Assembly (NCBI RefSeq): GCF_002813755.1 | Contig: NZ_CP018061.1 | Location: 1,044,001-1,108,000, forward strand | Length of the DNA: 64,000 nt | Direction of reading: 5' to 3' | DNA from: Enterococcus mundtii | Lineage (GTDB): Bacteria > Bacillota > Bacilli > Lactobacillales > Enterococcaceae | Part shown: one piece after another, positions 1-64,000 of the stretch | Position numbering within the stretch: position 1 is the stretch's first letter | Layout of the letters: each line of letters opens with the position of its first letter | Made by a program: the position numbers and the translations under genes | Notes under the pieces: generated by a model | The model's input: the letters and a program-made list of their open reading frames with translations, nothing else | What the model was told of the DNA's origin: nothing | The model's database searches: none

Positions 1-1820
1 AAGGGGAAGCAATTGCTTGGCATTTGGCTTATTTATTAGGTTTGGATCTCAACGATAAGAATCGTGTTGTCTTCAATGAAATCACCAAGGATGCAGTCAA
101 AGCGGCATTTAAAGAGCCACGTACGATCGATGTGGATCTTGTCGATGCGCAACAAGCACGTCGAACGCTTGACCGTATCGTTGGTTATTCGATTAGTCCG
201 ATCTTATGGCGTAAAGTAAAAAAAGGCTTGAGTGCTGGTCGAGTCCAGTCGATCGCATTGAAGATCATCATTGAACGCGAAAAAGAGATCCGTGATTTTA
301 CGCCGGAAGAGTATTGGAGTATTGACGGAAACTTTAAGAAAGAACGTAAGAAGTTCAAAGCAAACTTTTGGGGAGTCGATGGCAAAAAGAAAAAATTGTC
401 CGATGCCGAAACTGTCAAAGAAGTGACTGACCGGATCACTGGTAAAGAGTTTGCAGTAACAAAAGTCGAAAAGAAGGAACGCAAGCGAAATCCTGCGAAC
501 CCATTCACGACAAGTAGTTTGCAACAAGAAGCCGCTCGTAAATTGAATTTCAGAACACGTAAAACCATGATGGTGGCGCAACAGTTGTATGAAGGAATCT
601 CACTTGGCAAACAAGGCACGATCGGGTTGATCACGTATATGCGTACCGATTCTACACGGATCGCCGATACTGCTAAAGCCGAAGTCGCAACGTTCATCGA
701 AGAAACATACGGAAAAGAATTCTCCAGTCATTCGGAACGTAAAGCAACGAACTCTAAAGGGGCACAAGATGCCCATGAAGCAGTGCGTCCAACCAGTGCA
801 TTACGTACACCAGATGAGTTGAAACAATACTTGGATAAAGACCAATTGAAATTATATACATTGATTTGGTCACGATTTGTTGCAAGTCAAATGACACCAG
901 CTGTATTGGATACGATGAAAGTCACGTTGGAACAAAATGATGTAAGGTTCATTGCGAATGGCTCAAAAATCAAATTCAAAGGGTTCATGCAAGTGTATGT
1001 TGAAGGCCGCGATGATGGGAAAGAAGACAAAGAAAACATTTTGCCAGAGTTAGCAGAAGGCGATACGGTACAATCTGTCGATATCGAACCGAAACAACAT
1101 TTCACACAACCGCCTGCACGTTATAGTGAAGCGACATTGATCCGTGCATTGGAAGAAAACGGAGTAGGTCGTCCCTCGACTTATGCGCCAACGTTAGATA
1201 CGATCCAACGACGATATTATGTGAAGTTGACACAAAAACGTTTTGAACCAACCGAATTAGGTGAGATCGTCAATTCGTTGATCTGTGAGTTCTTCCCACA
1301 AATCGTAGATATCCATTTTACAGCTGAAATGGAAGATGACTTGGATAAAGTCGAAGAAGGAAAAGAAGAATGGATCGAAGTCGTCGATCGTTTTTATAAA
1401 CCATTTGAAAAAGAATTATCGAATGCCGAAGAAAAAATCGAGAAAATCCAGATCAAAGATGAACCAGCTGGTTTTGATTGTGATTTGTGTGGGCATCCGA
1501 TGGTGATAAAATTAGGGAAGTATGGTAAATTCTATGCATGTAGTAATTTTCCAGATTGCCGAAACACCAAACCAATCGTCAAGGAAATCGGCGTCACTTG
1601 TCCCGTGTGTCATGAAGGACAAGTCATCGAACGTAAATCTAAGAAAAATCGTCTATTCTATGGCTGCTCTCGTTTCCCAGAATGTGAATTCACCTCTTGG
1701 GAAAAACCAATCGGCAGAAATTGTCCGAAATGTGACCATTATTTGGTCGAGAAAAAAGTCAAAGGCGGCAAACAAGTGGTTTGTACGAATGGCGATTACG
1801 AAGAAGATGTTCAAAAATAA
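1..1820 (+). CDS. topA: DNA topoisomerase I, 5'-truncated by window edge
   Basis: Type IA topoisomerase that relaxes negative supercoils by cutting one strand. The reading frame is open from base 3 and begins inside the TOPRIM motif ([15 protein letters not shown]), so the true start lies before the window. The active-site tyrosine is in [11 protein letters not shown] (codon 636-638). Three C-terminal zinc-ribbon repeats follow: CDLCGHP...CSNFPDC, CPVCHEG...CSRFPEC, and a degenerate third that begins CPKCDHY but keeps only one distal cysteine. The stop is 22 bases before trmFO, with which it probably forms an operon. Identification is firm; only the missing N-terminus is unseen. Confidence 0.97.
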
Positions 1821-1842
1821 AGAAATGAGAAGAGGTTTTTAG

Positions 1843-3168
1843 TTGAAAATCGTCAATGTAGTAGGTGCAGGTCTAGCTGGAAGCGAAGCAGCCTGGCAAA
1901 TCGCTCAAGCGGGTGTACCTGTAAAGTTATATGAAATGAGACCAGTTAAGAAGACAGAAGCGCATCATACAGATAATTTTGCTGAATTAGTCTGTTCCAA
2001 TTCTCTTAGAGGGAATAGTCTTGCGAACGCAGTTGGTTTATTGAAAGAAGAAATGCGTCGCTTAGATTCAGTGATCATCCATTCAGCAGATGAAACAGCT
2101 GTACCTGCAGGCGGTGCCTTAGCAGTGGACCGCGATTCATTTTCTGAAACCATCACTCGTAAGGTCAAAGAGCATCCTTTAGTCACAGTAGTGAATGAAG
2201 AAATCACTGAGATACCAGAAGGAATCACGGTGATAGCGACAGGACCTCTGACTTCTCATCCTTTAGCAGAAAGCATCAAAGCATTCAATGGCTCAGACGG
2301 TTTCTATTTCTACGATGCTGCGGCACCGATCGTCGACAAATCCACGATCGATATGGACAAGGTGTATTTAAAATCACGTTATGACAAAGGCGAGGCAGCT
2401 TACTTAAACTGTCCGATGACCGAAGAAGAATTTAAAGCTTTCCATGAAGCCTTGGTCAATGCGGAAGTTGCTGAATTGAAATCTTTTGAAAAAGAAAAAT
2501 ATTTTGAAGGTTGTATGCCAATCGAAGTAATGGCGCAACGTGGCTTTAAGACAATGCTATTCGGCCCAATGAAACCAGTCGGCCTAGAAGATCCTAAAAC
2601 AGGAAAAAGACCTTATGCAGTCATCCAGTTAAGACAAGATAATGCAGCCGCTTCTCTTTATAATATCGTTGGGTTCCAGACGCATTTAAAATGGGGCGAA
2701 CAAAAGCGCGTGTTCCGCATGATCCCAGGATTAGAAAATGCAGAATTTGTCCGCTATGGTGTAATGCATCGCAACAGTTTCATGAATTCACCAGAACTCT
2801 TGAAGCCAACTTATCAATCGACTAAACGCGAAGATCTATTTTTTGCAGGACAAATGACGGGTGTAGAGGGGTATGTTGAAAGTGCGGCAAGTGGTTTGCT
2901 TGCAGGGATCAACGCTGCTCGCTTAGCGAAAGAATTGGAACCTGTGACGTTGCCACAAGAAACAGCCATGGGAAGTATGGCCTACTACATCACACATGCG
3001 GAAGGCAAACATTTCCAACCAATGAATGCAAACTACGGATTATTCCCAGAATTACCTGAACGAATCCGTGATAAAAAATCTCGGTATGAAGCAATTGCAC
3101 AACGTGCCTTAGCAGCCAATGAAAAAGTGAAGCAAGAAGTCTTGAATAAAGAATTTGCTTCTCGTTAA
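1843..3168 (+). CDS. trmFO: tRNA (uracil-5-)-methyltransferase TrmFO, folate/FAD-dependent
   Basis: Forms m5U54 in the tRNA T-loop using methylenetetrahydrofolate and FADH2. The N-terminal FAD-binding motif [14 protein letters not shown] lies at residues 8-21. The conserved cysteine is in [10 protein letters not shown] (Cys51), and a second conserved Cys is in [13 protein letters not shown]. Length is 441 aa, normal for the family. The start is TTG at 1843, preceded by AGAAGAGG; no ATG gives the conserved KIVNVVGAG start. It follows topA directly and ends at a hairpin terminator, so xerC downstream appears to have its own promoter. Confidence 0.96.
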
Positions 3169-3180
3169 ATGGATGTTATG

Positions 3181-3240
3181 TAATAAGTCGAAGTGTCTCA
3201 GGATGGTGTTTGCCATTTTTGAGTACTTCGGCTTATTTCT
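3181..3240 (+). terminator. Rho-independent terminator after trmFO
   Basis: A long imperfect stem pairs 3182-3200 with 3219-3237 (AATAAGtCGAAGT against ACTTCGgCTTATT). It separates the topA-trmFO unit from xerC-hslVU-codY. The U tract is short. Confidence 0.7.
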
Positions 3241-3380
3241 CGGTTATTGACTGAACTCATGCCAATTTATATAATAACTATGGTTTTTTTATGTTGATTC
3301 TGGACAGCTCATCCCTTAATTGTCAAGCAAACGAATTGAATTGTGAACAAACTTAGAAATATTAGTTAAATTCTGACAAT

Positions 3381-3408
3381 TTGTTTGTTTTTTCTCTGGG
3401 GCTATGCT
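3381..3408 (+). promoter_or_regulatory. Candidate xerC-hslVU-codY promoter
   Basis: TTGTTT at 3381-3386 and TATGCT at 3403-3408 are 16 bp apart and lie 38 bp before the xerC start. The sequence at 3367-3381 (taaattCTGacaatt) matches the CodY box consensus AATTTTCWGAAAATT at 11 of 15 positions and abuts the -35, which would fit CodY feedback on its own operon. This is inference from motif matching only. Confidence 0.4.
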
Positions 3409-3445
3409 AAATTTATTTTGGGATCTAAAGGTAGGTGTAAAAAGA

Positions 3446-4342
3446 ATGAAGCCAACTTTACAAGAAGATTTTTTGCGTTATTTAATCATAGAGCGTGGGT
3501 ATTCAGAAAAAACCAAATCTGCCTATGAAGAAGATATCAATGATTTTCAACGATTCTTGGCGGAATCGGGGGAATCTGATCTACTGAAAGTCAGCTATTT
3601 GGATGTACGAGTTTATCTAAGTTATCTATCTGATAAGTCGTACAGTCGAAATTCGGTGAGTCGGAAAATTGCGAGTTTACGCTCATTTTATCAATACCTT
3701 CTTCGTGAAGAAAAAATTGCTGAAAATCCATTTTCGTATGTTCATTTGAAGAAAAAAAATGTTAAACTTCCTCGTTTTTTTTATGAGAATGAGATGCAAA
3801 GCTTATTTGAAAGTGTGACAGGGGATAGTCCTTTAGCATTAAGAGATCGAGCATTATTAGAAGTACTATATGGATCAGGTATCCGTTTGAGTGAATGTAG
3901 CCAATTGACGATGTCTGCCATCGATTTTGGCTCAGAGGTGATGTTGATCCATGGAAAAGGAAATAAAGAACGCTATGCGCCGTTGGGTTCATTTGCGCAA
4001 GATGCTTTGCAAGAGTATTTTGCCAAAGGGCGCAGCGTCTTAATGACGAAATACCATAAGTCACATGACTATGTCTTCGTGAATCATCATGGAGAACCAA
4101 TCACACCTACTGGGATCGAGTATGTATTAAATCAAATCATTAAAAAGAGTAGTTTGGATAGTGATATCCATCCTCACATGTTACGTCATACTTTTGCGAC
4201 GCACTTATTGAATAATGGTGCCGATATGCGTACAGTGCAAGAACTTTTAGGTCATGCAAATTTATCAACGACTCAAATCTATGCGCATGTCACAAAAGAA
4301 AGCTTACAAAAAAATTATCGCTCTTTCCATCCACGAGCGTGA
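3446..4342 (+). CDS. xerC: Tyrosine recombinase XerC/CodV-type
   Basis: Site-specific recombinase that resolves chromosome dimers. From the start at 3446 the catalytic set is visible: Arg147 (YGSGIRLSE), Lys171 (HGKGNKER), His244 and Arg247 (HPHMLRHTF), His270 (LGHANLS) and nucleophile Tyr279 (TTQIYAHV). Length is 298 aa, as expected. The ATG at 3446 is chosen over the upstream ATG at 3404 because it has AAAGGTAGG before it and matches the family N-terminus. It is the first gene of xerC-hslV-hslU-codY, an order well known in Firmicutes. Confidence 0.95.
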   Translation: MKPTLQEDFLRYLIIERGYSEKTKSAYEEDINDFQRFLAESGESDLLKVSYLDVRVYLSYLSDKSYSRNSVSRKIASLRSFYQYLLREEKIAENPFSYVHLKKKNVKLPRFFYENEMQSLFESVTGDSPLALRDRALLEVLYGSGIRLSECSQLTMSAIDFGSEVMLIHGKGNKERYAPLGSFAQDALQEYFAKGRSVLMTKYHKSHDYVFVNHHGEPITPTGIEYVLNQIIKKSSLDSDIHPHMLRHTFATHLLNNGADMRTVQELLGHANLSTTQIYAHVTKESLQKNYRSFHPRA

Positions 4343-4366
4343 TCACATTATTAGGAGGAAATATCT

Positions 4367-4915
4367 ATGGTAGAATCACAGTTTCATTCAACAACCATTT
4401 GTGCAGTTGAAAAAAACGGGAAATTCGCGATGGCAGGTGATGGCCAAGTAACGATGGGCGAATCTGTCGTGATGAAGGGCAGTGCGAGAAAAGTACGTCG
4501 CATCTACAACGATGAAGTAGTCGTTGGCTTTGCAGGAAGCGTTGCTGACGCGTTTACTTTAGAAGAAAAATTTGAAGGTAAGCTAAATGAATACAACGGA
4601 AATCTCCAACGAGCAGCTGTTGAATTAGCCCAAGAATGGCGTACACAACAGTCGATGCAAAAGCTAGAAGCGATGTTGATCGTGATGAATGACAAAGAAA
4701 TGTTACTCGTTTCTGGTACAGGTGAAGTGATTACACCGGATGATGGGATCTTAGCCATTGGTTCTGGTGGAAACTTTGCGTTAGCTGCCGCACGAGCAAT
4801 GAAAAACTATGCACAAAATGAGATGAGTGCAAAAGAGATTGCTGAAAATGCGTTGAATATTGCAGCAGACATCTGCGTCTTTACAAATCACAACATTATT
4901 GTAGAAGAATTATAG
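4367..4915 (+). CDS. hslV: ATP-dependent protease peptidase subunit HslV (ClpQ)
   Basis: Peptidase ring of the cytoplasmic HslUV protease. The N-terminal threonine nucleophile is in [20 protein letters not shown], with Thr9 as the probable mature N-terminus after removal of a short propeptide. Length is 182 aa. A good TTAGGAGGA ribosome site precedes the ATG. Two bases separate its stop from the hslU ribosome-binding region, so the two are translationally close. Bacillus homologues use serine here; this protein has threonine. Confidence 0.96.
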
Positions 4916-4926
4916 AGGTGAATGAC

Positions 4927-6324
4927 ATGTATGAATTAAAACAAACACCAAAACAAATCGTCAGTGAATTAGATCAATATATCATTGGCCAACAAGCAGC
5001 AAAAAAATCAGTGGCAGTTGCCCTTAGAAATCGTTATCGACGTCTTCAATTAGATGAAAAGATGCAACAAGATATCACACCTAAAAATATGTTGATGATC
5101 GGGCCAACTGGGGTCGGTAAAACAGAGATCGCTCGTCGTCTGGCAAAAATCGTCAACGCACCTTTTGTTAAGGTTGAAGCAACGAAGTTTACTGAAGTTG
5201 GTTACGTGGGACGTGACGTAGAATCGATGGTTCGTGATCTTGTCGAAAATGCGATCCAGATCGTTGAAAAAGATCAGTATCTTCGTGTTCGCCCACAAGC
5301 CAAGAAAAATGCGGAAAAACAATTAGTGAAGATCCTTGTACCAGGTATCAAAAAAGAACAAAAACAATCAAACAACCAGTTTGAGCAAATGATGAATATG
5401 TTCAATGCTTCGCAACAACCGGCAGAAACACAAGAAGAAGTCACAGAAGAGATTCGAGTGAATCGTCGCACGGTGTTAGAGCAATTGCAAAAAGGCTTGC
5501 TTGACAACCGAGAAGTGACGATCGAAGTCCAAGATCAAAAAAAACCAGCACCGATGATGAACAATGGACTGGAACAAATGGGGATCGATTTGAACGAAAC
5601 ACTTGGTGCGTTGACGCCGAAGAAAAAAATCGAACGAACAGTGACCGTCAAAGAAGCCTTAGAATTATTGATCAAAGAAGAATCAGCAAAATTAGTCAAT
5701 GATGCGGATATCCATAGTGAAGCGATCAAATTGGCTGAATCAAGCGGGATCATTTTTATTGATGAAATCGATAAAATCACTTCTAAATCGCAACAATCTG
5801 GGGAAGTATCAAGAGAAGGTGTCCAAAGAGATATCTTGCCGATCGTTGAAGGTTCACAAGTCAATACGAAATACGGTACCTTACAAACAGACCACATTTT
5901 ATTTATCGCTTCAGGAGCGTTCCACTTATCAAAACCAAGCGATTTGATTCCTGAATTACAAGGTCGTTTCCCAATCCGTGTTGAGTTAGATGACTTAACT
6001 GCTGAGGACTTTGTCAAGATCTTGACTGAACCAAACAATGCGTTAGTCAAACAATATATTGCCTTGATTGGTACTGAAAATGTGACTGTCACGTTTACTA
6101 AAGAAGCAATCGAACGGATTGCCCAAATCGCTTATGATGTGAATCGTGATACCGATAATATCGGTGCACGACGTTTACACACGATATTAGAGAAATTGTT
6201 GGAAGACTTGTTATTCGAAGCGCCAGAAATGCAAATGGGAGAAATTACCATTACAGAAGCCTATGTCAATGATAAATTAGGATCAATTGCGGCAAATGAA
6301 GATCTAAGTCGCTATATATTATAA
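4927..6324 (+). CDS. hslU: HslU ATPase subunit (ClpY)
   Basis: AAA+ unfoldase that feeds substrates to HslV. Walker A GPTGVGKT lies at residues 59-66, Walker B in [12 protein letters not shown], and the C-terminal sensor region is [17 protein letters not shown]. The C-terminus ends in RYIL, the tail that docks into HslV in this family. I chose ATG 4927 over GTG 4918 because the GAGGTG ribosome site at 4915-4920 overlaps that GTG. Length 465 aa is normal. Confidence 0.95.
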
Positions 6325-6339
6325 AATCGGAGGAAAAAA

Positions 6340-7131
6340 ATGACGGATTTGTTGACGAACACTCGAAAGATAAACAAATTATTGCAACAAAAAAATACGT
6401 TTGATATGCAGGCGGATTTACCTTACGATAAAATGGCGGTCACTTTAGGTGCTGTTTTAGACAGCAATACGTATATCATTGGCAGTGAAGGGGTTTTACT
6501 TGGTTATAATGAACGGCACGATGTGAACAATGATCGTGTGAAAACAATGTTTGTGCAAAAACAATTTCCTGATGCCTACACAGAAACAGTCGATATGATC
6601 ACGAAAACAGAATCCAATATCCCAATCACAAGCGATATGACGGCATTTCCATTTGAAAGTCGCGAAAAATATCCTTTTGGATTGACGACAGTAGTGCCGA
6701 TCTTTGGCGCAGGTGAACGCTTAGGAACGATCATTTTAGCAAGAATGGAACAAGCCTTTAACGATGAAGACCTTGTTTTAGCAGAATACGGCGCGACAGT
6801 AGTAGGGATGCAGATCCTTTATCAAAAATCACGAGATATCGAAGCGGACGTTCGTAGTACGACCGCTGTCCAAATGGCGATCAATACGTTGTCATACAGT
6901 GAATTAAAAGCAGTTCAAGCCATTTTTGATGCTTTAGAAGGTAATGAAGGCCGATTGACTGCCTCAAATATTGCGGACAAGATCGGTATTACTCGTTCGG
7001 TCATCGTAAATGCCTTACGTAAACTAGAATCAGCTGGAATCATTGAATCCCGCTCTCTAGGAATGAAAGGCACGTATTTAAAAGTATTGAATGCTCGTTT
7101 TAAAGATGAGCTGACGAAGCATAGTTATTAA
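6340..7131 (+). CDS. codY: GTP/branched-chain amino acid-sensing repressor CodY
   Basis: Global regulator of amino-acid and stationary-phase genes. The N-terminal GAF-type ligand domain covers about residues 1-155, and the C-terminal winged helix contains ASNIADKIGITRSVIVNALR. Length 263 aa is normal. GGAGG lies before the ATG, 15 bases after hslU. No terminator is visible between codY and the next gene, so read-through into the mutarotase-like gene is possible. Confidence 0.96.
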   Translation: MTDLLTNTRKINKLLQQKNTFDMQADLPYDKMAVTLGAVLDSNTYIIGSEGVLLGYNERHDVNNDRVKTMFVQKQFPDAYTETVDMITKTESNIPITSDMTAFPFESREKYPFGLTTVVPIFGAGERLGTIILARMEQAFNDEDLVLAEYGATVVGMQILYQKSRDIEADVRSTTAVQMAINTLSYSELKAVQAIFDALEGNEGRLTASNIADKIGITRSVIVNALRKLESAGIIESRSLGMKGTYLKVLNARFKDELTKHSY

Positions 7132-7197
7132 AAGGAAGATTTTTCAGAGGCTTGCTACTCGAAGAAGTGAATGTCTGAGAAAAGATGGAGGATGACG

Positions 7198-8073
7198 ATG
7201 ACTGTTATTATTCAAAATGATCAGCTGATTGCTGAAATTTCCGAACATGGAGCAGAATTGATCAGTTTGAAATCAAAAGAACATGATCTAGAATATATTT
7301 GGCAAGGCGATCCTAAGTATTGGGGAAGACATGCCCCCGTTCTTTTCCCTATTGTTGGACGTTTGAAAAACGATCAATATGTGTACCAAGGAAAAACGTA
7401 TTCAATGGGTCAACATGGTTTTGCTCGTGATATGGATTTTGAAGTGGTGGAGCACGAACAAGAACGTGCGAAGTTTGTCCTAAAAAGTACCCCTGAAACA
7501 AAAGAGAATTATCCGTTTGATTTTGAATTGGTACTTGTTTATGAATTAGGGGGAGACGGGATCACTGTTCATTATCAAGTTGAAAATATTGGGGAAGAAG
7601 AGATGTATTTCTCGATTGGCGGTCATCCAGCATTCAATGTGCCATTAGAAGAAGGTTTAACTTTTGAAGACTTTTATTTGGCTTTCTCTCCTAGAAAATC
7701 ACGTTTGCGTTTACCATTAGCTGGACCGTTCATCGACATGGAACAAAAAACGATTGGACAAACGAATACCAACCTTGCGTTATTTCGGGAGCTGTTTGAC
7801 CAAGATGCGTTAGTATTTGAAACAAGAGGTTTGAATGCTTACAGTATCCGTAGTGAAAAGTCTAGTCACAGTGTCACCCTCAGTTACAAAGATATGCCTT
7901 ACGTTGGGATATGGTCGCCATATCCTAAAGAAGCACCATTTGTTTGTATTGAGCCGTGGTTTGGAATCGCAGATACTGTTGATAGTAATGGGCAGTTGAA
8001 CGAAAAGGCAGGAATCAATCAATTAGGCGCTCACGAATTATTCAAGACGAAATATTCGATCACTGTCAAGTAA
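7198..8073 (+). CDS. Aldose 1-epimerase family protein (LacX-like)
   Basis: Galactose-mutarotase-fold protein that probably interconverts anomers of a sugar or sugar phosphate. Visible motifs are GRHAPVLFPIVGRL near residue 45, QHGFARDM, IGGHPAFNVP in the middle and VCIEPWFGIAD near the end, typical of the LacX-like subgroup. Length 291 aa. ATG 7198 is preferred because TGGAGG at 7186-7191 is well spaced from it; ATG 7192 and ATG 7171 are alternatives. Substrate cannot be told from sequence. Confidence 0.85.
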   Translation: MTVIIQNDQLIAEISEHGAELISLKSKEHDLEYIWQGDPKYWGRHAPVLFPIVGRLKNDQYVYQGKTYSMGQHGFARDMDFEVVEHEQERAKFVLKSTPETKENYPFDFELVLVYELGGDGITVHYQVENIGEEEMYFSIGGHPAFNVPLEEGLTFEDFYLAFSPRKSRLRLPLAGPFIDMEQKTIGQTNTNLALFRELFDQDALVFETRGLNAYSIRSEKSSHSVTLSYKDMPYVGIWSPYPKEAPFVCIEPWFGIADTVDSNGQLNEKAGINQLGAHELFKTKYSITVK

Positions 8074-8123
8074 ACACAAGTCGATTACATGTGTTTTCTT
8101 GATCTAGTTCGATGAAACAAACA

Positions 8124-8192
8124 TGCCTTCTGAACAAATGAACGAATTGTTGAGCAATCGATCAGTCATTTGTTTAGAAGGCATTGTTTTTT
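8124..8192 (+). terminator. Terminator with 18-bp stem after mutarotase-like gene
   Basis: The arms at 8124-8141 and 8166-8183 pair over 18 positions with one mismatch (tgccttctgaacaaatga against its complement) and a 24-base loop, followed by TTGTTTTTT. It closes the codY transcript on the plus strand and faces plsY on the minus strand. Confidence 0.85.
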
Positions 8193-8209
8193 ATCATTCA
8201 TCAAAAAGA

Positions 8210-8845
8210 TTATTTCTTTTTGCTACTATTCAAACCGAATGGGATTCGGCTTTCTGTTTTATTTTTGATGCGCTTAATATTGTCTTTATGACGGTAAAAA
8301 ATAAAAGCGGAGACACCACAAGCAATCAACGTCAAAAGTAAATTTGGTTCTGGTAAGATCGCTGGTGCAATGTATGGTAAGAAGATGGTGGATAAAGTGA
8401 TCAAGACCGCACTGATCATGCTCGTTAAGCTTACCATGCTCGTGCAGTATAAACTGATCACGAAAATTGCTGATGAATAAAGAAAGAACAGTGGATTGAA
8501 GCCTAATAACATACCGGCACTTGTCGCCACTGCTTTGCCACCTTTGAACTTAGCAAAGATCGGAAATGTATGTCCTAAGATCGCACAGACACCAAACCAT
8601 AGCGGATTGACAGAAGAGACATGGAAAATGACGGGTAAGGCAGTAGCTAATGTTCCCTTTAAGATGTCCATGAATAATACCACTGTTCCAGCGGTTTTAC
8701 CTAAAACACGAAATGTATTGGTCGTTCCCATATTTCCACTACCGTGTTCGCGGATGTCTTTTTTAAAAAAGATTTTACCAACCCATACTCCAGATGGAAT
8801 GGAACCCAAAAGATATGCTACAATAAACAATAAGATTATTTTCAT
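8210..8845 (-). CDS. plsY: Acyl-phosphate:glycerol-3-phosphate acyltransferase PlsY
   Basis: Integral membrane enzyme that makes lysophosphatidic acid, the first step of phospholipid synthesis. Family motifs are clear: [15 protein letters not shown] near residue 12, [18 protein letters not shown] at about 32-49, and [15 protein letters not shown] near residue 100. About five to six hydrophobic segments. Length 211 aa is normal. The classic neighbour in Firmicutes is parE-parC on the opposite strand, as here. Confidence 0.95.
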
Positions 8846-8942
8846 TTTTTAACCTCTTTCAAGTTGAAACTAATGTATATTTTAGCATGAAAGAATGCTT
8901 CAAACAATCGAAAAAATCGAACGATCGAAAGGAGTCATCCAC

Positions 8943-9368
8943 ATGTCATTTAAAAATCCAGAACAAGCGAATATCTTTCGCTATCTTCAAGAAGCAAAAA
9001 CGATCGCGGTCGTTGGTTTAAGTAATAAACCCGAACGGACAAGTTATCAGATCGCACAATTACTACAAGAACATGGCTATCGTATCATTCCAGTCAATCC
9101 GGTATTAGCAGGGGAAGAAGTATTGGGCGAAACCGTTGTCGCACAGTTGACAGATATCAATGAACCTATCGATATCGTGGATATTTTCCGCCGTAGTGAG
9201 TTTTTACCAGAAGTAGCGGTAGATTTTCTGAAAACAGATGCGAAAGTCTTCTGGGCACAGTTAGGCATTGAAAATGAAGAGGCTGCTGAAATGCTCCAAG
9301 CAGCTGGAAGAAATGATATCGTCATGGATCGCTGCATCAAGATCGAATTAGCAAAAATGGAACAATAA
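8943..9368 (+). CDS. CoA-binding domain protein (YccU family)
   Basis: Small Rossmann-type CoA-binding protein of unknown precise role. It shows AKTIAVVGLSNKPERTSYQIA near the N-terminus, the usual nucleotide-binding turn, and VFWAQLGIENEEAA later, typical of the YccU/CoA_binding_2 family. ATG 8943 is preferred over 8895 because GAAAGGAG lies just before it. Length 141 aa, as usual. It sits between plsY and parE. Confidence 0.88.
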   Translation: MSFKNPEQANIFRYLQEAKTIAVVGLSNKPERTSYQIAQLLQEHGYRIIPVNPVLAGEEVLGETVVAQLTDINEPIDIVDIFRRSEFLPEVAVDFLKTDAKVFWAQLGIENEEAAEMLQAAGRNDIVMDRCIKIELAKMEQ

Positions 9369-9639
9369 ACAACAGGAGTAACAGAAGCACATATCCTGAT
9401 ACTCAGTGCCACTTTTACTGGTAAATAGGTTAGCTGGGTGATGAAAAAATGTTTTGACCTGTTATCAAAAAAAGAGTAATTGATCGTTACCATGGGCATG
9501 CAGAGAGAGAAGAATGAAAAAAGGGGGAGAGTTGGTTGTTTCTTGTAATTCTGACCTTCCCTCTTTTTTTTTGAGGACTTTTCTAGTATGATAAGCGTGG
9601 TGCGGTTATATCGCAAGTATTATTGAAGGAGCGTTTGCC

Positions 9640-11685
9640 TTGGCAAAAAAAATTAAAAATGAATACAATGATGCCTCGATCCAAGTTCTTGAAGGATTAG
9701 AAGCAGTAAGAAAACGACCAGGGATGTATATCGGGTCGACTGATAGCCGAGGCTTGCATCATTTAGTCTATGAAATCGTTGATAATGCCGTAGATGAAGC
9801 TTTATCAGGCTACGGAAATGAAATCGCTGTGACGATCCACGAGGATAACAGTGTGACTGTTACGGATAGTGGACGTGGTATGCCTGTAGGTATGCATGCT
9901 TCAGGGATTCCAACGGTCGAAGTTATTTTCACTGTGCTACATGCCGGTGGTAAATTTGGCCAAGGAGGATATAAAACTTCTGGTGGACTTCATGGTGTAG
10001 GTGCCAGTGTCGTCAATGCTTTATCTAAATGGCTGACAGTGACGATCGTCCGAGATGGTATCGAATACCAACAAACATTCAAACAAGGTGGAAAACCAGA
10101 CGGAACGTTGAAAAAAATTGGCAAAACGAAGAAAGCCAATGGGACGTCTGTTCATTTCTTACCAGATGATAGTATTTTCTCAACCACGAAATTTTCCTAT
10201 GATACGTTATCTGAACGTTTAAGAGAGTCTGCATTTCTGTTAAAAGGTGTGAAAATCACTTTGACAGATCTAAGAGGTGACGAAACAGTTCAAGAAGTCT
10301 TTCATTACGAAGAAGGAATCAAAGAATTCGTTGCGTATTTAAATGAAGAAAAAGATACGTTGACGCCAGTAGTCTATTTCTCTGGTGAAAAAGAAGGAAT
10401 CGAAGTAGAAGTTGCCTATCAGTATAACGATGGCTATTCTGAAAATGTCCTATCGTTTGTTAACAACGTGCGAACAAAAGATGGTGGGACGCATGAAGTC
10501 GGCATGAAAACAGCAATGACCAAAGCCTATAATGAATATGCTCGTAAAGTAGGCTTGTTGAAAGAACGAGACAAGAACCTAGAAGGTAGTGACTTCCGTG
10601 AAGGACTTGCGACAGTCTTGTCGATCCGAGTACCTGAACATTTGCTACAATTTGAAGGACAAACGAAAGAAAAATTGGGTACACCGATTGCTCGTTCCGT
10701 CGTTGATAATGTCATGAGCGAACAAATGGGCTTCTATTTGCAAGAAAACAGTGAGATGAGCCAAATGCTGATCCGTAAAGCAATCAAAGCGAGAGAAGCA
10801 CGGGAAGCCGCTCGTAAAGCCAGAGAAGAAAGCCGTAACGGGAAAAAACGTAAAAAGGGCGAATCATTACTTTCTGGAAAATTGACACCTGCACAATCGA
10901 GAAACCCTAAGAAAAATGAATTGTATCTTGTCGAAGGAGATTCAGCCGGTGGATCAGCTAAACAAGGGAGAGATCGGAAATTCCAAGCGATATTGCCACT
11001 TCGAGGAAAAGTCATCAATACCGAAAAAGCAAAAATGCAAGATATCTTAAAAAATGAAGAAATCAATACGATGATCTATACGATCGGTGCCGGCGTTGGC
11101 CCTGAATTTTCACTGGAAGATTGTAACTATGACAAGATCATCATCATGACCGATGCGGATACCGATGGTGCTCATATCCAAGTCTTATTGTTGACATTTT
11201 TCTATCGCTACATGAAACCATTGATCGAAGCAGGAAAAGTTTACATTGCTTTACCGCCTCTATATAAAGTGTCCAAAGGCCAAGGAAAAAAACAAGTAGT
11301 CGAGTACGCTTGGACCGATGACGAATTAGCTGCAGTCATTAAGACTGTCGGTAAAGGCTATATGTTGCAACGGTACAAAGGTCTTGGGGAGATGAATGCG
11401 GAGCAGTTATGGGAAACGACGATGGACCCAACCTCTCGGACCTTGATCCGGGTGAGGATCGATGATGCTGCGCAAGCAGAGCGACGCGTAACCACCTTGA
11501 TGGGGGATAAAGTCGAACCACGTCGTAAATGGATTGAAAATCATGTCCAATTCAGCTTAGAAGAAGAACGTAGTATTCTAGACAAAAAAGAAGAAACTGA
11601 GACTTCCGCGTCTGTTTCTAATGACCTATTAGAAGAAGAACGCGCAGAAGAAAACAAAAATGAACAATCAGTAGAGGTAGAATAG
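9640..11685 (+). CDS. parE: DNA topoisomerase IV subunit B (ParE)
   Basis: ATPase subunit of topoisomerase IV, which decatenates daughter chromosomes. The GHKL ATPase site is in RKRPGMYIGSTDSRGLHHLV and GGLHGVGASVVNALS; the TOPRIM metal site is in LVEGDSAGGSAKQGRDR and MTDADTDGAHI. Length is 681 aa with a Glu-rich tail. Start is TTG 9640 with GAAGGAG at 9625-9631. It is followed by parC after 11 bases and is part of the same operon. Confidence 0.96.
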   Translation: MAKKIKNEYNDASIQVLEGLEAVRKRPGMYIGSTDSRGLHHLVYEIVDNAVDEALSGYGNEIAVTIHEDNSVTVTDSGRGMPVGMHASGIPTVEVIFTVLHAGGKFGQGGYKTSGGLHGVGASVVNALSKWLTVTIVRDGIEYQQTFKQGGKPDGTLKKIGKTKKANGTSVHFLPDDSIFSTTKFSYDTLSERLRESAFLLKGVKITLTDLRGDETVQEVFHYEEGIKEFVAYLNEEKDTLTPVVYFSGEKEGIEVEVAYQYNDGYSENVLSFVNNVRTKDGGTHEVGMKTAMTKAYNEYARKVGLLKERDKNLEGSDFREGLATVLSIRVPEHLLQFEGQTKEKLGTPIARSVVDNVMSEQMGFYLQENSEMSQMLIRKAIKAREAREAARKAREESRNGKKRKKGESLLSGKLTPAQSRNPKKNELYLVEGDSAGGSAKQGRDRKFQAILPLRGKVINTEKAKMQDILKNEEINTMIYTIGAGVGPEFSLEDCNYDKIIIMTDADTDGAHIQVLLLTFFYRYMKPLIEAGKVYIALPPLYKVSKGQGKKQVVEYAWTDDELAAVIKTVGKGYMLQRYKGLGEMNAEQLWETTMDPTSRTLIRVRIDDAAQAERRVTTLMGDKVEPRRKWIENHVQFSLEEERSILDKKEETETSASVSNDLLEEERAEENKNEQSVEVE

Positions 11686-11696
11686 GAGGTCACCTA

Positions 11697-14147
11697 ATGG
11701 AAGAACGTCAAGAAATCCAAGAATTAACGTTAGAAGAAGTGATGGGTGACCGCTTCGGACGTTACTCGAAATATATTATTCAAGAACGTGCTTTGCCGGA
11801 TATCCGTGATGGTCTGAAACCCGTTCAACGTCGTATTTTATTTGCGATGAACAAAGACGGCAATACGTTTGATAAAGGATTCCGTAAATCAGCAAAATCT
11901 GTCGGGAATATCATGGGTAATTATCATCCCCACGGTGACAGCAGTATCTATGATGCAATGGTTCGTATGAGCCAGGATTGGAAACTACGAGAAGTACTCG
12001 TAGAAATGCACGGAAACAACGGAAGTATGGACGGAGACCCACCAGCGGCAATGCGTTATACAGAAGCACGCTTATCGAAATTGAGCGGCGAGATGCTTGC
12101 TGATATCGAAAAAAATACGGTCGACCTTGTGTGGAACTTTGATGACACTGAAAAAGAGCCGACTGTATTACCAGCGAGATACCCCAATCTATTAGTCAAT
12201 GGATCAACCGGTATCTCTGCGGGCTATGCTACTGAGATACCAACGCATAATCTCGCAGAAGTCATCGATGGAACGGTCTATATGATCGACCATCCACAAG
12301 CCAGCTTAGACAAATTGATGGAATTCATTCCAGGTCCTGACTTTCCAACTGGGGGCATTTTACAAGGAAAAGATGAAATCAAGAAAGCTTATGAAACTGG
12401 TCGTGGAAAAGTGATCTTACGCTCGAAAACGGCGATTGAATCCATCAAAGGAAACAAGCAACAAATCGTGATCACTGAGATTCCTTACGAAGTGAACAAA
12501 GCGACTCTTGTCAAAAAAATGGATGAGATACGCTTGAACAAGAAAATCGATGGGATCGCAGAAGTTCGTGACGAAAGTGATCGTACGGGTCTACAGATCG
12601 TTGTGGAATTGAAAAAAGACGCTAACGCTCAAGGAATCTTGAATTATTTATTCAAGAATACCGAATTACAGATCAACTACAACTTCAATATGGTGGCAAT
12701 CGATCATATGACCCCTCATCAAGTAGGGTTGAAGGATATTTTAAGTAGTTACATCGAGCACCGCAAACAAGTGATCACCAAACGTAGTCAGTTTGACTTG
12801 GAGAAAGCGCAAAGAAGACAACATATCGTTGAAGGGCTGATGAAAGCTCTATCGATTTTAGATGAAGTCATTGCAACGATCCGTGAGAGTAAAGATAAAA
12901 AAGATGCGAAGCACAATTTAGTCCAAATGTTCCAATTTACAGAAGAACAAGCTGAAGCCATCGTGACGTTACAGCTTTATCGTTTGACGAATACAGACAT
13001 TACTGAACTACGTCGTGAATCGCAAGAATTGATTGCTCTGATCACTGAATTAAATAAAATCCTTTCAAATGATAAAGAATTATTTTCTGTCATGAAAAAA
13101 GAACTACGTGAAGTCAAGAAGAAATATGCTTCTTCTCGCTTGACGATGATCGAAGATGAAATCGAAGAAATCAAAATCGATACTCAAGTATTGGTTGCGC
13201 AAGAGGATGTCATTGTCAGTGTCACACGTGAAGGCTATGTGAAACGAACAAGCCTTCGTTCCTATAGTGCATCAAAACCAGAAGAAATCGGTATGCGTGA
13301 AGGAGATTATCTTCTATACGCTGGGGAACTGAATACGTTAGATCATTTGTTACTGGTCACCAATAAAGCCAATGTGATCTATCGCCCAGTCCACGAACTA
13401 CCAGATTTGAAATGGAAAGATGCCGGTGAGCATATCTCACAAACGATAGTGAATCTAGCTGTTGATGAATCGATTTTAGCGGTATTCCCCTATCAGAAGA
13501 TCGATTCCGAAAAAACATTTGTATTTATCAGTAAAAACGGCTTGATCAAACAAACACGGATGACAGATTTTGAACCATGGCGTACGTATAAGAGTCGTCC
13601 ATTGAGTGGCATGAAGCTAAAAGCCAGTGAAGATGAATTAGTGGCTGTCTATCTTGAAAAAGAACAAACAGATCGTGATGTTTTCCTTGTTACACATCAA
13701 GGAATGGGCCTACGCTATCCGTTGACTGAAGTGCCAGTCGTTGGAACGAAGGCTGCAGGTGTCAAATCGATCAACTTGAAAGAAGAAGATTATGTCGTTA
13801 ATGGTTTACTTGTCTTGGCAGAAGGGGATACGCCTGTCGTTATCGTCAGCCAGCGTGGGGCAGTAAAACGAATGCTTGCACAAGAAATCAGCCAGACTTC
13901 ACGTGCCAAACGAGGTGTGACTGTATTGCGAGAATTGAAGAAACAACCACATCGGGTGATTTATATGTCAGAGGGCCACGCCAAAACGATGACGTTGATC
14001 AATCAAAAAGGACAAGAATTATCAATTGATCCGACGGATTATCCAATCGGTGATCGTACGTCCAACGGTTCATTTGTATTAGATGAGAAAAAAGGCGGAG
14101 AAGTCCAAATGGTGATTGATTCTCCAACGATGGATATCAAGGAATAA
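11697..14147 (+). CDS. parC: DNA topoisomerase IV subunit A (ParC)
   Basis: DNA-cleaving subunit of topoisomerase IV. The catalytic tyrosine is Tyr121 in MRYTEARLSK. The quinolone-resistance region reads HPHGDSSIYDAM with Ser82 and Ser83 intact; the acidic position commonly Glu in relatives is Asp86. The usual resistance change at the serine is therefore absent. The C-terminal beta-pinwheel repeats (VSVTREGYVKRTS, FISKNGLIKQT, VSQRGAVKRM) are present. Length 816 aa. AGGAGG precedes the ATG. Confidence 0.96.
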   Translation: MEERQEIQELTLEEVMGDRFGRYSKYIIQERALPDIRDGLKPVQRRILFAMNKDGNTFDKGFRKSAKSVGNIMGNYHPHGDSSIYDAMVRMSQDWKLREVLVEMHGNNGSMDGDPPAAMRYTEARLSKLSGEMLADIEKNTVDLVWNFDDTEKEPTVLPARYPNLLVNGSTGISAGYATEIPTHNLAEVIDGTVYMIDHPQASLDKLMEFIPGPDFPTGGILQGKDEIKKAYETGRGKVILRSKTAIESIKGNKQQIVITEIPYEVNKATLVKKMDEIRLNKKIDGIAEVRDESDRTGLQIVVELKKDANAQGILNYLFKNTELQINYNFNMVAIDHMTPHQVGLKDILSSYIEHRKQVITKRSQFDLEKAQRRQHIVEGLMKALSILDEVIATIRESKDKKDAKHNLVQMFQFTEEQAEAIVTLQLYRLTNTDITELRRESQELIALITELNKILSNDKELFSVMKKELREVKKKYASSRLTMIEDEIEEIKIDTQVLVAQEDVIVSVTREGYVKRTSLRSYSASKPEEIGMREGDYLLYAGELNTLDHLLLVTNKANVIYRPVHELPDLKWKDAGEHISQTIVNLAVDESILAVFPYQKIDSEKTFVFISKNGLIKQTRMTDFEPWRTYKSRPLSGMKLKASEDELVAVYLEKEQTDRDVFLVTHQGMGLRYPLTEVPVVGTKAAGVKSINLKEEDYVVNGLLVLAEGDTPVVIVSQRGAVKRMLAQEISQTSRAKRGVTVLRELKKQPHRVIYMSEGHAKTMTLINQKGQELSIDPTDYPIGDRTSNGSFVLDEKKGGEVQMVIDSPTMDIKE

Positions 14148-14165
14148 CTGTTATAGTTTTTTATG

Positions 14166-14207
14166 AAATAGCTGGCAACTGTATTATTACAGTTGCCAGC
14201 TATTTTT
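14166..14207 (+). terminator. Terminator after parC
   Basis: A perfect stem (14166-14181 against 14191-14205 region: AATAGCTGGCAACTGTA and its complement) with a short loop is followed by a T run. It ends the parE-parC operon. Confidence 0.92.
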
Positions 14208-14317
14208 ATTTATTAACATAAAATTAAGACTTGCACAAACAAAATATGAATAGATTCACAATAGACAAATGCCTATATATCAGCTTTAATAACGACTATT
14301 ATTTTATATTCGCTTTA

Positions 14318-14379
14318 TTTGTTAACAAAAAAACAAGAAAACCCTTGCATTGGAGGTGACATGTGTTATACTTATCACG
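14318..14379 (+). promoter_or_regulatory. pflB promoter with extended -10 and Rex-like dyad
   Basis: TTGCAT (14345-14350) and TATACT (14367-14372) are 16 bp apart, and TG at 14364-14365 makes an extended -10. A near-palindrome at 14362-14379 (GTG-T-TA ... TA-T-CAC) covers the -10 and resembles a Rex redox operator. A second perfect palindrome TTTGTTAACAAA sits at 14318-14329. The promoter is seen directly; Rex control is inference. Confidence 0.6.
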
Positions 14380-14419
14380 TAAAAACTGTTACATAAAACA
14401 GAAACGGGAGGTCCATACG

Positions 14420-16651
14420 ATGGAACAATGGAATGGATTTAAAGGAACTAAGTGGAAAGAAGGCGTGGATACACGTGACTTTATCCAAAACAACTATACA
14501 GAATACCGCGGTGATGACAGCTTTTTAGAAAAACCCACTGAAGCAACAGAAAATTTGTGGGAAAAATTACAAAAATTAAACGATATCCAATTTGAACGTA
14601 ATGGTGTATATGACATGGATACAGATGTCGTATCAACAATCACTTCTCACGAAGCAGGATACCTAGACAAAGATTTAGAACAAATCGTCGGTCTACAAAC
14701 TGAAACTCCTTTGAAACAAGCATTCATGCCATTTGGTGGCATCAACATGGCGAATCATGCGTTAACAAGTAACGGCTATGAGCCAAAAGAAGAGTTAACA
14801 CACATTTTCACAGACTGGAGAAAAACACATAACCAAGGTGTATTCGATGCTTATACAGCAGAAATGCGTGCTGCACGTAAAAACAAGATCATCACTGGAC
14901 TTCCTGACGCTTACGGACGTGGCCGCATCATCGGTGACTACCGTCGTATCGCATTGTACGGAATCGACTATTTGATGGCTCAAAAGAAAAAAGACCATGA
15001 CAATACAGGCTACCATACGATGAGTGAAGAGGTCATCCGTCTTCGTGAAGAAATCTCAGAACAATATCGTGCATTAGCTCAAATGAAAGAAATGGCTGCA
15101 AAATATGGGTATGACATTTCAAAACCAGCTGCCAACGCAAAAGAAGCCGTTCAATGGTTATACTTTGGTTATCTAGCAGCAATCAAATCTCAAAATGGTG
15201 CAGCTATGTCGATCGGACGTATCTCTGCATTCTTAGACATTTATATCCAACGTGATTTAGACAACGGTGTGATCACTGAAAAAGAAGCACAAGAATTGAT
15301 CGATCATTTAGTAATGAAATTACGTATGGTGAAATTTGCACGTACGCCTGAATACAACCAATTGTTCTCTGGCTTCCCGATCTGGGCAACCTTATCAATC
15401 GCTGGTATGGGCTTAGACGGACGTTCATTAGTCACAAAAAATGATTTCCGTATGTTGCACACATTGACAAATATGGGACCTTCCCCAGAACCAAACTTGA
15501 CTGTTTTATACTCAGAAAACTTACCAGAAGGCTTCAGAACGTATGCAAGTAAAATTGCGATCGAAAGTTCTTCGATCCAATTTGAAAATGATAACTTGCT
15601 TCGTGAACAATGGGGTTCAGATGACTGTGCGATCGCATGTTGTGTATCTGGAACTGTTGTTGGTAAAGATATGCAATTCTTCGGTGCTCGCGCAAACTTA
15701 GCTAAAGCTTTGTTATATGCGATCAACGGTGGTGTGGATGAAATGACAGGCGCACAAGTAGGTCCTGAGTATCGTCCGATCACAAGCGACACATTAGACT
15801 TTGAAGAAGTAAAACACAACTTCATGAACATCATGGACTGGTTAGCTGAGCTTTATGTCAATACGCTAAACATCATCCACTATATGCACGACAAATATTC
15901 TTATGAAGCAGCACAATTAGCAGTTATGGATACTGACTTGAAACGTACATTTGCGACAGGTATCGCAGGTATCTCTCACGCAGCAGATAGCTTGTCTGCA
16001 ATCAAATATGCACAAGTTAAACCAATCCGTAATGAAGAAGGGATCACAGTTGACTTTGAAGTAACTGGTGACTTCCCTAAATATGGTAATGACGATGATC
16101 GTGCCGATGAGATCGCTGAATGGATCTTAGAATACTTCATGGGTCAAATCAAACGTCATAAAACTTACCGTAATTCAACTCCGACAACTTCATTATTAAC
16201 GATCACATCAAATGTCGTTTACGGAAAAAATACAGGGAATACACCTGACGGACGTGAAGCTGGTAAACCTTTAGCACCTGGTGCAAACCCAAGTTATCAA
16301 GCAGAACAAAATGGGTTACTTGCAAGCTTGAACTCAACTGCGAAATTCAACTATGCACACGCGCGTGATGGTATCTCTAATACACAAACAATCAACCCAT
16401 CTGGTTTAGGGAAAGATGAAGAAACAAGAATCGACAACTTACGTAACGTCTTAGACGGTTATTTCTCAAGAGGAGCATACCACTTGAACGTCAACGTATT
16501 CAGTAATGACTTATTGCGTGATGCAATGGAAAACCCAATGAAATATCCAAACTTAACGATCCGTGTTTCTGGATATGCGGTTAAATTCCGTGACTTGACA
16601 AGAGAACAACAATTAGACGTATTAATGAGAACGTCACACGACAGAATGTAA
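14420..16651 (+). CDS. pflB: Pyruvate formate-lyase
   Basis: Glycyl-radical enzyme that cleaves pyruvate to formate and acetyl-CoA under anaerobiosis. The adjacent catalytic cysteines are Cys407-Cys408 in [10 protein letters not shown], and the radical glycine is Gly718 in RVSGYAVKF near the C-terminus. Length is 743 aa. ATG 14420 has GGGAGGT before it; the upstream in-frame ATG at 14363 falls inside the promoter and is rejected. Its activase gene pflA follows. Codon use looks strongly biased, as expected for a highly expressed enzyme. Confidence 0.97.
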
Positions 16652-16668
16652 GACAATCAATGCAGTGT

Positions 16669-16716
16669 AAAAAGGAAAGGCAAAAGTTCCGCATGAGCTT
16701 TTGTCTTCCTTTTTTA
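16669..16716 (+). terminator. Hairpin between pflB and pflA
   Basis: AAAAGGAAaGgCAAAAG pairs with CTTTTGtCTTCCTTTTT and a T run follows. It is a likely partial terminator that would lower pflA relative to pflB. Confidence 0.8.
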
Positions 16717-16847
16717 CAACTATATGAAAAAAGCATATATCTAGTGTTAGAGGCGAGTAGATAGATCTTTTCTTCGAAGCGTGTTGAGAAGTCGCAACAT
16801 TGTCCGTGGCTCATAACGAAAGAAACTAAAGAAAAGAAGTGATTAAA

Positions 16848-17609
16848 ATGGAAGAACAAACTAAAGGCTATGTCCATTCGATTGAAACATTTGGGTCTGT
16901 AGATGGACCAGGCGTTCGCTTTGTCGTCTTCATGCAAGGTTGTCGCATGCGTTGTGAATTTTGCCATAACCCAGACACCTGGAATATTGGTGGAGGAAAA
17001 GAATATACCGCGGATGCAATTTTAGACCAAGCAGAACGTTACCGTTCTTATTGGGGTAAACAAGGAGGGATCACGATCAGTGGTGGTGAACCTTTATTGC
17101 AGATCGATTTCCTAATCGAATTATTCCAAAAGGCGAAAGAACGTGGCATTCATACAACAATCGACACATGTGGAAAACCATTTAGCCATGATGAGCCTTT
17201 CTTTTCTCGTTTTGAAGAGTTGATGAACTATACGGACTTACTGTTATTCGATATCAAACATATCGATAACGAAGCACATAAAAAATTAACTCATTGGGGC
17301 AATGAAAATATCTTAGAAATGGCTCAGTATCTTTCAGATATCAAGAAACCTGTCTGGATTCGTCATGTGTTAGTCCCAGAACGTAGTGACTATGATGAGT
17401 ATTTGATCCGCCTTGATGCATTCATCAAAACTCTTGAAAATGTCGATCGTGTGGAAATCCTTCCTTATCATACAATGGGTAAATACAAATGGGAAACGCT
17501 TGGTTTGACGTATCCATTAGAAGGAATCGAACCACCGACAAAAGAACGAGTAGAAAATGCAAAACGTCTTCTTCATATCGAAGATTATACAAAGTATTTA
17601 ACCAGATAG
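16848..17609 (+). CDS. pflA: Pyruvate formate-lyase-activating enzyme
   Basis: Radical SAM enzyme that installs the glycyl radical on PflB. The CxxxCxxC cluster site is Cys32-Cys36-Cys39 in QGCRMRCEFCHNPDTW. SGGEPLLQ (SAM-binding GGE motif) follows. Length is 253 aa. ATG 16848 is chosen over GTG 16839 because GAAAAGAAG at 16831-16839 is better spaced from it. It lies 196 bases after pflB behind a hairpin, so it may also have its own weak promoter. Confidence 0.95.
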   Translation: MEEQTKGYVHSIETFGSVDGPGVRFVVFMQGCRMRCEFCHNPDTWNIGGGKEYTADAILDQAERYRSYWGKQGGITISGGEPLLQIDFLIELFQKAKERGIHTTIDTCGKPFSHDEPFFSRFEELMNYTDLLLFDIKHIDNEAHKKLTHWGNENILEMAQYLSDIKKPVWIRHVLVPERSDYDEYLIRLDAFIKTLENVDRVEILPYHTMGKYKWETLGLTYPLEGIEPPTKERVENAKRLLHIEDYTKYLTR

Positions 17610-17614
17610 ACGCG

Positions 17615-17653
17615 AACGGAAGGAAGATAAGTATTGCTTCTTTCCGTTTTTTT
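17615..17653 (+). terminator. Terminator after pflA
   Basis: AACGGAAGGAAG pairs with CTTCTTTCCGTT (one G-U) and is followed by seven T residues. Confidence 0.9.
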
Positions 17654-17693
17654 GCTATTATTGAATAGGAGAAAACAAAAAGGAGCGAGTCAA

Positions 17694-18620
17694 ATGTCAA
17701 AAGTTTTAGTTTTTGGTCATCAAAATCCTGATACAGATGCAATTGGAGCAGCGATTGCATTTTCATATTTGCAAAATCAATTAGGAGTAAACGCTGAGCC
17801 TGTCGCTTTAGGCACGCCAAGTGAAGAAACACAATTTGCACTAGATTACTTCAAATTAGAGGCGCCTCGAGTGATCACATCGATCAAAGAGGAACAAGCA
17901 GATGTCATGCTTGTCGATCATAATGAATTCCAACAAAGCGTGGTAGATATTGCGGAAGCGACGATTTTAGCAGTAGTTGACCATCATCGTATCGCCAACT
18001 TTGAAACAGCGAATCCATTGTATTATCGTGCTGAACCAGTGGGATGTACAAGTACGATCATTCTAAAATTATTTAAAGAAAATCAAATTGAGATTCCGAA
18101 AGAAATCGCTGGAATCATGTTATCAGCAATCATTTCAGATACATTGTTGTTCAAATCACCAACTTCAACAGAAGCAGATCAATTGGCTGCAAAAGAGCTA
18201 GTTGAAATCTCTGGTGTGGACTTAGAAGCGTATGGTTTAGACATGTTGAAAGCAGGTACAAATCTAAGTGATAAACCAGCAGAAGTATTACTTGATCTAG
18301 ATGCGAAAAGTTTCCCTATGGGTGAAGCAAGTGTTCGTATCGCTCAAGTCAATACAGTTGATCTAAATGAAGTAATGGATCGTCAAGCTGAACTTGAAAC
18401 TGCCATGCAAACAGAGATTGCGACGAATGGTTATGATCTTTTTGTTCTTGTTGTAACAGACATCTTGAACAGCAACTCAGAATTATTGATTGCTGGCGAA
18501 AGAAAAGAACAAGTTGAACAAGCTTTTGGCGTGAAGTTAGAAAACAATCGCGCATTTTTACAAGGGGTCGTTTCACGTAAAAAACAAGTGGTACCTCAAT
18601 TAACAGAAGTTTTCAATTAG
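17694..18620 (+). CDS. ppaC: Manganese-dependent inorganic pyrophosphatase (family II)
   Basis: DHH-family enzyme that hydrolyses pyrophosphate and pulls biosynthetic reactions forward. Metal ligands are visible in [15 protein letters not shown] (His9, Asp13, Asp15), MLVDHNE and VVDHHRI (the DHH motif). The C-terminal DHHA2 domain contains [10 protein letters not shown] near the end. Length 308 aa, normal for the family. ATG 17694 has AAAAGGAG at 17679-17685; the upstream in-frame ATG at 17634 lies within the preceding terminator. Confidence 0.96.
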
Positions 18621-18641
18621 GCAATGAGATTGGAAGAAGGG

Positions 18642-18683
18642 AGTGGGAGTGTAACCAGTTGACTGGGACCTCCCGCTTTTTTC
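18642..18683 (+). terminator. Terminator after ppaC
   Basis: AGTGGGAG pairs with CTCCCGCT across a 20-base loop, then TTTTTT. Confidence 0.8.
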
Positions 18684-18718
18684 ATTCAAGGTGTCACATA
18701 GAAAGCAGGTAAACAGAC

Positions 18719-19570
18719 ATGCAATATTTTTATTCTTTAGAGAACAAACGAAAACTAATTGAGCATCCGCTCTTCCAACCAATGATCGACTATTTGATCG
18801 AACAAGGCTCACAAGAGGTGATTTTACGCCAACTAAAGAAAGCATTTCCTCAAAAGAAAATGGAACACTTTCTTGATCAAATGATCGATAGTGGATTGAT
18901 CATCCGAGAAAATCGCCGTTACCGCTGTGCTTTTCCGGTCTATGACCAAGGAGATTTCCAAACAGAGATCAAGCAACTGACTAAAGAATTAATCAATGAA
19001 TTAATGAAACAACCGGAACACCGCAGAAATCTCTTCTTATCAGAAGAAATTTGGGATTTCTGTCATGAAACAACGTCTCCTTATTTTTATGCAACTACTT
19101 TTTCAGTCCCTACGATTGTGCGGTTGGAAGCAGGGAATGAGAACTATCGCTTCAGGACGCTCACCCAAGGAGAAGAAGTGGTATCTTTACCAACGTACTT
19201 CCATCTTCAAAAACAGCAAACTCCACTATCTAAGGAATTTCAGGCGCTAGGACAGTTGCTTGGCGATGTGAATGAAACCTATTTTTTTGACCAAATAGAA
19301 ATAATTATCGAACGGATTTGTGAAAACAAATACAAAAAACGCCGTGAGTCGATTTTTCTAGATGCTTTATTATTAGCGAGGGTTGTTGCTCAGGAAGAGC
19401 AGTATCGATTACTCCTGCCTATAACAGAGGATAGGAAAGACGCATTGCTACAAAAATATGAACCTTCAACGGAAACGCCGATGCAAGCCGCCTTTATTAA
19501 AGAACAAGCGTTAGTCGAAGTCATGGGGCAATTGGATTTAAAATCTTATTCTTATATCAAGAAAATATGA
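18719..19570 (+). CDS. Conserved protein next to ppaC, DUF1803-like
   Basis: A 283-aa soluble protein of unknown function. No catalytic motif is visible. It is rich in charged helices (QPMIDYLIEQGSQEVILRQ near residue 21; DQIEIIIERICENKYKKRR in the second half) and has no signal peptide. Position directly after ppaC and overall character suggest the DUF1803 family found in streptococci and enterococci; that assignment is from memory of the family and should be taken as moderate. The ATG at 18719 lies 12 bases after AAGCAGG. Confidence 0.75.
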   Translation: MQYFYSLENKRKLIEHPLFQPMIDYLIEQGSQEVILRQLKKAFPQKKMEHFLDQMIDSGLIIRENRRYRCAFPVYDQGDFQTEIKQLTKELINELMKQPEHRRNLFLSEEIWDFCHETTSPYFYATTFSVPTIVRLEAGNENYRFRTLTQGEEVVSLPTYFHLQKQQTPLSKEFQALGQLLGDVNETYFFDQIEIIIERICENKYKKRRESIFLDALLLARVVAQEEQYRLLLPITEDRKDALLQKYEPSTETPMQAAFIKEQALVEVMGQLDLKSYSYIKKI

Positions 19571-19600
19571 CCTCAACAATTGTCGGGGAACCCACCGACT

Positions 19601-19698
19601 AAACCGAAAAAAAGTGAGAACAGAAGTAACCTCTTCGAAAAATCAGGCAGCATCCACAAAAATTAGAAAAATAATTTTTGTGGATGCTGCCTGATTTC
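19601..19698 (+). repeat. Dispersed palindromic repeat, copy A
   Basis: A 98-bp element whose 3' half is a near-perfect hairpin (stem about 19640-19665 and 19671-19696, centred on gaaaaa). It aligns over its full length, with about one indel and roughly 80% identity by eye, to the reverse complement of 57348-57445. Shared blocks include CATCCACAAAAA, GAACAnAAGTAA and TTCGAAAA. It lies between convergent genes and can also terminate both transcripts. It resembles the small palindromic intergenic repeats known in enterococci, but I cannot assign a named family. Confidence 0.75.
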
Positions 19699-19734
19699 AA
19701 GAGGCTAAACACTCCTGTCCAGATCTCATTGGGA

Positions 19735-20346
19735 TCATGCTGTTTTACGAAAATGCCACATCATATAAGCCAAATTCCCAATAAACAAGATATCTAGAAT
19801 ATTACTAGTGATTTGGATATTAGCAGAATTGATCGATGGCGCAAAGGCTAGGATGAATAGTGCTACGAGACTATAGCAAAAACAGAAAAAGGTGCTGGTT
19901 TGTATGACCATCGGCATTCTTAATTGCTTGGTGATCAATGAAAAAATAAAGAAAGTAAATATCGTTAAAATCACAACTAAACCGTTAATAATGAAGAAAA
20001 AAAGTGAATCTTGATTAAACGTATAGAGCATAGCTGTTAAAAGGTTCAGTGATTTCAGTATCACGAAAATAACGTTTACTTCATTAAATGTATTCATCTT
20101 TTTTTTAGCAAAATAGGCGGCGAAACATAACGAGAAGATCAGGCCGCAGAAAGTAGAAAGAATCAAGAATGTTGGGTTGTCAGTCGATTGGTTTAGCTCG
20201 GAGTGGTCAAGCAATAACCAGCCAAATGAGTTGCAAGGGATGCTTGAAGTCTTAAAATAAGCATAAAAGAAAAAAAGCAAAGCATTCAAAACGGCAAAAA
20301 CAGATCCCCAATGTAGATAGGTCGTTGTTTTTTGTTGTATTTCCAT
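19735..20346 (-). CDS. Six-pass membrane protein, unknown
   Basis: Unrecognised 203-aa integral membrane protein. Six hydrophobic helices can be picked out, among them FAVLNALLFFFYAYF, FLILSTFCGLIFSLCFAAYF and FFIINGLVVILTIFTFF. No transporter or enzyme motif is visible. The ATG at 20346 (MEIQQKTT) has GGGAGT before it on the minus strand and is preferred over the longer start at 20376. It stands alone, convergent with the DUF1803-like gene. Confidence 0.7.
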   Translation of the reverse strand: MEIQQKTTTYLHWGSVFAVLNALLFFFYAYFKTSSIPCNSFGWLLLDHSELNQSTDNPTFLILSTFCGLIFSLCFAAYFAKKKMNTFNEVNVIFVILKSLNLLTAMLYTFNQDSLFFFIINGLVVILTIFTFFIFSLITKQLRMPMVIQTSTFFCFCYSLVALFILAFAPSINSANIQITSNILDILFIGNLAYMMWHFRKTA

Positions 20347-20419
20347 AAGTACTCCCATAAATTTAATGATATACAATATAATAACAAAATGATGAGGAAT
20401 TGTCGATGGTTTTTAATAA

Positions 20420-20475
20420 AACAAATAAATAGACGATGGTCGGATGAAATAAATTCATCGGATCATCGTTTATTT
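20420..20475 (-). terminator. Terminator after UPF0316 gene
   Basis: Arms 20433-20448 and 20454-20469 pair almost completely (ACGATGgTCgGATGAA). On the minus strand the stem is followed by a T-rich tract. Confidence 0.8.
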
Positions 20476-20484
20476 TTTGTATAT

Positions 20485-21033
20485 TCATTTCACATTGCTT
20501 CGGCGTTTGCGCACTTTCTTTGTCCAGAATCCGCCAGAAATATATTTTGGTTCGTAGGAGATAATAAAAGCACGTTCTTCGACTTCTTTGATCAAGCGAT
20601 AAAGCTCACGTTCACTTTTACGTGGAGATAAAATCTCTAAGACTAACCGTTCACCTTCTAAACCAGTTGCTGACGTTTGTGTCACTCCAAACCCATTTTG
20701 TCGAAGAATGATCGGCAAATTTTTATCCTCTGAAGTATTTGCTGGTAGGATCGTCGTTACCATGATATATCCTAGTGCTAATTTATCCTCAATGGCAATC
20801 CCAACACTGATCCCAACAGCATAGCCTAACGCGTAAACGAACAAATTCAATGGATTATCTAAGCGGTCTAAAACCAGCGATAAACCAACGATATAAATAG
20901 TGATCTCAACCATACTAACTAATGGAGCGATGTAGCGATAGCCTTTCATGGTCAACATAAAGCGTAAGGTATTTAATGTGATGTAAGCGAAATTGATGAA
21001 AAAGATCATCGCTAACATTTTTGGATCGAACAT
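20485..21033 (-). CDS. UPF0316/DUF2179 membrane protein
   Basis: A 182-aa protein with three N-terminal hydrophobic segments and a soluble C-terminal domain holding QNGFGVTQTSATGLEGER, the typical DUF2179 signature (G-x-T ... G-x-G). DUF2179 is related to PII-like folds and occurs in YebE/YitT-type proteins; its exact role is unknown. The ATG at 21033 has AAAGGAG before it on the minus strand. C-terminus is very basic (KKVRKRRSNVK). Confidence 0.85.
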   Translation of the reverse strand: MFDPKMLAMIFFINFAYITLNTLRFMLTMKGYRYIAPLVSMVEITIYIVGLSLVLDRLDNPLNLFVYALGYAVGISVGIAIEDKLALGYIMVTTILPANTSEDKNLPIILRQNGFGVTQTSATGLEGERLVLEILSPRKSERELYRLIKEVEERAFIISYEPKYISGGFWTKKVRKRRSNVK

Positions 21034-21170
21034 AATAAGAACTCCTTTCAGTAGCGTCTATGTTCATCATATCAGAAATAATGCGATTGAAGAAAAGAAT
21101 AAACGTTTATTACTTTAAAAAAATGATAAAATGATTATAATAGAATTATAAAGAGAGTCAGGTGAGCGCG

Positions 21171-21557
21171 ATGAAGCGAATGAACAGGGTCATTGGAGTC
21201 AGTCATATATGTAGTATTTTTCTTAGTATGTATTTAGGGACCCATGCGATCCAACAACCCATTGAAGCGAATTCCTTGTTATTCCCAATCTCACTAACTG
21301 ATGGGGTAATATTAAGTATTTTTCTTTTTCTAATGGTGTTTATTGGTAATATTTTTGGTAGTGTGGCTAGCTTCTTTAACATGTCGATTTCTCCAGCCTT
21401 ATCCATAGGATTAGGAATCATAGGAATATTCGCCATGTTATTCTTTGTCAAAAGGATGGATTTTTATACTATTGCATTTGGGCTACTATGCCTTGTACAA
21501 GTCATGCTAAGTTTATGGTTGTCTTTACGGTCAACCAATCTAATGAAAATCAGGTGA
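21171..21557 (+). CDS. Four-pass small membrane protein, unknown
   Basis: Unrecognised 128-aa hydrophobic protein with about four transmembrane helices (VSHICSIFLSMYLGTHAI, DGVILSIFLFLMVFIGNIFG, SIGLGIIGIFAMLFFV, IAFGLLCLVQVMLSLWLSL). ATG 21171 is chosen because AGGTGAG at 21160 is its ribosome site; the GTG at 21162 overlaps that site. Its last codons contain the ribosome site of the following hydrolase gene, so the two are probably co-translated. Confidence 0.65.
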   Translation: MKRMNRVIGVSHICSIFLSMYLGTHAIQQPIEANSLLFPISLTDGVILSIFLFLMVFIGNIFGSVASFFNMSISPALSIGLGIIGIFAMLFFVKRMDFYTIAFGLLCLVQVMLSLWLSLRSTNLMKIR

Positions 21558-21565
21558 ATCAATCA

Positions 21566-22327
21566 GTGAATCCAATTATTTTGAAACGAACCATCAAAAA
21601 CATACCCGTATTAGAAGTTGTCCAAAAAGAGTTGAAGACAGAGAAAATCCCAGTAGTGATCTACTATCATGGTTGGCAGACAAGCAAGGAGCTTGTATTG
21701 ACTCAAGGTAGAAAACTGGCTAAAAAAGGGATGCGAGTTTTGCTTCCAGATGCGATGAATCATGGCGAGCGTAAACAACCCGTTTCAAAAATTCCTTCCT
21801 TTACTTTTTGGAGTAGTATCTACGGGAATCTATTCGAGTTTGATACATTGATCGAACATCTAAAAAAACGTGAACTTCTTTCAGATAAATTAGCTGTGGG
21901 TGGTGTGTCAATGGGTGGAATGACCACTTGTGCATTGCTAGCCAAACACCCAGAAATCACTGGCGGAATTTGTTTGATGGGATCACCAGCACCACTTGAA
22001 TATGGCAATGAAATTTCACGCAGAGCGCAAGAATTTCAATATAAGGTGCCAGATGATTATTTTGACTTGATTTCATGGGTCAACCATTATGATCTATCTT
22101 TACAACCAGAAAAACTAGCAGGTCGTCCTTTATTTTTCTGGCATGGTGAAAAAGATGAAAAGATTCCTTTTCGACAAGTGTCTAAATTTGTCGAAAAAAA
22201 CCAAGATAAGTCTTATGGTAAGGGAATCGTCTTTCGTGCTTCTTCGGAAAAACGTCATATGGTAGAAGTCCCATTGATGGAGGAAGCAGCGGATTTTTTG
22301 AGCCAAATGATGTCTGTGTCTATATAG
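21566..22327 (+). CDS. Alpha/beta hydrolase (serine esterase type)
   Basis: Cytoplasmic alpha/beta-hydrolase-fold enzyme. The nucleophile elbow is GGVSMGGMT, the oxyanion region YYHGWQTSKE, the acid is probably in WHGEKDEKIPF and the histidine in SSEKRHMVEVP. GTG 21566 is inferred as the start: AGGTGA at 21552-21557 is correctly spaced, and upstream in-frame codons overlap the preceding membrane gene. ATG 21515 is the alternative. About 253 aa. Substrate unknown. Confidence 0.82.
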   Translation: MNPIILKRTIKNIPVLEVVQKELKTEKIPVVIYYHGWQTSKELVLTQGRKLAKKGMRVLLPDAMNHGERKQPVSKIPSFTFWSSIYGNLFEFDTLIEHLKKRELLSDKLAVGGVSMGGMTTCALLAKHPEITGGICLMGSPAPLEYGNEISRRAQEFQYKVPDDYFDLISWVNHYDLSLQPEKLAGRPLFFWHGEKDEKIPFRQVSKFVEKNQDKSYGKGIVFRASSEKRHMVEVPLMEEAADFLSQMMSVSI

Positions 22328-22354
22328 TAAGTAAGAGGTCTAACTAGGTAAAAC

Positions 22355-22396
22355 GTCTATCAAAGAGAAAATTTTTTCTTTGGTAGACTTTTTTTT
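22355..22396 (+). terminator. Terminator after hydrolase
   Basis: GTCTATCAAAGA pairs with TCTTTGGTAGAC, followed by eight T residues. Confidence 0.9.
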
Positions 22397-22484
22397 CAGA
22401 ACTACTTGAGAGTTGCTCTTTTTTAGCACGAATCTTTGCTATAATGACTATAGTTATGTAATTAGGCATGGAAGGGGAGATCTT

Positions 22485-23453
22485 ATGCCAACATTGGCAG
22501 ATGTAGCGAAACGAGCAAATGTCTCAAAAATGACGGTTTCTCGGGTGATCAATCATCCAGAGCAAGTCACTGATGAGCTAAAGGAACTAGTTTTTACCGC
22601 CATGGCTGAATTGGATTATCGTCCGAATATTGCAGCAAAAGCGTTAGTTTCAAACCGTTCACAGATCATCAAGTTGTTTATTCTTGAGGAAATCGATACC
22701 ACGGAACCCTATTATATGAATTTACTTATGGGGATTGCCAAAAGGATTGGTAAAGAGCACTATTCCTTGCAATTAGTGACCAACGATGCTTTTGATGTTG
22801 GGTCCTGCGATGGTTATATCATCACTGGCGTGCGTCAAAGAGATTTTGATTGGATCAATCGTCTAGAAAAGCCAGTTGTGTTATTTGGTGAAAATCGTAT
22901 GGGCTATGATTATGTTGATAGCGATAATCAATACGGAACCGCCAAAGCGACACAATATGCCTTAGAAGTTGGTTATCAAACGGTTGTTTATATCGGCATC
23001 GATGAAGCAGAACCTTTTGAACTATCTAGAGAAGCGGGCTATCTAAAAGTGATGGAAGAGGCTGGGCTAACTCCGAAAATGCTGCGTTTTGATAATCATT
23101 CCACCACACCAGAAAAATATATCACAGAACATTGGGATGAATTTTCAGATAAAACGTGTTTTGTTTGCAGTTCTGATCGCTTAGCGCTTGGTATCGTTCG
23201 TGGCATCACACAAGTTGGTGGGCAGTTACCCGATCAATTTGGCGTCATTGGTTTTGATGGCGTATTTCTTGATCAAATCAGTTCCCCAAAACTGACTACC
23301 GTTAAACAAGACATCATTCGTATGGGGGAAGTGTGCGGCGAAATGTTATTAAAGAAAATTACTGAAAAAGGAGCAAGCCAAGGATATCGCCACTTTTTCC
23401 CAGAATTGATCATTCGTGAAACGACAAGAAAGTTAAATAAGACTAACGCTTAG
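22485..23453 (+). CDS. LacI-family transcriptional regulator
   Basis: DNA-binding repressor with an N-terminal LacI helix-turn-helix (TLADVAKRANVSKMTVSRVI, residues 3-22) and hinge YRPNIAAKALVSN, followed by a periplasmic-binding-protein-like effector domain (DQFGVIGFDGVFLDQI). Length 322 aa. ATG 22485 has GGAAGGGGA before it. No sugar-metabolism operon is adjacent, so the ligand and targets cannot be deduced; the linked hydrolase upstream is behind a terminator. Confidence 0.9.
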   Translation: MPTLADVAKRANVSKMTVSRVINHPEQVTDELKELVFTAMAELDYRPNIAAKALVSNRSQIIKLFILEEIDTTEPYYMNLLMGIAKRIGKEHYSLQLVTNDAFDVGSCDGYIITGVRQRDFDWINRLEKPVVLFGENRMGYDYVDSDNQYGTAKATQYALEVGYQTVVYIGIDEAEPFELSREAGYLKVMEEAGLTPKMLRFDNHSTTPEKYITEHWDEFSDKTCFVCSSDRLALGIVRGITQVGGQLPDQFGVIGFDGVFLDQISSPKLTTVKQDIIRMGEVCGEMLLKKITEKGASQGYRHFFPELIIRETTRKLNKTNA

Positions 23454-23515
23454 CTATAGAAAATAGACGATTTGTGCTATTATAAGAGAAAGTCCACTTA
23501 AAAAGGATGGTTTAC

Positions 23516-24208
23516 ATGACAGAAATCAAACGAAAACATTTTCGCTTTCCTGCATACGATGATCATATAGGGGTAAAGTTAAAAAATGAAAATAGACGTG
23601 TGCTGTTTGACGGGCAAGATGATCTGATGACCGATACAAGCGACAAACCATTGTTCGAACAAATCAATGAATTTCATTTTGAAGATTATTCAAAAAATGA
23701 AAAAAATCCTCATTCGACAGTCAATGTTCGGCATGCTTCGACACAAAAAGCAAATCTAGCAAAACATAAACAAAATTTGCCAGACTATAGACAGAGTAAA
23801 AAAACACAAACAAAACGAAACAGTCAGACGAATTTCGGCTATACTCGTCATGCCAGTCCTTCAGAGCAAAGACCAACACAGGAAAAAACAAGCCAATCAC
23901 GAAGTGTATTCAATCGTTCGGGAAGAGAACGTTCTTATTTTGTACCTAAATACGTACCAGCTTCGATCATTCCTGATCCGAAAAAAAATAAAATCTCTGA
24001 AGAAGAATTGCTCGCTTCGATCAAAAAAGAAAAGAATGCATATCTTTTATTTGAAACAGAAAATACACCCTATGATGGAAAACAAGGTGTAACAATGAAC
24101 CAAGAGAAAAGTTCAAGTAAGAAAACTCACGGAGTATTAGATCGTTCGTTGGAAGGCCTGATCAATGACCAAGGTAATTCCTTGAAAGGCAATGGTTATT
24201 TCCAATAA
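23516..24208 (+). CDS. Low-complexity basic/polar protein, unknown
   Basis: Unrecognised 230-aa protein without signal peptide or membrane segment. The middle (about residues 55-135) is rich in Lys, Gln, Ser, Thr and Asn and looks disordered. Two conserved-looking patches remain: RKHFRFPAYDDHIGVKL at the N-terminus and SYFVPKYVPASIIPDP around residues 140-155, followed by an acidic helix SEEELLASIKKEKNAYLLFE. The ATG at 23516 follows AAAAAGGATGG. The architecture fits a cytosolic scaffold or linker, but no function is claimed. Confidence 0.7.
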   Translation: MTEIKRKHFRFPAYDDHIGVKLKNENRRVLFDGQDDLMTDTSDKPLFEQINEFHFEDYSKNEKNPHSTVNVRHASTQKANLAKHKQNLPDYRQSKKTQTKRNSQTNFGYTRHASPSEQRPTQEKTSQSRSVFNRSGRERSYFVPKYVPASIIPDPKKNKISEEELLASIKKEKNAYLLFETENTPYDGKQGVTMNQEKSSSKKTHGVLDRSLEGLINDQGNSLKGNGYFQ

Positions 24209-24359
24209 GTAGTGACTACTCAAGTATGAGAAAAAGTTGTTCCTTCAAACATTCAGACAAATAAGAAACAAGCAGGACTTGTTAAAAAATGTCTGGAGGT
24301 TGGAGTGGAACAGCTTTTTTTTGACCGACTATATTATTGCAGTAGAAAGGAATAGTAAA

Positions 24360-25415
24360 ATGATAAATAGACCCTCATCAATGAAAAGGTTTGGTTTTAC
24401 TTGTGAGACCCCTTATCCGCAATTGATTGAAGAAGATATTATGGTACCAAAACCTGGCGAACACGACTTATTGATCGAAGTTGTAGCACTTTCGATCAAT
24501 CCTGTAGATACGAAGCGAAGAGAAATCGTCAAAGAAAAAACATTTACCGTACTCGGCTATGATAGCGTGGGTTATGTTCGGGAAATGGGCTCGGCTGTAA
24601 AGGATTTCAAGCTAAATGACCGTGTCTATTATGCAGGAACGACTCAACGTGAAGGGAGTCAACAAGAGTATCAAATCGTTGATGCACGGATCGTTGCGAA
24701 AGCTCCTAAGAATCTTAGTGACGAAGCCGCTGCTGGGATTCCATTGACTGCACTTACTGCCTATGAATTGCTATTTGAAAAGTTTCAATTAGTTCCTCAA
24801 GAAAAAGCGAATGAAGGGAAAGAGCTTTTGGTGATCAATGGGGGAGGTGGTGTTGGTTCGATCATGACGCAACTAGCGAAGTGGACGGGTATGAAAGTGT
24901 ATGCTACCGCTAGTCCTCAAAATTTTAGATGGCTTGAAAAAAATGGCGTAGACGTTCCAATAGATTACCATCATTCTCTTTATGACCAATTAAAACAAGC
25001 TGGGAGCGATGGTGTTGACTATATCGCAGTGTTGTATGATATTGAATCCTACTTACCAGAAATAAAAAAAATCATTCAACCTCTAGGGCATATTGGCATG
25101 ATCGTCAATACAAAAGAGAAAATCGATTGGAATGAATATAAAAATGATTCAATCAGCTTCCATTGGGAGTATGTTTTCACAAAAACAGATCATAATAAAG
25201 AAATCGCAACACAAGGCGCGATCCTAGAGACATTGACAAAGTTATTTGAAGAAAATAAACTTCATAGCCACGTAACAACTGTTTACTCAGACGGTATCAA
25301 CCGAGCTTCACTTGAACAAGCGATGAAGTTGGTGAGTGAAGGTGGCCAACAAGGAAAAGTCGTTCTGTCGGGTGGGTTCAAAACCAGTGGTTCACTGGAT
25401 CTACAAGACATCTAG
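24360..25415 (+). CDS. Zinc-type alcohol dehydrogenase / quinone oxidoreductase family
   Basis: Medium-chain reductase, NADPH-binding. The nucleotide site is INGGGGVGSIMTQLAKWTG; the N-terminal fold carries PKPGEHDLLIEVVALSINPV. Zinc-ligand cysteines are missing, so it fits the zinc-independent quinone oxidoreductase branch (zeta-crystallin type). Length 351 aa. ATG 24360 is preferred; GAAAGGA lies before it. The upstream in-frame ATG at 24237 would run through a structured leader and has no good ribosome site. Confidence 0.88.
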   Translation: MINRPSSMKRFGFTCETPYPQLIEEDIMVPKPGEHDLLIEVVALSINPVDTKRREIVKEKTFTVLGYDSVGYVREMGSAVKDFKLNDRVYYAGTTQREGSQQEYQIVDARIVAKAPKNLSDEAAAGIPLTALTAYELLFEKFQLVPQEKANEGKELLVINGGGGVGSIMTQLAKWTGMKVYATASPQNFRWLEKNGVDVPIDYHHSLYDQLKQAGSDGVDYIAVLYDIESYLPEIKKIIQPLGHIGMIVNTKEKIDWNEYKNDSISFHWEYVFTKTDHNKEIATQGAILETLTKLFEENKLHSHVTTVYSDGINRASLEQAMKLVSEGGQQGKVVLSGGFKTSGSLDLQDI

Positions 25416-25428
25416 TAAGGATTACTAT

Positions 25429-25483
25429 AAAAAGCAACTACCTTCTCAAAATAGAAGACTATTTGAGAAGGTAGTTGCTTTTT
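25429..25483. terminator. Bidirectional terminator
   Basis: A 24-bp perfect stem (25429-25453 against 25460-25483) with A and T tracts on either side. It separates the convergent reductase and YitT-type genes. Confidence 0.95.
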
Positions 25484-25494
25484 ATGATAATGGT

Positions 25495-26160
25495 TCAATC
25501 TATATATGAATCTTCCAGAGGCTCTAATTGATTGACTGTTGGGGATGGAGCTGTGATTTTTTTGAAAGGATTAGCGAAGCGGAAGTACTTCACTTTATTC
25601 AATGTATAAGATAAAATTGAGCAACTCAAAAGAGTATAGGCAAAATGCGTAAAATCCAAATACAACAAAGACACAACTAAAATCCCAAACGTGATAACAA
25701 ATAGACTTTTCCCGATATTCACATGATAATATTTTTCAATTGCTTGATAAACGATATCTGTTCCGCCAGTGCTGCCCCCAAAACGAAAAACTAAGCCACA
25801 ACCGATTCCCGAAAGAATGCCAGTCATTAGACTATTCACTAAAAGATTTCCAACAGCAAAGTGGACATTTAAATTTTCCCATACATGCAAGAAGAAGACT
25901 AGAGAAAATGTTCCGACGATCGTTCGAATAAATGCATGTTTTCCAAAAATAAACAAGGAAATCAGCAATAAAGGTAAATTTATGATCAGTGAGGTGATGG
26001 AAGGCGCAAAGCCAAATAAATGATTAAGTAAAAGAGCAATTCCTGTGACACCACCGTCAGCTAATTTTGAAGGGAGATTGATTCCGGTTACCGCTAATCC
26101 ATAAAGAGCAGCCCCCAAAATAATTCCACATAAGTCTAATAAAAATTTTACTTGTTTCAT
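25495..26160 (-). CDS. YitT-family membrane protein without C-terminal DUF2179
   Basis: Integral membrane protein of the YitT/YczE-like (DUF161) family, role unknown. Motifs: INLPSKLADGGVTGIALLLN near residue 28 and VFRFGGSTGGTDIVYQ near 124, both typical. About five to six membrane helices. At 221 aa it is shorter than the usual two-domain members because the DUF2179 tail is missing; the C-terminus instead ends in an acidic stretch. ATG 26160 follows AAAGAAAAGAGG on the minus strand. Confidence 0.85.
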   Translation of the reverse strand: MKQVKFLLDLCGIILGAALYGLAVTGINLPSKLADGGVTGIALLLNHLFGFAPSITSLIINLPLLLISLFIFGKHAFIRTIVGTFSLVFFLHVWENLNVHFAVGNLLVNSLMTGILSGIGCGLVFRFGGSTGGTDIVYQAIEKYYHVNIGKSLFVITFGILVVSLLYLDFTHFAYTLLSCSILSYTLNKVKYFRFANPFKKITAPSPTVNQLEPLEDSYID

Positions 26161-26474
26161 CTCTAACCTCTTTTCTTTTTGAAAATTTTCAGCAATCTTT
26201 ATATTACACTGAACGACTCTATAAATTCAATAGGTAAATAGAAAAAAATATACATAATGAAGCATATTTAATTTCGGTCAATCACTCCTAGTAAAACAAT
26301 CATTTAAATCAAAAATGATTCTCTGTAAAAAGATGTAGTGCATAATTTAGGGGATAAAAAAAGAGTGAATAAAAGAGCGTGATAAATAAAAAAATATATT
26401 TAAAGATAAAAAAACATAAATTATTTTATCAAATTTAACGATTATGATGTTAAAACAACCGATTTTTACTTTTT

Positions 26475-26574
26475 TGGTCACTGACACACAACTTAAAGTA
26501 TAATAATTATTGAACAAGCCAGTAAACAAGTATCTCCCCCACGAGATTTTAAAAGTTACTGGCTGTTTTTTTTT
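26475..26574 (+). ncRNA. Candidate small RNA with C-rich loop
   Basis: TATAAT at 26499-26504 (with TGGTCA at 26475-26480, spacer 18) would start RNA near 26511. The next 60 bases fold into one hairpin: outer stem AGCCAGTAA (26517-26525) with TTACTGGCT (26556-26564), an inner stem ATCTC/GAGAT (26532-26536, 26543-26547) and loop CCCCAC. Nine T residues follow at 26566-26574. No ORF fits. Promoter plus self-contained terminator suggests a short RNA of about 60 nt; it is not a known family that I recognise. Confidence 0.5.
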
Positions 26575-26595
26575 GTTCAAAATTCCAACTTCTAC

Positions 26596-26645
26596 TTTAC
26601 AACGGGAACGATTGTTCGTATAATAAAAGAGCGAACAATTGTTCG
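26596..26645 (+). promoter_or_regulatory. Promoter with two LexA-type boxes
   Basis: TTTACA (26596-26601) and TATAAT (26619-26624) are exactly 17 bp apart. GGAACGATTGTTCG (26605-26618) fills the spacer and CGAACAATTGTTCG (26632-26645) lies just after the -10; their centres are 27 bp apart. Both match the Gram-positive LexA/DinR consensus CGAACRNRYGTTYC closely, with the second a perfect dyad. A repressor bound here would block RNA polymerase at both ends of the -10. Confidence 0.8.
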
Positions 26646-26671
26646 GTATAAAATAATAGAGGTGATCAGAG

Positions 26672-26887
26672 ATGCAATCAATGAGACGTTTTGGTGCGAT
26701 GTTGTTGATTTTATTTTTTGGAATTATTATAGGTAATTATGGGTTACAAACAGCATTATTGATTTTTTTACCTTCGTTTGTATTATGGTTTGTGATGTGG
26801 GATGAAAAAAAGTATCGACAAAATGAACGAAAACGCAGGTATGAAGAAACCTTCTATCAACATAGAGCTACGTATGATTCAAAATAA
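26672..26887 (+). CDS. Small membrane protein under LexA-type control
   Basis: A 71-aa protein with two hydrophobic stretches (GAMLLILFFGIIIGNYG and TALLIFLPSFVLWFVMW) and a very polar basic C-terminus (KKYRQNERKRRYEETF). Positive charges on both ends suggest a hairpin with both termini inside. AGAGGTG precedes the ATG. I do not recognise the family. Its promoter carries two LexA boxes, so it is probably SOS-induced; small SOS membrane peptides in other Firmicutes (YneA, SosA) block cell division, but there is no sequence similarity I can see. Confidence 0.75.
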   Translation: MQSMRRFGAMLLILFFGIIIGNYGLQTALLIFLPSFVLWFVMWDEKKYRQNERKRRYEETFYQHRATYDSK

Positions 26888-26902
26888 CTAAATACAAAAA
26901 CA

Positions 26903-26949
26903 AAACTTGCAATCACTTCTCACCATCTAGTCGATTGCAAGTTTTTTTT
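26903..26949 (+). terminator. Terminator after SOS-type membrane gene
   Basis: AACTTGCAATC (26904-26914) pairs with GATTGCAAGTT (26933-26943) and a T tract follows. It makes the small gene monocistronic. Confidence 0.92.
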
Positions 26950-27016
26950 AAAACAACTTAGTTGGGGATTTACTTCGCTATGTTTATACTTAAAGGAGAA
27001 CAGAAAGGAAGGTCAT

Positions 27017-28555
27017 ATGAATACGTTTATCGAAACGCTCAATGAGAGAAAAGAAGAATTATTCGCAGCAACATTTCAGCACTTATCTATTTCATTGATT
27101 GCATTATTGATTGCCGCAGTAATTGCGATCCCACTTGCTATTTGGGCAGTCAACCATAAAAGAATGGCAGAATTTTTGTTACAAGTAACGAGTGTACTGC
27201 AAACCATTCCCTCACTTGCACTTTTAGGATTATTGATTCCATTTGTAGGGATCGGCACTTTACCGGCGTTGATCGCCTTGATTTTATATGCCTTATTACC
27301 AATATTTCAAAGCACTTATATAGGGTTAGCAGAAATCGATCCATCAATCGAAGAAGCAGCAGTTGCTTTTGGGATGTCTCGTTTTCGAAGATTGATCAAA
27401 GTAGAGTTACCCATCGCGCTGCCTGTCATAATCTCAGGTATCCGCACTGCGTTGGTATTGATCATTGGGACAGCAACATTAGCAGCCTTGATCGGTGCAG
27501 GCGGGCTAGGAACATTTATCTTGTTAGGGATCGATCGGAATACACCTGTTTTAACTTTGATCGGCGCAATCAGTTCTGCCTTGTTAGCCATTGTTTTCAG
27601 TAGCTTGATCCGTCTATTACAACACTTGAAACCTCGTTATACGATGATCACTTTAGGCTTGATTTTGACTTTAGTCGCAGGTGCTTCCATATATCAAACT
27701 GGTTTCTTGAAACAAGAGAAAATCACGATTGCCGGTAAGCTTGGTGCAGAACCAGATATATTGATCCAGATGTACAAAGGGTTGATCGAAGAAGAAACCG
27801 AAGCGGAAGTCGAATTAAAACCGAATTTCGGCAAAACGAGTTTTTTATTCAGTGCTTTAGAAAACAAACAAATCGATATTTATCCAGAGTTTACTGGAAC
27901 AGTATTAGAGAGTTTGGTTACAGTTCCTGAATCAGTCAAGGACCAAAAATTAACCAAAGAAGAAACTTATCATGAGGCCAATAAACTGTTAAATGAACAG
28001 TTCTCAATGACACTTTTAAGTCCGATGGCTTATCAAAACACATATGCTCTTGCTGTTAAACGTGACTTTGCGGATGAACACCAATTAAAATCAATTTCTG
28101 ATTTAGCTAAAATCGAGAATCAAATCAAGGCAGGATTCACGTTAGAATTTATCGATCGTGCGGATGGGTACAAAGGGATACAGGAACTTTATCAGTTAGA
28201 TTTTCCGAGTGTCCAAAGCATGGAACCTAGTTTACGTTATCAAGCAATAAATAATGGCGATGTCAATGTTGTGGATGCCTATTCGACCGACAGTGAACTG
28301 AAACAATACGATTTAGTCGTCCTAGAAGATGATCGGGGATTGTTCCCTACGTACCAAGGCGCACCATTGATGAATGAAGATTTTGCCAATGACCATCCAG
28401 AAGTCGTGGCTGCTCTAGAGAAACTTAGCGGTAAAATAACTGAGGAACAGATGCAAACGATGAATTATCAAGTAAATGTCGAGAAAAAACAACCAGCTGA
28501 AGTGGCAAGACAATTTCTGGTTGACCAAGGGTTAGTGAAGGAGGGTAACAATTGA
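27017..28555 (+). CDS. ABC transporter permease fused to substrate-binding domain (OpuC/EgtU type)
   Basis: A 512-aa fusion. Residues about 1-215 form the OpuCB-like permease with the coupling loop [21 protein letters not shown]; residues about 235-512 form an OpuCC-like binding domain ([50 protein letters not shown]). Such fusions import glycine betaine, choline, carnitine or ergothioneine (EgtU). The substrate cannot be decided here. Start ATG 27017 follows GAAAGGAAGG. The stop overlaps the TTG of the ATPase gene by four bases. Confidence 0.9.
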
Positions 28556-29499
28556 CCGAACTGATTGAATTTAAAAACGTCCAGAAAATCTTTAATGATA
28601 AATATGCAATTAGACAATTAGACCTTTCGATCAATGAGGGAGAGATCTTTGTATTGGTAGGTCCTTCGGGAAGTGGCAAGACAACTTCACTAAAAATGAT
28701 CAATGGGCTGTCTTTACCAAGTGTGGGGGAGGTACATTTCAAAGGTAAATCATTAAAGGACTATAACTTGCAAAAAATGCGTTGGCAAATGGGGTATGTC
28801 TTGCAACAGATCGCATTGTTTCCAACGATGACTGTCAAGCAGAATATCGAAGTGATCCCTGAAATGTTAGGCTGGGAAAAACAGAAACGATCCGAGACTT
28901 CGGATCAGTTACTGGCAAAAGTTGGTTTAGATCCCGATGTCTATCGTGATCGAATGCCACAAGAATTATCTGGAGGAGAACAACAGCGTGTAGGGATCAT
29001 TCGGGCTCTAGCAGCAAATCCAGAAGTAATCTTGATGGACGAACCTTTCAGTGCATTGGACCCTCTATCAAGAACTTCCTTACAGGAGCTCGTTTTGTCA
29101 CTTCATAAAGAATTAGGTACGACAATTGTTTTTGTTACCCATAACATGGAAGAAGCAATCAAATTAGGGGATCGGATCGCTGTGATGAAAGACGGGGTAT
29201 TGATCCAATGTGATACACCAGAGCGATTATTGATGCATCCTGAAAATGACTTTGTTCGTAGTTTCTTCGAGGAATCGATCCAAGACAATGACCAGACAGT
29301 TGAACAACTTATTCTTGCTGGCTTTTTTTTGAAAGAGATCACTGAACAACGAAGAGTGGTTCAGATTGATACACCATTAAAACAATTATTTGCTCAATTA
29401 GAAAAAGTCGAAAAAGTCAACATCTACAAGCAAGAAATACCTATTGGAGAGATATCTAGAGAAAATGTCTTTGCATTTTTAAGTGGGAAGCAGATTTGA
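28552..29499 (+). CDS. ABC transporter ATP-binding protein (OpuCA/EgtV type)
   Basis: ATPase partner of the preceding permease. Walker [11 protein letters not shown] near residue 36, signature [10 protein letters not shown], Walker [14 protein letters not shown], and switch [10 protein letters not shown]. Length 315 aa, with a C-terminal tail of about 70 residues instead of two full CBS domains. TTG start at 28552, supported by GAAGGAGGG; four-base overlap with the permease suggests translational coupling. Order (permease first, ATPase second) is the reverse of classic opuC. Confidence 0.92.
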
Positions 29500-29610
29500 T
29501 TCATTTGGATGTTTTAGATATGTGATCCATGAATTATTTAGATAACTGCACTAAAGAAGGTATAAATCAATAAAAGTTATTTAAAAACGTATTAGAATAA
29601 CAAATAAAGA

Positions 29611-29658
29611 AATGATCGAATAAAGGCATAATTTTTTGGATGCTTTTACTCGATCATT
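29611..29658 (+). terminator. Hairpin after ABC transporter
   Basis: Arms 29611-29629 and 29640-29658 pair over 19 positions with two mismatches. The T tract after it is weak, so termination may be partial. The rest of 29500-29912 is AT-rich and shows only the leader hairpin listed below. Confidence 0.6.
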
Positions 29659-29840
29659 TATCATTACGGATATTATTTAGTCAAAAATTAAAAATATCTC
29701 ACGTTATCTTCATTTTTCTTGTAGACATAAGGTGATTTATATTTTAAAATTATGATTAAGTAATAGTACATATATTTTTGGGGAAATCTTATTTCAATGA
29801 TAACTTTAAATAAAAATTGAATAATCATATAAGAAAAAAA

Positions 29841-29892
29841 TGGAAAAATCACAGTCGGGGTGTTATTTTTTTGTTTATTACTGTGCTTTTTT
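29841..29892 (+). promoter_or_regulatory. Leader hairpin with U tract before first Mga-type gene
   Basis: CACAGT (29850-29855) pairs with ACTGTG (29880-29885) across a 24-base T-rich loop and runs into CTTTTTT, ending 21 bases before the start codon. This is the form of an intrinsic terminator in a leader and could attenuate the regulator gene, or end a short upstream transcript. Confidence 0.4.
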
Positions 29893-29912
29893 ATTAGATT
29901 TGGGGGAGTAAA

Positions 29913-31406
29913 ATGAAAGGAATATTAAATAAACAAAGTACCAGGCAATTGGCATTATTAGAATTGCTGTGGGAGAATGAATGGTTGACCGTATCAAAAA
30001 TTGTTCAAGTCATCGGGGGAGTGGAAAAGACGATACGAACGGATATCAAACATTTGAATGAAATAATCAAACCGCTTAAAATTGAAACATCTTTTAAACA
30101 TGGTGTTTTCTTGGATAAAACACTCGGAGTCTCAAAGACACATCTTTATTCTTTATTTTTACAAAACTGCATCGAATGTCAGATCATTGAAGAAATTTTT
30201 ATCAATCCGAATCTTACTAAAGGTGAGTTATGTGATTGCTTGTTTATTTCAGAGACACAGTTGAACCGCTTGCTGACCAAGCTAAATTCAGTTTTAGATA
30301 AATTTTCGATACAAATCAGTCACGAATTGACGATTGAAGGTTCAGAGATAAATATTCGTAAATTATTTGCTAGTTTGATGTATGAAAAATATCTGTCTGC
30401 GGAAACGCTTCTTTTAAAAGAAGAGTTTGACCTGATCGATCGATTGATCCAATGTTTTTATGAGGAAAACATAACGATCATTGAAGCGAATGACCAACAT
30501 CATTTTTTATTAAATAAAATACATTTAAAAGTACTAGCTGCGCTATATCGATGCAAGCAAGGCGCTTTTATTGAAAAAAAAGCAACTGTGTTTAGCTACA
30601 AAACGATTTTGAATGATGAAGAATTAAAACGTAAATGCAAAGAATGCTTTGAAATTAAACTGAACGAAGACGTATTATACAACTTATTTGCCAACTATTG
30701 CGAACCTTTTAAAGTGACCGGATCTTGTCAACAGTTAGGTATTTTCCAATCATCCTTACATAGTAAAATTGAACGACTGATCAAAGATTTATCCCAACGA
30801 TTTAATATTGAGTGTTCCCATAGTGATACATTGATTGCTGACATTTTATGGAGTAGTTTTCGAATCACTGGGCCGACTTTTATATTGAATAATGTGATTG
30901 AAGAATTTGTTTTGGAATTAATGGGTGAAAATCAAACGATCATGATTGAATTAAGAGAGTGTTTTGCAGAAATATATGAAGAACTTGAACTTAAAGCATT
31001 TGATAAGAAAAATATGGTGTATCAATCGATTTATAGTTTGGTTACGCAGTGGTCTGATTTTAGGATCGAGATGAAAAAGACTCATCAGATCAAAGCCGCA
31101 TTGATCTTGGATGTACCCATCGGTCATTTGCGTATGTTAAAAGAAGAAATCGAAATGCATTTTAGAAGTACATATTCCGTTGATATCTTGTCACCATTTG
31201 ATCTGTTTAGCCAAGCAAAATTAGAAAAATATGACTGTGTGTTGACAGATGTTTGTACAATCCGAGGGTCCGTCGAACAATCGAGGGTCATTGGTATTCC
31301 CCATTATTTCGATAATGAGTTCATTCACAAATTGCATACTTTTATTATAAACAGAAAAGAAAGTATCCAGTTATTTAGAAAAGAACTTGTGATGCAATCT
31401 ATTTAA
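29913..31406 (+). CDS. Mga/AtxA-family regulator, first of tandem pair
   Basis: A 497-aa transcription regulator of the Mga type. The N-terminal helix-turn-helix covers about residues 10-55 (LLWENEWLTVSKIVQVIGG, then EKTIRTDIKHLNEIIKP); a second winged helix is near ELCDCLFISETQLNRLLTKL. The central part corresponds to the PRD-like region of Mga and AtxA and the C-terminus has an EIIB-like look (KAALILDVPIGHLRMLKEEI). It is clearly homologous to the gene at 31729. GGGGGAG precedes the ATG. Mga proteins activate surface-protein genes, which lie downstream. Confidence 0.88.
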   Translation: MKGILNKQSTRQLALLELLWENEWLTVSKIVQVIGGVEKTIRTDIKHLNEIIKPLKIETSFKHGVFLDKTLGVSKTHLYSLFLQNCIECQIIEEIFINPNLTKGELCDCLFISETQLNRLLTKLNSVLDKFSIQISHELTIEGSEINIRKLFASLMYEKYLSAETLLLKEEFDLIDRLIQCFYEENITIIEANDQHHFLLNKIHLKVLAALYRCKQGAFIEKKATVFSYKTILNDEELKRKCKECFEIKLNEDVLYNLFANYCEPFKVTGSCQQLGIFQSSLHSKIERLIKDLSQRFNIECSHSDTLIADILWSSFRITGPTFILNNVIEEFVLELMGENQTIMIELRECFAEIYEELELKAFDKKNMVYQSIYSLVTQWSDFRIEMKKTHQIKAALILDVPIGHLRMLKEEIEMHFRSTYSVDILSPFDLFSQAKLEKYDCVLTDVCTIRGSVEQSRVIGIPHYFDNEFIHKLHTFIINRKESIQLFRKELVMQSI

Positions 31407-31420
31407 TAATCCAATTTATT

Positions 31421-31452
31421 AGATATGCCTAAACTGGCATATCTTTTCTTGT
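31421..31452 (+). terminator. Terminator between the two Mga-type genes
   Basis: AGATATGCC (31421-31429) pairs perfectly with GGCATATCT (31436-31444) around a six-base loop, then TTTTCTTGTTCTT. The two regulators are therefore separate transcripts. The rest of 31407-31728 is AT-rich leader with no other feature I can support. Confidence 0.85.
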
Positions 31453-31728
31453 TCTTAATTAATAAAAATCCAATAAACCATTGGTAAATACTCACTTTGA
31501 AAATAGTTGTAAATAGAGCAATCACTGAATAAATGAGAATACCTTATCTTTATTCAACTATACCAATTTTTTTAATGATGGAATTATTGATATTTTCAAT
31601 ACATTTCCCTATAAGTTCTATCGTTATTTTACCAAGCAGTCGGTAGATTGAGATTATTTTTAGATAAATCACTATGTTAAAAATAATGTAGACGTTCAAT
31701 ATTTTTTGTTTGGAGAGGTGGAAACGAA

Positions 31729-33201
31729 ATGAGAGAAATCTTAGATGGACGTTTGAAACGTCAGTTGAAGATTTTGGAAATATTATGGGATACTCAGTGG
31801 ATGACGACAGCTGAATTAGCCGAAATGATCGAAAGCTCAGAAAAAACAACTCGAAATGATCTTTCGCAAATCAATGAGATGATTGCACCACTGACAATTG
31901 AAACCTCCTTTAGATCAGGAGTATTGCTAAAGAAAAATCTGAAAACACCGAAAGCATTCATCTATTCAAAAATTTCAAGTAAGAGTTTGGAATACACCTT
32001 ACTTGAAACACTATTTTTTAGAAAAGTAAGTTCAAAAGATGATCTAAGTGATAGTTTATATATATCTGAAACACAAGTATCACGTATTATTAATCGAATT
32101 AATCAAGTCATCAGTAAGTATGATTTTAAAATCAATAATCATCTCGATATTGTAGGTAATGAAGGGAATATTAGAGATTTTTTTTCTGCTTTCTTTGCAG
32201 AAAAATATAATTTACCTGAGAATCTAATGAAAATCGATGATATCTCTCTGATCACGGATATCATCGAAGTATTTGTAAAAGAGAATACGATCTGGGCATT
32301 AGTCAATAATGACAGCCACTTGTTTTTAGGAAATATGAAATTTCATTTATTTATATGTTTTATTCGTTTAAAGCAAGATTATAAGTTGATATCGGGGAAT
32401 GTACCGTTTATTTTTCAACATTTCGCAAATGAAACAGAACTTTTAGGACGTATCGATGAAAATTTTGCTGTCCATCTAAGAGAAGAAAACCTCCAACAAC
32501 TTTTCTATGAGTTTTATCAACCGATTCATCCAACTTTACGATTACAATATTTAAATGTCCAAGTTGATGCAGTAAATCAAAAAAATAAACTTAATCAAGT
32601 AATAGAATACTTAGAAAATAAGTTTGGTATAGTTTGTGAAAATCGTGATCAATTGATTCATGATATTTATTGGACAACCATGAATATGGTAAGACCCACC
32701 TATATTTTACATAATAAGAAACGAGAATTCTTTCAAAACGTAAAAAGAGACAGTCCCACACTAGTTAAAGATCTAGAAGAACGTTTTTTTGAGATTTATC
32801 AGACATTAGGATCTGCATTTCATAGCTATCTAGATGAAATGATCCATCAATCCGTCTTCAAGTTGTTGACTTCCTGGTCAGAGCTATGGGTACAAGTACG
32901 GAAGCAAAAGATAAAACTCCATGTCGCACTATTATTAGATAGTTCTTATGATCATATGCGTATGCTCAAAGAGGAAATCAAATTTTATTTTCGACATAAT
33001 ATCAGTATAGAGATTCTCAACCCTGCGACAAAAATACAAAATGATTATTTAAAAAAGTTTGATTGTCTTCTGACAGATATATATTCCAATGACTACTTTG
33101 AAGTGCCTACTCTTGGGATTTCTAACTATTTAGATGAAGCGATCATTGATAAATTGGTCGAGTACTATCACATCAAAGTGGATGAACTTGCTGAGATTTG
33201 A
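31729..33201 (+). CDS. Mga/AtxA-family regulator, second of tandem pair
   Basis: A 490-aa paralogue of the preceding gene with the same layout: RLKRQLKILEILWDTQWMTT at the N-terminus, helix-turn-helix ELAEMIESSEKTTRNDLSQI, second winged helix SDSLYISETQVSRIINRI, and C-terminal VALLLDSSYDHMRMLKEEI. The two proteins share the block HMRMLKEEI / HLRMLKEEI and CLLTDIYS / CVLTDVCT, so they arose by duplication but have diverged strongly. GGAGAGGTGG precedes the ATG. It is directly upstream of the surface-protein genes. Confidence 0.88.
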   Translation: MREILDGRLKRQLKILEILWDTQWMTTAELAEMIESSEKTTRNDLSQINEMIAPLTIETSFRSGVLLKKNLKTPKAFIYSKISSKSLEYTLLETLFFRKVSSKDDLSDSLYISETQVSRIINRINQVISKYDFKINNHLDIVGNEGNIRDFFSAFFAEKYNLPENLMKIDDISLITDIIEVFVKENTIWALVNNDSHLFLGNMKFHLFICFIRLKQDYKLISGNVPFIFQHFANETELLGRIDENFAVHLREENLQQLFYEFYQPIHPTLRLQYLNVQVDAVNQKNKLNQVIEYLENKFGIVCENRDQLIHDIYWTTMNMVRPTYILHNKKREFFQNVKRDSPTLVKDLEERFFEIYQTLGSAFHSYLDEMIHQSVFKLLTSWSELWVQVRKQKIKLHVALLLDSSYDHMRMLKEEIKFYFRHNISIEILNPATKIQNDYLKKFDCLLTDIYSNDYFEVPTLGISNYLDEAIIDKLVEYYHIKVDELAEI

Positions 33202-33552
33202 TCTACTATACAAAAATCAGTTGGCAATTGTTTCAGGATAGTTATTCGATTCCGCGATATCTTACTCAATTATTTCTTTTGGTGGGAATTATTAAGAAAA
33301 GTTCAGACTGGTTGGTTAAAATAATATGTTATTTATTTTTTCTTGGTTTCATATGGACTCTATAATGCTATCTTATCACTGTTATATATGGGGTATTAGT
33401 CAATAAGTGTAAGTCTTGTTTGTATTTGTTACTAAAATAAATAACTATATATTCTTATTTTATTTACCAAACTGGCGGTAAAACTTGGTTTTAAAAGTGT
33501 TGGTTTTTTAAGGATAATTGTTTTGTGGGAATCGTGTCGTTTATATTAGGAG
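33202..33552 (+). promoter_or_regulatory. Regulatory gap before surface-protein operon
   Basis: This 351-base non-coding stretch is AT-rich. A short dyad TTTACC...GGTAAA lies at about 33463-33482. No clear -35/-10 pair or terminator stands out. By position it should hold the promoter and Mga-type binding sites of the surface operon. Confidence 0.35.
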
Positions 33553-33915
33553 GTGAAGGGTAAGATAAAAAAGACGATGTATTACATGATAGGTGTGTTG
33601 CTGTTATGCGTTATGAGCCCAACTGTCTATCATGCTCAACAATCAGAAATACAAACAGTTCATGTCGAAGCAACGATCGGTGATTTAGGTAATAGTTCCG
33701 AAAATCAAGACGACACAGGGCAGAGTACCCAAAATGAAGAACAGCAAGCTACAGGTCCAACATCAAACAAAAGTGAAGGTTCTTCCTCTAATTTCCCACA
33801 AACTGGGGAACGTTTGACCAATGGAATTGCTTTGATCGGTTTATTGCTTACTCTTTTTTCGATAGGATTGTTTTATACGTTCAATCAAAAAGAAGAACGA
33901 CTACAAAAAATTTAG
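33553..33915 (+). CDS. Small LPXTG-type surface protein
   Basis: A sortase-anchored protein of about 112-120 aa: signal peptide (MYYMIGVLLLCVMSPTVYHA), a Ser/Gln/Asn-rich spacer, sorting motif FPQTGE, a hydrophobic helix and a basic tail. The start is uncertain. GTG 33553 overlaps the AGGAGG at 33548-33553, while ATG 33577 is 23 bases beyond it and would lose the basic residues of the signal peptide. The codon at best spacing is ATA (33565). Small LPXTG proteins like this occur in enterococcal WxL-type surface loci. Confidence 0.75.
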   Translation: MKGKIKKTMYYMIGVLLLCVMSPTVYHAQQSEIQTVHVEATIGDLGNSSENQDDTGQSTQNEEQQATGPTSNKSEGSSSNFPQTGERLTNGIALIGLLLTLFSIGLFYTFNQKEERLQKI

Positions 33916-33956
33916 TGAAATAATATAGGTTATTTCAGCAAGGAGAGAAATTCAAT

Positions 33957-34559
33957 ATGAAGAAGCTAAGTAATTTAGCGATTGTATCTACAATTTTATT
34001 AAGTGGTTTGGGACTTGGATCAATGAACGCTGCTGCCAATGATTTGGGATGGATTCCTGGACAACCAGATAATACACCGGGGCAAACGATTAAAGGTGAT
34101 GACAAAGCCGATGTTCAAGTTTCAGGGTGGATCGGAGAATGGGATCCAGTTGATCCAGAAGATAAACGCTATATCGATATCACGATCCCTACGACTGTAA
34201 GATATGCAAATGCGATGGCAGAAGATGGAACGCCTCAACCAGAGATCGTTTCACCATTATATGCAATGACAAATAATTCAACTTCACATAGAGTGATGAT
34301 CGAAGTAGAAAGTTTTGCGGAGACAAGCTCAACTGGGATCACTCAAGATTTGTTCTTTACACCATTAAATGAAGCAGCGGTTCGTTTGCAAAGTGCTTCT
34401 GGACAGTTCTTGGATACTCGTACTTATTTGACAACTATTGGGACAGGCCAAACAAAATCCTTGAAATTTGAAGGAGCAATCACTAGTCCATTCCAACAAG
34501 ATGTTATTGTGACACCTGCATACACGATGTCATTCCATTTTTCTGCATTGGCTAACTAA
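33957..34559 (+). CDS. Secreted beta-rich surface protein, unknown
   Basis: A 200-aa exported protein with a signal peptide (LAIVSTILLSGLGLGSMNAAA) and a mature part that looks all-beta: VQVSGWIGEWDP, YIDITIPTTVRYA, EIVSPLYAMTNNSTSHRVMIEVESF, and TMSFHFSAL at the end. There is no LPXTG and no canonical C-terminal WxL motif. It may be a WxL-like or subunit-type surface protein that depends on its neighbours for retention. GGAGAG precedes the ATG; 41 bases after the LPXTG gene, same operon. Confidence 0.7.
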   Translation: MKKLSNLAIVSTILLSGLGLGSMNAAANDLGWIPGQPDNTPGQTIKGDDKADVQVSGWIGEWDPVDPEDKRYIDITIPTTVRYANAMAEDGTPQPEIVSPLYAMTNNSTSHRVMIEVESFAETSSTGITQDLFFTPLNEAAVRLQSASGQFLDTRTYLTTIGTGQTKSLKFEGAITSPFQQDVIVTPAYTMSFHFSALAN

Positions 34560-34602
34560 TCTTAGCAAAGTTGATAAGTATTCCATTACCTAATTTAGTA
34601 GA

Positions 34603-34626
34603 AAGAGTCTGAATGACAGACTTTTC
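34603..34626 (+). terminator. Intercistronic hairpin
   Basis: AGTCTG pairs with CAGACT around a five-base loop and TTTT follows. It is weak and probably only attenuates expression of the following gene. Confidence 0.45.
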
Positions 34627-34657
34627 ACTTATAATTTGAGAAAGGAGGTTGAGAAAA

Positions 34658-35182
34658 ATGGCACATAGTAATAATATTGAAAAAAAGAATCATAGTAAAA
34701 AGAAGAGAACTTATATCTTGTTTTCTTTGCTACTCGTATGTCTTGTAGCAGGGATTGGCGGATACTTTTATTTTAATCAATCTCCTCCTCAAGTAGTGGC
34801 AGGGTTGCCTGATTTAGATGATAATCTGTCAAGATTGAGTAATGAAGATATTTTAAAAGCAATGCAAGATCAAGTGGATAAAGACAAAATGCGTATTCTT
34901 TTGAAACATGATATAGAGGTTGATAAAGAAGGAAAAGCGAGTGTCGATGTACGTAATAATGGTCAGAATGCATTCAATATCCAAGTAGAATACTATCTAG
35001 CATCCAATAATAAACAATTGTATAAATCAGGATTGATTCCTCCAAACAACCGAATAGACTCTATCCCTTTTGAGAATCTACCTGATGCTGGCAGTCATGA
35101 TGTTAGAATTTTATACAATATTTATAACGAAGAAAAATTGGTCAATACAACAACGATCGATGGTACAATCAATATTAGTTGA
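34658..35182 (+). CDS. Membrane-anchored extracytoplasmic protein, unknown
   Basis: A 174-aa protein with a basic N-terminus (KKNHSKKKR), one membrane helix (TYILFSLLLVCLVAGIGGYF) and an external domain of about 130 residues with alternating beta pattern (ASVDVRNNGQNAFNIQVEYYL, then SHDVRILYNIYN). It may be a CARDB/Ig-like fold, but this is only a guess. ATG 34658 has AAAGGAGG; the ORF could extend to TTG 34649, which overlaps that site. Third gene of the surface operon. Confidence 0.7.
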   Translation: MAHSNNIEKKNHSKKKRTYILFSLLLVCLVAGIGGYFYFNQSPPQVVAGLPDLDDNLSRLSNEDILKAMQDQVDKDKMRILLKHDIEVDKEGKASVDVRNNGQNAFNIQVEYYLASNNKQLYKSGLIPPNNRIDSIPFENLPDAGSHDVRILYNIYNEEKLVNTTTIDGTINIS

Positions 35183-35206
35183 TCGCTGATTGAAGTTAAC
35201 ATAAAT

Positions 35207-35260
35207 AAAAAATGGAAGGCTCAGAAAATAGATAATCTATTTTCGAGCCTTCCATTTTTT
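35207..35260. terminator. Strong bidirectional terminator
   Basis: Stem of about 23 bp (35207-35231 against 35236-35260, one mismatch) with A and T tracts. It separates the surface operon from the convergent Apf-like gene. Confidence 0.95.
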
Positions 35261-35295
35261 ATTTATTTAGCTTTTAACTCAATGTTAAATCGTTC

Positions 35296-35910
35296 TTAGT
35301 ACCAACCGTTAGCTAACCAGAAAGCTTGTGCCGCTTCCCAAGAGCCATAACGAGAGGCAACATATTGTTCTGCTACTCTTTCTTGATTGGCAGCAGAGTA
35401 GTCACCGTTCAAGTAAGAAGAGTCTAATTGGTAACGGCCGATATAGCGTCCGTTTGTTGCTGTGTAAGAACCGCTAGATTCTTTTTGTGCGATCCATTCT
35501 TTGGCATCGTTCGTACCAGTTGAAACAGCTACTTCAGTAGCAGGTGCTTGTTCCACAACTGGCGCTTCTTCTACTACAGGAGCTTGTTCCACTACAGGTG
35601 TTTCCACAACTGGAGCTGTTTCTTGAACAGGTTCTACAGGCGCTTGAGTAGCGACAGGAGCAGCTGCTTGTTCACCAGTAGGAATAGTTAATTCTTGACC
35701 TGAAAAGATCAGGTGAATGTTTGAGATTGAGTTCGCTTCGGCAATTGTTTGGATCAAGGAGTTGTCACCAACGTATTTTTGAGAAATCGTTGATAAAGTA
35801 TCACCTGATTGAACAGTGTAGGCTTCGTCTGCGTGTGCAGAAGTACCCATAAATAATGCAGCGCCGGCGGCCAAAGTTGTTCCAAAAAGAATAGTTTTAA
35901 GTGATTTCAT
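35296..35910 (-). CDS. LysM protein with Apf/transglycosylase-like C-terminus
   Basis: Secreted wall protein of 204 aa: signal peptide (LFGTTLAAGAALFMGTSAHA), one LysM domain (YTVQSGDTLSTISQKYVGD to ELTIP, residues about 31-77), a Pro-Val-Glu-rich spacer with tandem PVVEQAP/PVVEEAP units, and a C-terminal domain (WIAQKESSGSYTATNGRYIG ... SWEAAQAFWLANGWY) like aggregation-promoting factor and related transglycosylase-like proteins. GGAGAT precedes the ATG on the minus strand. The 400 bases upstream hold its promoter region but I cannot pick a clear operator. Confidence 0.9.
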   Translation of the reverse strand: MKSLKTILFGTTLAAGAALFMGTSAHADEAYTVQSGDTLSTISQKYVGDNSLIQTIAEANSISNIHLIFSGQELTIPTGEQAAAPVATQAPVEPVQETAPVVETPVVEQAPVVEEAPVVEQAPATEVAVSTGTNDAKEWIAQKESSGSYTATNGRYIGRYQLDSSYLNGDYSAANQERVAEQYVASRYGSWEAAQAFWLANGWY

Positions 35911-36257
35911 GAAAGATCTCCTTCGTATTTTAAAAAGTTATTTTGATTAGCTGTTTTCGCTAACGAGTAATACTTTACCATGATGAGACATTTCATAGGT
36001 GATAAAAACGTAACAGTTTATGACAAAGCTACCTTTTTTGTAATATTTAACGAAACATATGTAACCGAAAAACGCTTTCTTTCCTTTAATTAAAAGAATG
36101 TATGTTCTCGTTTTTTGATAAGAAAAATTAGTTAAGAAAATATTAAGCGGGCAATAAATATGTTTTTTCTATTGTAGAAGATAAAATGGCTGGATATCAA
36201 TCAATCATAATAGCTATTCTTAAGTCTATAGACGACAATACGAAGAAGTTAATCAAT

Positions 36258-36290
36258 AAAAAAACATGGAGCAAATGTTTGCCCCATGTT
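36258..36290 (-). terminator. Terminator after DUF378 gene
   Basis: AACATGG-a-GC pairs with GC-c-CCATGTT around an eight-base loop; on the minus strand a run of T follows. Confidence 0.85.
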
Positions 36291-36310
36291 CTAAAAAAAT
36301 CAAATCCCAA

Positions 36311-36523
36311 TTATTGATGTTCTACACGATTGGAGATCATTGGAAAGAATTTCAAACAATAAATAGCACAAATCCCAACAATAATATATATAGCTTTAGC
36401 TAAAATAGTCGTAGAGCCGCCTGCAATCGTCGCAACTAAATCAAATTCTAATAAACCGACTAATAACCAGTTCAATCCTCCAACAATCAACAATGTTAAA
36501 GCAATCATATCTAAAGTTTTCAT
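36311..36523 (-). CDS. DUF378 small membrane protein
   Basis: A 70-aa protein with two membrane helices (MIALTLLIVGGLNWLLVGLL and AKAIYIIVGICAIYCLKFF), the typical DUF378 pattern with GGLNWLLVG. Role unknown. ATG 36523 (MKTLDMIA) has AAAGGGG before it; the longer upstream in-frame start is rejected. Confidence 0.88.
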   Translation of the reverse strand: MKTLDMIALTLLIVGGLNWLLVGLLEFDLVATIAGGSTTILAKAIYIIVGICAIYCLKFFPMISNRVEHQ

Positions 36524-36733
36524 TGAAATTACCCCTTTCCTATATGACATACTATTATTATAAAACAATTAAAGAATTTGTACTAAAATATTGCCTGTAA
36601 TTTAATTTATAGTCCTTTCATTTCAACGTTTTATAGAATTTGAAAATTAAAAATAGATATGTCTTGACAATAGATAAGTAAAAGATTAGATTTAGCTGGT
36701 TATAAAATAATAATATTTATTAAGGAGAAGAAC

Positions 36734-37426
36734 ATGAAAAAAAAATGGATGATTACTGGATTGATTGCATTGTTGCTAGGGGGGATTGGTTATACAGGCA
36801 CACGGTTTGCAGGAGAAGTTTTATTCTGGGGTGGGGAATCTGATATCACTAAGATCAACGAAAATTTAGAAAAACTTGATCAACAGTTAACAAACCATAA
36901 CCAAAAAATCACTGACTTGAATAGTCAATTAGCAATAAAAAATCAAGATCTTCAAAACATACAAACAAAAGCGCAAGAATACCAAACAAAGATCACTGAC
37001 TTGGAAACGCAAAAAAGCCAATTGGTTGCTGAACATGCAAATTTACAAAACCAATTAACCAGTAAAGAAAACCAACTAAATGACAAACAAATCGAGATTA
37101 ACAATAAGATCAATGAAATCACTCAAAAAATAAACGAAATCAACACCCTAAATAGTCAATGGAATACTAGACTCCAAGAGATTCAGGGCAAATATACAGA
37201 GATGCAAAGTACTGTCAATCAGTTAAACGAGCAAATCAACCAATTAAATCGAGAAAAAACAAATTTACAAACTGATTTAGCAACCACGAAGAAACAATTA
37301 GAAACTATTTCAGCAGAAAATAGTAATTTGAGAAGTTATATCGCACAATTAGAAAAAGCGAGAAACGATGCAAAGCAAACGGCGGAAAAATCTCAACAAA
37401 TCGTTGATCGCCAAGTGAATAAGTAG
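36734..37426 (+). CDS. Membrane-anchored coiled-coil protein, unknown
   Basis: A 230-aa protein with an N-terminal membrane helix or signal (WMITGLIALLLGGIGYTGT) and then about 180 residues of continuous heptad-like coiled coil rich in Gln, Asn, Lys and Leu (INENLEKLDQQLTNHNQKI; ENQLNDKQIEINNKINEI; LNEQINQLNREKTNLQTDL). No catalytic domain follows. It could be a structural tether or a surface coiled coil; no function can be assigned. AAGGAG precedes the ATG. It stands alone on its strand. Confidence 0.75.
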   Translation: MKKKWMITGLIALLLGGIGYTGTRFAGEVLFWGGESDITKINENLEKLDQQLTNHNQKITDLNSQLAIKNQDLQNIQTKAQEYQTKITDLETQKSQLVAEHANLQNQLTSKENQLNDKQIEINNKINEITQKINEINTLNSQWNTRLQEIQGKYTEMQSTVNQLNEQINQLNREKTNLQTDLATTKKQLETISAENSNLRSYIAQLEKARNDAKQTAEKSQQIVDRQVNK

Positions 37427-37472
37427 ACGTTAAAGATACTTTTTTTAGAGTTGTTTTTTCAAGGAAAATCAC

Positions 37473-37501
37473 TTGAAAAACGGAACGTTTGTTCGTATAA
37501 T
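37473..37501 (+). promoter_or_regulatory. Promoter with LexA-type box in spacer
   Basis: TTGAAA (37473-37478) and TATAAT (37496-37501) are 17 bp apart. GGAACGTTTGTTCG (37482-37495) fills the spacer up to the -10. The placement is the same as at 26605-26618, so both promoters likely answer to LexA. Confidence 0.78.
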
Positions 37502-37523
37502 GGTGATGAGGGGAGAGATGACA

Positions 37524-37799
37524 ATGGAAAGAAAATATGGCACGGTCTCAAAAATCAGAACGATCAAACTAGGGGAACGACCACTGATCCGTTTTACTTT
37601 AGGGTCAGAGAATTGCTTGATTGCTAATCATAGTCTTAATTTTATTGCCGATGTCGATGAAGGAATGAAGATATTTGTGAAAGGCTACTATAATAACCGT
37701 AAGCAATTTGTCGTCAAAGACTACACGGTATTAGAAAAACCAAACATTGTTGTCGCTTTTGAAAATAGTCTCTTCCCTAAACAGAAGATCATCAAATGA
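37524..37799 (+). CDS. Small OB-fold-like protein under LexA-type control
   Basis: A 91-aa soluble protein. The pattern of strands (YGTVSKIRTIKLGERPLIRF, then CLIANHSLNFI, DEGMKIFVKGYYNNRKQFVV, KDYTVLEK) resembles an OB-fold nucleic-acid-binding domain, but that is inference from pattern only. ATG 37524 is well spaced from GAGGGGAG; upstream in-frame starts lie inside the promoter. A LexA-type box in the promoter suggests DNA-damage induction, which would fit a repair or single-strand-binding accessory. Family not recognised. Confidence 0.72.
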   Translation: MERKYGTVSKIRTIKLGERPLIRFTLGSENCLIANHSLNFIADVDEGMKIFVKGYYNNRKQFVVKDYTVLEKPNIVVAFENSLFPKQKIIK

Positions 37800-37902
37800 G
37801 AGAACAAAAACAATGTTTGATAGCAATGACGAATGGATTACTCTTATATAGGTAGAAAAAAATGTAAATTGACTCGTTGAACTGCCTTGTTTTTCAAATA
37901 AA

Positions 37903-37935
37903 AACAAAAAAACTCATGGCATAAACCATGAGTTT
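37903..37935 (-). terminator. Terminator after tRNA-Leu
   Basis: AAACTCATGG (37910-37919) pairs perfectly with CCATGAGTTT (37926-37935); on the minus strand T residues follow. Confidence 0.92.
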
Positions 37936-37945
37936 TACTTATTTA

Positions 37946-38028
37946 TGCAGACGATGGGATTTGAACCCACACGAGCTTGCGCTCACAAGACCCTCAATCT
38001 TGCATGTCTGCCGTTCCATCACGTCTGC
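37946..38028 (-). tRNA. tRNA-Leu (GAG)
   Basis: The minus strand folds into a complete class II tRNA: acceptor GCAGACG/CGTCTGC, D-arm ATGGAACGGCAGACAT, anticodon loop TTGAGGG with anticodon GAG, long variable arm GAGC-GCAA-GCTC, T-arm GTGGGTTCAAATCCCAT, discriminator A. The CCA end is not encoded. It is a solitary gene with its own terminator. Confidence 0.95.
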
Positions 38029-38092
38029 AAGAAACAACACTTTAATCATAGCGAGTAACGAAATAGATGTCAAGATATGAAAGAGGAAAATC

Positions 38093-38254
38093 ATGAATAA
38101 ATATGATGGAGAATTTTCCATTTTAGGAATGGTGGCAGGCATGATCATTGGATCAGCATTCGGACAATTGATCATGGGGATATTCTTAGGTGTGATCATT
38201 GGGATCGCTATGGATTGGGCAGCAAATCTTTGGAACGATCGACATGAAAGATAA
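38093..38254 (+). CDS. 53-aa glycine-rich membrane protein
   Basis: A short ORF starting ATG 38093 with GAAAGAGG about eight bases before it. The product has one long hydrophobic segment with a Gly-zipper pattern (GMVAGMIIGSAFGQLIMGIF, then LGVIIGIAMDWAANLW) and a charged tail DRHER. It begins 65 bases from the divergent tRNA-Leu gene. The family is unrecognised; good ribosome site and coherent hydrophobicity make it likely real. Confidence 0.65.
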   Translation: MNKYDGEFSILGMVAGMIIGSAFGQLIMGIFLGVIIGIAMDWAANLWNDRHER

Positions 38255-38388
38255 AAGTAAAAAAAGTTGATTTTCATCTAGGATTTTTTTAAAACGGTGG
38301 CAAAAACCAGATGAATGGAGTATGATATGGAAATAAATAGGTATAATCAGAAATTTCTAACTTTTTTGAAACGAGGGATTGGATCACT

Positions 38389-39606
38389 ATGAGAGAATTT
38401 GAAAAATCCAACAAATTAGAAGGCGTAAGTTACGATGTCCGGGGACCGGTTCTTGAAGAAGCAGAGCGAATGCAAGAAGAGGGCATCAGTATTTTAAAAT
38501 TGAATACGGGAAATCCAGCACCATTTGGATTTGAGGCACCAAATGAAGTGATCCGTGATTTGATCATGAATGCTAGAGATTCAGAAGGCTATTCGGATTC
38601 AAAAGGGATTTTTTCTGCACGAAAAGCGATTGAACAGTATTGTCAATTGAAAAAATTTCCAAATGTGACGATCAATGATATCTATACTGGTAATGGGGTC
38701 AGTGAGCTGATCACGATGTGTATGCAAGGGCTACTGGACAATGGCGATGAAGTATTAGTGCCAATGCCAGATTATCCTTTATGGACAGCTTCTGTTTCTT
38801 TGGCTGGAGGAAAACCAGTTCATTATGTATGCGATGAACAAGCCGAATGGTATCCAGATATTGAGGATATCAAATCCAAAGTTACTAGCCGAACAAAGGC
38901 AATCGTGATCATCAATCCTAATAACCCAACAGGAGCTTTATATCCGAAAGAGTTATTAGAAGAAATCGTGAAAATCGCACGAGAACATCAATTGATCATT
39001 TATTCAGACGAAATCTATGATCGTTTAGTGATGGACGGCTTAGAGCATATCCCGATTGCGACTTTAGCACCTGATCTATTCGTTGTCACATTGAATGGCC
39101 TATCTAAATCACATCGTGTGGCGGGATTCCGTGTCGGCTGGATGGTGTTGAGTGGTGACAAATCAAATGTAAAAGGCTATATCGAAGGGTTGAATATGCT
39201 TTCCTCTATGCGTCTTTGTTCAAATGTCCTGTCACAACAAATCATCCAAACTGCATTAGGTGGCTACCAAAGTGTGGATGAATTGTTATTGCCAGGTGGA
39301 CGGATCTACGAACAAAGAGAATACATCTATAATGCAATCAACGATATCCCTGGATTATCAGCAGTTAAACCGAAAGCAGCATTTTATATCTTTCCAAAAA
39401 TCGATACGAAACGCTTTAATATTACCAATGATGAGCAATTCGTATTAGATTTTCTACACGAGCATAAGATTTTACTGGTTCACGGAGGCGGTTTTAACTG
39501 GCCTGATCCAGACCACTTTCGAATCGTTTACTTACCAAAATTAGACGATCTAAAAGTAACGGCGAAAAAAATGCGTGAATTCCTGACAACCTACCAACAA
39601 AGATAG
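38389..39606 (+). CDS. PLP-dependent aminotransferase, AlaT-like
   Basis: Class I/II aminotransferase of 405 aa. The PLP lysine is in LNGLSKSHRVAGFRVGW; substrate and cofactor motifs are LNTGNPAPFGF, GNGVSELITMCMQ, NPNNPTGALY and the C-terminal RIVYLPK. The closest type I recognise is alanine aminotransferase AlaT (alanine/pyruvate with glutamate/2-oxoglutarate). AspC-like activity is the alternative. The ATG at 38389 follows ACGAGGGATTGG, a weak ribosome site. Confidence 0.9.
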   Translation: MREFEKSNKLEGVSYDVRGPVLEEAERMQEEGISILKLNTGNPAPFGFEAPNEVIRDLIMNARDSEGYSDSKGIFSARKAIEQYCQLKKFPNVTINDIYTGNGVSELITMCMQGLLDNGDEVLVPMPDYPLWTASVSLAGGKPVHYVCDEQAEWYPDIEDIKSKVTSRTKAIVIINPNNPTGALYPKELLEEIVKIAREHQLIIYSDEIYDRLVMDGLEHIPIATLAPDLFVVTLNGLSKSHRVAGFRVGWMVLSGDKSNVKGYIEGLNMLSSMRLCSNVLSQQIIQTALGGYQSVDELLLPGGRIYEQREYIYNAINDIPGLSAVKPKAAFYIFPKIDTKRFNITNDEQFVLDFLHEHKILLVHGGGFNWPDPDHFRIVYLPKLDDLKVTAKKMREFLTTYQQR

Positions 39607-39696
39607 GAAATGTCATATTTTGGCTGTTGTGCGTGTGTATTAAGTAGGTAGTTTTAAGCGCAAGCGAGTAACTGACGGGACAAATCAAGATTTTAT

Positions 39697-39757
39697 GAAG
39701 TAAGTGAATCACTATAAAAATTGGAATCAACGATTCTTATAGGCGTTTGCTTACTTC
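39697..39757 (+). terminator. Long hairpin after aminotransferase gene
   Basis: GAAGTAAG (39697-39704) pairs with CTTACTTC (39750-39757); inner CTATAA/TTATAG and G-U pairs extend it. TTTTT follows ten bases later. It is probably the aminotransferase terminator. Confidence 0.55.
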
Positions 39758-39826
39758 ACTAAATCAACCGTTTTTGTCTGGGGTTTATTCTCACTTAACA
39801 CCTGCAATAACCATTTTCGAGTAATA

Positions 39827-39867
39827 GCCAACGAGTAGTAAAAACGATGTGATTGGCAAGTTTTTTT
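39827..39867 (+). terminator. Hairpin with U tract in non-coding gap
   Basis: GCCAA (39827-39831) pairs with TTGGC (39853-39857) across a larger loop, and seven T residues follow at 39861-39867. No gene lies directly upstream. Confidence 0.45.
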
Positions 39868-39892
39868 ATAAAGTAAATACGACTTCACCTAA

Positions 39893-39921
39893 AAGCCGTC
39901 CGGATACCGAGGCGTTTTTTT
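39893..39921 (+). terminator. GC-rich hairpin with U tract in non-coding gap
   Basis: AGCC-g-TC-c-GG pairs with CC-GA-GGC, with two bulges, then seven T residues. It is the third possible terminator in 225 bases without a gene, which suggests one or more short RNAs. Confidence 0.55.
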
Positions 39922-39964
39922 AATGTCAATTTTTGAAAAATGATTCGTTGCTATTGGACTTTTC

Positions 39965-40025
39965 TTGAAGTTTACAAAGTAGTCAAGTACAATACATGTA
40001 GTCATGCGAATACGCATATTTTTTT
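39965..40025 (+). promoter_or_regulatory. Promoter and leader hairpin of RNPP-type regulator
   Basis: TTGAAG (39965-39970) and TACAAT (39988-39993) are 17 bp apart. Just after the expected start, ATGCG and CGCAT (about 40005-40018) form a small hairpin followed by eight T residues and then the ribosome site. This looks like an intrinsic terminator in the leader. Confidence 0.5.
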
Positions 40026-40041
40026 TGAGAGGGGGATACTT

Positions 40042-40878
40042 ATGGAAGCATTAGTCGATTCCTTTGGTACGATCATCAAAGAAATCCGAAAAGAACAAAA
40101 AATGACTCAACAAATGCTTTCACAAGGCATTTGTTCTCAAAGTGTGCTAAGTAGAATCGAAAATAACGAAGAGTTACCAAATGTATTAGTGATGGCCCAA
40201 ATCTGTCACAGGCTTGGTGTAACGATCGATTATGTAATGAACTTATCCAAGGACAAGATGCGAGCAGCAACTAGACAGTTTGATCTTCTGGACCTTTACT
40301 TTTTAAAAAGAGATTATCGTAAATTAGAACAAGAACTAAAATCAGCGAAGGTGACAGAGAATCTCTATTCAGCTGAGGATTTTCAACGGTATTATTATTA
40401 TTTAGGTGTTTGTGAATTTACATTAAGGAAAAACCTAGTAAAGGCACTTAGTTACTTGAAAGAAGCATTGACTTACTCCAGCCAAAAAGATCGGACACAT
40501 GTCTGTGATATCGAGATCCAATTGATCAGCTGTATTGGTAAAGTCTATGGGGTTGCAGGGAGAAGTACAGAAGCAAGATATTATTTAAGTCGTAGTGTCC
40601 AACTCTTGCATGATACGATCAACGAGCACAACAAAAGCGAATTGACGCAGATTTTTTATAATTATGGTAGTTTTCTATTTCATCAAGGAGAACGCCAAGC
40701 AGCTCTTGAACAAGTGAATCAAGGGATTCGTTGGGCACAAGAAAAAAATAGCTATTATTATTTAAATGATTTATTTATTCTAAAAAGTTTGATCTACAAA
40801 CAGCAAAATGAACTATCAAAAGCATTGTTTTATGAAGAATTAGCTCAAGCAGTAAAAAAGATTGCTAAAAGTATATAA
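40042..40878 (+). CDS. Helix-turn-helix regulator with TPR-like C-terminus (RNPP/Rgg type)
   Basis: A 278-aa regulator. The N-terminal XRE helix-turn-helix is IRKEQKMTQQMLSQGICSQS followed by VLSRIENNEELPN; the rest is helical repeat (YYYYLGVCEFTLRKNLVKAL; ARYYLSRSVQLLHDTI; GSFLFHQGERQAALEQVNQG), as in peptide-sensing RNPP regulators such as PlcR and PrgX. No short pheromone ORF is obvious next to it. ATG 40042 has GAGAGGGGG before it. Its stop overlaps the nagA operator. Confidence 0.85.
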   Translation: MEALVDSFGTIIKEIRKEQKMTQQMLSQGICSQSVLSRIENNEELPNVLVMAQICHRLGVTIDYVMNLSKDKMRAATRQFDLLDLYFLKRDYRKLEQELKSAKVTENLYSAEDFQRYYYYLGVCEFTLRKNLVKALSYLKEALTYSSQKDRTHVCDIEIQLISCIGKVYGVAGRSTEARYYLSRSVQLLHDTINEHNKSELTQIFYNYGSFLFHQGERQAALEQVNQGIRWAQEKNSYYYLNDLFILKSLIYKQQNELSKALFYEELAQAVKKIAKSI

Positions 40879-40923
40879 ATGGTGTAGACCATTCTTGACT
40901 TCTTTCGTAAATAAGAGTAATTT
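40878..40923 (+). promoter_or_regulatory. NagR-like operator and nagA promoter
   Basis: AATGGTGTAGACCATT (40878-40893) is a close match to the GntR-family NagR/DasR operator (TGGTCTAGACCA core). TTGACT (40895-40900) and TAATTT (40918-40923) follow with a 17-bp spacer. The operator abuts the -35, so GlcNAc-6-P-type induction of nagA is likely. Confidence 0.7.
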
Positions 40924-40952
40924 AAAGGTAGATCATCAAAGGAGAGAATAGA

Positions 40953-42101
40953 ATGAGAACTTATATCTATGCTGACAAATTCTTTTTAGCATCTGGTGTG
41001 AAAAACACTGGATATCTTGAAATCACTGATGGGCTTTTTGGCGAATATCTTTCAGAAAAACCAACAGGTGAAGTAACGATCATTGATCAAAGCGGTAAAT
41101 GGATCGCCCCTGGACTTGTAGACACACATATTCATGGGTTTATGAATCACGATGTTATGGATAATGACGCAGAAGGAATCAAAGCCATGTCAGAAGGCTT
41201 ATTATCTTGTGGGGTAACTGCCTTTTTACCTACAACATTAACCTCTAGTAAAGAACGTCTAAAAGATGTGGCAGAGACGATTGGAAAAATGTACCATGAA
41301 GCTCCTGGCGCTAAAATCAAAGGGATCTATTTTGAAGGACCATTCTTTACAGAAGAGCATAAAGGCGCGCAAAACCCAAGTTATTTTGGCGACCCCGATC
41401 TGGCAGTCTTCAATGAATGGCAAGAAGCTTCAGGCGGATTGATCAAAAAAATCGCATTAGCACCAGAACGCGCAGGTGTGGAAGAATTTGTAAAACAAGT
41501 AACAGATGAAGGCGTTGTCGTTGCTTTAGGTCATAGTAATGCAACGATCAATGAAGCACAAGCAGCTGTTGAAGCAGGTGCAAGTGTATTTGTTCATGCG
41601 TTTAACGGGATGCGCGGCTTGAACCATCGTGAGCCAGGTATGGTCGGTGCGTTATTATCATTGGATCACGTATTTTCTGAGTTGATTTGTGACGGTCACC
41701 ATGTCCACCCAAATGCAGCACAGATCCTGATGGAAAAAGCAGGACATGAACATGTGGCTTTGATCACGGATTGCATGATGGCTGGTGGGATGCCTGATGG
41801 TAACTACAATTTAGGTGAGTTCCCAGTAGTCGTAAAAGATGGAACGGCTCGCTTAGAATCTGGAAATCTAGCTGGAAGTATCCTAAGATTAAAAGAAGCA
41901 ATCAAAAATGTCGTAGATTGGGGCTTAGCTACACCAGAACAAGCAATCATGATGGCTACGTACGTTCCTGCAGTTAGCTGTAAGATCGACGATACATGTG
42001 GAAAGATTGCTAAAGGAAGAGATGCTGATTTCATCGTCTTGAATCCTGACATGACCTTAGATGCCACCTATTTAGATGGTGTTGAACGTTATCATGCGTA
42101 A
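40953..42101 (+). CDS. nagA: N-acetylglucosamine-6-phosphate deacetylase
   Basis: Amidohydrolase that converts GlcNAc-6-P to GlcN-6-P in amino-sugar use and wall recycling. Metal motif VDTHIHGF (His59, His61), then IYFEGPFFTEEHKGAQNP, VVALGHSNATINEA, FVHAFNGMRGLNHREPG, HVALITDCMMAGG. Length 382 aa. AAAGGAGAG precedes the ATG. It is monocistronic, with a terminator after it. No nagB is seen in this window. Confidence 0.96.
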   Translation: MRTYIYADKFFLASGVKNTGYLEITDGLFGEYLSEKPTGEVTIIDQSGKWIAPGLVDTHIHGFMNHDVMDNDAEGIKAMSEGLLSCGVTAFLPTTLTSSKERLKDVAETIGKMYHEAPGAKIKGIYFEGPFFTEEHKGAQNPSYFGDPDLAVFNEWQEASGGLIKKIALAPERAGVEEFVKQVTDEGVVVALGHSNATINEAQAAVEAGASVFVHAFNGMRGLNHREPGMVGALLSLDHVFSELICDGHHVHPNAAQILMEKAGHEHVALITDCMMAGGMPDGNYNLGEFPVVVKDGTARLESGNLAGSILRLKEAIKNVVDWGLATPEQAIMMATYVPAVSCKIDDTCGKIAKGRDADFIVLNPDMTLDATYLDGVERYHA

Positions 42102-42114
42102 AAAAGCATAAATG

Positions 42115-42168
42115 AACAGCCAAAAGGAAGAAGCAACTCGTAGCTTTACTCTCTTTTGGCTGTTTTTT
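42115..42168 (+). terminator. Terminator after nagA
   Basis: AACAGCCAAAAG (42115-42126) pairs perfectly with CTTTTGGCTGTT (42153-42164), then a T run. Confidence 0.93.
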
Positions 42169-42182
42169 AGATAAATAGTTGG

Positions 42183-42971
42183 TTATTGGATCAATACTTC
42201 TAAGCGTGTAATAAATTCATTCTGGTCATTGGTTTCATGGAAATCTACGAGATAGAGTTCATAAAATGGACTTTTTAATTCTAATTGATGTGTTTGTGCA
42301 TATTTTTTTATTTCTTGAATGCCTGTGACTTGTTGCTCGTAGGCTCCTTGGTAAGTGTAGGTCAAGTATTTCCCGGATGGTAACGTGGACACCTCGTTGA
42401 TCAAAGAGGCAGTTTCTGGATAGAAATAAAAGACTTGATAGGCAAAAGGATCTGACTCTTCATGTAAGATACTTCCAAATAAATTTTGATTGTTGGCACT
42501 GAGGTGTTTCTCATGCTTTTTATGCAGCTGTTTCAATGCGTAATCGACATCATCGCTATTCGTCATTTCATCGTCTTTGATTACTTGACGTAACGGATGT
42601 TCCATCACGATCGGTTGATTGAATGGAGTATCTTCCACTTCATAGATCAACTGTAAGCGATCATCTAATAAGGAGATTTTTTCTTTTGATTCAGCAATCA
42701 AACGATGCAAGGAGTCTATTTCAAATCGTAAAAGTTTTTTTGTTCGATCAATATTTTTATTATTCAGGTATTCGACAATCTCAGGCAAAGAAACATCAAA
42801 ATATCGCAGATCGCGAATCGTATTTAGTTGTTCTAATTCTTTGTACGAATAATTTCGATAACCGTTATCGTCATAATCTGGTTGGATCAAACCGATTTTT
42901 TCATAGTAACGTAAAGTATGTGGGGTAATATCATATAATTTTGCTAATTCATTGATTTTCAATCGATTCAC
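42183..42971 (-). CDS. MerR-family regulator with effector-binding domain
   Basis: A 262-aa regulator: MerR winged helix at the N-terminus (INELAKLYDITPHTLRYYEK), dimerisation helix to about residue 115, and a C-terminal GyrI-like domain (YLTYTYQGAYEQ; PFYELYLVDFHET) like BmrR and related drug sensors. GGGAGT precedes the start on the minus strand. It is divergent from the P-type ATPase, whose promoter has the MerR-type layout. Confidence 0.88.
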   Translation of the reverse strand: MNRLKINELAKLYDITPHTLRYYEKIGLIQPDYDDNGYRNYSYKELEQLNTIRDLRYFDVSLPEIVEYLNNKNIDRTKKLLRFEIDSLHRLIAESKEKISLLDDRLQLIYEVEDTPFNQPIVMEHPLRQVIKDDEMTNSDDVDYALKQLHKKHEKHLSANNQNLFGSILHEESDPFAYQVFYFYPETASLINEVSTLPSGKYLTYTYQGAYEQQVTGIQEIKKYAQTHQLELKSPFYELYLVDFHETNDQNEFITRLEVLIQ

Positions 42972-43067
42972 TCCCGTTTGATTTTATTTATACTTTATAT
43001 CTGTCCCTCATTTTACTATTAGTTGATTCAAAAAAGCGAGTATTTTTAAATTATTTACACGAAATCC

Positions 43068-43098
43068 TTGACCTTAGAGTTACTCTAACCTGTAAGCT
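43068..43098 (+). promoter_or_regulatory. MerR-type promoter with 19-bp spacer
   Basis: TTGACC (43068-43073) and TAAGCT (43093-43098) are 19 bp apart, the over-long spacing that MerR proteins correct by twisting DNA. The spacer contains a perfect dyad TTAGAGT-T-ACTCTAA at 43074-43088. The promoter faces the P-type ATPase gene, so the adjacent MerR protein is its probable activator. Confidence 0.7.
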
Positions 43099-43133
43099 GA
43101 TTATAGATTAGTCAGTGTTGGAGGAGAAAAAGT

Positions 43134-45725
43134 ATGGAATGGTATAACAAGTCAACGGAAGAAACAATCAAACAAGTTCAAGTCACAGAATATATCACAG
43201 AGAGTGATCGGCTGGAACGTCAACAAAAATATGGAGAAAATAAGATGGAAGAAAAAGATCAAACACCAGAATGGCAAAAATTCTTATCTTATTTCCATGA
43301 TGCGTTGATGTACATCTTATTAGGGGCAGCGATATTGAAAGTAGCAACTGGTGCATTGATGGAAGGTGGCATGATCTTTTTAGTTGTTTTTCTAAATGCG
43401 ATGATCGGGTACTTCCAAGAACGAAAAGCAGCTTCTTCTTTAGATAGTATCAAAGGATTATTGAGTGATAAAGCAGTGATTTTAGAAGATGGTAAAAAAC
43501 GAGAGATCGATCCGGCAGACTTGGTTGTTGGCGATCAAGTCGTCTTGACTGCTGGAGATATCGTACCAGCAGATGTTCGAATCATCGAATCATTCAATTT
43601 ACAAGTGGATGAGGCGATTTTAACAGGAGAAACACATTCTGTCAGCAAAACTGTTGAGAGCTTACCTGAAAATACAGAATTAGCTGAACAAGTAAATATG
43701 GCTTTTTCGGGCACAAAAGTTGAGTCTGGTAATGGATTAGGTGTAGTTGTTGAAGTAGGTTCGAATACTCAAATCGGTAAAATCAGCCATTCTTTATCTA
43801 CTGTTGAGGAACAAGAAACCCCATTATTGAAGAAAATCAAGGAAATGAATACAAGTATATTTAAAGGAATCAGTGCATTGATTTTGTTAATTGCTCTTGT
43901 TTCGTATTTTTATTACGGTATGACATGGGGCTATATTGCTACGGCGATCATTGCTTTGATCGTTTCTTCGATCCCAGAAGGCCTGCCGTCGATTTTAACG
44001 ATCATTTTGTCGATCGGCGTGAATCGAATGGCAAAGAAGAATGCCATCGTAAAAACATTGCCTACAGTAGAAACCTTAGGTGCGATGACGGTTATTTGTT
44101 CAGATAAGACAGGAACATTGACAAAAAATGAAATGTCTTTAGTTCATATAGCGACAATAAATGATTGGTATACGCCTGAAACATTTGCGAAAGTATCGCA
44201 TACAAAAGTTGAAGAATATTTGTTACAAGCGATGCATAATTGTCAAGAAACACAATTAGCAGATGGGGCTTGTCCTGCAACAGGAAATGCAACAGAACTT
44301 GCATTATTACGTTATACAAATACAAAAAAGGCGATAATCCATTCACCTATTGCCAAAATCCCTTTTGATTCAGCGTATAAATACATGGGGACTGTTCATG
44401 AGATCAATGGGAAGAATATCTTGTTCGTAAAAGGTGCACCGGATGTATTGATCGAAAAAGCGGGGCAACAAATGGACGCTAGAGGTATGAGCCAATCGAT
44501 CGATAAAAAACGTTGGCATAAGAAAAATGAGGATTTAGCGAGTCAAGGGCAACGTGTGTTAGCTTTTGCGATGAAAGAAATCGGCGATAAAGACTTATCT
44601 CATGATTCACTAGATGAAGCATTGACGATGATTGGCTTATGCGGCGTGATCGACCCACCAAAAGAGTCAGCGATTGAAGCAGTGAAATCGATGCAACAGG
44701 CAGGAATACGTGTCAAAATGATCACAGGCGATCATCCACTGACAGCGAAAGCCATCGCAAAACAACTAGGATTGCAAAATCATCAAACAGCAATCACAGG
44801 AAAAGAGCTGAATCAACTGTCAGAGCAACAATGGCAACGAGCAGTAAGTGAAAACGATGTATTTGCGCGAACGACACCAGAACACAAATTGGCAATCGTT
44901 TCTTATCTACAAGCGCAAGGTGAAATTGTTGGGATGACCGGTGATGGTGTGAATGATGCACCAGCTTTGAAAAAAGCTGACGTCGGGATTGCTATGGGAA
45001 TCAAAGGGAGCGATGTCAGTAAGCAAGCAGCAGATATGGTTTTAGTCGATGATAATTTTGAGACGATCGCTTATGCAGTCAAAGAAGGACGTCGGATATT
45101 CGACAACTTGAAGAAAACGATTCTCTTTTATTTACCAACATGTTTGGCGCAAGGATTATTGTTACTTTTCTCATTGATCGGAAACTACCCATTACCTTTG
45201 ACGACTGTGCAAATCTTATGGTTGAATCTAGTTGCTTCGATCACCTTGTCCTATGCTTTAGGATTTGAACGGGCAGAAAAACAAGTGATGAGTCGACGAC
45301 CACGACCATTGAATGAACGGATTTTGTCACGATATGCGTTGATGCGCATTTTATATGTAGGGATGATCTTAACGATCTTAGGCTTAACTGCGATGGAATA
45401 TGTCTCAAACGATGCACGTCAGACCGTGTTGATCAATGCAATGGTGTTTGGTCAAGCCTTCTATATGATCAATTGTCGTAGGATTAGCGAATTTAGTTTA
45501 GATAGAGGATTATGGAAAAATACAGCATTGTTTTATTCAATTGGGATCATGATCTTGCTTCAAGCCGCGATGATCTGGTTCCCACCATTACGAATGGCTT
45601 TAGGAACAAACCTACTATCAAGTACGGAAGTCGTCATCAGTCTTTTACCTGGATTACTTTTATTCTTCTTAGTAGAAATTGAAAAATATGTTTTATCAGC
45701 TAGAAGTTACAGGGTAGGTGCTTGA
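43134..45725 (+). CDS. P-type cation-transporting ATPase (type II, Ca2+/PMR1-like)
   Basis: An 863-aa ion pump. Phosphorylation site Asp324 in CSDKTGTLTKNE, transmembrane-4 motif IPEGLP (residues 280-285), actuator TGETHSVSK, hinge MTGDGVNDAPALKKADVGIA, and about ten membrane helices. The C-terminal transmembrane block is that of bacterial Ca2+ or Na+/K+-like pumps. Ca2+ export is the best guess. GGAGGAG precedes the ATG. Confidence 0.9.
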   Translation: MEWYNKSTEETIKQVQVTEYITESDRLERQQKYGENKMEEKDQTPEWQKFLSYFHDALMYILLGAAILKVATGALMEGGMIFLVVFLNAMIGYFQERKAASSLDSIKGLLSDKAVILEDGKKREIDPADLVVGDQVVLTAGDIVPADVRIIESFNLQVDEAILTGETHSVSKTVESLPENTELAEQVNMAFSGTKVESGNGLGVVVEVGSNTQIGKISHSLSTVEEQETPLLKKIKEMNTSIFKGISALILLIALVSYFYYGMTWGYIATAIIALIVSSIPEGLPSILTIILSIGVNRMAKKNAIVKTLPTVETLGAMTVICSDKTGTLTKNEMSLVHIATINDWYTPETFAKVSHTKVEEYLLQAMHNCQETQLADGACPATGNATELALLRYTNTKKAIIHSPIAKIPFDSAYKYMGTVHEINGKNILFVKGAPDVLIEKAGQQMDARGMSQSIDKKRWHKKNEDLASQGQRVLAFAMKEIGDKDLSHDSLDEALTMIGLCGVIDPPKESAIEAVKSMQQAGIRVKMITGDHPLTAKAIAKQLGLQNHQTAITGKELNQLSEQQWQRAVSENDVFARTTPEHKLAIVSYLQAQGEIVGMTGDGVNDAPALKKADVGIAMGIKGSDVSKQAADMVLVDDNFETIAYAVKEGRRIFDNLKKTILFYLPTCLAQGLLLLFSLIGNYPLPLTTVQILWLNLVASITLSYALGFERAEKQVMSRRPRPLNERILSRYALMRILYVGMILTILGLTAMEYVSNDARQTVLINAMVFGQAFYMINCRRISEFSLDRGLWKNTALFYSIGIMILLQAAMIWFPPLRMALGTNLLSSTEVVISLLPGLLLFFLVEIEKYVLSARSYRVGA

Positions 45726-45842
45726 TCATTCATATTATTGAAATGAAACATATAAAGATAGCAAAGTAACTAGGTGCTTTTTATTCACACTAAACCCAAG
45801 TAACATTGGAAGAGACTAGTTTATAAAATAAGTTAGTAAAAA

Positions 45843-45880
45843 CGCCCGAAATGAGAATGATCATTTCGGACGTTTTTTTT
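45843..45880 (+). terminator. Terminator after P-type ATPase
   Basis: CGcCCGAAATGA pairs with TCATTTCGGaCG around six bases and eight T residues follow. Confidence 0.92.
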
Positions 45881-45978
45881 GTACGATATTTTGTTTCATA
45901 AACCTAAACATGCGCGATACGTTTTTTGTTAAATGTTCAAATATAAGCCCCAGTCTGTCATTGTTAATGCGAGCAACC

Positions 45979-46362
45979 TTAGTTAGTAGAAAAGGTAAAA
46001 AATTCGACAATGGATTTCGAAGAGTTTGCGTATCTTATTAGTAGATCGGCTAAACTCCCATTAAATCGCTGGATTTCTTCTTTTTGGTGAGAGCGGGGAA
46101 ACAAACAAACCGTTTTTTCATTTGCTAAGAGATAATCACCATCGATCGTGCGAGCAACCAAGTGCAAGGATGAAAGGAGATTCGCAACATCCGCTTCATC
46201 CAGTGAGGTATAATCGATTGTTCGCAGAATACTAGCTTTGAAATGTTGGTAAGAAGGGAAAAACACAAGTTCCTCATAATCGAACAGCTCGTTTTCTTCC
46301 AGCCATGCGAGTGTTTCTTCTAATGTACGATGTTGCTTCAATTGTTCAAACAATCGTTTCAC
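45979..46362 (-). CDS. Small acidic protein following secreted nuclease, unknown
   Basis: A 127-aa soluble protein without signal peptide. Sequence shows a helical, acidic character (LEETLAWLEENELFDYEELVFF; DYTSLDEADVANLLSSLHLV). No family recognised. GTG at 46362 follows the nuclease stop immediately, so the two are one operon and translationally coupled. Possible roles are an immunity or regulatory partner of the nuclease, or an unrelated passenger; nothing in the sequence decides. Confidence 0.7.
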   Translation of the reverse strand: MKRLFEQLKQHRTLEETLAWLEENELFDYEELVFFPSYQHFKASILRTIDYTSLDEADVANLLSSLHLVARTIDGDYLLANEKTVCLFPRSHQKEEIQRFNGSLADLLIRYANSSKSIVEFFTFSTN

Positions 46363-47175
46363 CTACTTTTTATTTGGTATCAATACCGTAAAATCAATCG
46401 TTGGATTATTGCCTGTTCCTTTTGCCTCTAACTCGACACTTTCAGGGATGAGTTCATCGCCAACATAATGTGGAGTAACACGATAGCGTACAGTTTCACC
46501 ATGATTCAACGCCTTACGGATTTTTAGTTCATAGTAGTTCATGTAAGGATCATTGACTGGAAATTGAAACAAAGTAACTAGATTTCTTTCGTCGTCGCCA
46601 CTACCGCCGAACTGTTTAGCGATCAGATGTCCGCGAGAATGATCATATCTGGGACCAGAAATAAATCCAGGAGGACGGATGTCACGGTTTGCGCTGGTTC
46701 CTGTATTGATCATTGATTTTTCCAATAAGGCATCCGCACCAGTGGGACGTCCTAATCGATCAAGCTCATGATACTCGATCCATCCTTTGTTTGTTGAGAG
46801 TTCAGCCCCATCAAAGGAAGCTGTTCCTAATTCTTGTGGCCCAGGATTGTTTCCAGTCGGTGCTAAGTCTTCTTCTTGTGGTAAGCCGTTGTTTCTTGGT
46901 TCAGATGAGTCAGGTATACTACTTGTGATAGTAGCTTCACTTTTGCTTGTACTTTCGACTGGTTTATCAGAAGATTCCATACTATATGTACGCATGTTTG
47001 ATCGTTGGTCAGTGGAAACTTCCGATTCACTATCGATTGAAGCAGTATAACTAGATTCACTGTAATCCCTTGAGATCGGTTGTTCTACATTCACTAGATC
47101 CATTCCGATAAAGCCAATTGCGCCAAAAACAACTATAGAGATCAATGTACCCCATAGTTTTTTTAAATTTTTCAT
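46363..47175 (-). CDS. DNA/RNA non-specific endonuclease, membrane-anchored
   Basis: A 270-aa secreted or anchored nuclease. N-terminal membrane helix (LWGTLISIVVFGAIGFIG), a Ser/Thr/Glu-rich linker to about residue 115, then the beta-beta-alpha-metal nuclease domain with DHSRGHLIAKQFGG; the catalytic His183 is in the D-x-x-R-G-H motif (residues 178-183) and NLVTLFQFPVN follows. It resembles EndA-type nucleases. AAGGAGGTG precedes ATG 47175. Confidence 0.9.
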   Translation of the reverse strand: MKNLKKLWGTLISIVVFGAIGFIGMDLVNVEQPISRDYSESSYTASIDSESEVSTDQRSNMRTYSMESSDKPVESTSKSEATITSSIPDSSEPRNNGLPQEEDLAPTGNNPGPQELGTASFDGAELSTNKGWIEYHELDRLGRPTGADALLEKSMINTGTSANRDIRPPGFISGPRYDHSRGHLIAKQFGGSGDDERNLVTLFQFPVNDPYMNYYELKIRKALNHGETVRYRVTPHYVGDELIPESVELEAKGTGNNPTIDFTVLIPNKK

Positions 47176-47301
47176 TCGTTCACCTCCTTTGTTAGTATAA
47201 TCCAAAACCAAACGGACTAAAAGTGAAAACTTTATCCAAAGTAGGTTAATTATATAGGTTAGTATGATATGATAATCTTGTACACAAAGGAGGCGAATGA
47301 G

Positions 47302-47826
47302 ATGATAGGAGGAATCGCAATCATCACGATTTACTGGTACGTTTTACTCATATGCGCTGGGGTTGCAGTGTTACTTGTTATTTTTGGAGATGTCTTTGAT
47401 TTCGATGGACCTATTGATCCGATGCTGATCGTTCCCTGGTTGACTTTTACCAGTTTATTAGGTTATTTAGGTGAATCCTTGACCGACCAGTCCTCGTTAG
47501 TGATTTTCGTGATCAGCGCGATTATTGCAACCGTTTTAGTTTTTTTGTTGAATTTTTATGTCTTGATGCCGATGAAGCACGCAGAATCGACGCTATCAAC
47601 TTCTGAAAAAACATTAGAAGGTCAAATCGCGACAGTCGTGACCCCGATACCGATCCAAGGAATGGGAGAAATCCAATTAAAAAGTGTTACTGGTTCAATC
47701 AGTCGCCCTGCTTGTTTTTATACGCCCCAAGAGAAAATGATCGGACGTGGCGAAAAAGTTTTGATCATTGAAGTAAGAGACCGTGTTTGTTATGTTACAC
47801 CGTACGAAAGTATGTTGAAAATGTAA
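47302..47826 (+). CDS. NfeD-like membrane protein
   Basis: A 174-aa protein with two to three membrane helices and a C-terminal OB-type NfeD domain (GQIATVVTPIPIQGMGEIQL; ISRPACFYTP; GEKVLIIEVRDRVCYVTPY). NfeD proteins pair with flotillins or SPFH proteins in membrane microdomains, as here. ATG 47302 follows AAAGGAGGCG; the upstream in-frame start at 47269 is rejected. Confidence 0.85.
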   Translation: MIGGIAIITIYWYVLLICAGVAVLLVIFGDVFDFDGPIDPMLIVPWLTFTSLLGYLGESLTDQSSLVIFVISAIIATVLVFLLNFYVLMPMKHAESTLSTSEKTLEGQIATVVTPIPIQGMGEIQLKSVTGSISRPACFYTPQEKMIGRGEKVLIIEVRDRVCYVTPYESMLKM

Positions 47827-47839
47827 AGGAGTGGAAGAA

Positions 47840-49321
47840 ATGGAAATATCTGGAGTGTTTGTTGCAATTGTTTTAGCAGTGTTGATCGTTTTAATGTTAT
47901 TGATCGTCTTTGTTGCTAAGTACCAAACGGCAAAGCCTGACGAAGCATTGATCATTAGTGGTAGTTACTTAGGAAGTAAAAATGTCCATGCCGACGAGAG
48001 TAACAATAAAATCAAAATCGTCCGCGGTGGAGGTGCATTCGTACTACCAGTTTTCCAACGTTCGAATCGTATCAGTTTATTATCAAGTAAATTAGACGTA
48101 TCTACCCCAGAAGTTTATACAGAGCAGGGCGTGCCGGTGATGTGTGATGGTACTTCGATCATCAAGATCGGTTCTTCTGTCGAAGAAATTGCGACAGCAG
48201 CGGAACAATTTCTAGGAAAAACGCGAGAAGAACTTGAAAATGAAGCACGTGAAGTATTAGAAGGTCATTTGCGGTCGATCCTAGGTTCGATGACAGTAGA
48301 AGAAATTTACCAGAATCGTGACAAATTCAGCCAAAGTGTGCAAGAAGTTGCTTCGGTGGATCTAGCAAAAATGGGATTGATCATTGTTTCGTTCACGATC
48401 AAAGAAGTCCGTGATAAAAATGGTTATTTGGATTCTTTAGGGAAACCACGGATTGCTCAAGTCAAACGTGATGCAGATATTGCAGAAGCAGAAGCACTTA
48501 AAGAAACGCGTATCAAAAAAGCGGAAGCAGAGAAAGAATCTCAAGCCGCAGAATTACAACGCCAAACAGAGATCGCCGAATCTTTAAAAGAAAAAGAATT
48601 GAAATTAGCTGCCTATAAACAGGAACAAGATGTGGCACGAGCAAAAGCTGACCAAGCGTATAATTTAGAAAGTGCCAGAGAACAACAACAAGTAATCGAA
48701 CAAGAGATGCAAGTAAAAGTCGTCGAACGTCAAAAACAAATCGAATTAGAAGAAAAAGAAATCATTCGTCGTGAAAAACAATACGATTCTGAAGTGAAGA
48801 AAAAAGCCGATGCGGATCGTTACGCCAAAGAACAAGAAGCCCAAGCGCAAAAAGTCAAAGAAGTGACTGAGGCAGAAGCAGAACAATTTAGAATCGAAGC
48901 CTTAGCCCAAGCCCAAGCCAACCAAACTCGTTTAGCTGGACAAGCCGAGGCAGAAGCCACCTTAGCAAAAGGGAAAGCGGAAGCAGAAGCAAAACAAAAA
49001 ATTGCAGATGCGTTCAAAGAATACGGAGAAGCCGCTGTGCTTAGCATGGTGATCGAAATGTTGCCTCAACTGATGCGTGAAGCGGCACAACCGCTAGGCA
49101 ATATCGAAAAAATCTCTGTTGTTGACACAGGTAATTCCTCAGGTGAAGCAGGTGGCGCCAATCGAGTGACAAGCTATGCGACAAACTTGTTGTCGACGAC
49201 ACAAGAAACGTTGAAAGAAACAACTGGATTGGACATCAAAGATATCATTGAGAATCTTTCCACTCGTGGAAATTCTAGACAATTGAATGTCTACGAAGGA
49301 ACAAATGAACCGAAAGAATAA
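47840..49321 (+). CDS. Flotillin-like SPFH protein
   Basis: A 493-aa flotillin that scaffolds lipid microdomains. An N-terminal membrane helix (GVFVAIVLAVLIVLMLLIVFV) is followed by the SPFH domain (about residues 30-200) and a long coiled region rich in Glu-Ala repeats (AEAEALKETRIKKAEAEKES; AQANQTRLAGQAEAEATL). ATG 47840 is spaced correctly from AAAGGAG; GTG 47831 is too close. It starts 13 bases after the NfeD gene, as in yuaF-yuaG of Bacillus. Confidence 0.93.
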   Translation: MEISGVFVAIVLAVLIVLMLLIVFVAKYQTAKPDEALIISGSYLGSKNVHADESNNKIKIVRGGGAFVLPVFQRSNRISLLSSKLDVSTPEVYTEQGVPVMCDGTSIIKIGSSVEEIATAAEQFLGKTREELENEAREVLEGHLRSILGSMTVEEIYQNRDKFSQSVQEVASVDLAKMGLIIVSFTIKEVRDKNGYLDSLGKPRIAQVKRDADIAEAEALKETRIKKAEAEKESQAAELQRQTEIAESLKEKELKLAAYKQEQDVARAKADQAYNLESAREQQQVIEQEMQVKVVERQKQIELEEKEIIRREKQYDSEVKKKADADRYAKEQEAQAQKVKEVTEAEAEQFRIEALAQAQANQTRLAGQAEAEATLAKGKAEAEAKQKIADAFKEYGEAAVLSMVIEMLPQLMREAAQPLGNIEKISVVDTGNSSGEAGGANRVTSYATNLLSTTQETLKETTGLDIKDIIENLSTRGNSRQLNVYEGTNEPKE

Positions 49322-49327
49322 CTTAAG

Positions 49328-49366
49328 AAAGACTCAAAGGATCATGTCCTTTGAGTCTTTTATTGG
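49328..49366. terminator. Terminator after flotillin, convergent region
   Basis: AAAGACTCAAAGGA pairs with TCCTTTGAGTCTTT and T residues follow. It can serve both strands. Confidence 0.9.
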
Positions 49367-49370
49367 TTCG

Positions 49371-49967
49371 CTATTTATTTTCATTTTGCTCACGGATCTG
49401 TGCCTTTACTTCTTCCAGATTTTCAAGTAAAGCCTGCTCTTTTTTTCTTAATTCTTCTAAGTCCTCGACAATCTCTTCTTTTTTTTCAACTTCTGGCGGA
49501 CGCAAGCAAAAATTGATACCGATAGCAATAAATGTCCCGATAAATGTATCGAAAACCCGCTCAATCGCATAGAAGGCTGACTCTCCTTGAGGGATACTTA
49601 AAGAGATCAGCAATAATGTAGCAATAGCAGCAATGATCCCAGAATTATTATTGATACCGTCAGATAAGACAATCACAATGATCACTAAAAGTGGGAGAAC
49701 GATCAGTTCAACTAAAAAATCATTGTGGAAGTAACTTTTTACAAAAAAATAGAAAATACCTAATCCGCCACCAAGTAGATTGCCAATAATACGCGAGCGA
49801 CCAAAAGAAAAGGTCGTAGTCAAATCTTGGCGCAAGGAAAAAACAGCAGATAGGGCAGCAATCATTGGAATGCCACGATCAAAGAGATGAAAGATCAAAA
49901 TACATAAGAAAACGGCTAAAGCACTCTTCATTGTACGCATACCAAGTCGAAAGCGTCCAAATTGCAT
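49371..49967 (-). CDS. FUSC/aromatic acid exporter family protein, short
   Basis: A 198-aa membrane protein with the FUSC-type N-terminal half: RFRLGMRTMKSALAVFLCIL, SLRQDLTTTFSFGRSRIIGN, LLGGGLGIFYFF, then a coiled C-terminus (KEEIVEDLEELRKKEQALLE). About five to six membrane helices. Members of this family may export aromatic acids, but function in Firmicutes is not established. GGAGAG precedes the ATG on the minus strand. It is divergent from a longer relative. Confidence 0.82.
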   Translation of the reverse strand: MQFGRFRLGMRTMKSALAVFLCILIFHLFDRGIPMIAALSAVFSLRQDLTTTFSFGRSRIIGNLLGGGLGIFYFFVKSYFHNDFLVELIVLPLLVIIVIVLSDGINNNSGIIAAIATLLLISLSIPQGESAFYAIERVFDTFIGTFIAIGINFCLRPPEVEKKEEIVEDLEELRKKEQALLENLEEVKAQIREQNENK

Positions 49968-50076
49968 AGTATACTCTCCTTTACGTTCTTTACAATATCA
50001 TAACTAAACTTACCATGGATTGCTAGTTTTTCATGAACGAATTTAGTATAATTCAATAAAAAGAAAGGAGCCGATC

Positions 50077-51036
50077 ATGCGTATTGGAATGAGAACGGTA
50101 AAAACGGTCATCAGAGTATTTGCTTCCATGTTGGTTGCAAACTACTTTTCCTTATTGTTCTGGCCATCTGCCGGTATTATTGCGTTGTTAAGTGTCGGGA
50201 ATACTCGTCGCTCCACCTTGATGACTGGGATCTATCGAATCGCTGCATTTATTGTCGCTACACTTATTGCCTTTATGTGTTTTACACTTTTGGGCTATCG
50301 AATCATCAGTTTCAGTATCTTTCTATTATTTTTTATTCCAATCGCCGTGCGGTTCAAATTGACAGAAGGAATCGTTGTAAACTCAGTCTTGATCACTCAT
50401 TATCTTAGTGAACAAAGTATGAGTTGGCAATTGATCATAAACGAAGCAGCCTTGATGATCATTGGTGTAGGATTTGCTTTGTTATCTAATGTCTACATGC
50501 CAGATAGTAAAAAAAGTTTAAAGGAAAATCAAGTGATCATCGAAGAGCGATTTCGTCTTCTTTTGAAGAACATGGCAGACTTTTTGCTTTCTGGCGAAGC
50601 CTACGAAAATCAAGGGTTATGCAAAGAATTACAAGTTTATATTCGAGAAAGCCAGGCATATGCACGGAATCACCAAGAGAATAACTTGCTTAGACAAAAT
50701 CAATATTATGAAACCTATTTTTCTATGCGACGGGCTCAGATCAATGTGATCCAAGATATGCAAGAAAATTTAGCTTATATCCAGGACCCAGTGCCTTATA
50801 GCGACCATATATACGGCTTGTTGATCTATACAGCTGAGACATTTTCTGAATCAAATGATGGCAAAGAAATATTGACAAGGATCGAAGAGGTCTATGGAAT
50901 GTATCGTCAAATGCCATTGCCGACTACGCGAAGTGAATTTGAGGATCGTGCGGAATTGTTTCAGTTTTTACAGTCATTCAAAAGTTTTATTGAAATAAAA
51001 GTAGAATTTTCTCAGCAGATGATAGTGGATGCGTAA
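50077..51036 (+). CDS. FUSC/aromatic acid exporter family protein with C-terminal domain
   Basis: A 319-aa relative of the divergent gene. It starts with RIGMRTVKTVIRVFASML, the same pattern as RLGMRTMKSALAVF, then five to six membrane helices and a soluble helical C-terminal domain of about 160 residues (LKENQVIIEERFRLLLKNMA; YYETYFSMRRAQINVIQ), matching the DUF939 plus C-terminal-domain architecture. AAAGGAG precedes the ATG. Confidence 0.85.
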   Translation: MRIGMRTVKTVIRVFASMLVANYFSLLFWPSAGIIALLSVGNTRRSTLMTGIYRIAAFIVATLIAFMCFTLLGYRIISFSIFLLFFIPIAVRFKLTEGIVVNSVLITHYLSEQSMSWQLIINEAALMIIGVGFALLSNVYMPDSKKSLKENQVIIEERFRLLLKNMADFLLSGEAYENQGLCKELQVYIRESQAYARNHQENNLLRQNQYYETYFSMRRAQINVIQDMQENLAYIQDPVPYSDHIYGLLIYTAETFSESNDGKEILTRIEEVYGMYRQMPLPTTRSEFEDRAELFQFLQSFKSFIEIKVEFSQQMIVDA

Positions 51037-51045
51037 AGGTGAATA

Positions 51046-51090
51046 AATAAGACGAAGCGATGAGGTAACCATCCTCTGCTTCGTCTTATT
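51046..51090. terminator. Bidirectional terminator
   Basis: AATAAGACGAAGC (51046-51058) pairs perfectly with GCTTCGTCTTATT (51078-51090), between convergent genes. Confidence 0.92.
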
Positions 51091-51100
51091 CTTATTCTGT

Positions 51101-52060
51101 TTATCTGTTACTCTTCCAATGCTCTTGCATATCATCTAAAAGTGCAATCACTTCGGTGGTTAAATACAGGGAACGGTTTGGCAGTTCTCCTTCGATCATT
51201 TTTACCATATTTTCAATTTCATAATTCATTGCTTGCGCACGATGGCCACTTTCAATCAGTTCTTTTGTACCATCAGTATAAATGATCTCTGCTTGGTCAG
51301 CTCTAGGATAATCATTGATTGAGATATACCCATTTTCAAAAGCAACGATTCCGACTTTTGGCATTTTTGCTTGGAAGGTCAGGCTGATCGTAGCTAGTTC
51401 ATTTTCTTTATTTTGCAAGATCGTTACAGATTGTTCATCAACACCTGTTTTAAATGGAATCATACGAGAGGCGATGACTTCCGGTTGTGAGCTCAAAAAG
51501 AATCGAGCAAATGAAACAGCATAGGTTCCAATATCAAGTAATGCCCCACCTGCTAAATCAGGGTTGAAGAAGCGATTGGTCGGATCAGGTTCTTTGTAAC
51601 TGCCAAAAGGTGCTTGGATCATCTTTAATGCACCTAACTTGCCTGAATCGATCATTGAACGAAGTTGATGATACAAAGGCATGTTGAAAATCGTCATCGC
51701 TTCTGCCAAGATCAGCTCTTTTTGTTCCGCTAATTGGATGGCTTGTTGAAGTTCTGCCTTATTCATCGTGATGGCTTTTTCGCATAAGACATGTTTCCCA
51801 GCTTCCAAGGCAGGAAGAATGTAGTCGATATGTTGACGATTCGGAACGGCGATATACACGATATCAACTTCAGCATCTTGCAACATATCATGATAATCGC
51901 CATACGCTTTTTTGATAGAATGGCGTGTAGCAAAATCCTGTGCTTTTTCCAAAGTTCGTGATGCAACAGCAACCAATTCACTTGATGTTTGATCGAAGTT
52001 TTCTGCAAATTCGTTAGCAATCGATCCTAGACCGACAATGCCCCATTGGTATTTTTTCAT
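51101..52060 (-). CDS. Gfo/Idh/MocA-family oxidoreductase
   Basis: A 319-aa NAD(P)-dependent oxidoreductase. Nucleotide motif WGIVGLGSIANEFAENF at the N-terminus, then YIAVPNRQHIDYILPALEAG and HVLCEKAITMNKAEL, whose EKA resembles the family EKP motif. GGALLDIGTYAVSFARFF is the active-site helix. Substrate is unknown; these proteins act on sugars, inositols or related polyols. GGAGAG precedes the ATG on the minus strand. Monocistronic. Confidence 0.92.
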   Translation of the reverse strand: MKKYQWGIVGLGSIANEFAENFDQTSSELVAVASRTLEKAQDFATRHSIKKAYGDYHDMLQDAEVDIVYIAVPNRQHIDYILPALEAGKHVLCEKAITMNKAELQQAIQLAEQKELILAEAMTIFNMPLYHQLRSMIDSGKLGALKMIQAPFGSYKEPDPTNRFFNPDLAGGALLDIGTYAVSFARFFLSSQPEVIASRMIPFKTGVDEQSVTILQNKENELATISLTFQAKMPKVGIVAFENGYISINDYPRADQAEIIYTDGTKELIESGHRAQAMNYEIENMVKMIEGELPNRSLYLTTEVIALLDDMQEHWKSNR

Positions 52061-52256
52061 TTTTCATCTCTCCTTGACGTGATATATTTAATATAAGGGT
52101 ATTTAGTTGAATACTCTTGGTTTCGCTATTATTATATCAAAAAAAGGACATCCAATCGTTCTGAAGAATTGCTTTCTAAAAAAAGGTGAAAGAAATGTTC
52201 TAATAGATGATTTTTTAACTTAATTTAAGTAGAATAAGAAGGAGGAGGAGATTGCG

Positions 52257-52793
52257 ATGCATCAAGTATACGTTGATCTTATTATGAGTGTTTTACTCGA
52301 ACAATTTGAAACAGAAGAAAATTTCTTAGATACTTATCTATTGGTGGATGAAACAACTTGGCAAGCTTGGAAGCGTGGTGAACAAAACTTACCATCCGAG
52401 GCCATGCAAAAAGTGAAAAATCTTTTTACGGACTATGAATGGATGTTGACGCAAAAAATTCTACGTCAAACCATTATTTTCCCTGAAAAAAGAAACGTTG
52501 CAGTAGCCGAATATAAGCAAATCAAAACACGTATTGCTCAGAAATGGGTAAGTAGCGGCAGTGCGAATGTAGAGTTGCTCCCTTTAAAAAATGATCAAAT
52601 TGTCAATGGATATCTTGACTTGAAAGTCAGTATTCAATATGATGAGTGGGGTTATGATGACATTTTGAACTTTCGATTACCATCAGAAGTTCAAAAGCAA
52701 ATCGAAGGGGAGAAAATCGAGTTGTTAGATTGGGTAAATGAAAGTCTGGAAGAAACTTACGTGAGTGAGAAAGTGGAACCAGAAAGGGAATGA
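52257..52793 (+). CDS. Hypothetical protein at head of wall-hydrolase cluster
   Basis: A 178-aa soluble protein without recognised domain. The first 60 residues are helical (LDTYLLVDETTWQAWKRGEQ; MQKVKNLFTDYEWMLTQKIL) and may include a helix-turn-helix-like element; the rest is mixed (YLDLKVSIQYDEWGYDDIL). AGGAGGAGG precedes the ATG. It overlaps no other gene but is 13 bases from the carboxypeptidase start, so it is in the same operon. Confidence 0.7.
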   Translation: MHQVYVDLIMSVLLEQFETEENFLDTYLLVDETTWQAWKRGEQNLPSEAMQKVKNLFTDYEWMLTQKILRQTIIFPEKRNVAVAEYKQIKTRIAQKWVSSGSANVELLPLKNDQIVNGYLDLKVSIQYDEWGYDDILNFRLPSEVQKQIEGEKIELLDWVNESLEETYVSEKVEPERE

Positions 52794-52806
52794 AAGGATT
52801 TTTTAC

Positions 52807-53607
52807 GTGAATAAAATTTTAGGCGTTATCTCAGTCGTGATCATGATTGTTGCGATGGGCTATCTGGTTGTTAGTGAGAGTCGGACGGATACGAAAGCTC
52901 AAGCTGATAATTCAAAGACAGAACAAACAAACACGACGAGTGCGACAGAAGAAAGTACAGAAAAAGCAACAAAAAAACCAACCTCTAGTGATTTGCCAGA
53001 TGTTAAGTTGGATGATTGGTCGCTGGTATTGGTCGGACCTGATCACAAAATCGAGACAGAAATCGATGAAGCTAACCAATTGGCTGCGCTAGATAATGGC
53101 TATTTGATCGACAAACGTATTAAGGCTGATTATGAAGAACTGGCTAACGCAGCTAAAGCTGCGGGCTTTCCTTTAGTTATGGTATCGGCTTACCGCTCCG
53201 TTGCGACACAACAAGAGGTGTTCGCTCAAAATGTCCAACAGGTGATGAGTAGTCAGGGCGTCACTGAAGAAGAGGCGACCGCGATTACGAAAAAAACTAT
53301 GACAGAACCGGGTTACAGTGAACACCATACAGGTTTAGCTGTGGATGTGGTCGATGAAACATGGTATAACAATTATCCCAATACTGTATTGGATGAAAAA
53401 TATGGTGACGAACCAGGTGCGAAATGGCTTGCGGACAATGCCTCTAAATATGGCTTTATTATCCGTTACCCAAAAGGTCGAGAAGATATTACAAAAATCA
53501 CTTATGAACCTTGGCACTTACGTTATGTAGGCAAAGAAAGTGCAGAATATATCACATCAAACGATTTAACGATGGAGGAGTACTTGGACCAACTAAAAGA
53601 AAAGTAG
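52807..53607 (+). CDS. D-alanyl-D-alanine carboxypeptidase, VanY/M15B type
   Basis: A membrane-anchored peptidase of 266 aa that trims peptidoglycan stem peptides. N-terminal helix (KILGVISVVIMIVAMGYL), Thr/Ser/Lys-rich linker to about residue 62, then the M15 domain with SEHHTGLAVDV (zinc ligands His173 and Asp180) and the later histidine in YEPWHLRYVG. The GTG start at 52807 is preferred: GAAAGGA precedes it. The longer reading into the preceding gene is rejected. Confidence 0.92.
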   Translation: MNKILGVISVVIMIVAMGYLVVSESRTDTKAQADNSKTEQTNTTSATEESTEKATKKPTSSDLPDVKLDDWSLVLVGPDHKIETEIDEANQLAALDNGYLIDKRIKADYEELANAAKAAGFPLVMVSAYRSVATQQEVFAQNVQQVMSSQGVTEEEATAITKKTMTEPGYSEHHTGLAVDVVDETWYNNYPNTVLDEKYGDEPGAKWLADNASKYGFIIRYPKGREDITKITYEPWHLRYVGKESAEYITSNDLTMEEYLDQLKEK

Positions 53608-53616
53608 GAATAAGAG

Positions 53617-54231
53617 ATGGCAAAAAATAAATGGAAAAAACAAAGGCGTAAAAATAATCGCTGGTTTGCTGTAGTTTTAGGGAGTATGTTGATCATGATG
53701 GCTTTTGTTTTTTCTTTGAGAAGTTTGTCATCGCCCTACTCTACGGAAGCACAGCAACAAGAAACACTGACTCATCAAGAATTTATCAACGCATTAGTTC
53801 CACATGCGAAAGAACTACAACAAGGCTATGGCGTTTTGCCAAGTATCATTATTGGGCAAGCCATCCTTGAATCTGATTGGGGCAATAGTACGCTTGCCAG
53901 TAAATATAAGAACTTGTTTGGAATCAAAGCGTTCGGGAACGAAGAAAAAGTCAATCTGGAAACAAAAGAATATATCAATGAAGAATGGATCACCATCCAA
54001 GGAGACTTTCGAGTCTATTCTTCGTGGGAACAATCAATGGATGACCACACGGCTTTATTTGTCAATGGTGTCGATTGGAATCCTGCATTGTATGCGAATG
54101 TGATCACTGCGACCAATTATATTGAAGCAGCTCATGCGTTACAGGCGGCAGGATATGCGACAGATCCGACATATGCTGATAAAATCATACATGTGATTGA
54201 AACTTACCAGTTAAATCAATACGATCAATAA
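53617..54231 (+). CDS. Glucosaminidase, GH73 family
   Basis: A 204-aa peptidoglycan hydrolase (endo-beta-N-acetylglucosaminidase). Basic N-terminus and one membrane helix (WFAVVLGSMLIMMAFVFSL), then the GH73 domain with catalytic Glu85 in QAILESDWGNS and the motif KYKNLFGIKAF. No wall-binding repeats follow. Start ATG 53617, nine bases after the carboxypeptidase stop, so co-transcribed. Confidence 0.92.
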   Translation: MAKNKWKKQRRKNNRWFAVVLGSMLIMMAFVFSLRSLSSPYSTEAQQQETLTHQEFINALVPHAKELQQGYGVLPSIIIGQAILESDWGNSTLASKYKNLFGIKAFGNEEKVNLETKEYINEEWITIQGDFRVYSSWEQSMDDHTALFVNGVDWNPALYANVITATNYIEAAHALQAAGYATDPTYADKIIHVIETYQLNQYDQ

Positions 54232-54255
54232 TCAGAAAAGAACGGAAGTGGACGG

Positions 54256-54933
54256 ATGGCAGATTTATTTGTTCCAGAAATAATGACAGAATTACGTAAG
54301 GATATCGTGAGAGTCCCAGAGGTCATTATGGAAGCAAGTGGTATTAAAATTTTTGGCAAGTTGATACGTTCGATTATCTTCACCACGGATATTGCGATCA
54401 TCAGAAACACCAATGCAAATGCGGTGATCGCAGTTTATCCTTTTACACCCCATCCGGCGATTACGAAAAGCATCATTGAAGCAGCGGATATCCCTGTGTT
54501 TTCAGGTGTCGGCGGTGGCTTGACACAAGGGATGCGTTCGGCATATATGAGCCTTTTTGCAGAAGCACAAGGATCATTAGGCGTAGTCTTGAATGGCCCA
54601 ACACCAGTAGAGACTGTCCATGATGTCTGTCAAGTGGTTGATATACCGGTAATCAGTACAGTCACGTCTAAATACTCGGAAATCGACGAAAAATTGGCAG
54701 CCGGCATTACGATCATCAATATCAGTGCGGGAAAAGATACAGCAGACACTGTTCGCTTTTTCCGAGCAAAGTACCCAGAATTACCGATTATTGCGACTGG
54801 AGGTCCCACGGAAGAAAGCATCAAAGAAACGATTGAAGCTGGCGCCAATGCGATCACCTACACACCACCTAGTAGCGGGGAGTTATTCAGCCGCAAAATG
54901 GACAAGTATCGAAAAATCGAGAAAACAAATTGA
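54256..54933 (+). CDS. TIM-barrel-like conserved protein, unknown
   Basis: A 225-aa soluble protein. Repeated beta-alpha units with Gly-rich loops (PVFSGVGGGLTQGM; GVVLNGPTPVETV; PIIATGGPTEESIKETIEAG; ANAITYTPPSSGELF) point to a ribulose-phosphate-binding-type barrel that binds a phosphate in the IATGG loop. It is sometimes labelled a hydrolase, without evidence that I can see. It is 24 bases after the GH73 gene and probably the last gene of the cluster. Confidence 0.7.
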   Translation: MADLFVPEIMTELRKDIVRVPEVIMEASGIKIFGKLIRSIIFTTDIAIIRNTNANAVIAVYPFTPHPAITKSIIEAADIPVFSGVGGGLTQGMRSAYMSLFAEAQGSLGVVLNGPTPVETVHDVCQVVDIPVISTVTSKYSEIDEKLAAGITIINISAGKDTADTVRFFRAKYPELPIIATGGPTEESIKETIEAGANAITYTPPSSGELFSRKMDKYRKIEKTN

Positions 54934-55000
54934 GTACCAAACGAAAATAAATATCATTCAACCAACCATAGATAATAGTTACCGATACAATCTTGGCTTT

Positions 55001-55037
55001 AGCAACCTTTTCCTTTATGGGATAGGTTGCTTTATTT
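55001..55037 (+). terminator. Terminator after TIM-barrel gene
   Basis: AGCAACCT (55001-55008) pairs with AGGTTGCT (55024-55031), then a T-rich tail. The 190 bases from here to the riboswitch show nothing else. Confidence 0.75.
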
Positions 55038-55227
55038 CATAAATACTATTTTGTTTGCTAGGATGAAACTATGAGGTTTATCAAGAATAATCCAAAGATA
55101 AATCCTTCATGAGAAAAACAAGAAATATAGTTGTAAGTTTCAGAAACAAGTGTTAGACTGTTTTCATCGTTTAAAAAATAAACTATTTTATTTCTAAAAA
55201 TATCATTTATCAATCGAATATCGAACA

Positions 55228-55974
<747 letters not shown>

Positions 55975-55976
55975 GC

Positions 55977-57281
55977 GTGGAGAAAGAAACACAAAATGGA
56001 AAAGCAGCTGTCTTAGGGTTACAGCATTTATTAGCGATGTATGCGGGAGCAGTCGCTGTACCGTTATTGATCGGTACGGGGTTAGGATTTAATCAAGAAC
56101 AAATGACTTATCTGATCTCAATCGATATTTTCATGTGTGGATTAGCAACGCTCTTGCAGTTGACTGTCAACCGGTTTTTCGGGATCGGTTTACCAGTTGT
56201 TTTAGGTTGTGCGATCCAAGCAGTTGCCCCGTTGATTTTGATTGGTAGTACAGAAGGTGTCGGTGCAATCTATGGCTCGATTATCGCATCAGGGATTTTT
56301 GTTGTGCTAGTTGCTGGTTTCTTTTCAAAGATCAAAAAGCTATTTCCACCGATTGTTACTGGAACAGTGATCACAGTGATTGGCTTGACGTTGATTCCAG
56401 TAGCTATCGAAAAAATGGGTGGTGGCAGTGCAACTGCTCCAGGCTTTGGTGATTTGACGAATTTACTATTAGCGTTTGTCACGATCCTACTGATCGTTGG
56501 TGTGCAATTATTAGGCAAAGGGTTCATTCGATCGATTGCGGTATTGATCGGTTTGATCGGTGGAAGTATCTTAGCTGCCTTTTTAGGTAGAATCGATCTA
56601 GGAGCAATTGGACAAGCCCCTGTTTTTCACGTGCCGCAACCTTTTTACTTTGGGAAACCGACATTTGAAATCTGGTCGATCTTATTGATGATCATCATTT
56701 CGATGGTAAGCATGGTAGAATCAACAGGCGTCTATTTTGCCTTAGGAGATATCACTGGAAAAAAAGTTGGAGAAGAGCAACTGAAAAAAGGCTATCGAGC
56801 AGAAGGGTTAGCCGTCATCTTAGGTGGTATTTTTAACACATTTCCTTATACAGGCTTTTCACAAAATGTCGGATTGGTACAACTTTCAGGAATCAAAACA
56901 AGAAAACCAATTTACTTTTCCGCTTTCTTTTTGATCATCTTGGGTTTATTCCCTAAAATCGGCGCAGTGGCTCAAATCATACCTGAACCAGTTCTTGGTG
57001 GCGGGATGTTGGTCATGTTTGGAATGGTGGCGATCCAGGGAATCCGGATGTTGTTAGAAGTAGATTTTACAAATGACAAAAATTTATTGATTGCTGCAGT
57101 GTCGATTGGTTTTGGTTTAGGCTTCAATCTGATGCCCGAATTATTCAGCCAGTTACCTGAAACAGTTCAAATGTTCACAGGAAACGGGATCGTTATGAGC
57201 AGTATCACAGCAATTGTTTTGAACTTAGTTTTTAACGGACTAAAACAAGACGAGAGAATCATTAAAGAAGCATTGAAGTAA
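55977..57281 (+). CDS. pbuX: Xanthine permease (NCS2)
   Basis: Nucleobase:cation symporter of about 12-14 membrane helices. Characteristic motifs: LGLQHLLAMYAGAVAVPLLI at the start, GIGLPVVLGCAIQAVAPLI, VESTGVYFALGDITGKKV and NTFPYTGFSQNVGLVQLSG. Length 434 aa. GTG 55977 is ten bases after GAGGAGG and two bases after the xpt stop. It supplies xanthine to Xpt. Confidence 0.95.
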   Translation: MEKETQNGKAAVLGLQHLLAMYAGAVAVPLLIGTGLGFNQEQMTYLISIDIFMCGLATLLQLTVNRFFGIGLPVVLGCAIQAVAPLILIGSTEGVGAIYGSIIASGIFVVLVAGFFSKIKKLFPPIVTGTVITVIGLTLIPVAIEKMGGGSATAPGFGDLTNLLLAFVTILLIVGVQLLGKGFIRSIAVLIGLIGGSILAAFLGRIDLGAIGQAPVFHVPQPFYFGKPTFEIWSILLMIIISMVSMVESTGVYFALGDITGKKVGEEQLKKGYRAEGLAVILGGIFNTFPYTGFSQNVGLVQLSGIKTRKPIYFSAFFLIILGLFPKIGAVAQIIPEPVLGGGMLVMFGMVAIQGIRMLLEVDFTNDKNLLIAAVSIGFGLGFNLMPELFSQLPETVQMFTGNGIVMSSITAIVLNLVFNGLKQDERIIKEALK

Positions 57282-57347
57282 TAATATAGATCACTTCTAT
57301 AAATCATAGCTAGTAACTTAATAGGGTAGAGACTTTTTTAGCTTACA

Positions 57348-57445
57348 GAAATAAGGCACCATCCACGAAATTTGTTTTTCAAATTTTTGTGGATGGTGCC
57401 TTATTTTCGAAAAGATTACTTTTGTTCCTGCCATTTGTTTGGTTT
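57348..57445 (-). repeat. Dispersed palindromic repeat, copy B
   Basis: A 98-bp element, reverse-oriented to copy A at 19601-19698 and of the same length. Its hairpin half (57348-57407) would terminate pbuX. Shared blocks with copy A include GAACAnAAGTAA, TTCGAAAA and CATCCACAAAAA; the stem tips have changed in a compensatory way (AGGCAGCATCC/GGATGCTGCCT in A, AGGCACCATCC/GGATGGTGCCT in B). Confidence 0.75.
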
Positions 57446-57615
57446 TGGGTGGTGCAAGAAGACGAATGACCCAGACGAATTTTTTATTTGTAGCATAGTC
57501 ATGAACAGATTCTCCCTACTTTTGGATACATGAAGAAAAAGTGTGATATCCTTAAAAAAAACAAATGATTTGGATCAGAAAAACTTGATTTCAACAAGCA
57601 AAAGTCAATTTGTTA

Positions 57616-57690
57616 AAGACGAACAATAAGCCTTTTTATCTATTTTTCATTCGAATTTATCTTGATTTACAGAGGGGCGATTGATAAAAT
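57616..57690 (+). promoter_or_regulatory. purE promoter with PurBox
   Basis: TTGATT (57662-57667) and TAAAAT (57685-57690) are 17 bp apart. AAAGACGAACAAT (57616-57628) matches the lactococcal PurBox AWWWCCGAACWWT at 11 of 13 positions and is centred about 75 bases before the likely start, where PurR acts as activator in lactococci. The rest of 57282-57721 holds repeat B and shows nothing else. Confidence 0.65.
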
Positions 57691-57721
57691 ATAAGTGAAT
57701 ACGAATCGAGAGGAGAAACGA

Positions 57722-58210
57722 ATGGCTGCAAAAATTTCTGTAATAATGGGGAGTATCTCGGATTGGGAAACAATGAAACATGCGTGTGAGATCATTGAAG
57801 AATTTGGCGTTTCTTTTGAAAAGAAAGTAGTTTCAGCACATCGAACACCAGATTTGATGTTTTCATATGCAGAAGAAGCTCGAGAAAAAGGTATAAAAGT
57901 GATTATTGCAGGTGCGGGAGGAGCAGCTCATTTACCAGGGATGGTTGCTGCAAAGACGACATTACCGGTTATTGGTGTTCCTGTTCAAAGCCGAACATTG
58001 AACGGATTGGATTCTTTGCTATCCATTGTCCAAATGCCAGGTGGCGTGCCTGTGGCGACGACAGCGATTGGAAAAGCAGGCGCAATTAATGCTGGTCTAC
58101 TTGCGATACAGATGCTTTCAATGTATGATTTAGAGTTGGAGGCTGCATTAGCGAAACGACGCGCAATGTCGGTTGAATCTGTAATAGAAAGTAGTGATCA
58201 ACTTGGTTAA
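57722..58210 (+). CDS. purE: N5-carboxyaminoimidazole ribonucleotide mutase
   Basis: Class I PurE; converts N5-CAIR to CAIR. Motifs: [12 protein letters not shown] at the N-terminus, [18 protein letters not shown] and [18 protein letters not shown]. Length 162 aa. ATG 57722 is favoured by GAGAGGAG; a GTG further upstream at 57695 is rejected. It overlaps purK by 17 bases. Confidence 0.96.
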
Positions 58211-59327
58211 ACCATTATTACCAGGCTCGACGATCGGAATCGTCGGTGGTGGACAGTTAGGTCGCATGATGGCGATCAGTGCAAAAGAAATGGGCTTCAA
58301 AGTCGGTGTACTTGATCCGATGAATGATTGCCCGGCTGCTCAAGTAGCGGACTGGCACATTGAAAGTTCCTACGATGATACGTTTGCTTTAGAAGAACTT
58401 GCAAGACGAACTGAGGTCATCACCTACGAATTTGAGAATGTGAGTGTGGAAGCACTGAATGCGATTTTGCCGATGTCATTTATTCCTCAAGGAACAGATT
58501 TATTGGCAATCACGCAAGATCGTCTACTAGAGAAATCATTTTTAGAAACAAATAACATCGTGATCGCTCCACATGCAACGATCGTCAGTCCTACAGATAT
58601 CCAAGATGCAATCGATGGTATCGGTTATCCTTGTGTCTTGAAAACAACTCGAGGCGGGTATGACGGTAAGGGGCAATATGTACTGAAGAGTCGAGCAGAC
58701 TTAGCTCCTGCGATGGATCTTTTAAGAGAAGGAACTTGCGTATTAGAAGCTTGGATCCCATTTGAAAAAGAACTATCGATCATGGTCGCAGGCAATGGGC
58801 AAGGGCAATATACGACATTCCCAGTTGTTGAAAATATCCACCGTAATAATATTCTCCATGAAACGATTGCGCCAGCAACTGTTTCAGCGGATGTGATCGA
58901 AGAGGCAGAAAGAATTGCTAAAGTGATTGCTGAAGCAGTGAGTTTGTCCGGTGTACTGGGCGTCGAAATGTTCTTGACGAAGACTGGTGGATTGTATGTG
59001 AATGAATTGGCACCACGTCCACACAATTCAGGCCATTACACCTTAGAAGCATGCGGAATGACACAATTCGATGCGCATATCCGTGGGATTTGCGGTTGGC
59101 CTTTACCTAAAAAAGTCCCATTATTAAGTGATGCAGTCATGGTCAACGTTTTAGGTGAGCAACTCTTAGAAAGTTACAATTTGATTGCGAAAAAACAAGA
59201 TTGGAAATTCCATTTCTATGGCAAGAAACAAGCGAAAAAAGGTCGTAAGATGGGACACATCACGATTTTGACAGAAGATATCGAGTCGACATTGAAAGAA
59301 ATCGAAAAAACGAATATTTGGGATTAA
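58194..59327 (+). CDS. purK: N5-carboxyaminoimidazole ribonucleotide synthetase
   Basis: ATP-grasp enzyme making N5-CAIR from AIR, ATP and bicarbonate. N-terminal [23 protein letters not shown]-grasp [14 protein letters not shown], and C-terminal [18 protein letters not shown]. Length 377 aa from GTG 58194, which lies inside the end of purE; TTG 58203 is a possible shorter start and neither has a strong ribosome site, so coupling to purE translation is likely. Confidence 0.94.
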
Positions 59328-59340
59328 AGGAGAATAGTTG

Positions 59341-60636
59341 ATGTTAGAACGTTATACACGACCTGAAATGGGCAATATTTGGACAGAGCAAAATAAATAT
59401 CAAGCATGGTTAGAAGTAGAAATACTTGCAGATGAAGCATGGGCAGAATTAGGAGAAATACCTAAGGAAGATGTAGCGAAAATCCGTGAACACGCGTCTT
59501 TTGATATCGCTCGTATCTTAGAGATCGAGCAATCGACGCGTCATGATGTCGTTGCTTTTACTCGAGCAGTTTCAGAAACTCTTGGCGACGAAAGTAAATG
59601 GGTCCATTATGGATTAACAAGTACAGATGTGGTTGATACAGCTTATGGTTACCAAATCAAACAAGCAAATGACATTTTGCGCGAAGATTTGAAACGTTTC
59701 ACAGCGATCATTGGTGAAAAAGCCAAAGAGCATAAGTATACAGTCATGATGGGACGCACGCATGGTGTGCATGCTGAGCCAACGACTTTCGGCCTAAAAT
59801 TAGCTACTTGGTATTCTGAGATGAAACGAAACATCGAACGTTTTGAACATGCAGCAAAAGGCGTAGAAGCAGGAAAAATCTCCGGTGCTGTTGGTACGTT
59901 TGCGAATATCCCTCCGTTCATTGAAGAATACGTGTGTGAAAAATTAGGCATCCGTCCGCAAGAAGTATCCACGCAAGTCTTACCACGTGATCTACATGCC
60001 GAATATTTTGCGACGATGTCATTGATTGCGACCAGTATCGAACGCTTTGCGACTGAGATTCGTGGACTTCAAAAATCTGAAACACGAGAAGTCGAAGAAT
60101 TTTTTGCCAAAGGACAAAAAGGCTCATCTGCTATGCCACATAAACGTAATCCGATCGGTTCAGAAAATATGGCTGGCTTAGCGCGAGTGATCCGTGGGCA
60201 TATGATTACCGCTTATGAAAATGTTTCATTATGGCACGAAAGAGATATCTCCCATTCTTCTGCAGAACGGATCATTCTGCCTGATACAACGATCCTACTT
60301 GATTACATGTTGAACCGCTTCGGCAATATCGTTAAAAATCTAACGGTATTCCCAGAAAACATGAAACGTAACATGGATGCGACATTTGGCTTGATCTATA
60401 GCCAACGTGTTATGTTGAAATTGATCGATAAAGGGATGACAAGAGAAGAAGCCTATGATCTTGTTCAACCTAAGACAGCGTATGCTTGGGATAACCAAGT
60501 GTCCTTCCGTCCGTTACTTGAAGAAGACGAAGCGATCACTTCTGTTTTGACACCAGAAGAAATCGCTGAAGCATTTGATTACAACCACCATATGAAAAAT
60601 GTGGATGTCATTTTTGAACGTGTCGGTTTAGCATAA
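59341..60636 (+). CDS. purB: Adenylosuccinate lyase
   Basis: Acts twice in purine synthesis (SAICAR to AICAR, adenylosuccinate to AMP). Signature [20 protein letters not shown] near residue 262; other blocks [15 protein letters not shown] and [15 protein letters not shown]. Length 431 aa. ATG 59341 is preferred over TTG 59338; AAAGGAG ends seven bases before it. Third gene of purE-purK-purB and followed by a terminator. Confidence 0.96.
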
Positions 60637-60685
60637 ACTACTCAGCAAGAATGTAGGTTAACATTGTTTCTCGATTGATCGAGGA

Positions 60686-60698
60686 AAAGACGAACAAT
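60686..60698 (+). promoter_or_regulatory. Orphan PurBox-like 13-mer
   Basis: AAAGACGAACAAT is identical to the box before purE, but it lies just after purB and before the terminator, with no promoter or plus-strand gene behind it. It may be a remnant of an earlier purC promoter position, or chance. Confidence 0.4.
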
Positions 60699-60731
60699 CA
60701 CTAGCTAGAACTATTTTTTTTAATGAAAGAA

Positions 60732-60776
60732 AAAAAGAACATCCTTCAGACTAACTTCTGAGGGATGTTCTTTTTG
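60732..60776. terminator. Terminator after purB
   Basis: An 18-bp stem pairs 60732-60749 with 60758-60775 with one mismatch (AAAAAGAACATCC side) and T tract. Also usable by the convergent gene. Confidence 0.93.
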
Positions 60777-60778
60777 GT

Positions 60779-61156
60779 TTAAGCATAAGCCATTTGATGA
60801 CCCAAATTGAAATGTTGGGAGTGTAGAAGATTCAATAATGTTTCAACAAATGTATAGCCAAATTCTTGTTGATCGAAGGTCACGAGCAAGCGGTAATGAT
60901 GCTTGAATAGCTTTTGCTCATGGATTTGTTTGATCACTAGTTCATGGTTGTTTTGGGTTAAGTAATGGAATGTTCGTTTTCGACACTCCGATTGTCGTTT
61001 TGCTGCACGACGAAGTTTTCTAAATGTATAAAAACTTCGATCCTTCATGCAGGCATCAACATCTTTGATAGCAAGCAGATCATTGTACAAGCGTGATTTT
61101 TCTTCAACAGATAAATCGAGTAAAAAGCGTTGGGCAGACATACTTGGATCTTCCAT
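60779..61156 (-). CDS. Orphan basic helical protein between purB and purC, unknown
   Basis: A 125-aa soluble protein with many Arg, Lys and His residues, no signal peptide and no recognised domain. Visible segments: FLLDLSVEEKSRLYNDLLAI, YTFRKLRRAAKRQSECRKR, ELVIKQIHEQKLFKHHYRLL. The ribosome site AAGGAGG is excellent, so it is very likely a real gene. It is inserted between the two halves of the pur operon on the opposite strand. Confidence 0.75.
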   Translation of the reverse strand: MEDPSMSAQRFLLDLSVEEKSRLYNDLLAIKDVDACMKDRSFYTFRKLRRAAKRQSECRKRTFHYLTQNNHELVIKQIHEQKLFKHHYRLLVTFDQQEFGYTFVETLLNLLHSQHFNLGHQMAYA

Positions 61157-61267
61157 TTAGTTACCTCCTTGAAACCTCTAACTGTTTTCTTTAAATCTAC
61201 TATATCACCAATTAATAAATGTGTAAACGCTTCTTAGCGAAGAACAACTTTTCTTAATAAAAGTACG

Positions 61268-61366
61268 AAAAACGAACATTAAGTGTTTTTAATGGTTAAA
61301 ATGTACACTTTTGTATTGATTTGATTCCTGACCCTTGGTAAAATTTAAAGTGAAAAGACGAACAAA
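61268..61366 (+). promoter_or_regulatory. purC promoter with PurBoxes
   Basis: TTGATT (61316-61321) and TAAAAT (61339-61344) are 17 bp apart, the same hexamers and spacing as at purE. AAAAACGAACATT (61268-61280) matches the PurBox at 12 of 13 positions and is centred about 77 bases before the expected start. A second partial box AAAGACGAACAAA lies at 61354-61366, just downstream of the start. Confidence 0.7.
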
Positions 61367-61412
61367 TAATGTGTGTTTGTAAAACAACGTTAATAAACAA
61401 GGAGTCGTAGAC

Positions 61413-62144
61413 ATGGAAAAACAGAATTTGCTCTATGAAGGAAAAGCAAAAAGAATGTTTAACACGAATGATGAAACTGTCTTATGGGTGGAGTATTTAG
61501 ACCAAGTGACTGCCCTCAACGGTGGAATGAAAGACCAGATGCAAGGAAAAGCAGAATTGAACAATCAAATCACAAGTGCTATTTTTGAATACTTATCGAA
61601 TCAAGGAATAAAAAATCATTTTCTTGAGAAATTGTCAAAAACCGAACAATTGATAAAAAAACGGTCGATCATCCCCTTAGAAGTGGTCGTCAGAAATATT
61701 TCAGCTGGAAGTTTTTCAAAACGCCTAGGAGTAGAAGAAGGGCAAGTGCTACCGTCACCAATCGTTGAATTTTACTACAAAAAAGATGAATTAGATGATC
61801 CATTCATCAATGATTCACATATTGCTTTCTTAAAGCTAGCAACTCCAGAAGAGATCGCCGAACTAAAAAAACAAGCGTTACTCATCAATGAACAGCTGAT
61901 CAAACTATTCAAAAAGATCGATTTACAATTAGTCGATTTTAAAGTGGAATTTGGCCGAACGGATATAGGAGAAATCGAATTAGCAGATGAGATTTCCCCG
62001 GATACCTGTCGCTTATGGGATATTGCTACAAACAAACATATGGATAAAGATGTCTACCGGCGAAAGATTGGCAACATCATTCCTGTCTATCAAGAAGTGC
62101 TCGATCGTTTAAATCAATTATCACTCGAAAATAAAGGAGAATAA
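61413..62144 (+). CDS. purC: SAICAR synthetase
   Basis: Joins aspartate to CAIR with ATP. Motifs: LLYEGKAKRMF at the N-terminus, VVVRNISAGSFSKRLGVEEG in the middle, DFKVEFGRTDIGEIELADEI and SPDTCRLWD. Length 243 aa. AAGGAG precedes the ATG. It starts the second pur unit and is three bases from purS. Confidence 0.96.
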   Translation: MEKQNLLYEGKAKRMFNTNDETVLWVEYLDQVTALNGGMKDQMQGKAELNNQITSAIFEYLSNQGIKNHFLEKLSKTEQLIKKRSIIPLEVVVRNISAGSFSKRLGVEEGQVLPSPIVEFYYKKDELDDPFINDSHIAFLKLATPEEIAELKKQALLINEQLIKLFKKIDLQLVDFKVEFGRTDIGEIELADEISPDTCRLWDIATNKHMDKDVYRRKIGNIIPVYQEVLDRLNQLSLENKGE

Positions 62145-62147
62145 ATC

Positions 62148-62402
62148 ATGTATTTTGTAAAAGTGTACGTAACATATAAAGACTCAGTATTAGACCCACA
62201 AGGAGAGGCAGTTAAAAATGCGGTACATCGTTTAGGCTACGACAACATTGAAGATATTCGTATCGGAAAGTATTTTGAGATCCAAGTCTCAGCAAGTGAA
62301 GAAGAAGTAGAAGCAACGATCGAAGCGATTTGCGATCGTTTATTAGCAAATATCAATATGGAAACGTATCGTTATGAAATCAACAAAATGGAGGAAGTTT
62401 AG
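62148..62402 (+). CDS. purS: FGAM synthase subunit PurS
   Basis: Small subunit of the PurLQS complex that bridges PurQ and PurL. 84 aa: [60 protein letters not shown] precedes the ATG, three bases after purC. Confidence 0.95.
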
Positions 62403-62403
62403 C

Positions 62404-63078
62404 ATGAAATTTGCCGTGATTGTTTTTCCTGGATCGAATTGTGATGCGGACTTGCTTTGGGCGATCCGTGATGTAATGGGCGCAGAAGCAGACTATGTTC
62501 GTTATGACGAATCTTCTCTTGAAGGGTATGACGGAGTATTGATCCCTGGCGGCTTTTCTTACGGGGATTACTTACGTTGTGGGGCGATTGCTCGTTTTTC
62601 AACAATCATGGATGAAGTGATTCGTTTTGCGGAAGAAGGAAAACCTGTTTTTGGTACATGTAATGGATTCCAAGTGTTGACGGAGGCTGGATTGTTACCA
62701 GGCGTATTAAGAAGAAATGATTCACTGCGTTTCATCTGTAAGTCAGCGTCATTGAAAGTCAACAATCAAACATCTTTTACTTCAGAGTACGACAAAAATG
62801 AGGTGATCCAGTTGCCGGTGGCCCATGGAGAAGGCAATTATTTTTGTGACGAAGAGACGCTTCAAGAACTGATCGACAACAACCAAATCGTGTTTACCTA
62901 CGAGGGAGAAAATATCAACGGCAGTGTGGCCAACATTGCAGGGATTACAAACAAAGCAGGAAATGTGTTAGGGATGATGCCCCACCCAGAACGAGCAATG
63001 GAAGCATTACTTGGCTCAGAAGATGGCAAACGTTTCTTCGCTTCGCTATTGAAGAATTTCGGAAAGGTGACTGCATAA
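62404..63078 (+). CDS. purQ: FGAM synthase glutaminase subunit PurQ
   Basis: Class I amidotransferase that supplies ammonia to PurL. N-terminal [19 protein letters not shown], nucleophile Cys86 in [11 protein letters not shown], and catalytic histidine in [12 protein letters not shown]. Length 224 aa. ATG 62404 follows GGAGG in the last codons of purS; the earlier in-frame start at 62374 is rejected. Confidence 0.96.
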
Positions 63079-64000
63079 ATGAAAACAATGATGGAGCCAA
63101 CTGCATTAGAAATCAAAGAACAAAAGATTTATACGCAATGGGGACTAACGGATGAAGAATACCGGATGATCGAAGAAGACATCTTAGGTAGGATGCCTAA
63201 TTATACGGAGACCGGTTTGTTCTCAGTCATGTGGAGTGAACACTGTTCTTACAAAAATTCCAAGCCGATCTTGAGAAAATTCCCAACAAGTGGGCCGAAT
63301 GTCTTACAAGGGCCTGGTGAAGGTGCGGGCATCGTTGATATTGGAGACGGACAAGCAGTGGTTTTTAAAGCAGAAAGCCACAATCATCCTTCGGCAGTCG
63401 AACCTTATGAAGGCGCAGCAACAGGTGTTGGGGGTATTATTCGTGATATTTTCAGTATGGGTGCACGTCCGATTGCTCTACTTGATTCACTGCGTTTTGG
63501 TGAATTAGATAATCCTCGTACAAAATACCTTTTAGAAGAAGTTGTTGCTGGTATCGGAGGGTATGGTAATTGTATCGGCGTACCAACGGTTGGTGGTGAG
63601 ATCGCCTTTGATCCTTGTTATGAAGGAAATCCATTGGTCAATGCGATGTGTGTCGGGTTGATCGACCATAAAGATATCCAAAAAGGACAAGCATCAGGTG
63701 TGGGCAATTCGATCATGTATGTGGGTGCTAAGACAGGTCGAGATGGTATCCACGGTGCGACATTTGCCTCCGAAGAATTTAGTCAAGAAGAAGAACAACA
63801 ACGTTCAGCAGTCCAAGTTGGCGATCCTTTTATGGAAAAATTATTGTTAGAAGCTTGTTTGGAATTGATTTTTGACCACTCAGACATTCTTGTCGGTATC
63901 CAAGATATGGGTGCGGCAGGACTTGTTTCATCTAGTTCAGAAATGGCTTCAAAAGCAGGCTCTGGTTTGGTATTGACCTTGGACGATGTACCTCAGCGTG
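63079..64000 (+). CDS. purL: FGAM synthase large subunit PurL, 3'-truncated by window edge
   Basis: ATP-dependent synthase of FGAM; about the first 307 codons are present. Translation from ATG 63079 gives [19 protein letters not shown] (the AIR-synthase-like motif), then [20 protein letters not shown] and [16 protein letters not shown]. Start is the first base after the purQ stop TAA. The reading frame stays open to the window end. Confidence 0.96.

Follow-up and report, generated by a model that had tools for sequence, protein, structure and literature searches.

A second, faster-evolving copy of a lexA-linked two-helix membrane protein family in Enterococcus mundtii, with a promoter predicted to be under SOS control

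The window analysed here, a 64-kb stretch of Enterococcus mundtii DNA, holds on its forward strand a short gene whose promoter is built around two LexA-type boxes. A 17-nt spacer separates the −35 element TTTACA (26596–26601), of which TTTAC is invariant across 99 aligned promoters of the gene's family, from the −10 element TATAAT (26619–26624). The last 14 bases of that spacer are occupied by box 1, GGAACGATTGTTCG (26605–26618), which agrees with nine of the ten fixed positions of CGAACNNNNGTTCG and is conserved in the family. Box 2, CGAACAATTGTTCG (26632–26645), agrees with all ten, begins 7 bp past the −10 element and, at a distance of 27 bp from box 1, lies where transcription is expected to start. 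TTTACA-17-TATAAT scored 11/12, the best of eight promoter-like matches in a region where 4.8 of that kind are expected after shuffling. Downstream, a putative ribosome binding site, GAGGTGA (26659–26665), precedes an ORF of 71 aa (26672–26887), and an intrinsic terminator hairpin followed by T's (26902–26945; −17.2 kcal/mol, z −7.7) closes the unit. By hydropathy, the product has a first hydrophobic helix at about residues 7–24 (26690–26743) and a second at about residues 25–43 (26744–26800) that runs on into a basic tail, with the signature WDEKKY (26798–26815) at the inner end of helix 2. The initial annotation had described one box in the spacer, another just past the −10 element, and a small two-helix membrane protein with basic ends and its own terminator; all of these features, including 71 codons and a strong hairpin, were found in place.

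Just upstream of the gene, on the same strand, lies a small-RNA-like element (26475–26575) with a promoter-like TGGTCA-18-TATAAT (10/12), a hairpin carrying UCUCCCCCACGAG and an intrinsic terminator (−19.7 kcal/mol, z −5.2). The UCUCCCCCACGAG motif occurs in 15/15 genomes of the genus versus 0/43 others searched, and in 14 of the 15 it falls within 1.5 kb of an opuC-type gene. Alignment of 14 copies of the element gave 18 pairs, four of them with two-sided changes. The element had no match in Rfam, and the one match to its motif in open-access PMC text was unrelated Mesorhizobium work.

A single LexA-type box would mean little here, since boxes with up to two mismatches occur in the window at background level (21 versus 20.8 expected) and the exact GAACNNNNGTTC pattern shows no genome-wide enrichment (one strand has 32 sites, versus 41 for the reversed pattern). 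The paired arrangement is above background. Pairs 14–60 bp apart with both boxes at 8/10 or better are expected 0.25 times per random 64 kb, pairs with both at 9/10 or better, as in this gene, were seen in none of 60 random 64-kb sequences, and the window holds one single pair, that of the 71-aa gene.

The protein belongs to a family that a profile search recovered from 102 of the 105 genomes of the window's taxonomic family. A single-sequence search also matched 3/3 genomes of a neighbouring family, probably that of Vagococcus. Among 91 database relatives, the rows that give an organism name Enterococcus or Vagococcus (many give none), and 39 of 40 genome-collection loci were from Enterococcus, the other being an unclassified Lactobacillales MAG. 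The closest named loci were those of E. mundtii Pe161 and CVM N55263 (97% protein identity); the genome of the window is an assembly of 3.5 Mb in two contigs from the same genus. Three of the 105 genomes (G027, G093 and G097) gave no family match, and a fourth, G021, gave a weak match with a stop and nothing else. In G021, G027 and G093 no family gene stands beside lexA; the G097 contig stops at that point. These four genomes with lexA but without an intact family gene suggest that its function is dispensable or replaced in them.

Across 60 aligned sequences, R5, L14, P34, W43 and D44 are invariant and R6, G17, G21, W39, E45 and Y48 nearly so (E45 and Y48 at 90% or more). In 104/104 loci, the window copy among them, helix 2 ends in the pattern [WF]...WD[ED], and RR near the N-terminus was present in 90/104. 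From the same 60 sequences AlphaFold2 built, with moderate confidence (pLDDT 72.6, pTM 0.41), a helical hairpin with helices at residues 3–22 and 25–69. Basic residues occur at both ends of the window protein and none occurs between the helices, so both ends are predicted to lie in the cytoplasm. Taken with the model, this makes a membrane helical hairpin a very probable product. Pfam gave nothing above cut-off and NCBIfam no match. A Pfam hit to MFS_1 (E 5e-4, 19.5 bits against a cut-off of 33.4) was rejected as generic hydrophobic helices, and Ninjurin-1 fragments, which alone appeared in a PDB sequence search (E 0.65–0.92), were likewise set aside, leaving no PDB relative and no homologue with a known function. 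A plasmid search returned no match, and a search of viral contigs gave 22 pattern matches and 0 relatives.

The genome of the window also carries a paralogue (G000:C1:1218111-1218314), 62% identical to the window protein, which immediately follows lexA and has the same orientation; lexA adjacency is a property of the paralogue and not of the window copy. The paralogue's promoter has the same layout, with TTTACA, a box in the spacer, a −10 element and a second box 27 bp from the first. Around it, ynzC/DUF896 is divergent on the far side of lexA and apt is convergent (names read from translations). The comparison was extended to 104 loci from 101 genomes and 15 genera. Sixteen genera had a match, that of the weak G021 match being omitted, as were six secondary matches that are prophage genes (L178–L183), three further weak secondary matches in G088, G089 and G114, and three loci of a neighbouring family (L022, L023 and L025). 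In this set, lexA is directly upstream on the same strand in 76/104 loci, and apt is downstream and convergent in 81/104. The 28 loci with no lexA within 1.5–1.7 kb comprise three window-type copies and 25 others, 24 of which have apt beside the family gene; in the four lexA-remote genomes that were checked (G015, G016, G022 and G023), lexA lies elsewhere in the genome.

The same gene neighbourhood turned up in the only direct match of the window protein in the phage collection, a 3.6-kb record named Listeria phage LM 4-11-1 (OR847331.1) that carries apt, a family gene, lexA and ynzC. It was rejected as a phage; with identities of 78–95% for lexA, apt and ynzC, it is by these comparisons an enterococcal chromosome fragment.

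Far stronger evidence than these chance estimates for the window comes from conservation of the box pair. In 100/104 loci a pair (each box at 8/10 or better, 20–40 bp apart) was found no more than 160 nt from the start, with a spacing of 27 bp in 96, 28 in one and 29 in three. Three further loci (L131, L132 and L137) have the pair farther upstream, at 181–320 nt, again 27 bp apart, which brings the total to 103/104 and the 27-bp spacing to 99/104. By comparison, such pairs occurred in 2/615 neighbouring segments and 1/2080 shuffles. The exception, L154 in genome G074, has no box pair and starts 28 nt past the lexA stop; it apparently belongs to the lexA operon, where the lexA operator can serve it. 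Among the 99 promoters with 27-bp spacing, whose rows are related so that the counts are not independent, there is little or no variation in the −35 element, the −10 element and most positions of the half-sites. The centre of box 2 is variable and that of box 1 fairly conserved. Most boxes are one base off the palindrome, box 1 ending in ATTCG in 75/99 promoters and box 2 having A instead of G as its second base in 69/99. The three window-type promoters keep the half-sites and vary in the central bases. The three loci left out as belonging to a neighbouring family likewise have two boxes, with a spacing of 27 bp in L023 and of 33 bp in L022 and L025. A separate peculiarity of L131, L132 and L137 is a long leader between the box pair and the start (box 2 at −293, −293 and −181, respectively), which in L131 and L132 holds a repeated stretch.

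The initial annotation had proposed LexA control of the gene and had made that proposal depend on conservation of the boxes among orthologues. The pair passed this test, and its conservation strongly supports the proposal. In the same genome, 9/10 boxes precede lexA (CGAACATTTGTTTG), recA (CGAATATTTGTTCG) and uvrB (CGAAAGTATGTTCG), and the operator of the window gene resembles these and lies over its promoter, as expected of a LexA regulon member. Exact boxes also occur just 5′ of two kinds of ORF, judged by eye to encode a dinB-like polymerase and an addB/rexB-like nuclease. Many other exact GAACNNNNGTTC sites fall within large ORFs and are probably not operators. The generic nature of such a palindrome, together with its lack of enrichment in the genome, could be taken to mean that the boxes are bound by another repressor, for example a TetR-type protein. 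This is highly improbable given the similar boxes at lexA, recA and uvrB and the many homologues that adjoin lexA and, almost without exception, have a box pair themselves. Moreover, the 25 non-window loci without nearby lexA keep the box pair in 25/25 cases (one of them, in G016, encodes a protein nearly that of E. faecalis, P0036), and this retention away from lexA suggests that control in trans is under selection. Placement of the window gene under LexA (SOS) control, as read from its operator, is therefore close to certain. In an undamaged cell, LexA dimers on the two boxes, one in the spacer and one at the start site, would keep the promoter tightly shut. Upon DNA damage, RecA-triggered self-cleavage of LexA would allow the strong TTTACA-17-TATAAT promoter to fire a monocistronic, terminated transcript.

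Beyond what the initial annotation had seen, lexA has a neighbour throughout the family, and the window gene is its second copy, which evolves faster. This copy shares 57–63% identity with those linked to lexA in its genus (alignment A1) and forms one clade of three genomes with support of 100/100, its exact place in the genus not being resolved. Its branch measures 0.69 changes per column; in these three genomes the value for the copies linked to lexA is 0.06. Comparisons among the three genomes gave 2, 2 and 4 nonsynonymous codons for the window copy versus 0, 1 and 1 for the lexA-linked copy, small counts that may indicate a less constrained coding sequence on which selection is possibly relaxing. 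The gene occurs between yitT and an opuC-type operon in 3/15 genomes of the genus. In the other 12, the opuC-type gene has no 9/10 boxes in the 1500 nt upstream, and yitT adjoins it in seven. Since both the gene and its boxes are absent from these 12, gene and promoter most likely arrived as a unit. The lexA-linked copy would be ancestral, and the window copy a duplicate that moved with its promoter into the yitT–opuC interval in the E. mundtii lineage.

Faster evolution, more nonsynonymous changes and presence in so few genomes of the genus are also what might be expected if the window copy were a decaying duplicate with no role of its own, the lexA-linked copy alone being of importance. This is somewhat unlikely, as the frame, promoter, both boxes and terminator sequence are intact in all three genomes, the half-sites are conserved though the central bases change, and a further protein, 87% identical, exists in unclassified enterococci (P0009). 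A separate role for the window copy, which would add dose or act on a diverged target, has about an even chance.

What such a protein might do is suggested by its neighbourhood. In the work on SosA (PMC6851548), a location next to lexA pointed to a division inhibitor on the ground that similar synteny occurs in Bacillus subtilis, B. megaterium and Listeria monocytogenes. SosA of Staphylococcus aureus (77 aa) is, like the enterococcal family, a small, SOS-controlled, lexA-adjacent membrane protein of a coccus. It differs in its extracellular C-terminal part, its single predicted helix and the divergent orientation of its gene relative to lexA (PMC6851548), whereas the enterococcal proteins have two hydrophobic segments, carry positive charge at both ends, both of which are predicted to be inside, and are encoded on the same strand downstream of lexA. 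YneA of B. subtilis is likewise an SOS-induced small membrane protein encoded near lexA (synteny in PMC6851548); it stops division, reportedly by acting on FtsW, and has a LysM domain (PMC13396833). The enterococcal family has no LysM domain, no NCBIfam match and two helices. YneA has one helix. The view in the initial annotation that the protein is not related to YneA or SosA thus holds by domain search and predicted topology. In B. subtilis, yneA sits between lexA and ynzC and has about 100 codons, and the enterococcal lexA–ynzC gap of 75 loci (123–196 nt in 71 and 265–335 nt in four) is too short to hold such a gene.

Position, regulation, size and topology make it fairly likely that the family is a membrane effector of the enterococcal SOS response, its most probable action being that of a division brake. 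The 71-aa hairpin would lie almost wholly in the membrane, with the conserved WDEKKY and the basic tail at the inner face. It would bind some membrane-embedded part of the machinery for division or cell-wall synthesis and so delay septation until repair is done, making it the enterococcal counterpart of YneA and SosA. Considering the single predicted helix and extracellular part of SosA and the LysM domain of YneA, neither target nor mechanism need be shared with them.

A small, hydrophobic protein with basic ends and a double-operator promoter would also suit an SOS membrane toxin of the TisB kind, one that depolarises the membrane and sends damaged cells into dormancy, with the divisome not being the target. 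The title of PMC11575346 calls TisB a dormancy-inducing membrane toxin, and toxins of this type share small size, SOS control and membrane location with the enterococcal family. The family differs from them in being nearly universal in its taxonomic family and in having no antitoxin RNA candidate. Toxin genes are typically patchy in distribution, and the two-helix family is kept in nearly all genomes, mostly linked to lexA. The small-RNA-like element upstream is unlikely to be an antidote, since each of the 15 genomes of the genus has it, even the 12 that lack the window copy. An Rfam search of 26100–27050 gave no credible antitoxin RNA, though an antisense RNA of a new kind may exist; hits to LhrC around the terminator (25.1 bits against a gathering threshold of 110, E 0.27) and to DUF805b (E 0.68) were rejected. 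Conservation of R5, P34, W43 and D44 would also seem to exceed the needs of a plain pore former. A toxin of this kind is thus an improbable explanation.

It is also conceivable that the protein is an SOS accessory or regulator, that is, a membrane-bound helper adjusting, for example, LexA, RecA or a membrane protease, and no division effector. Direct placement downstream of lexA in most loci, and in one genome apparently on the lexA transcript itself, would fit such a helper. The 28 loci (three of them window-type) with no lexA within 1.5–1.7 kb speak against it, as does the sequence, in which there is nothing like a DNA- or RecA-binding domain, and this reading is unlikely as well.

Should the family be a division brake, it would extend a pattern in which each Gram-positive lineage has, next to lexA, a small membrane brake unrelated to those of the others. 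In any case the family supplies one nearly universal candidate gene per genome in clinically important cocci, with a promoter that predicts tight SOS control. Among the matches listed in open-access PMC literature, there was no description of the two-helix family, no account of enterococcal coupling of DNA damage to division, and no data on LexA binding or damage induction for the family.

Relatives of the family are also found in phages. All 19 members of alignment A1 match phrog_1270, a group of phage proteins with no assigned function (the phiFL1A gp11 type; best E 1.5e-9), and the controls (reversed and hand-scrambled versions and two other small ORFs of the window) gave no match to it, the scrambled control instead giving phrog_944 at E 0.059. 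A profile–profile comparison of the host and phage families gave 99.0%, a figure that is partly circular since the host family was the query that brought in four of the five phage rows, one of which led to the fifth; the PHROG match is free of that circularity. These profile matches indicate kinship between the family and phrog_1270, which temperate phages of enterococci encode in their early region. The prophages of G016, G034, G086 and G118 have genes that match phrog_1270, and in most of 12 phage records the G016 protein shows 86–94% identity to phiFL1/2/3 proteins, which belong to temperate phages of E. faecalis. Like the host family, the phage proteins form hairpins whose second helix ends in a (W/Y)DE motif. 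They differ in lying in the early region, whereas host copies are mostly beside lexA. In phiFL1A, gp11 (L218:4699-4902) lies between a Rha-like regulator and recE/recT. No LexA box was found within 300 nt of the six prophage genes (L178–L183) or of phiFL1A gp11. A search with the phage profile returned 116 proteins, all of those with an organism being from Enterococcus except one labelled Caudoviricetes; the identifiers of the chromosomal family are absent from the 116, so that the two sets stay apart at that sensitivity.

Small two-helix proteins of this sort in enterococcal prophages and phiFL phages fall in or close to phrog_1270 in five of seven cases, and their genes lie near regulators and recombination or replication genes. 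Two prophage proteins were left off the phage alignment: L182, a weak match in G003 that matched neither PHROGs nor phage records, and L179, which matched phrog_1592 instead.

The existence of such relatives in phages suggests that viruses exploit the same handle on the cell. A broader, tentative proposal, with less than an even chance of being right, is that the enterococci and Vagococcus replaced YneA by an unrelated two-helix SOS brake, of which temperate phages carry early-region relatives without LexA boxes. If this were true, phage and host would share one membrane tool with different switches, the host using LexA during repair and the phage its own early promoter upon induction, either to keep the cell from dividing or as a competitor of the copy in the host.

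The window also holds a second likely SOS gene (37470–37799, + strand), encoding a protein of about 91 aa that is OB-fold-like by eye, with a box, GGAACGTTTGTTCG, in the spacer of TTGAAA-17-TATAAT. Relatives of this protein were found in 28/58 genomes, and a box at 8/10 or better lies within 120 nt in 18 of the 30 loci examined, two of which, L195 and L197, were cut and out of register. Weak relatives (38%) of the protein are also present on the second contig of the same genome.
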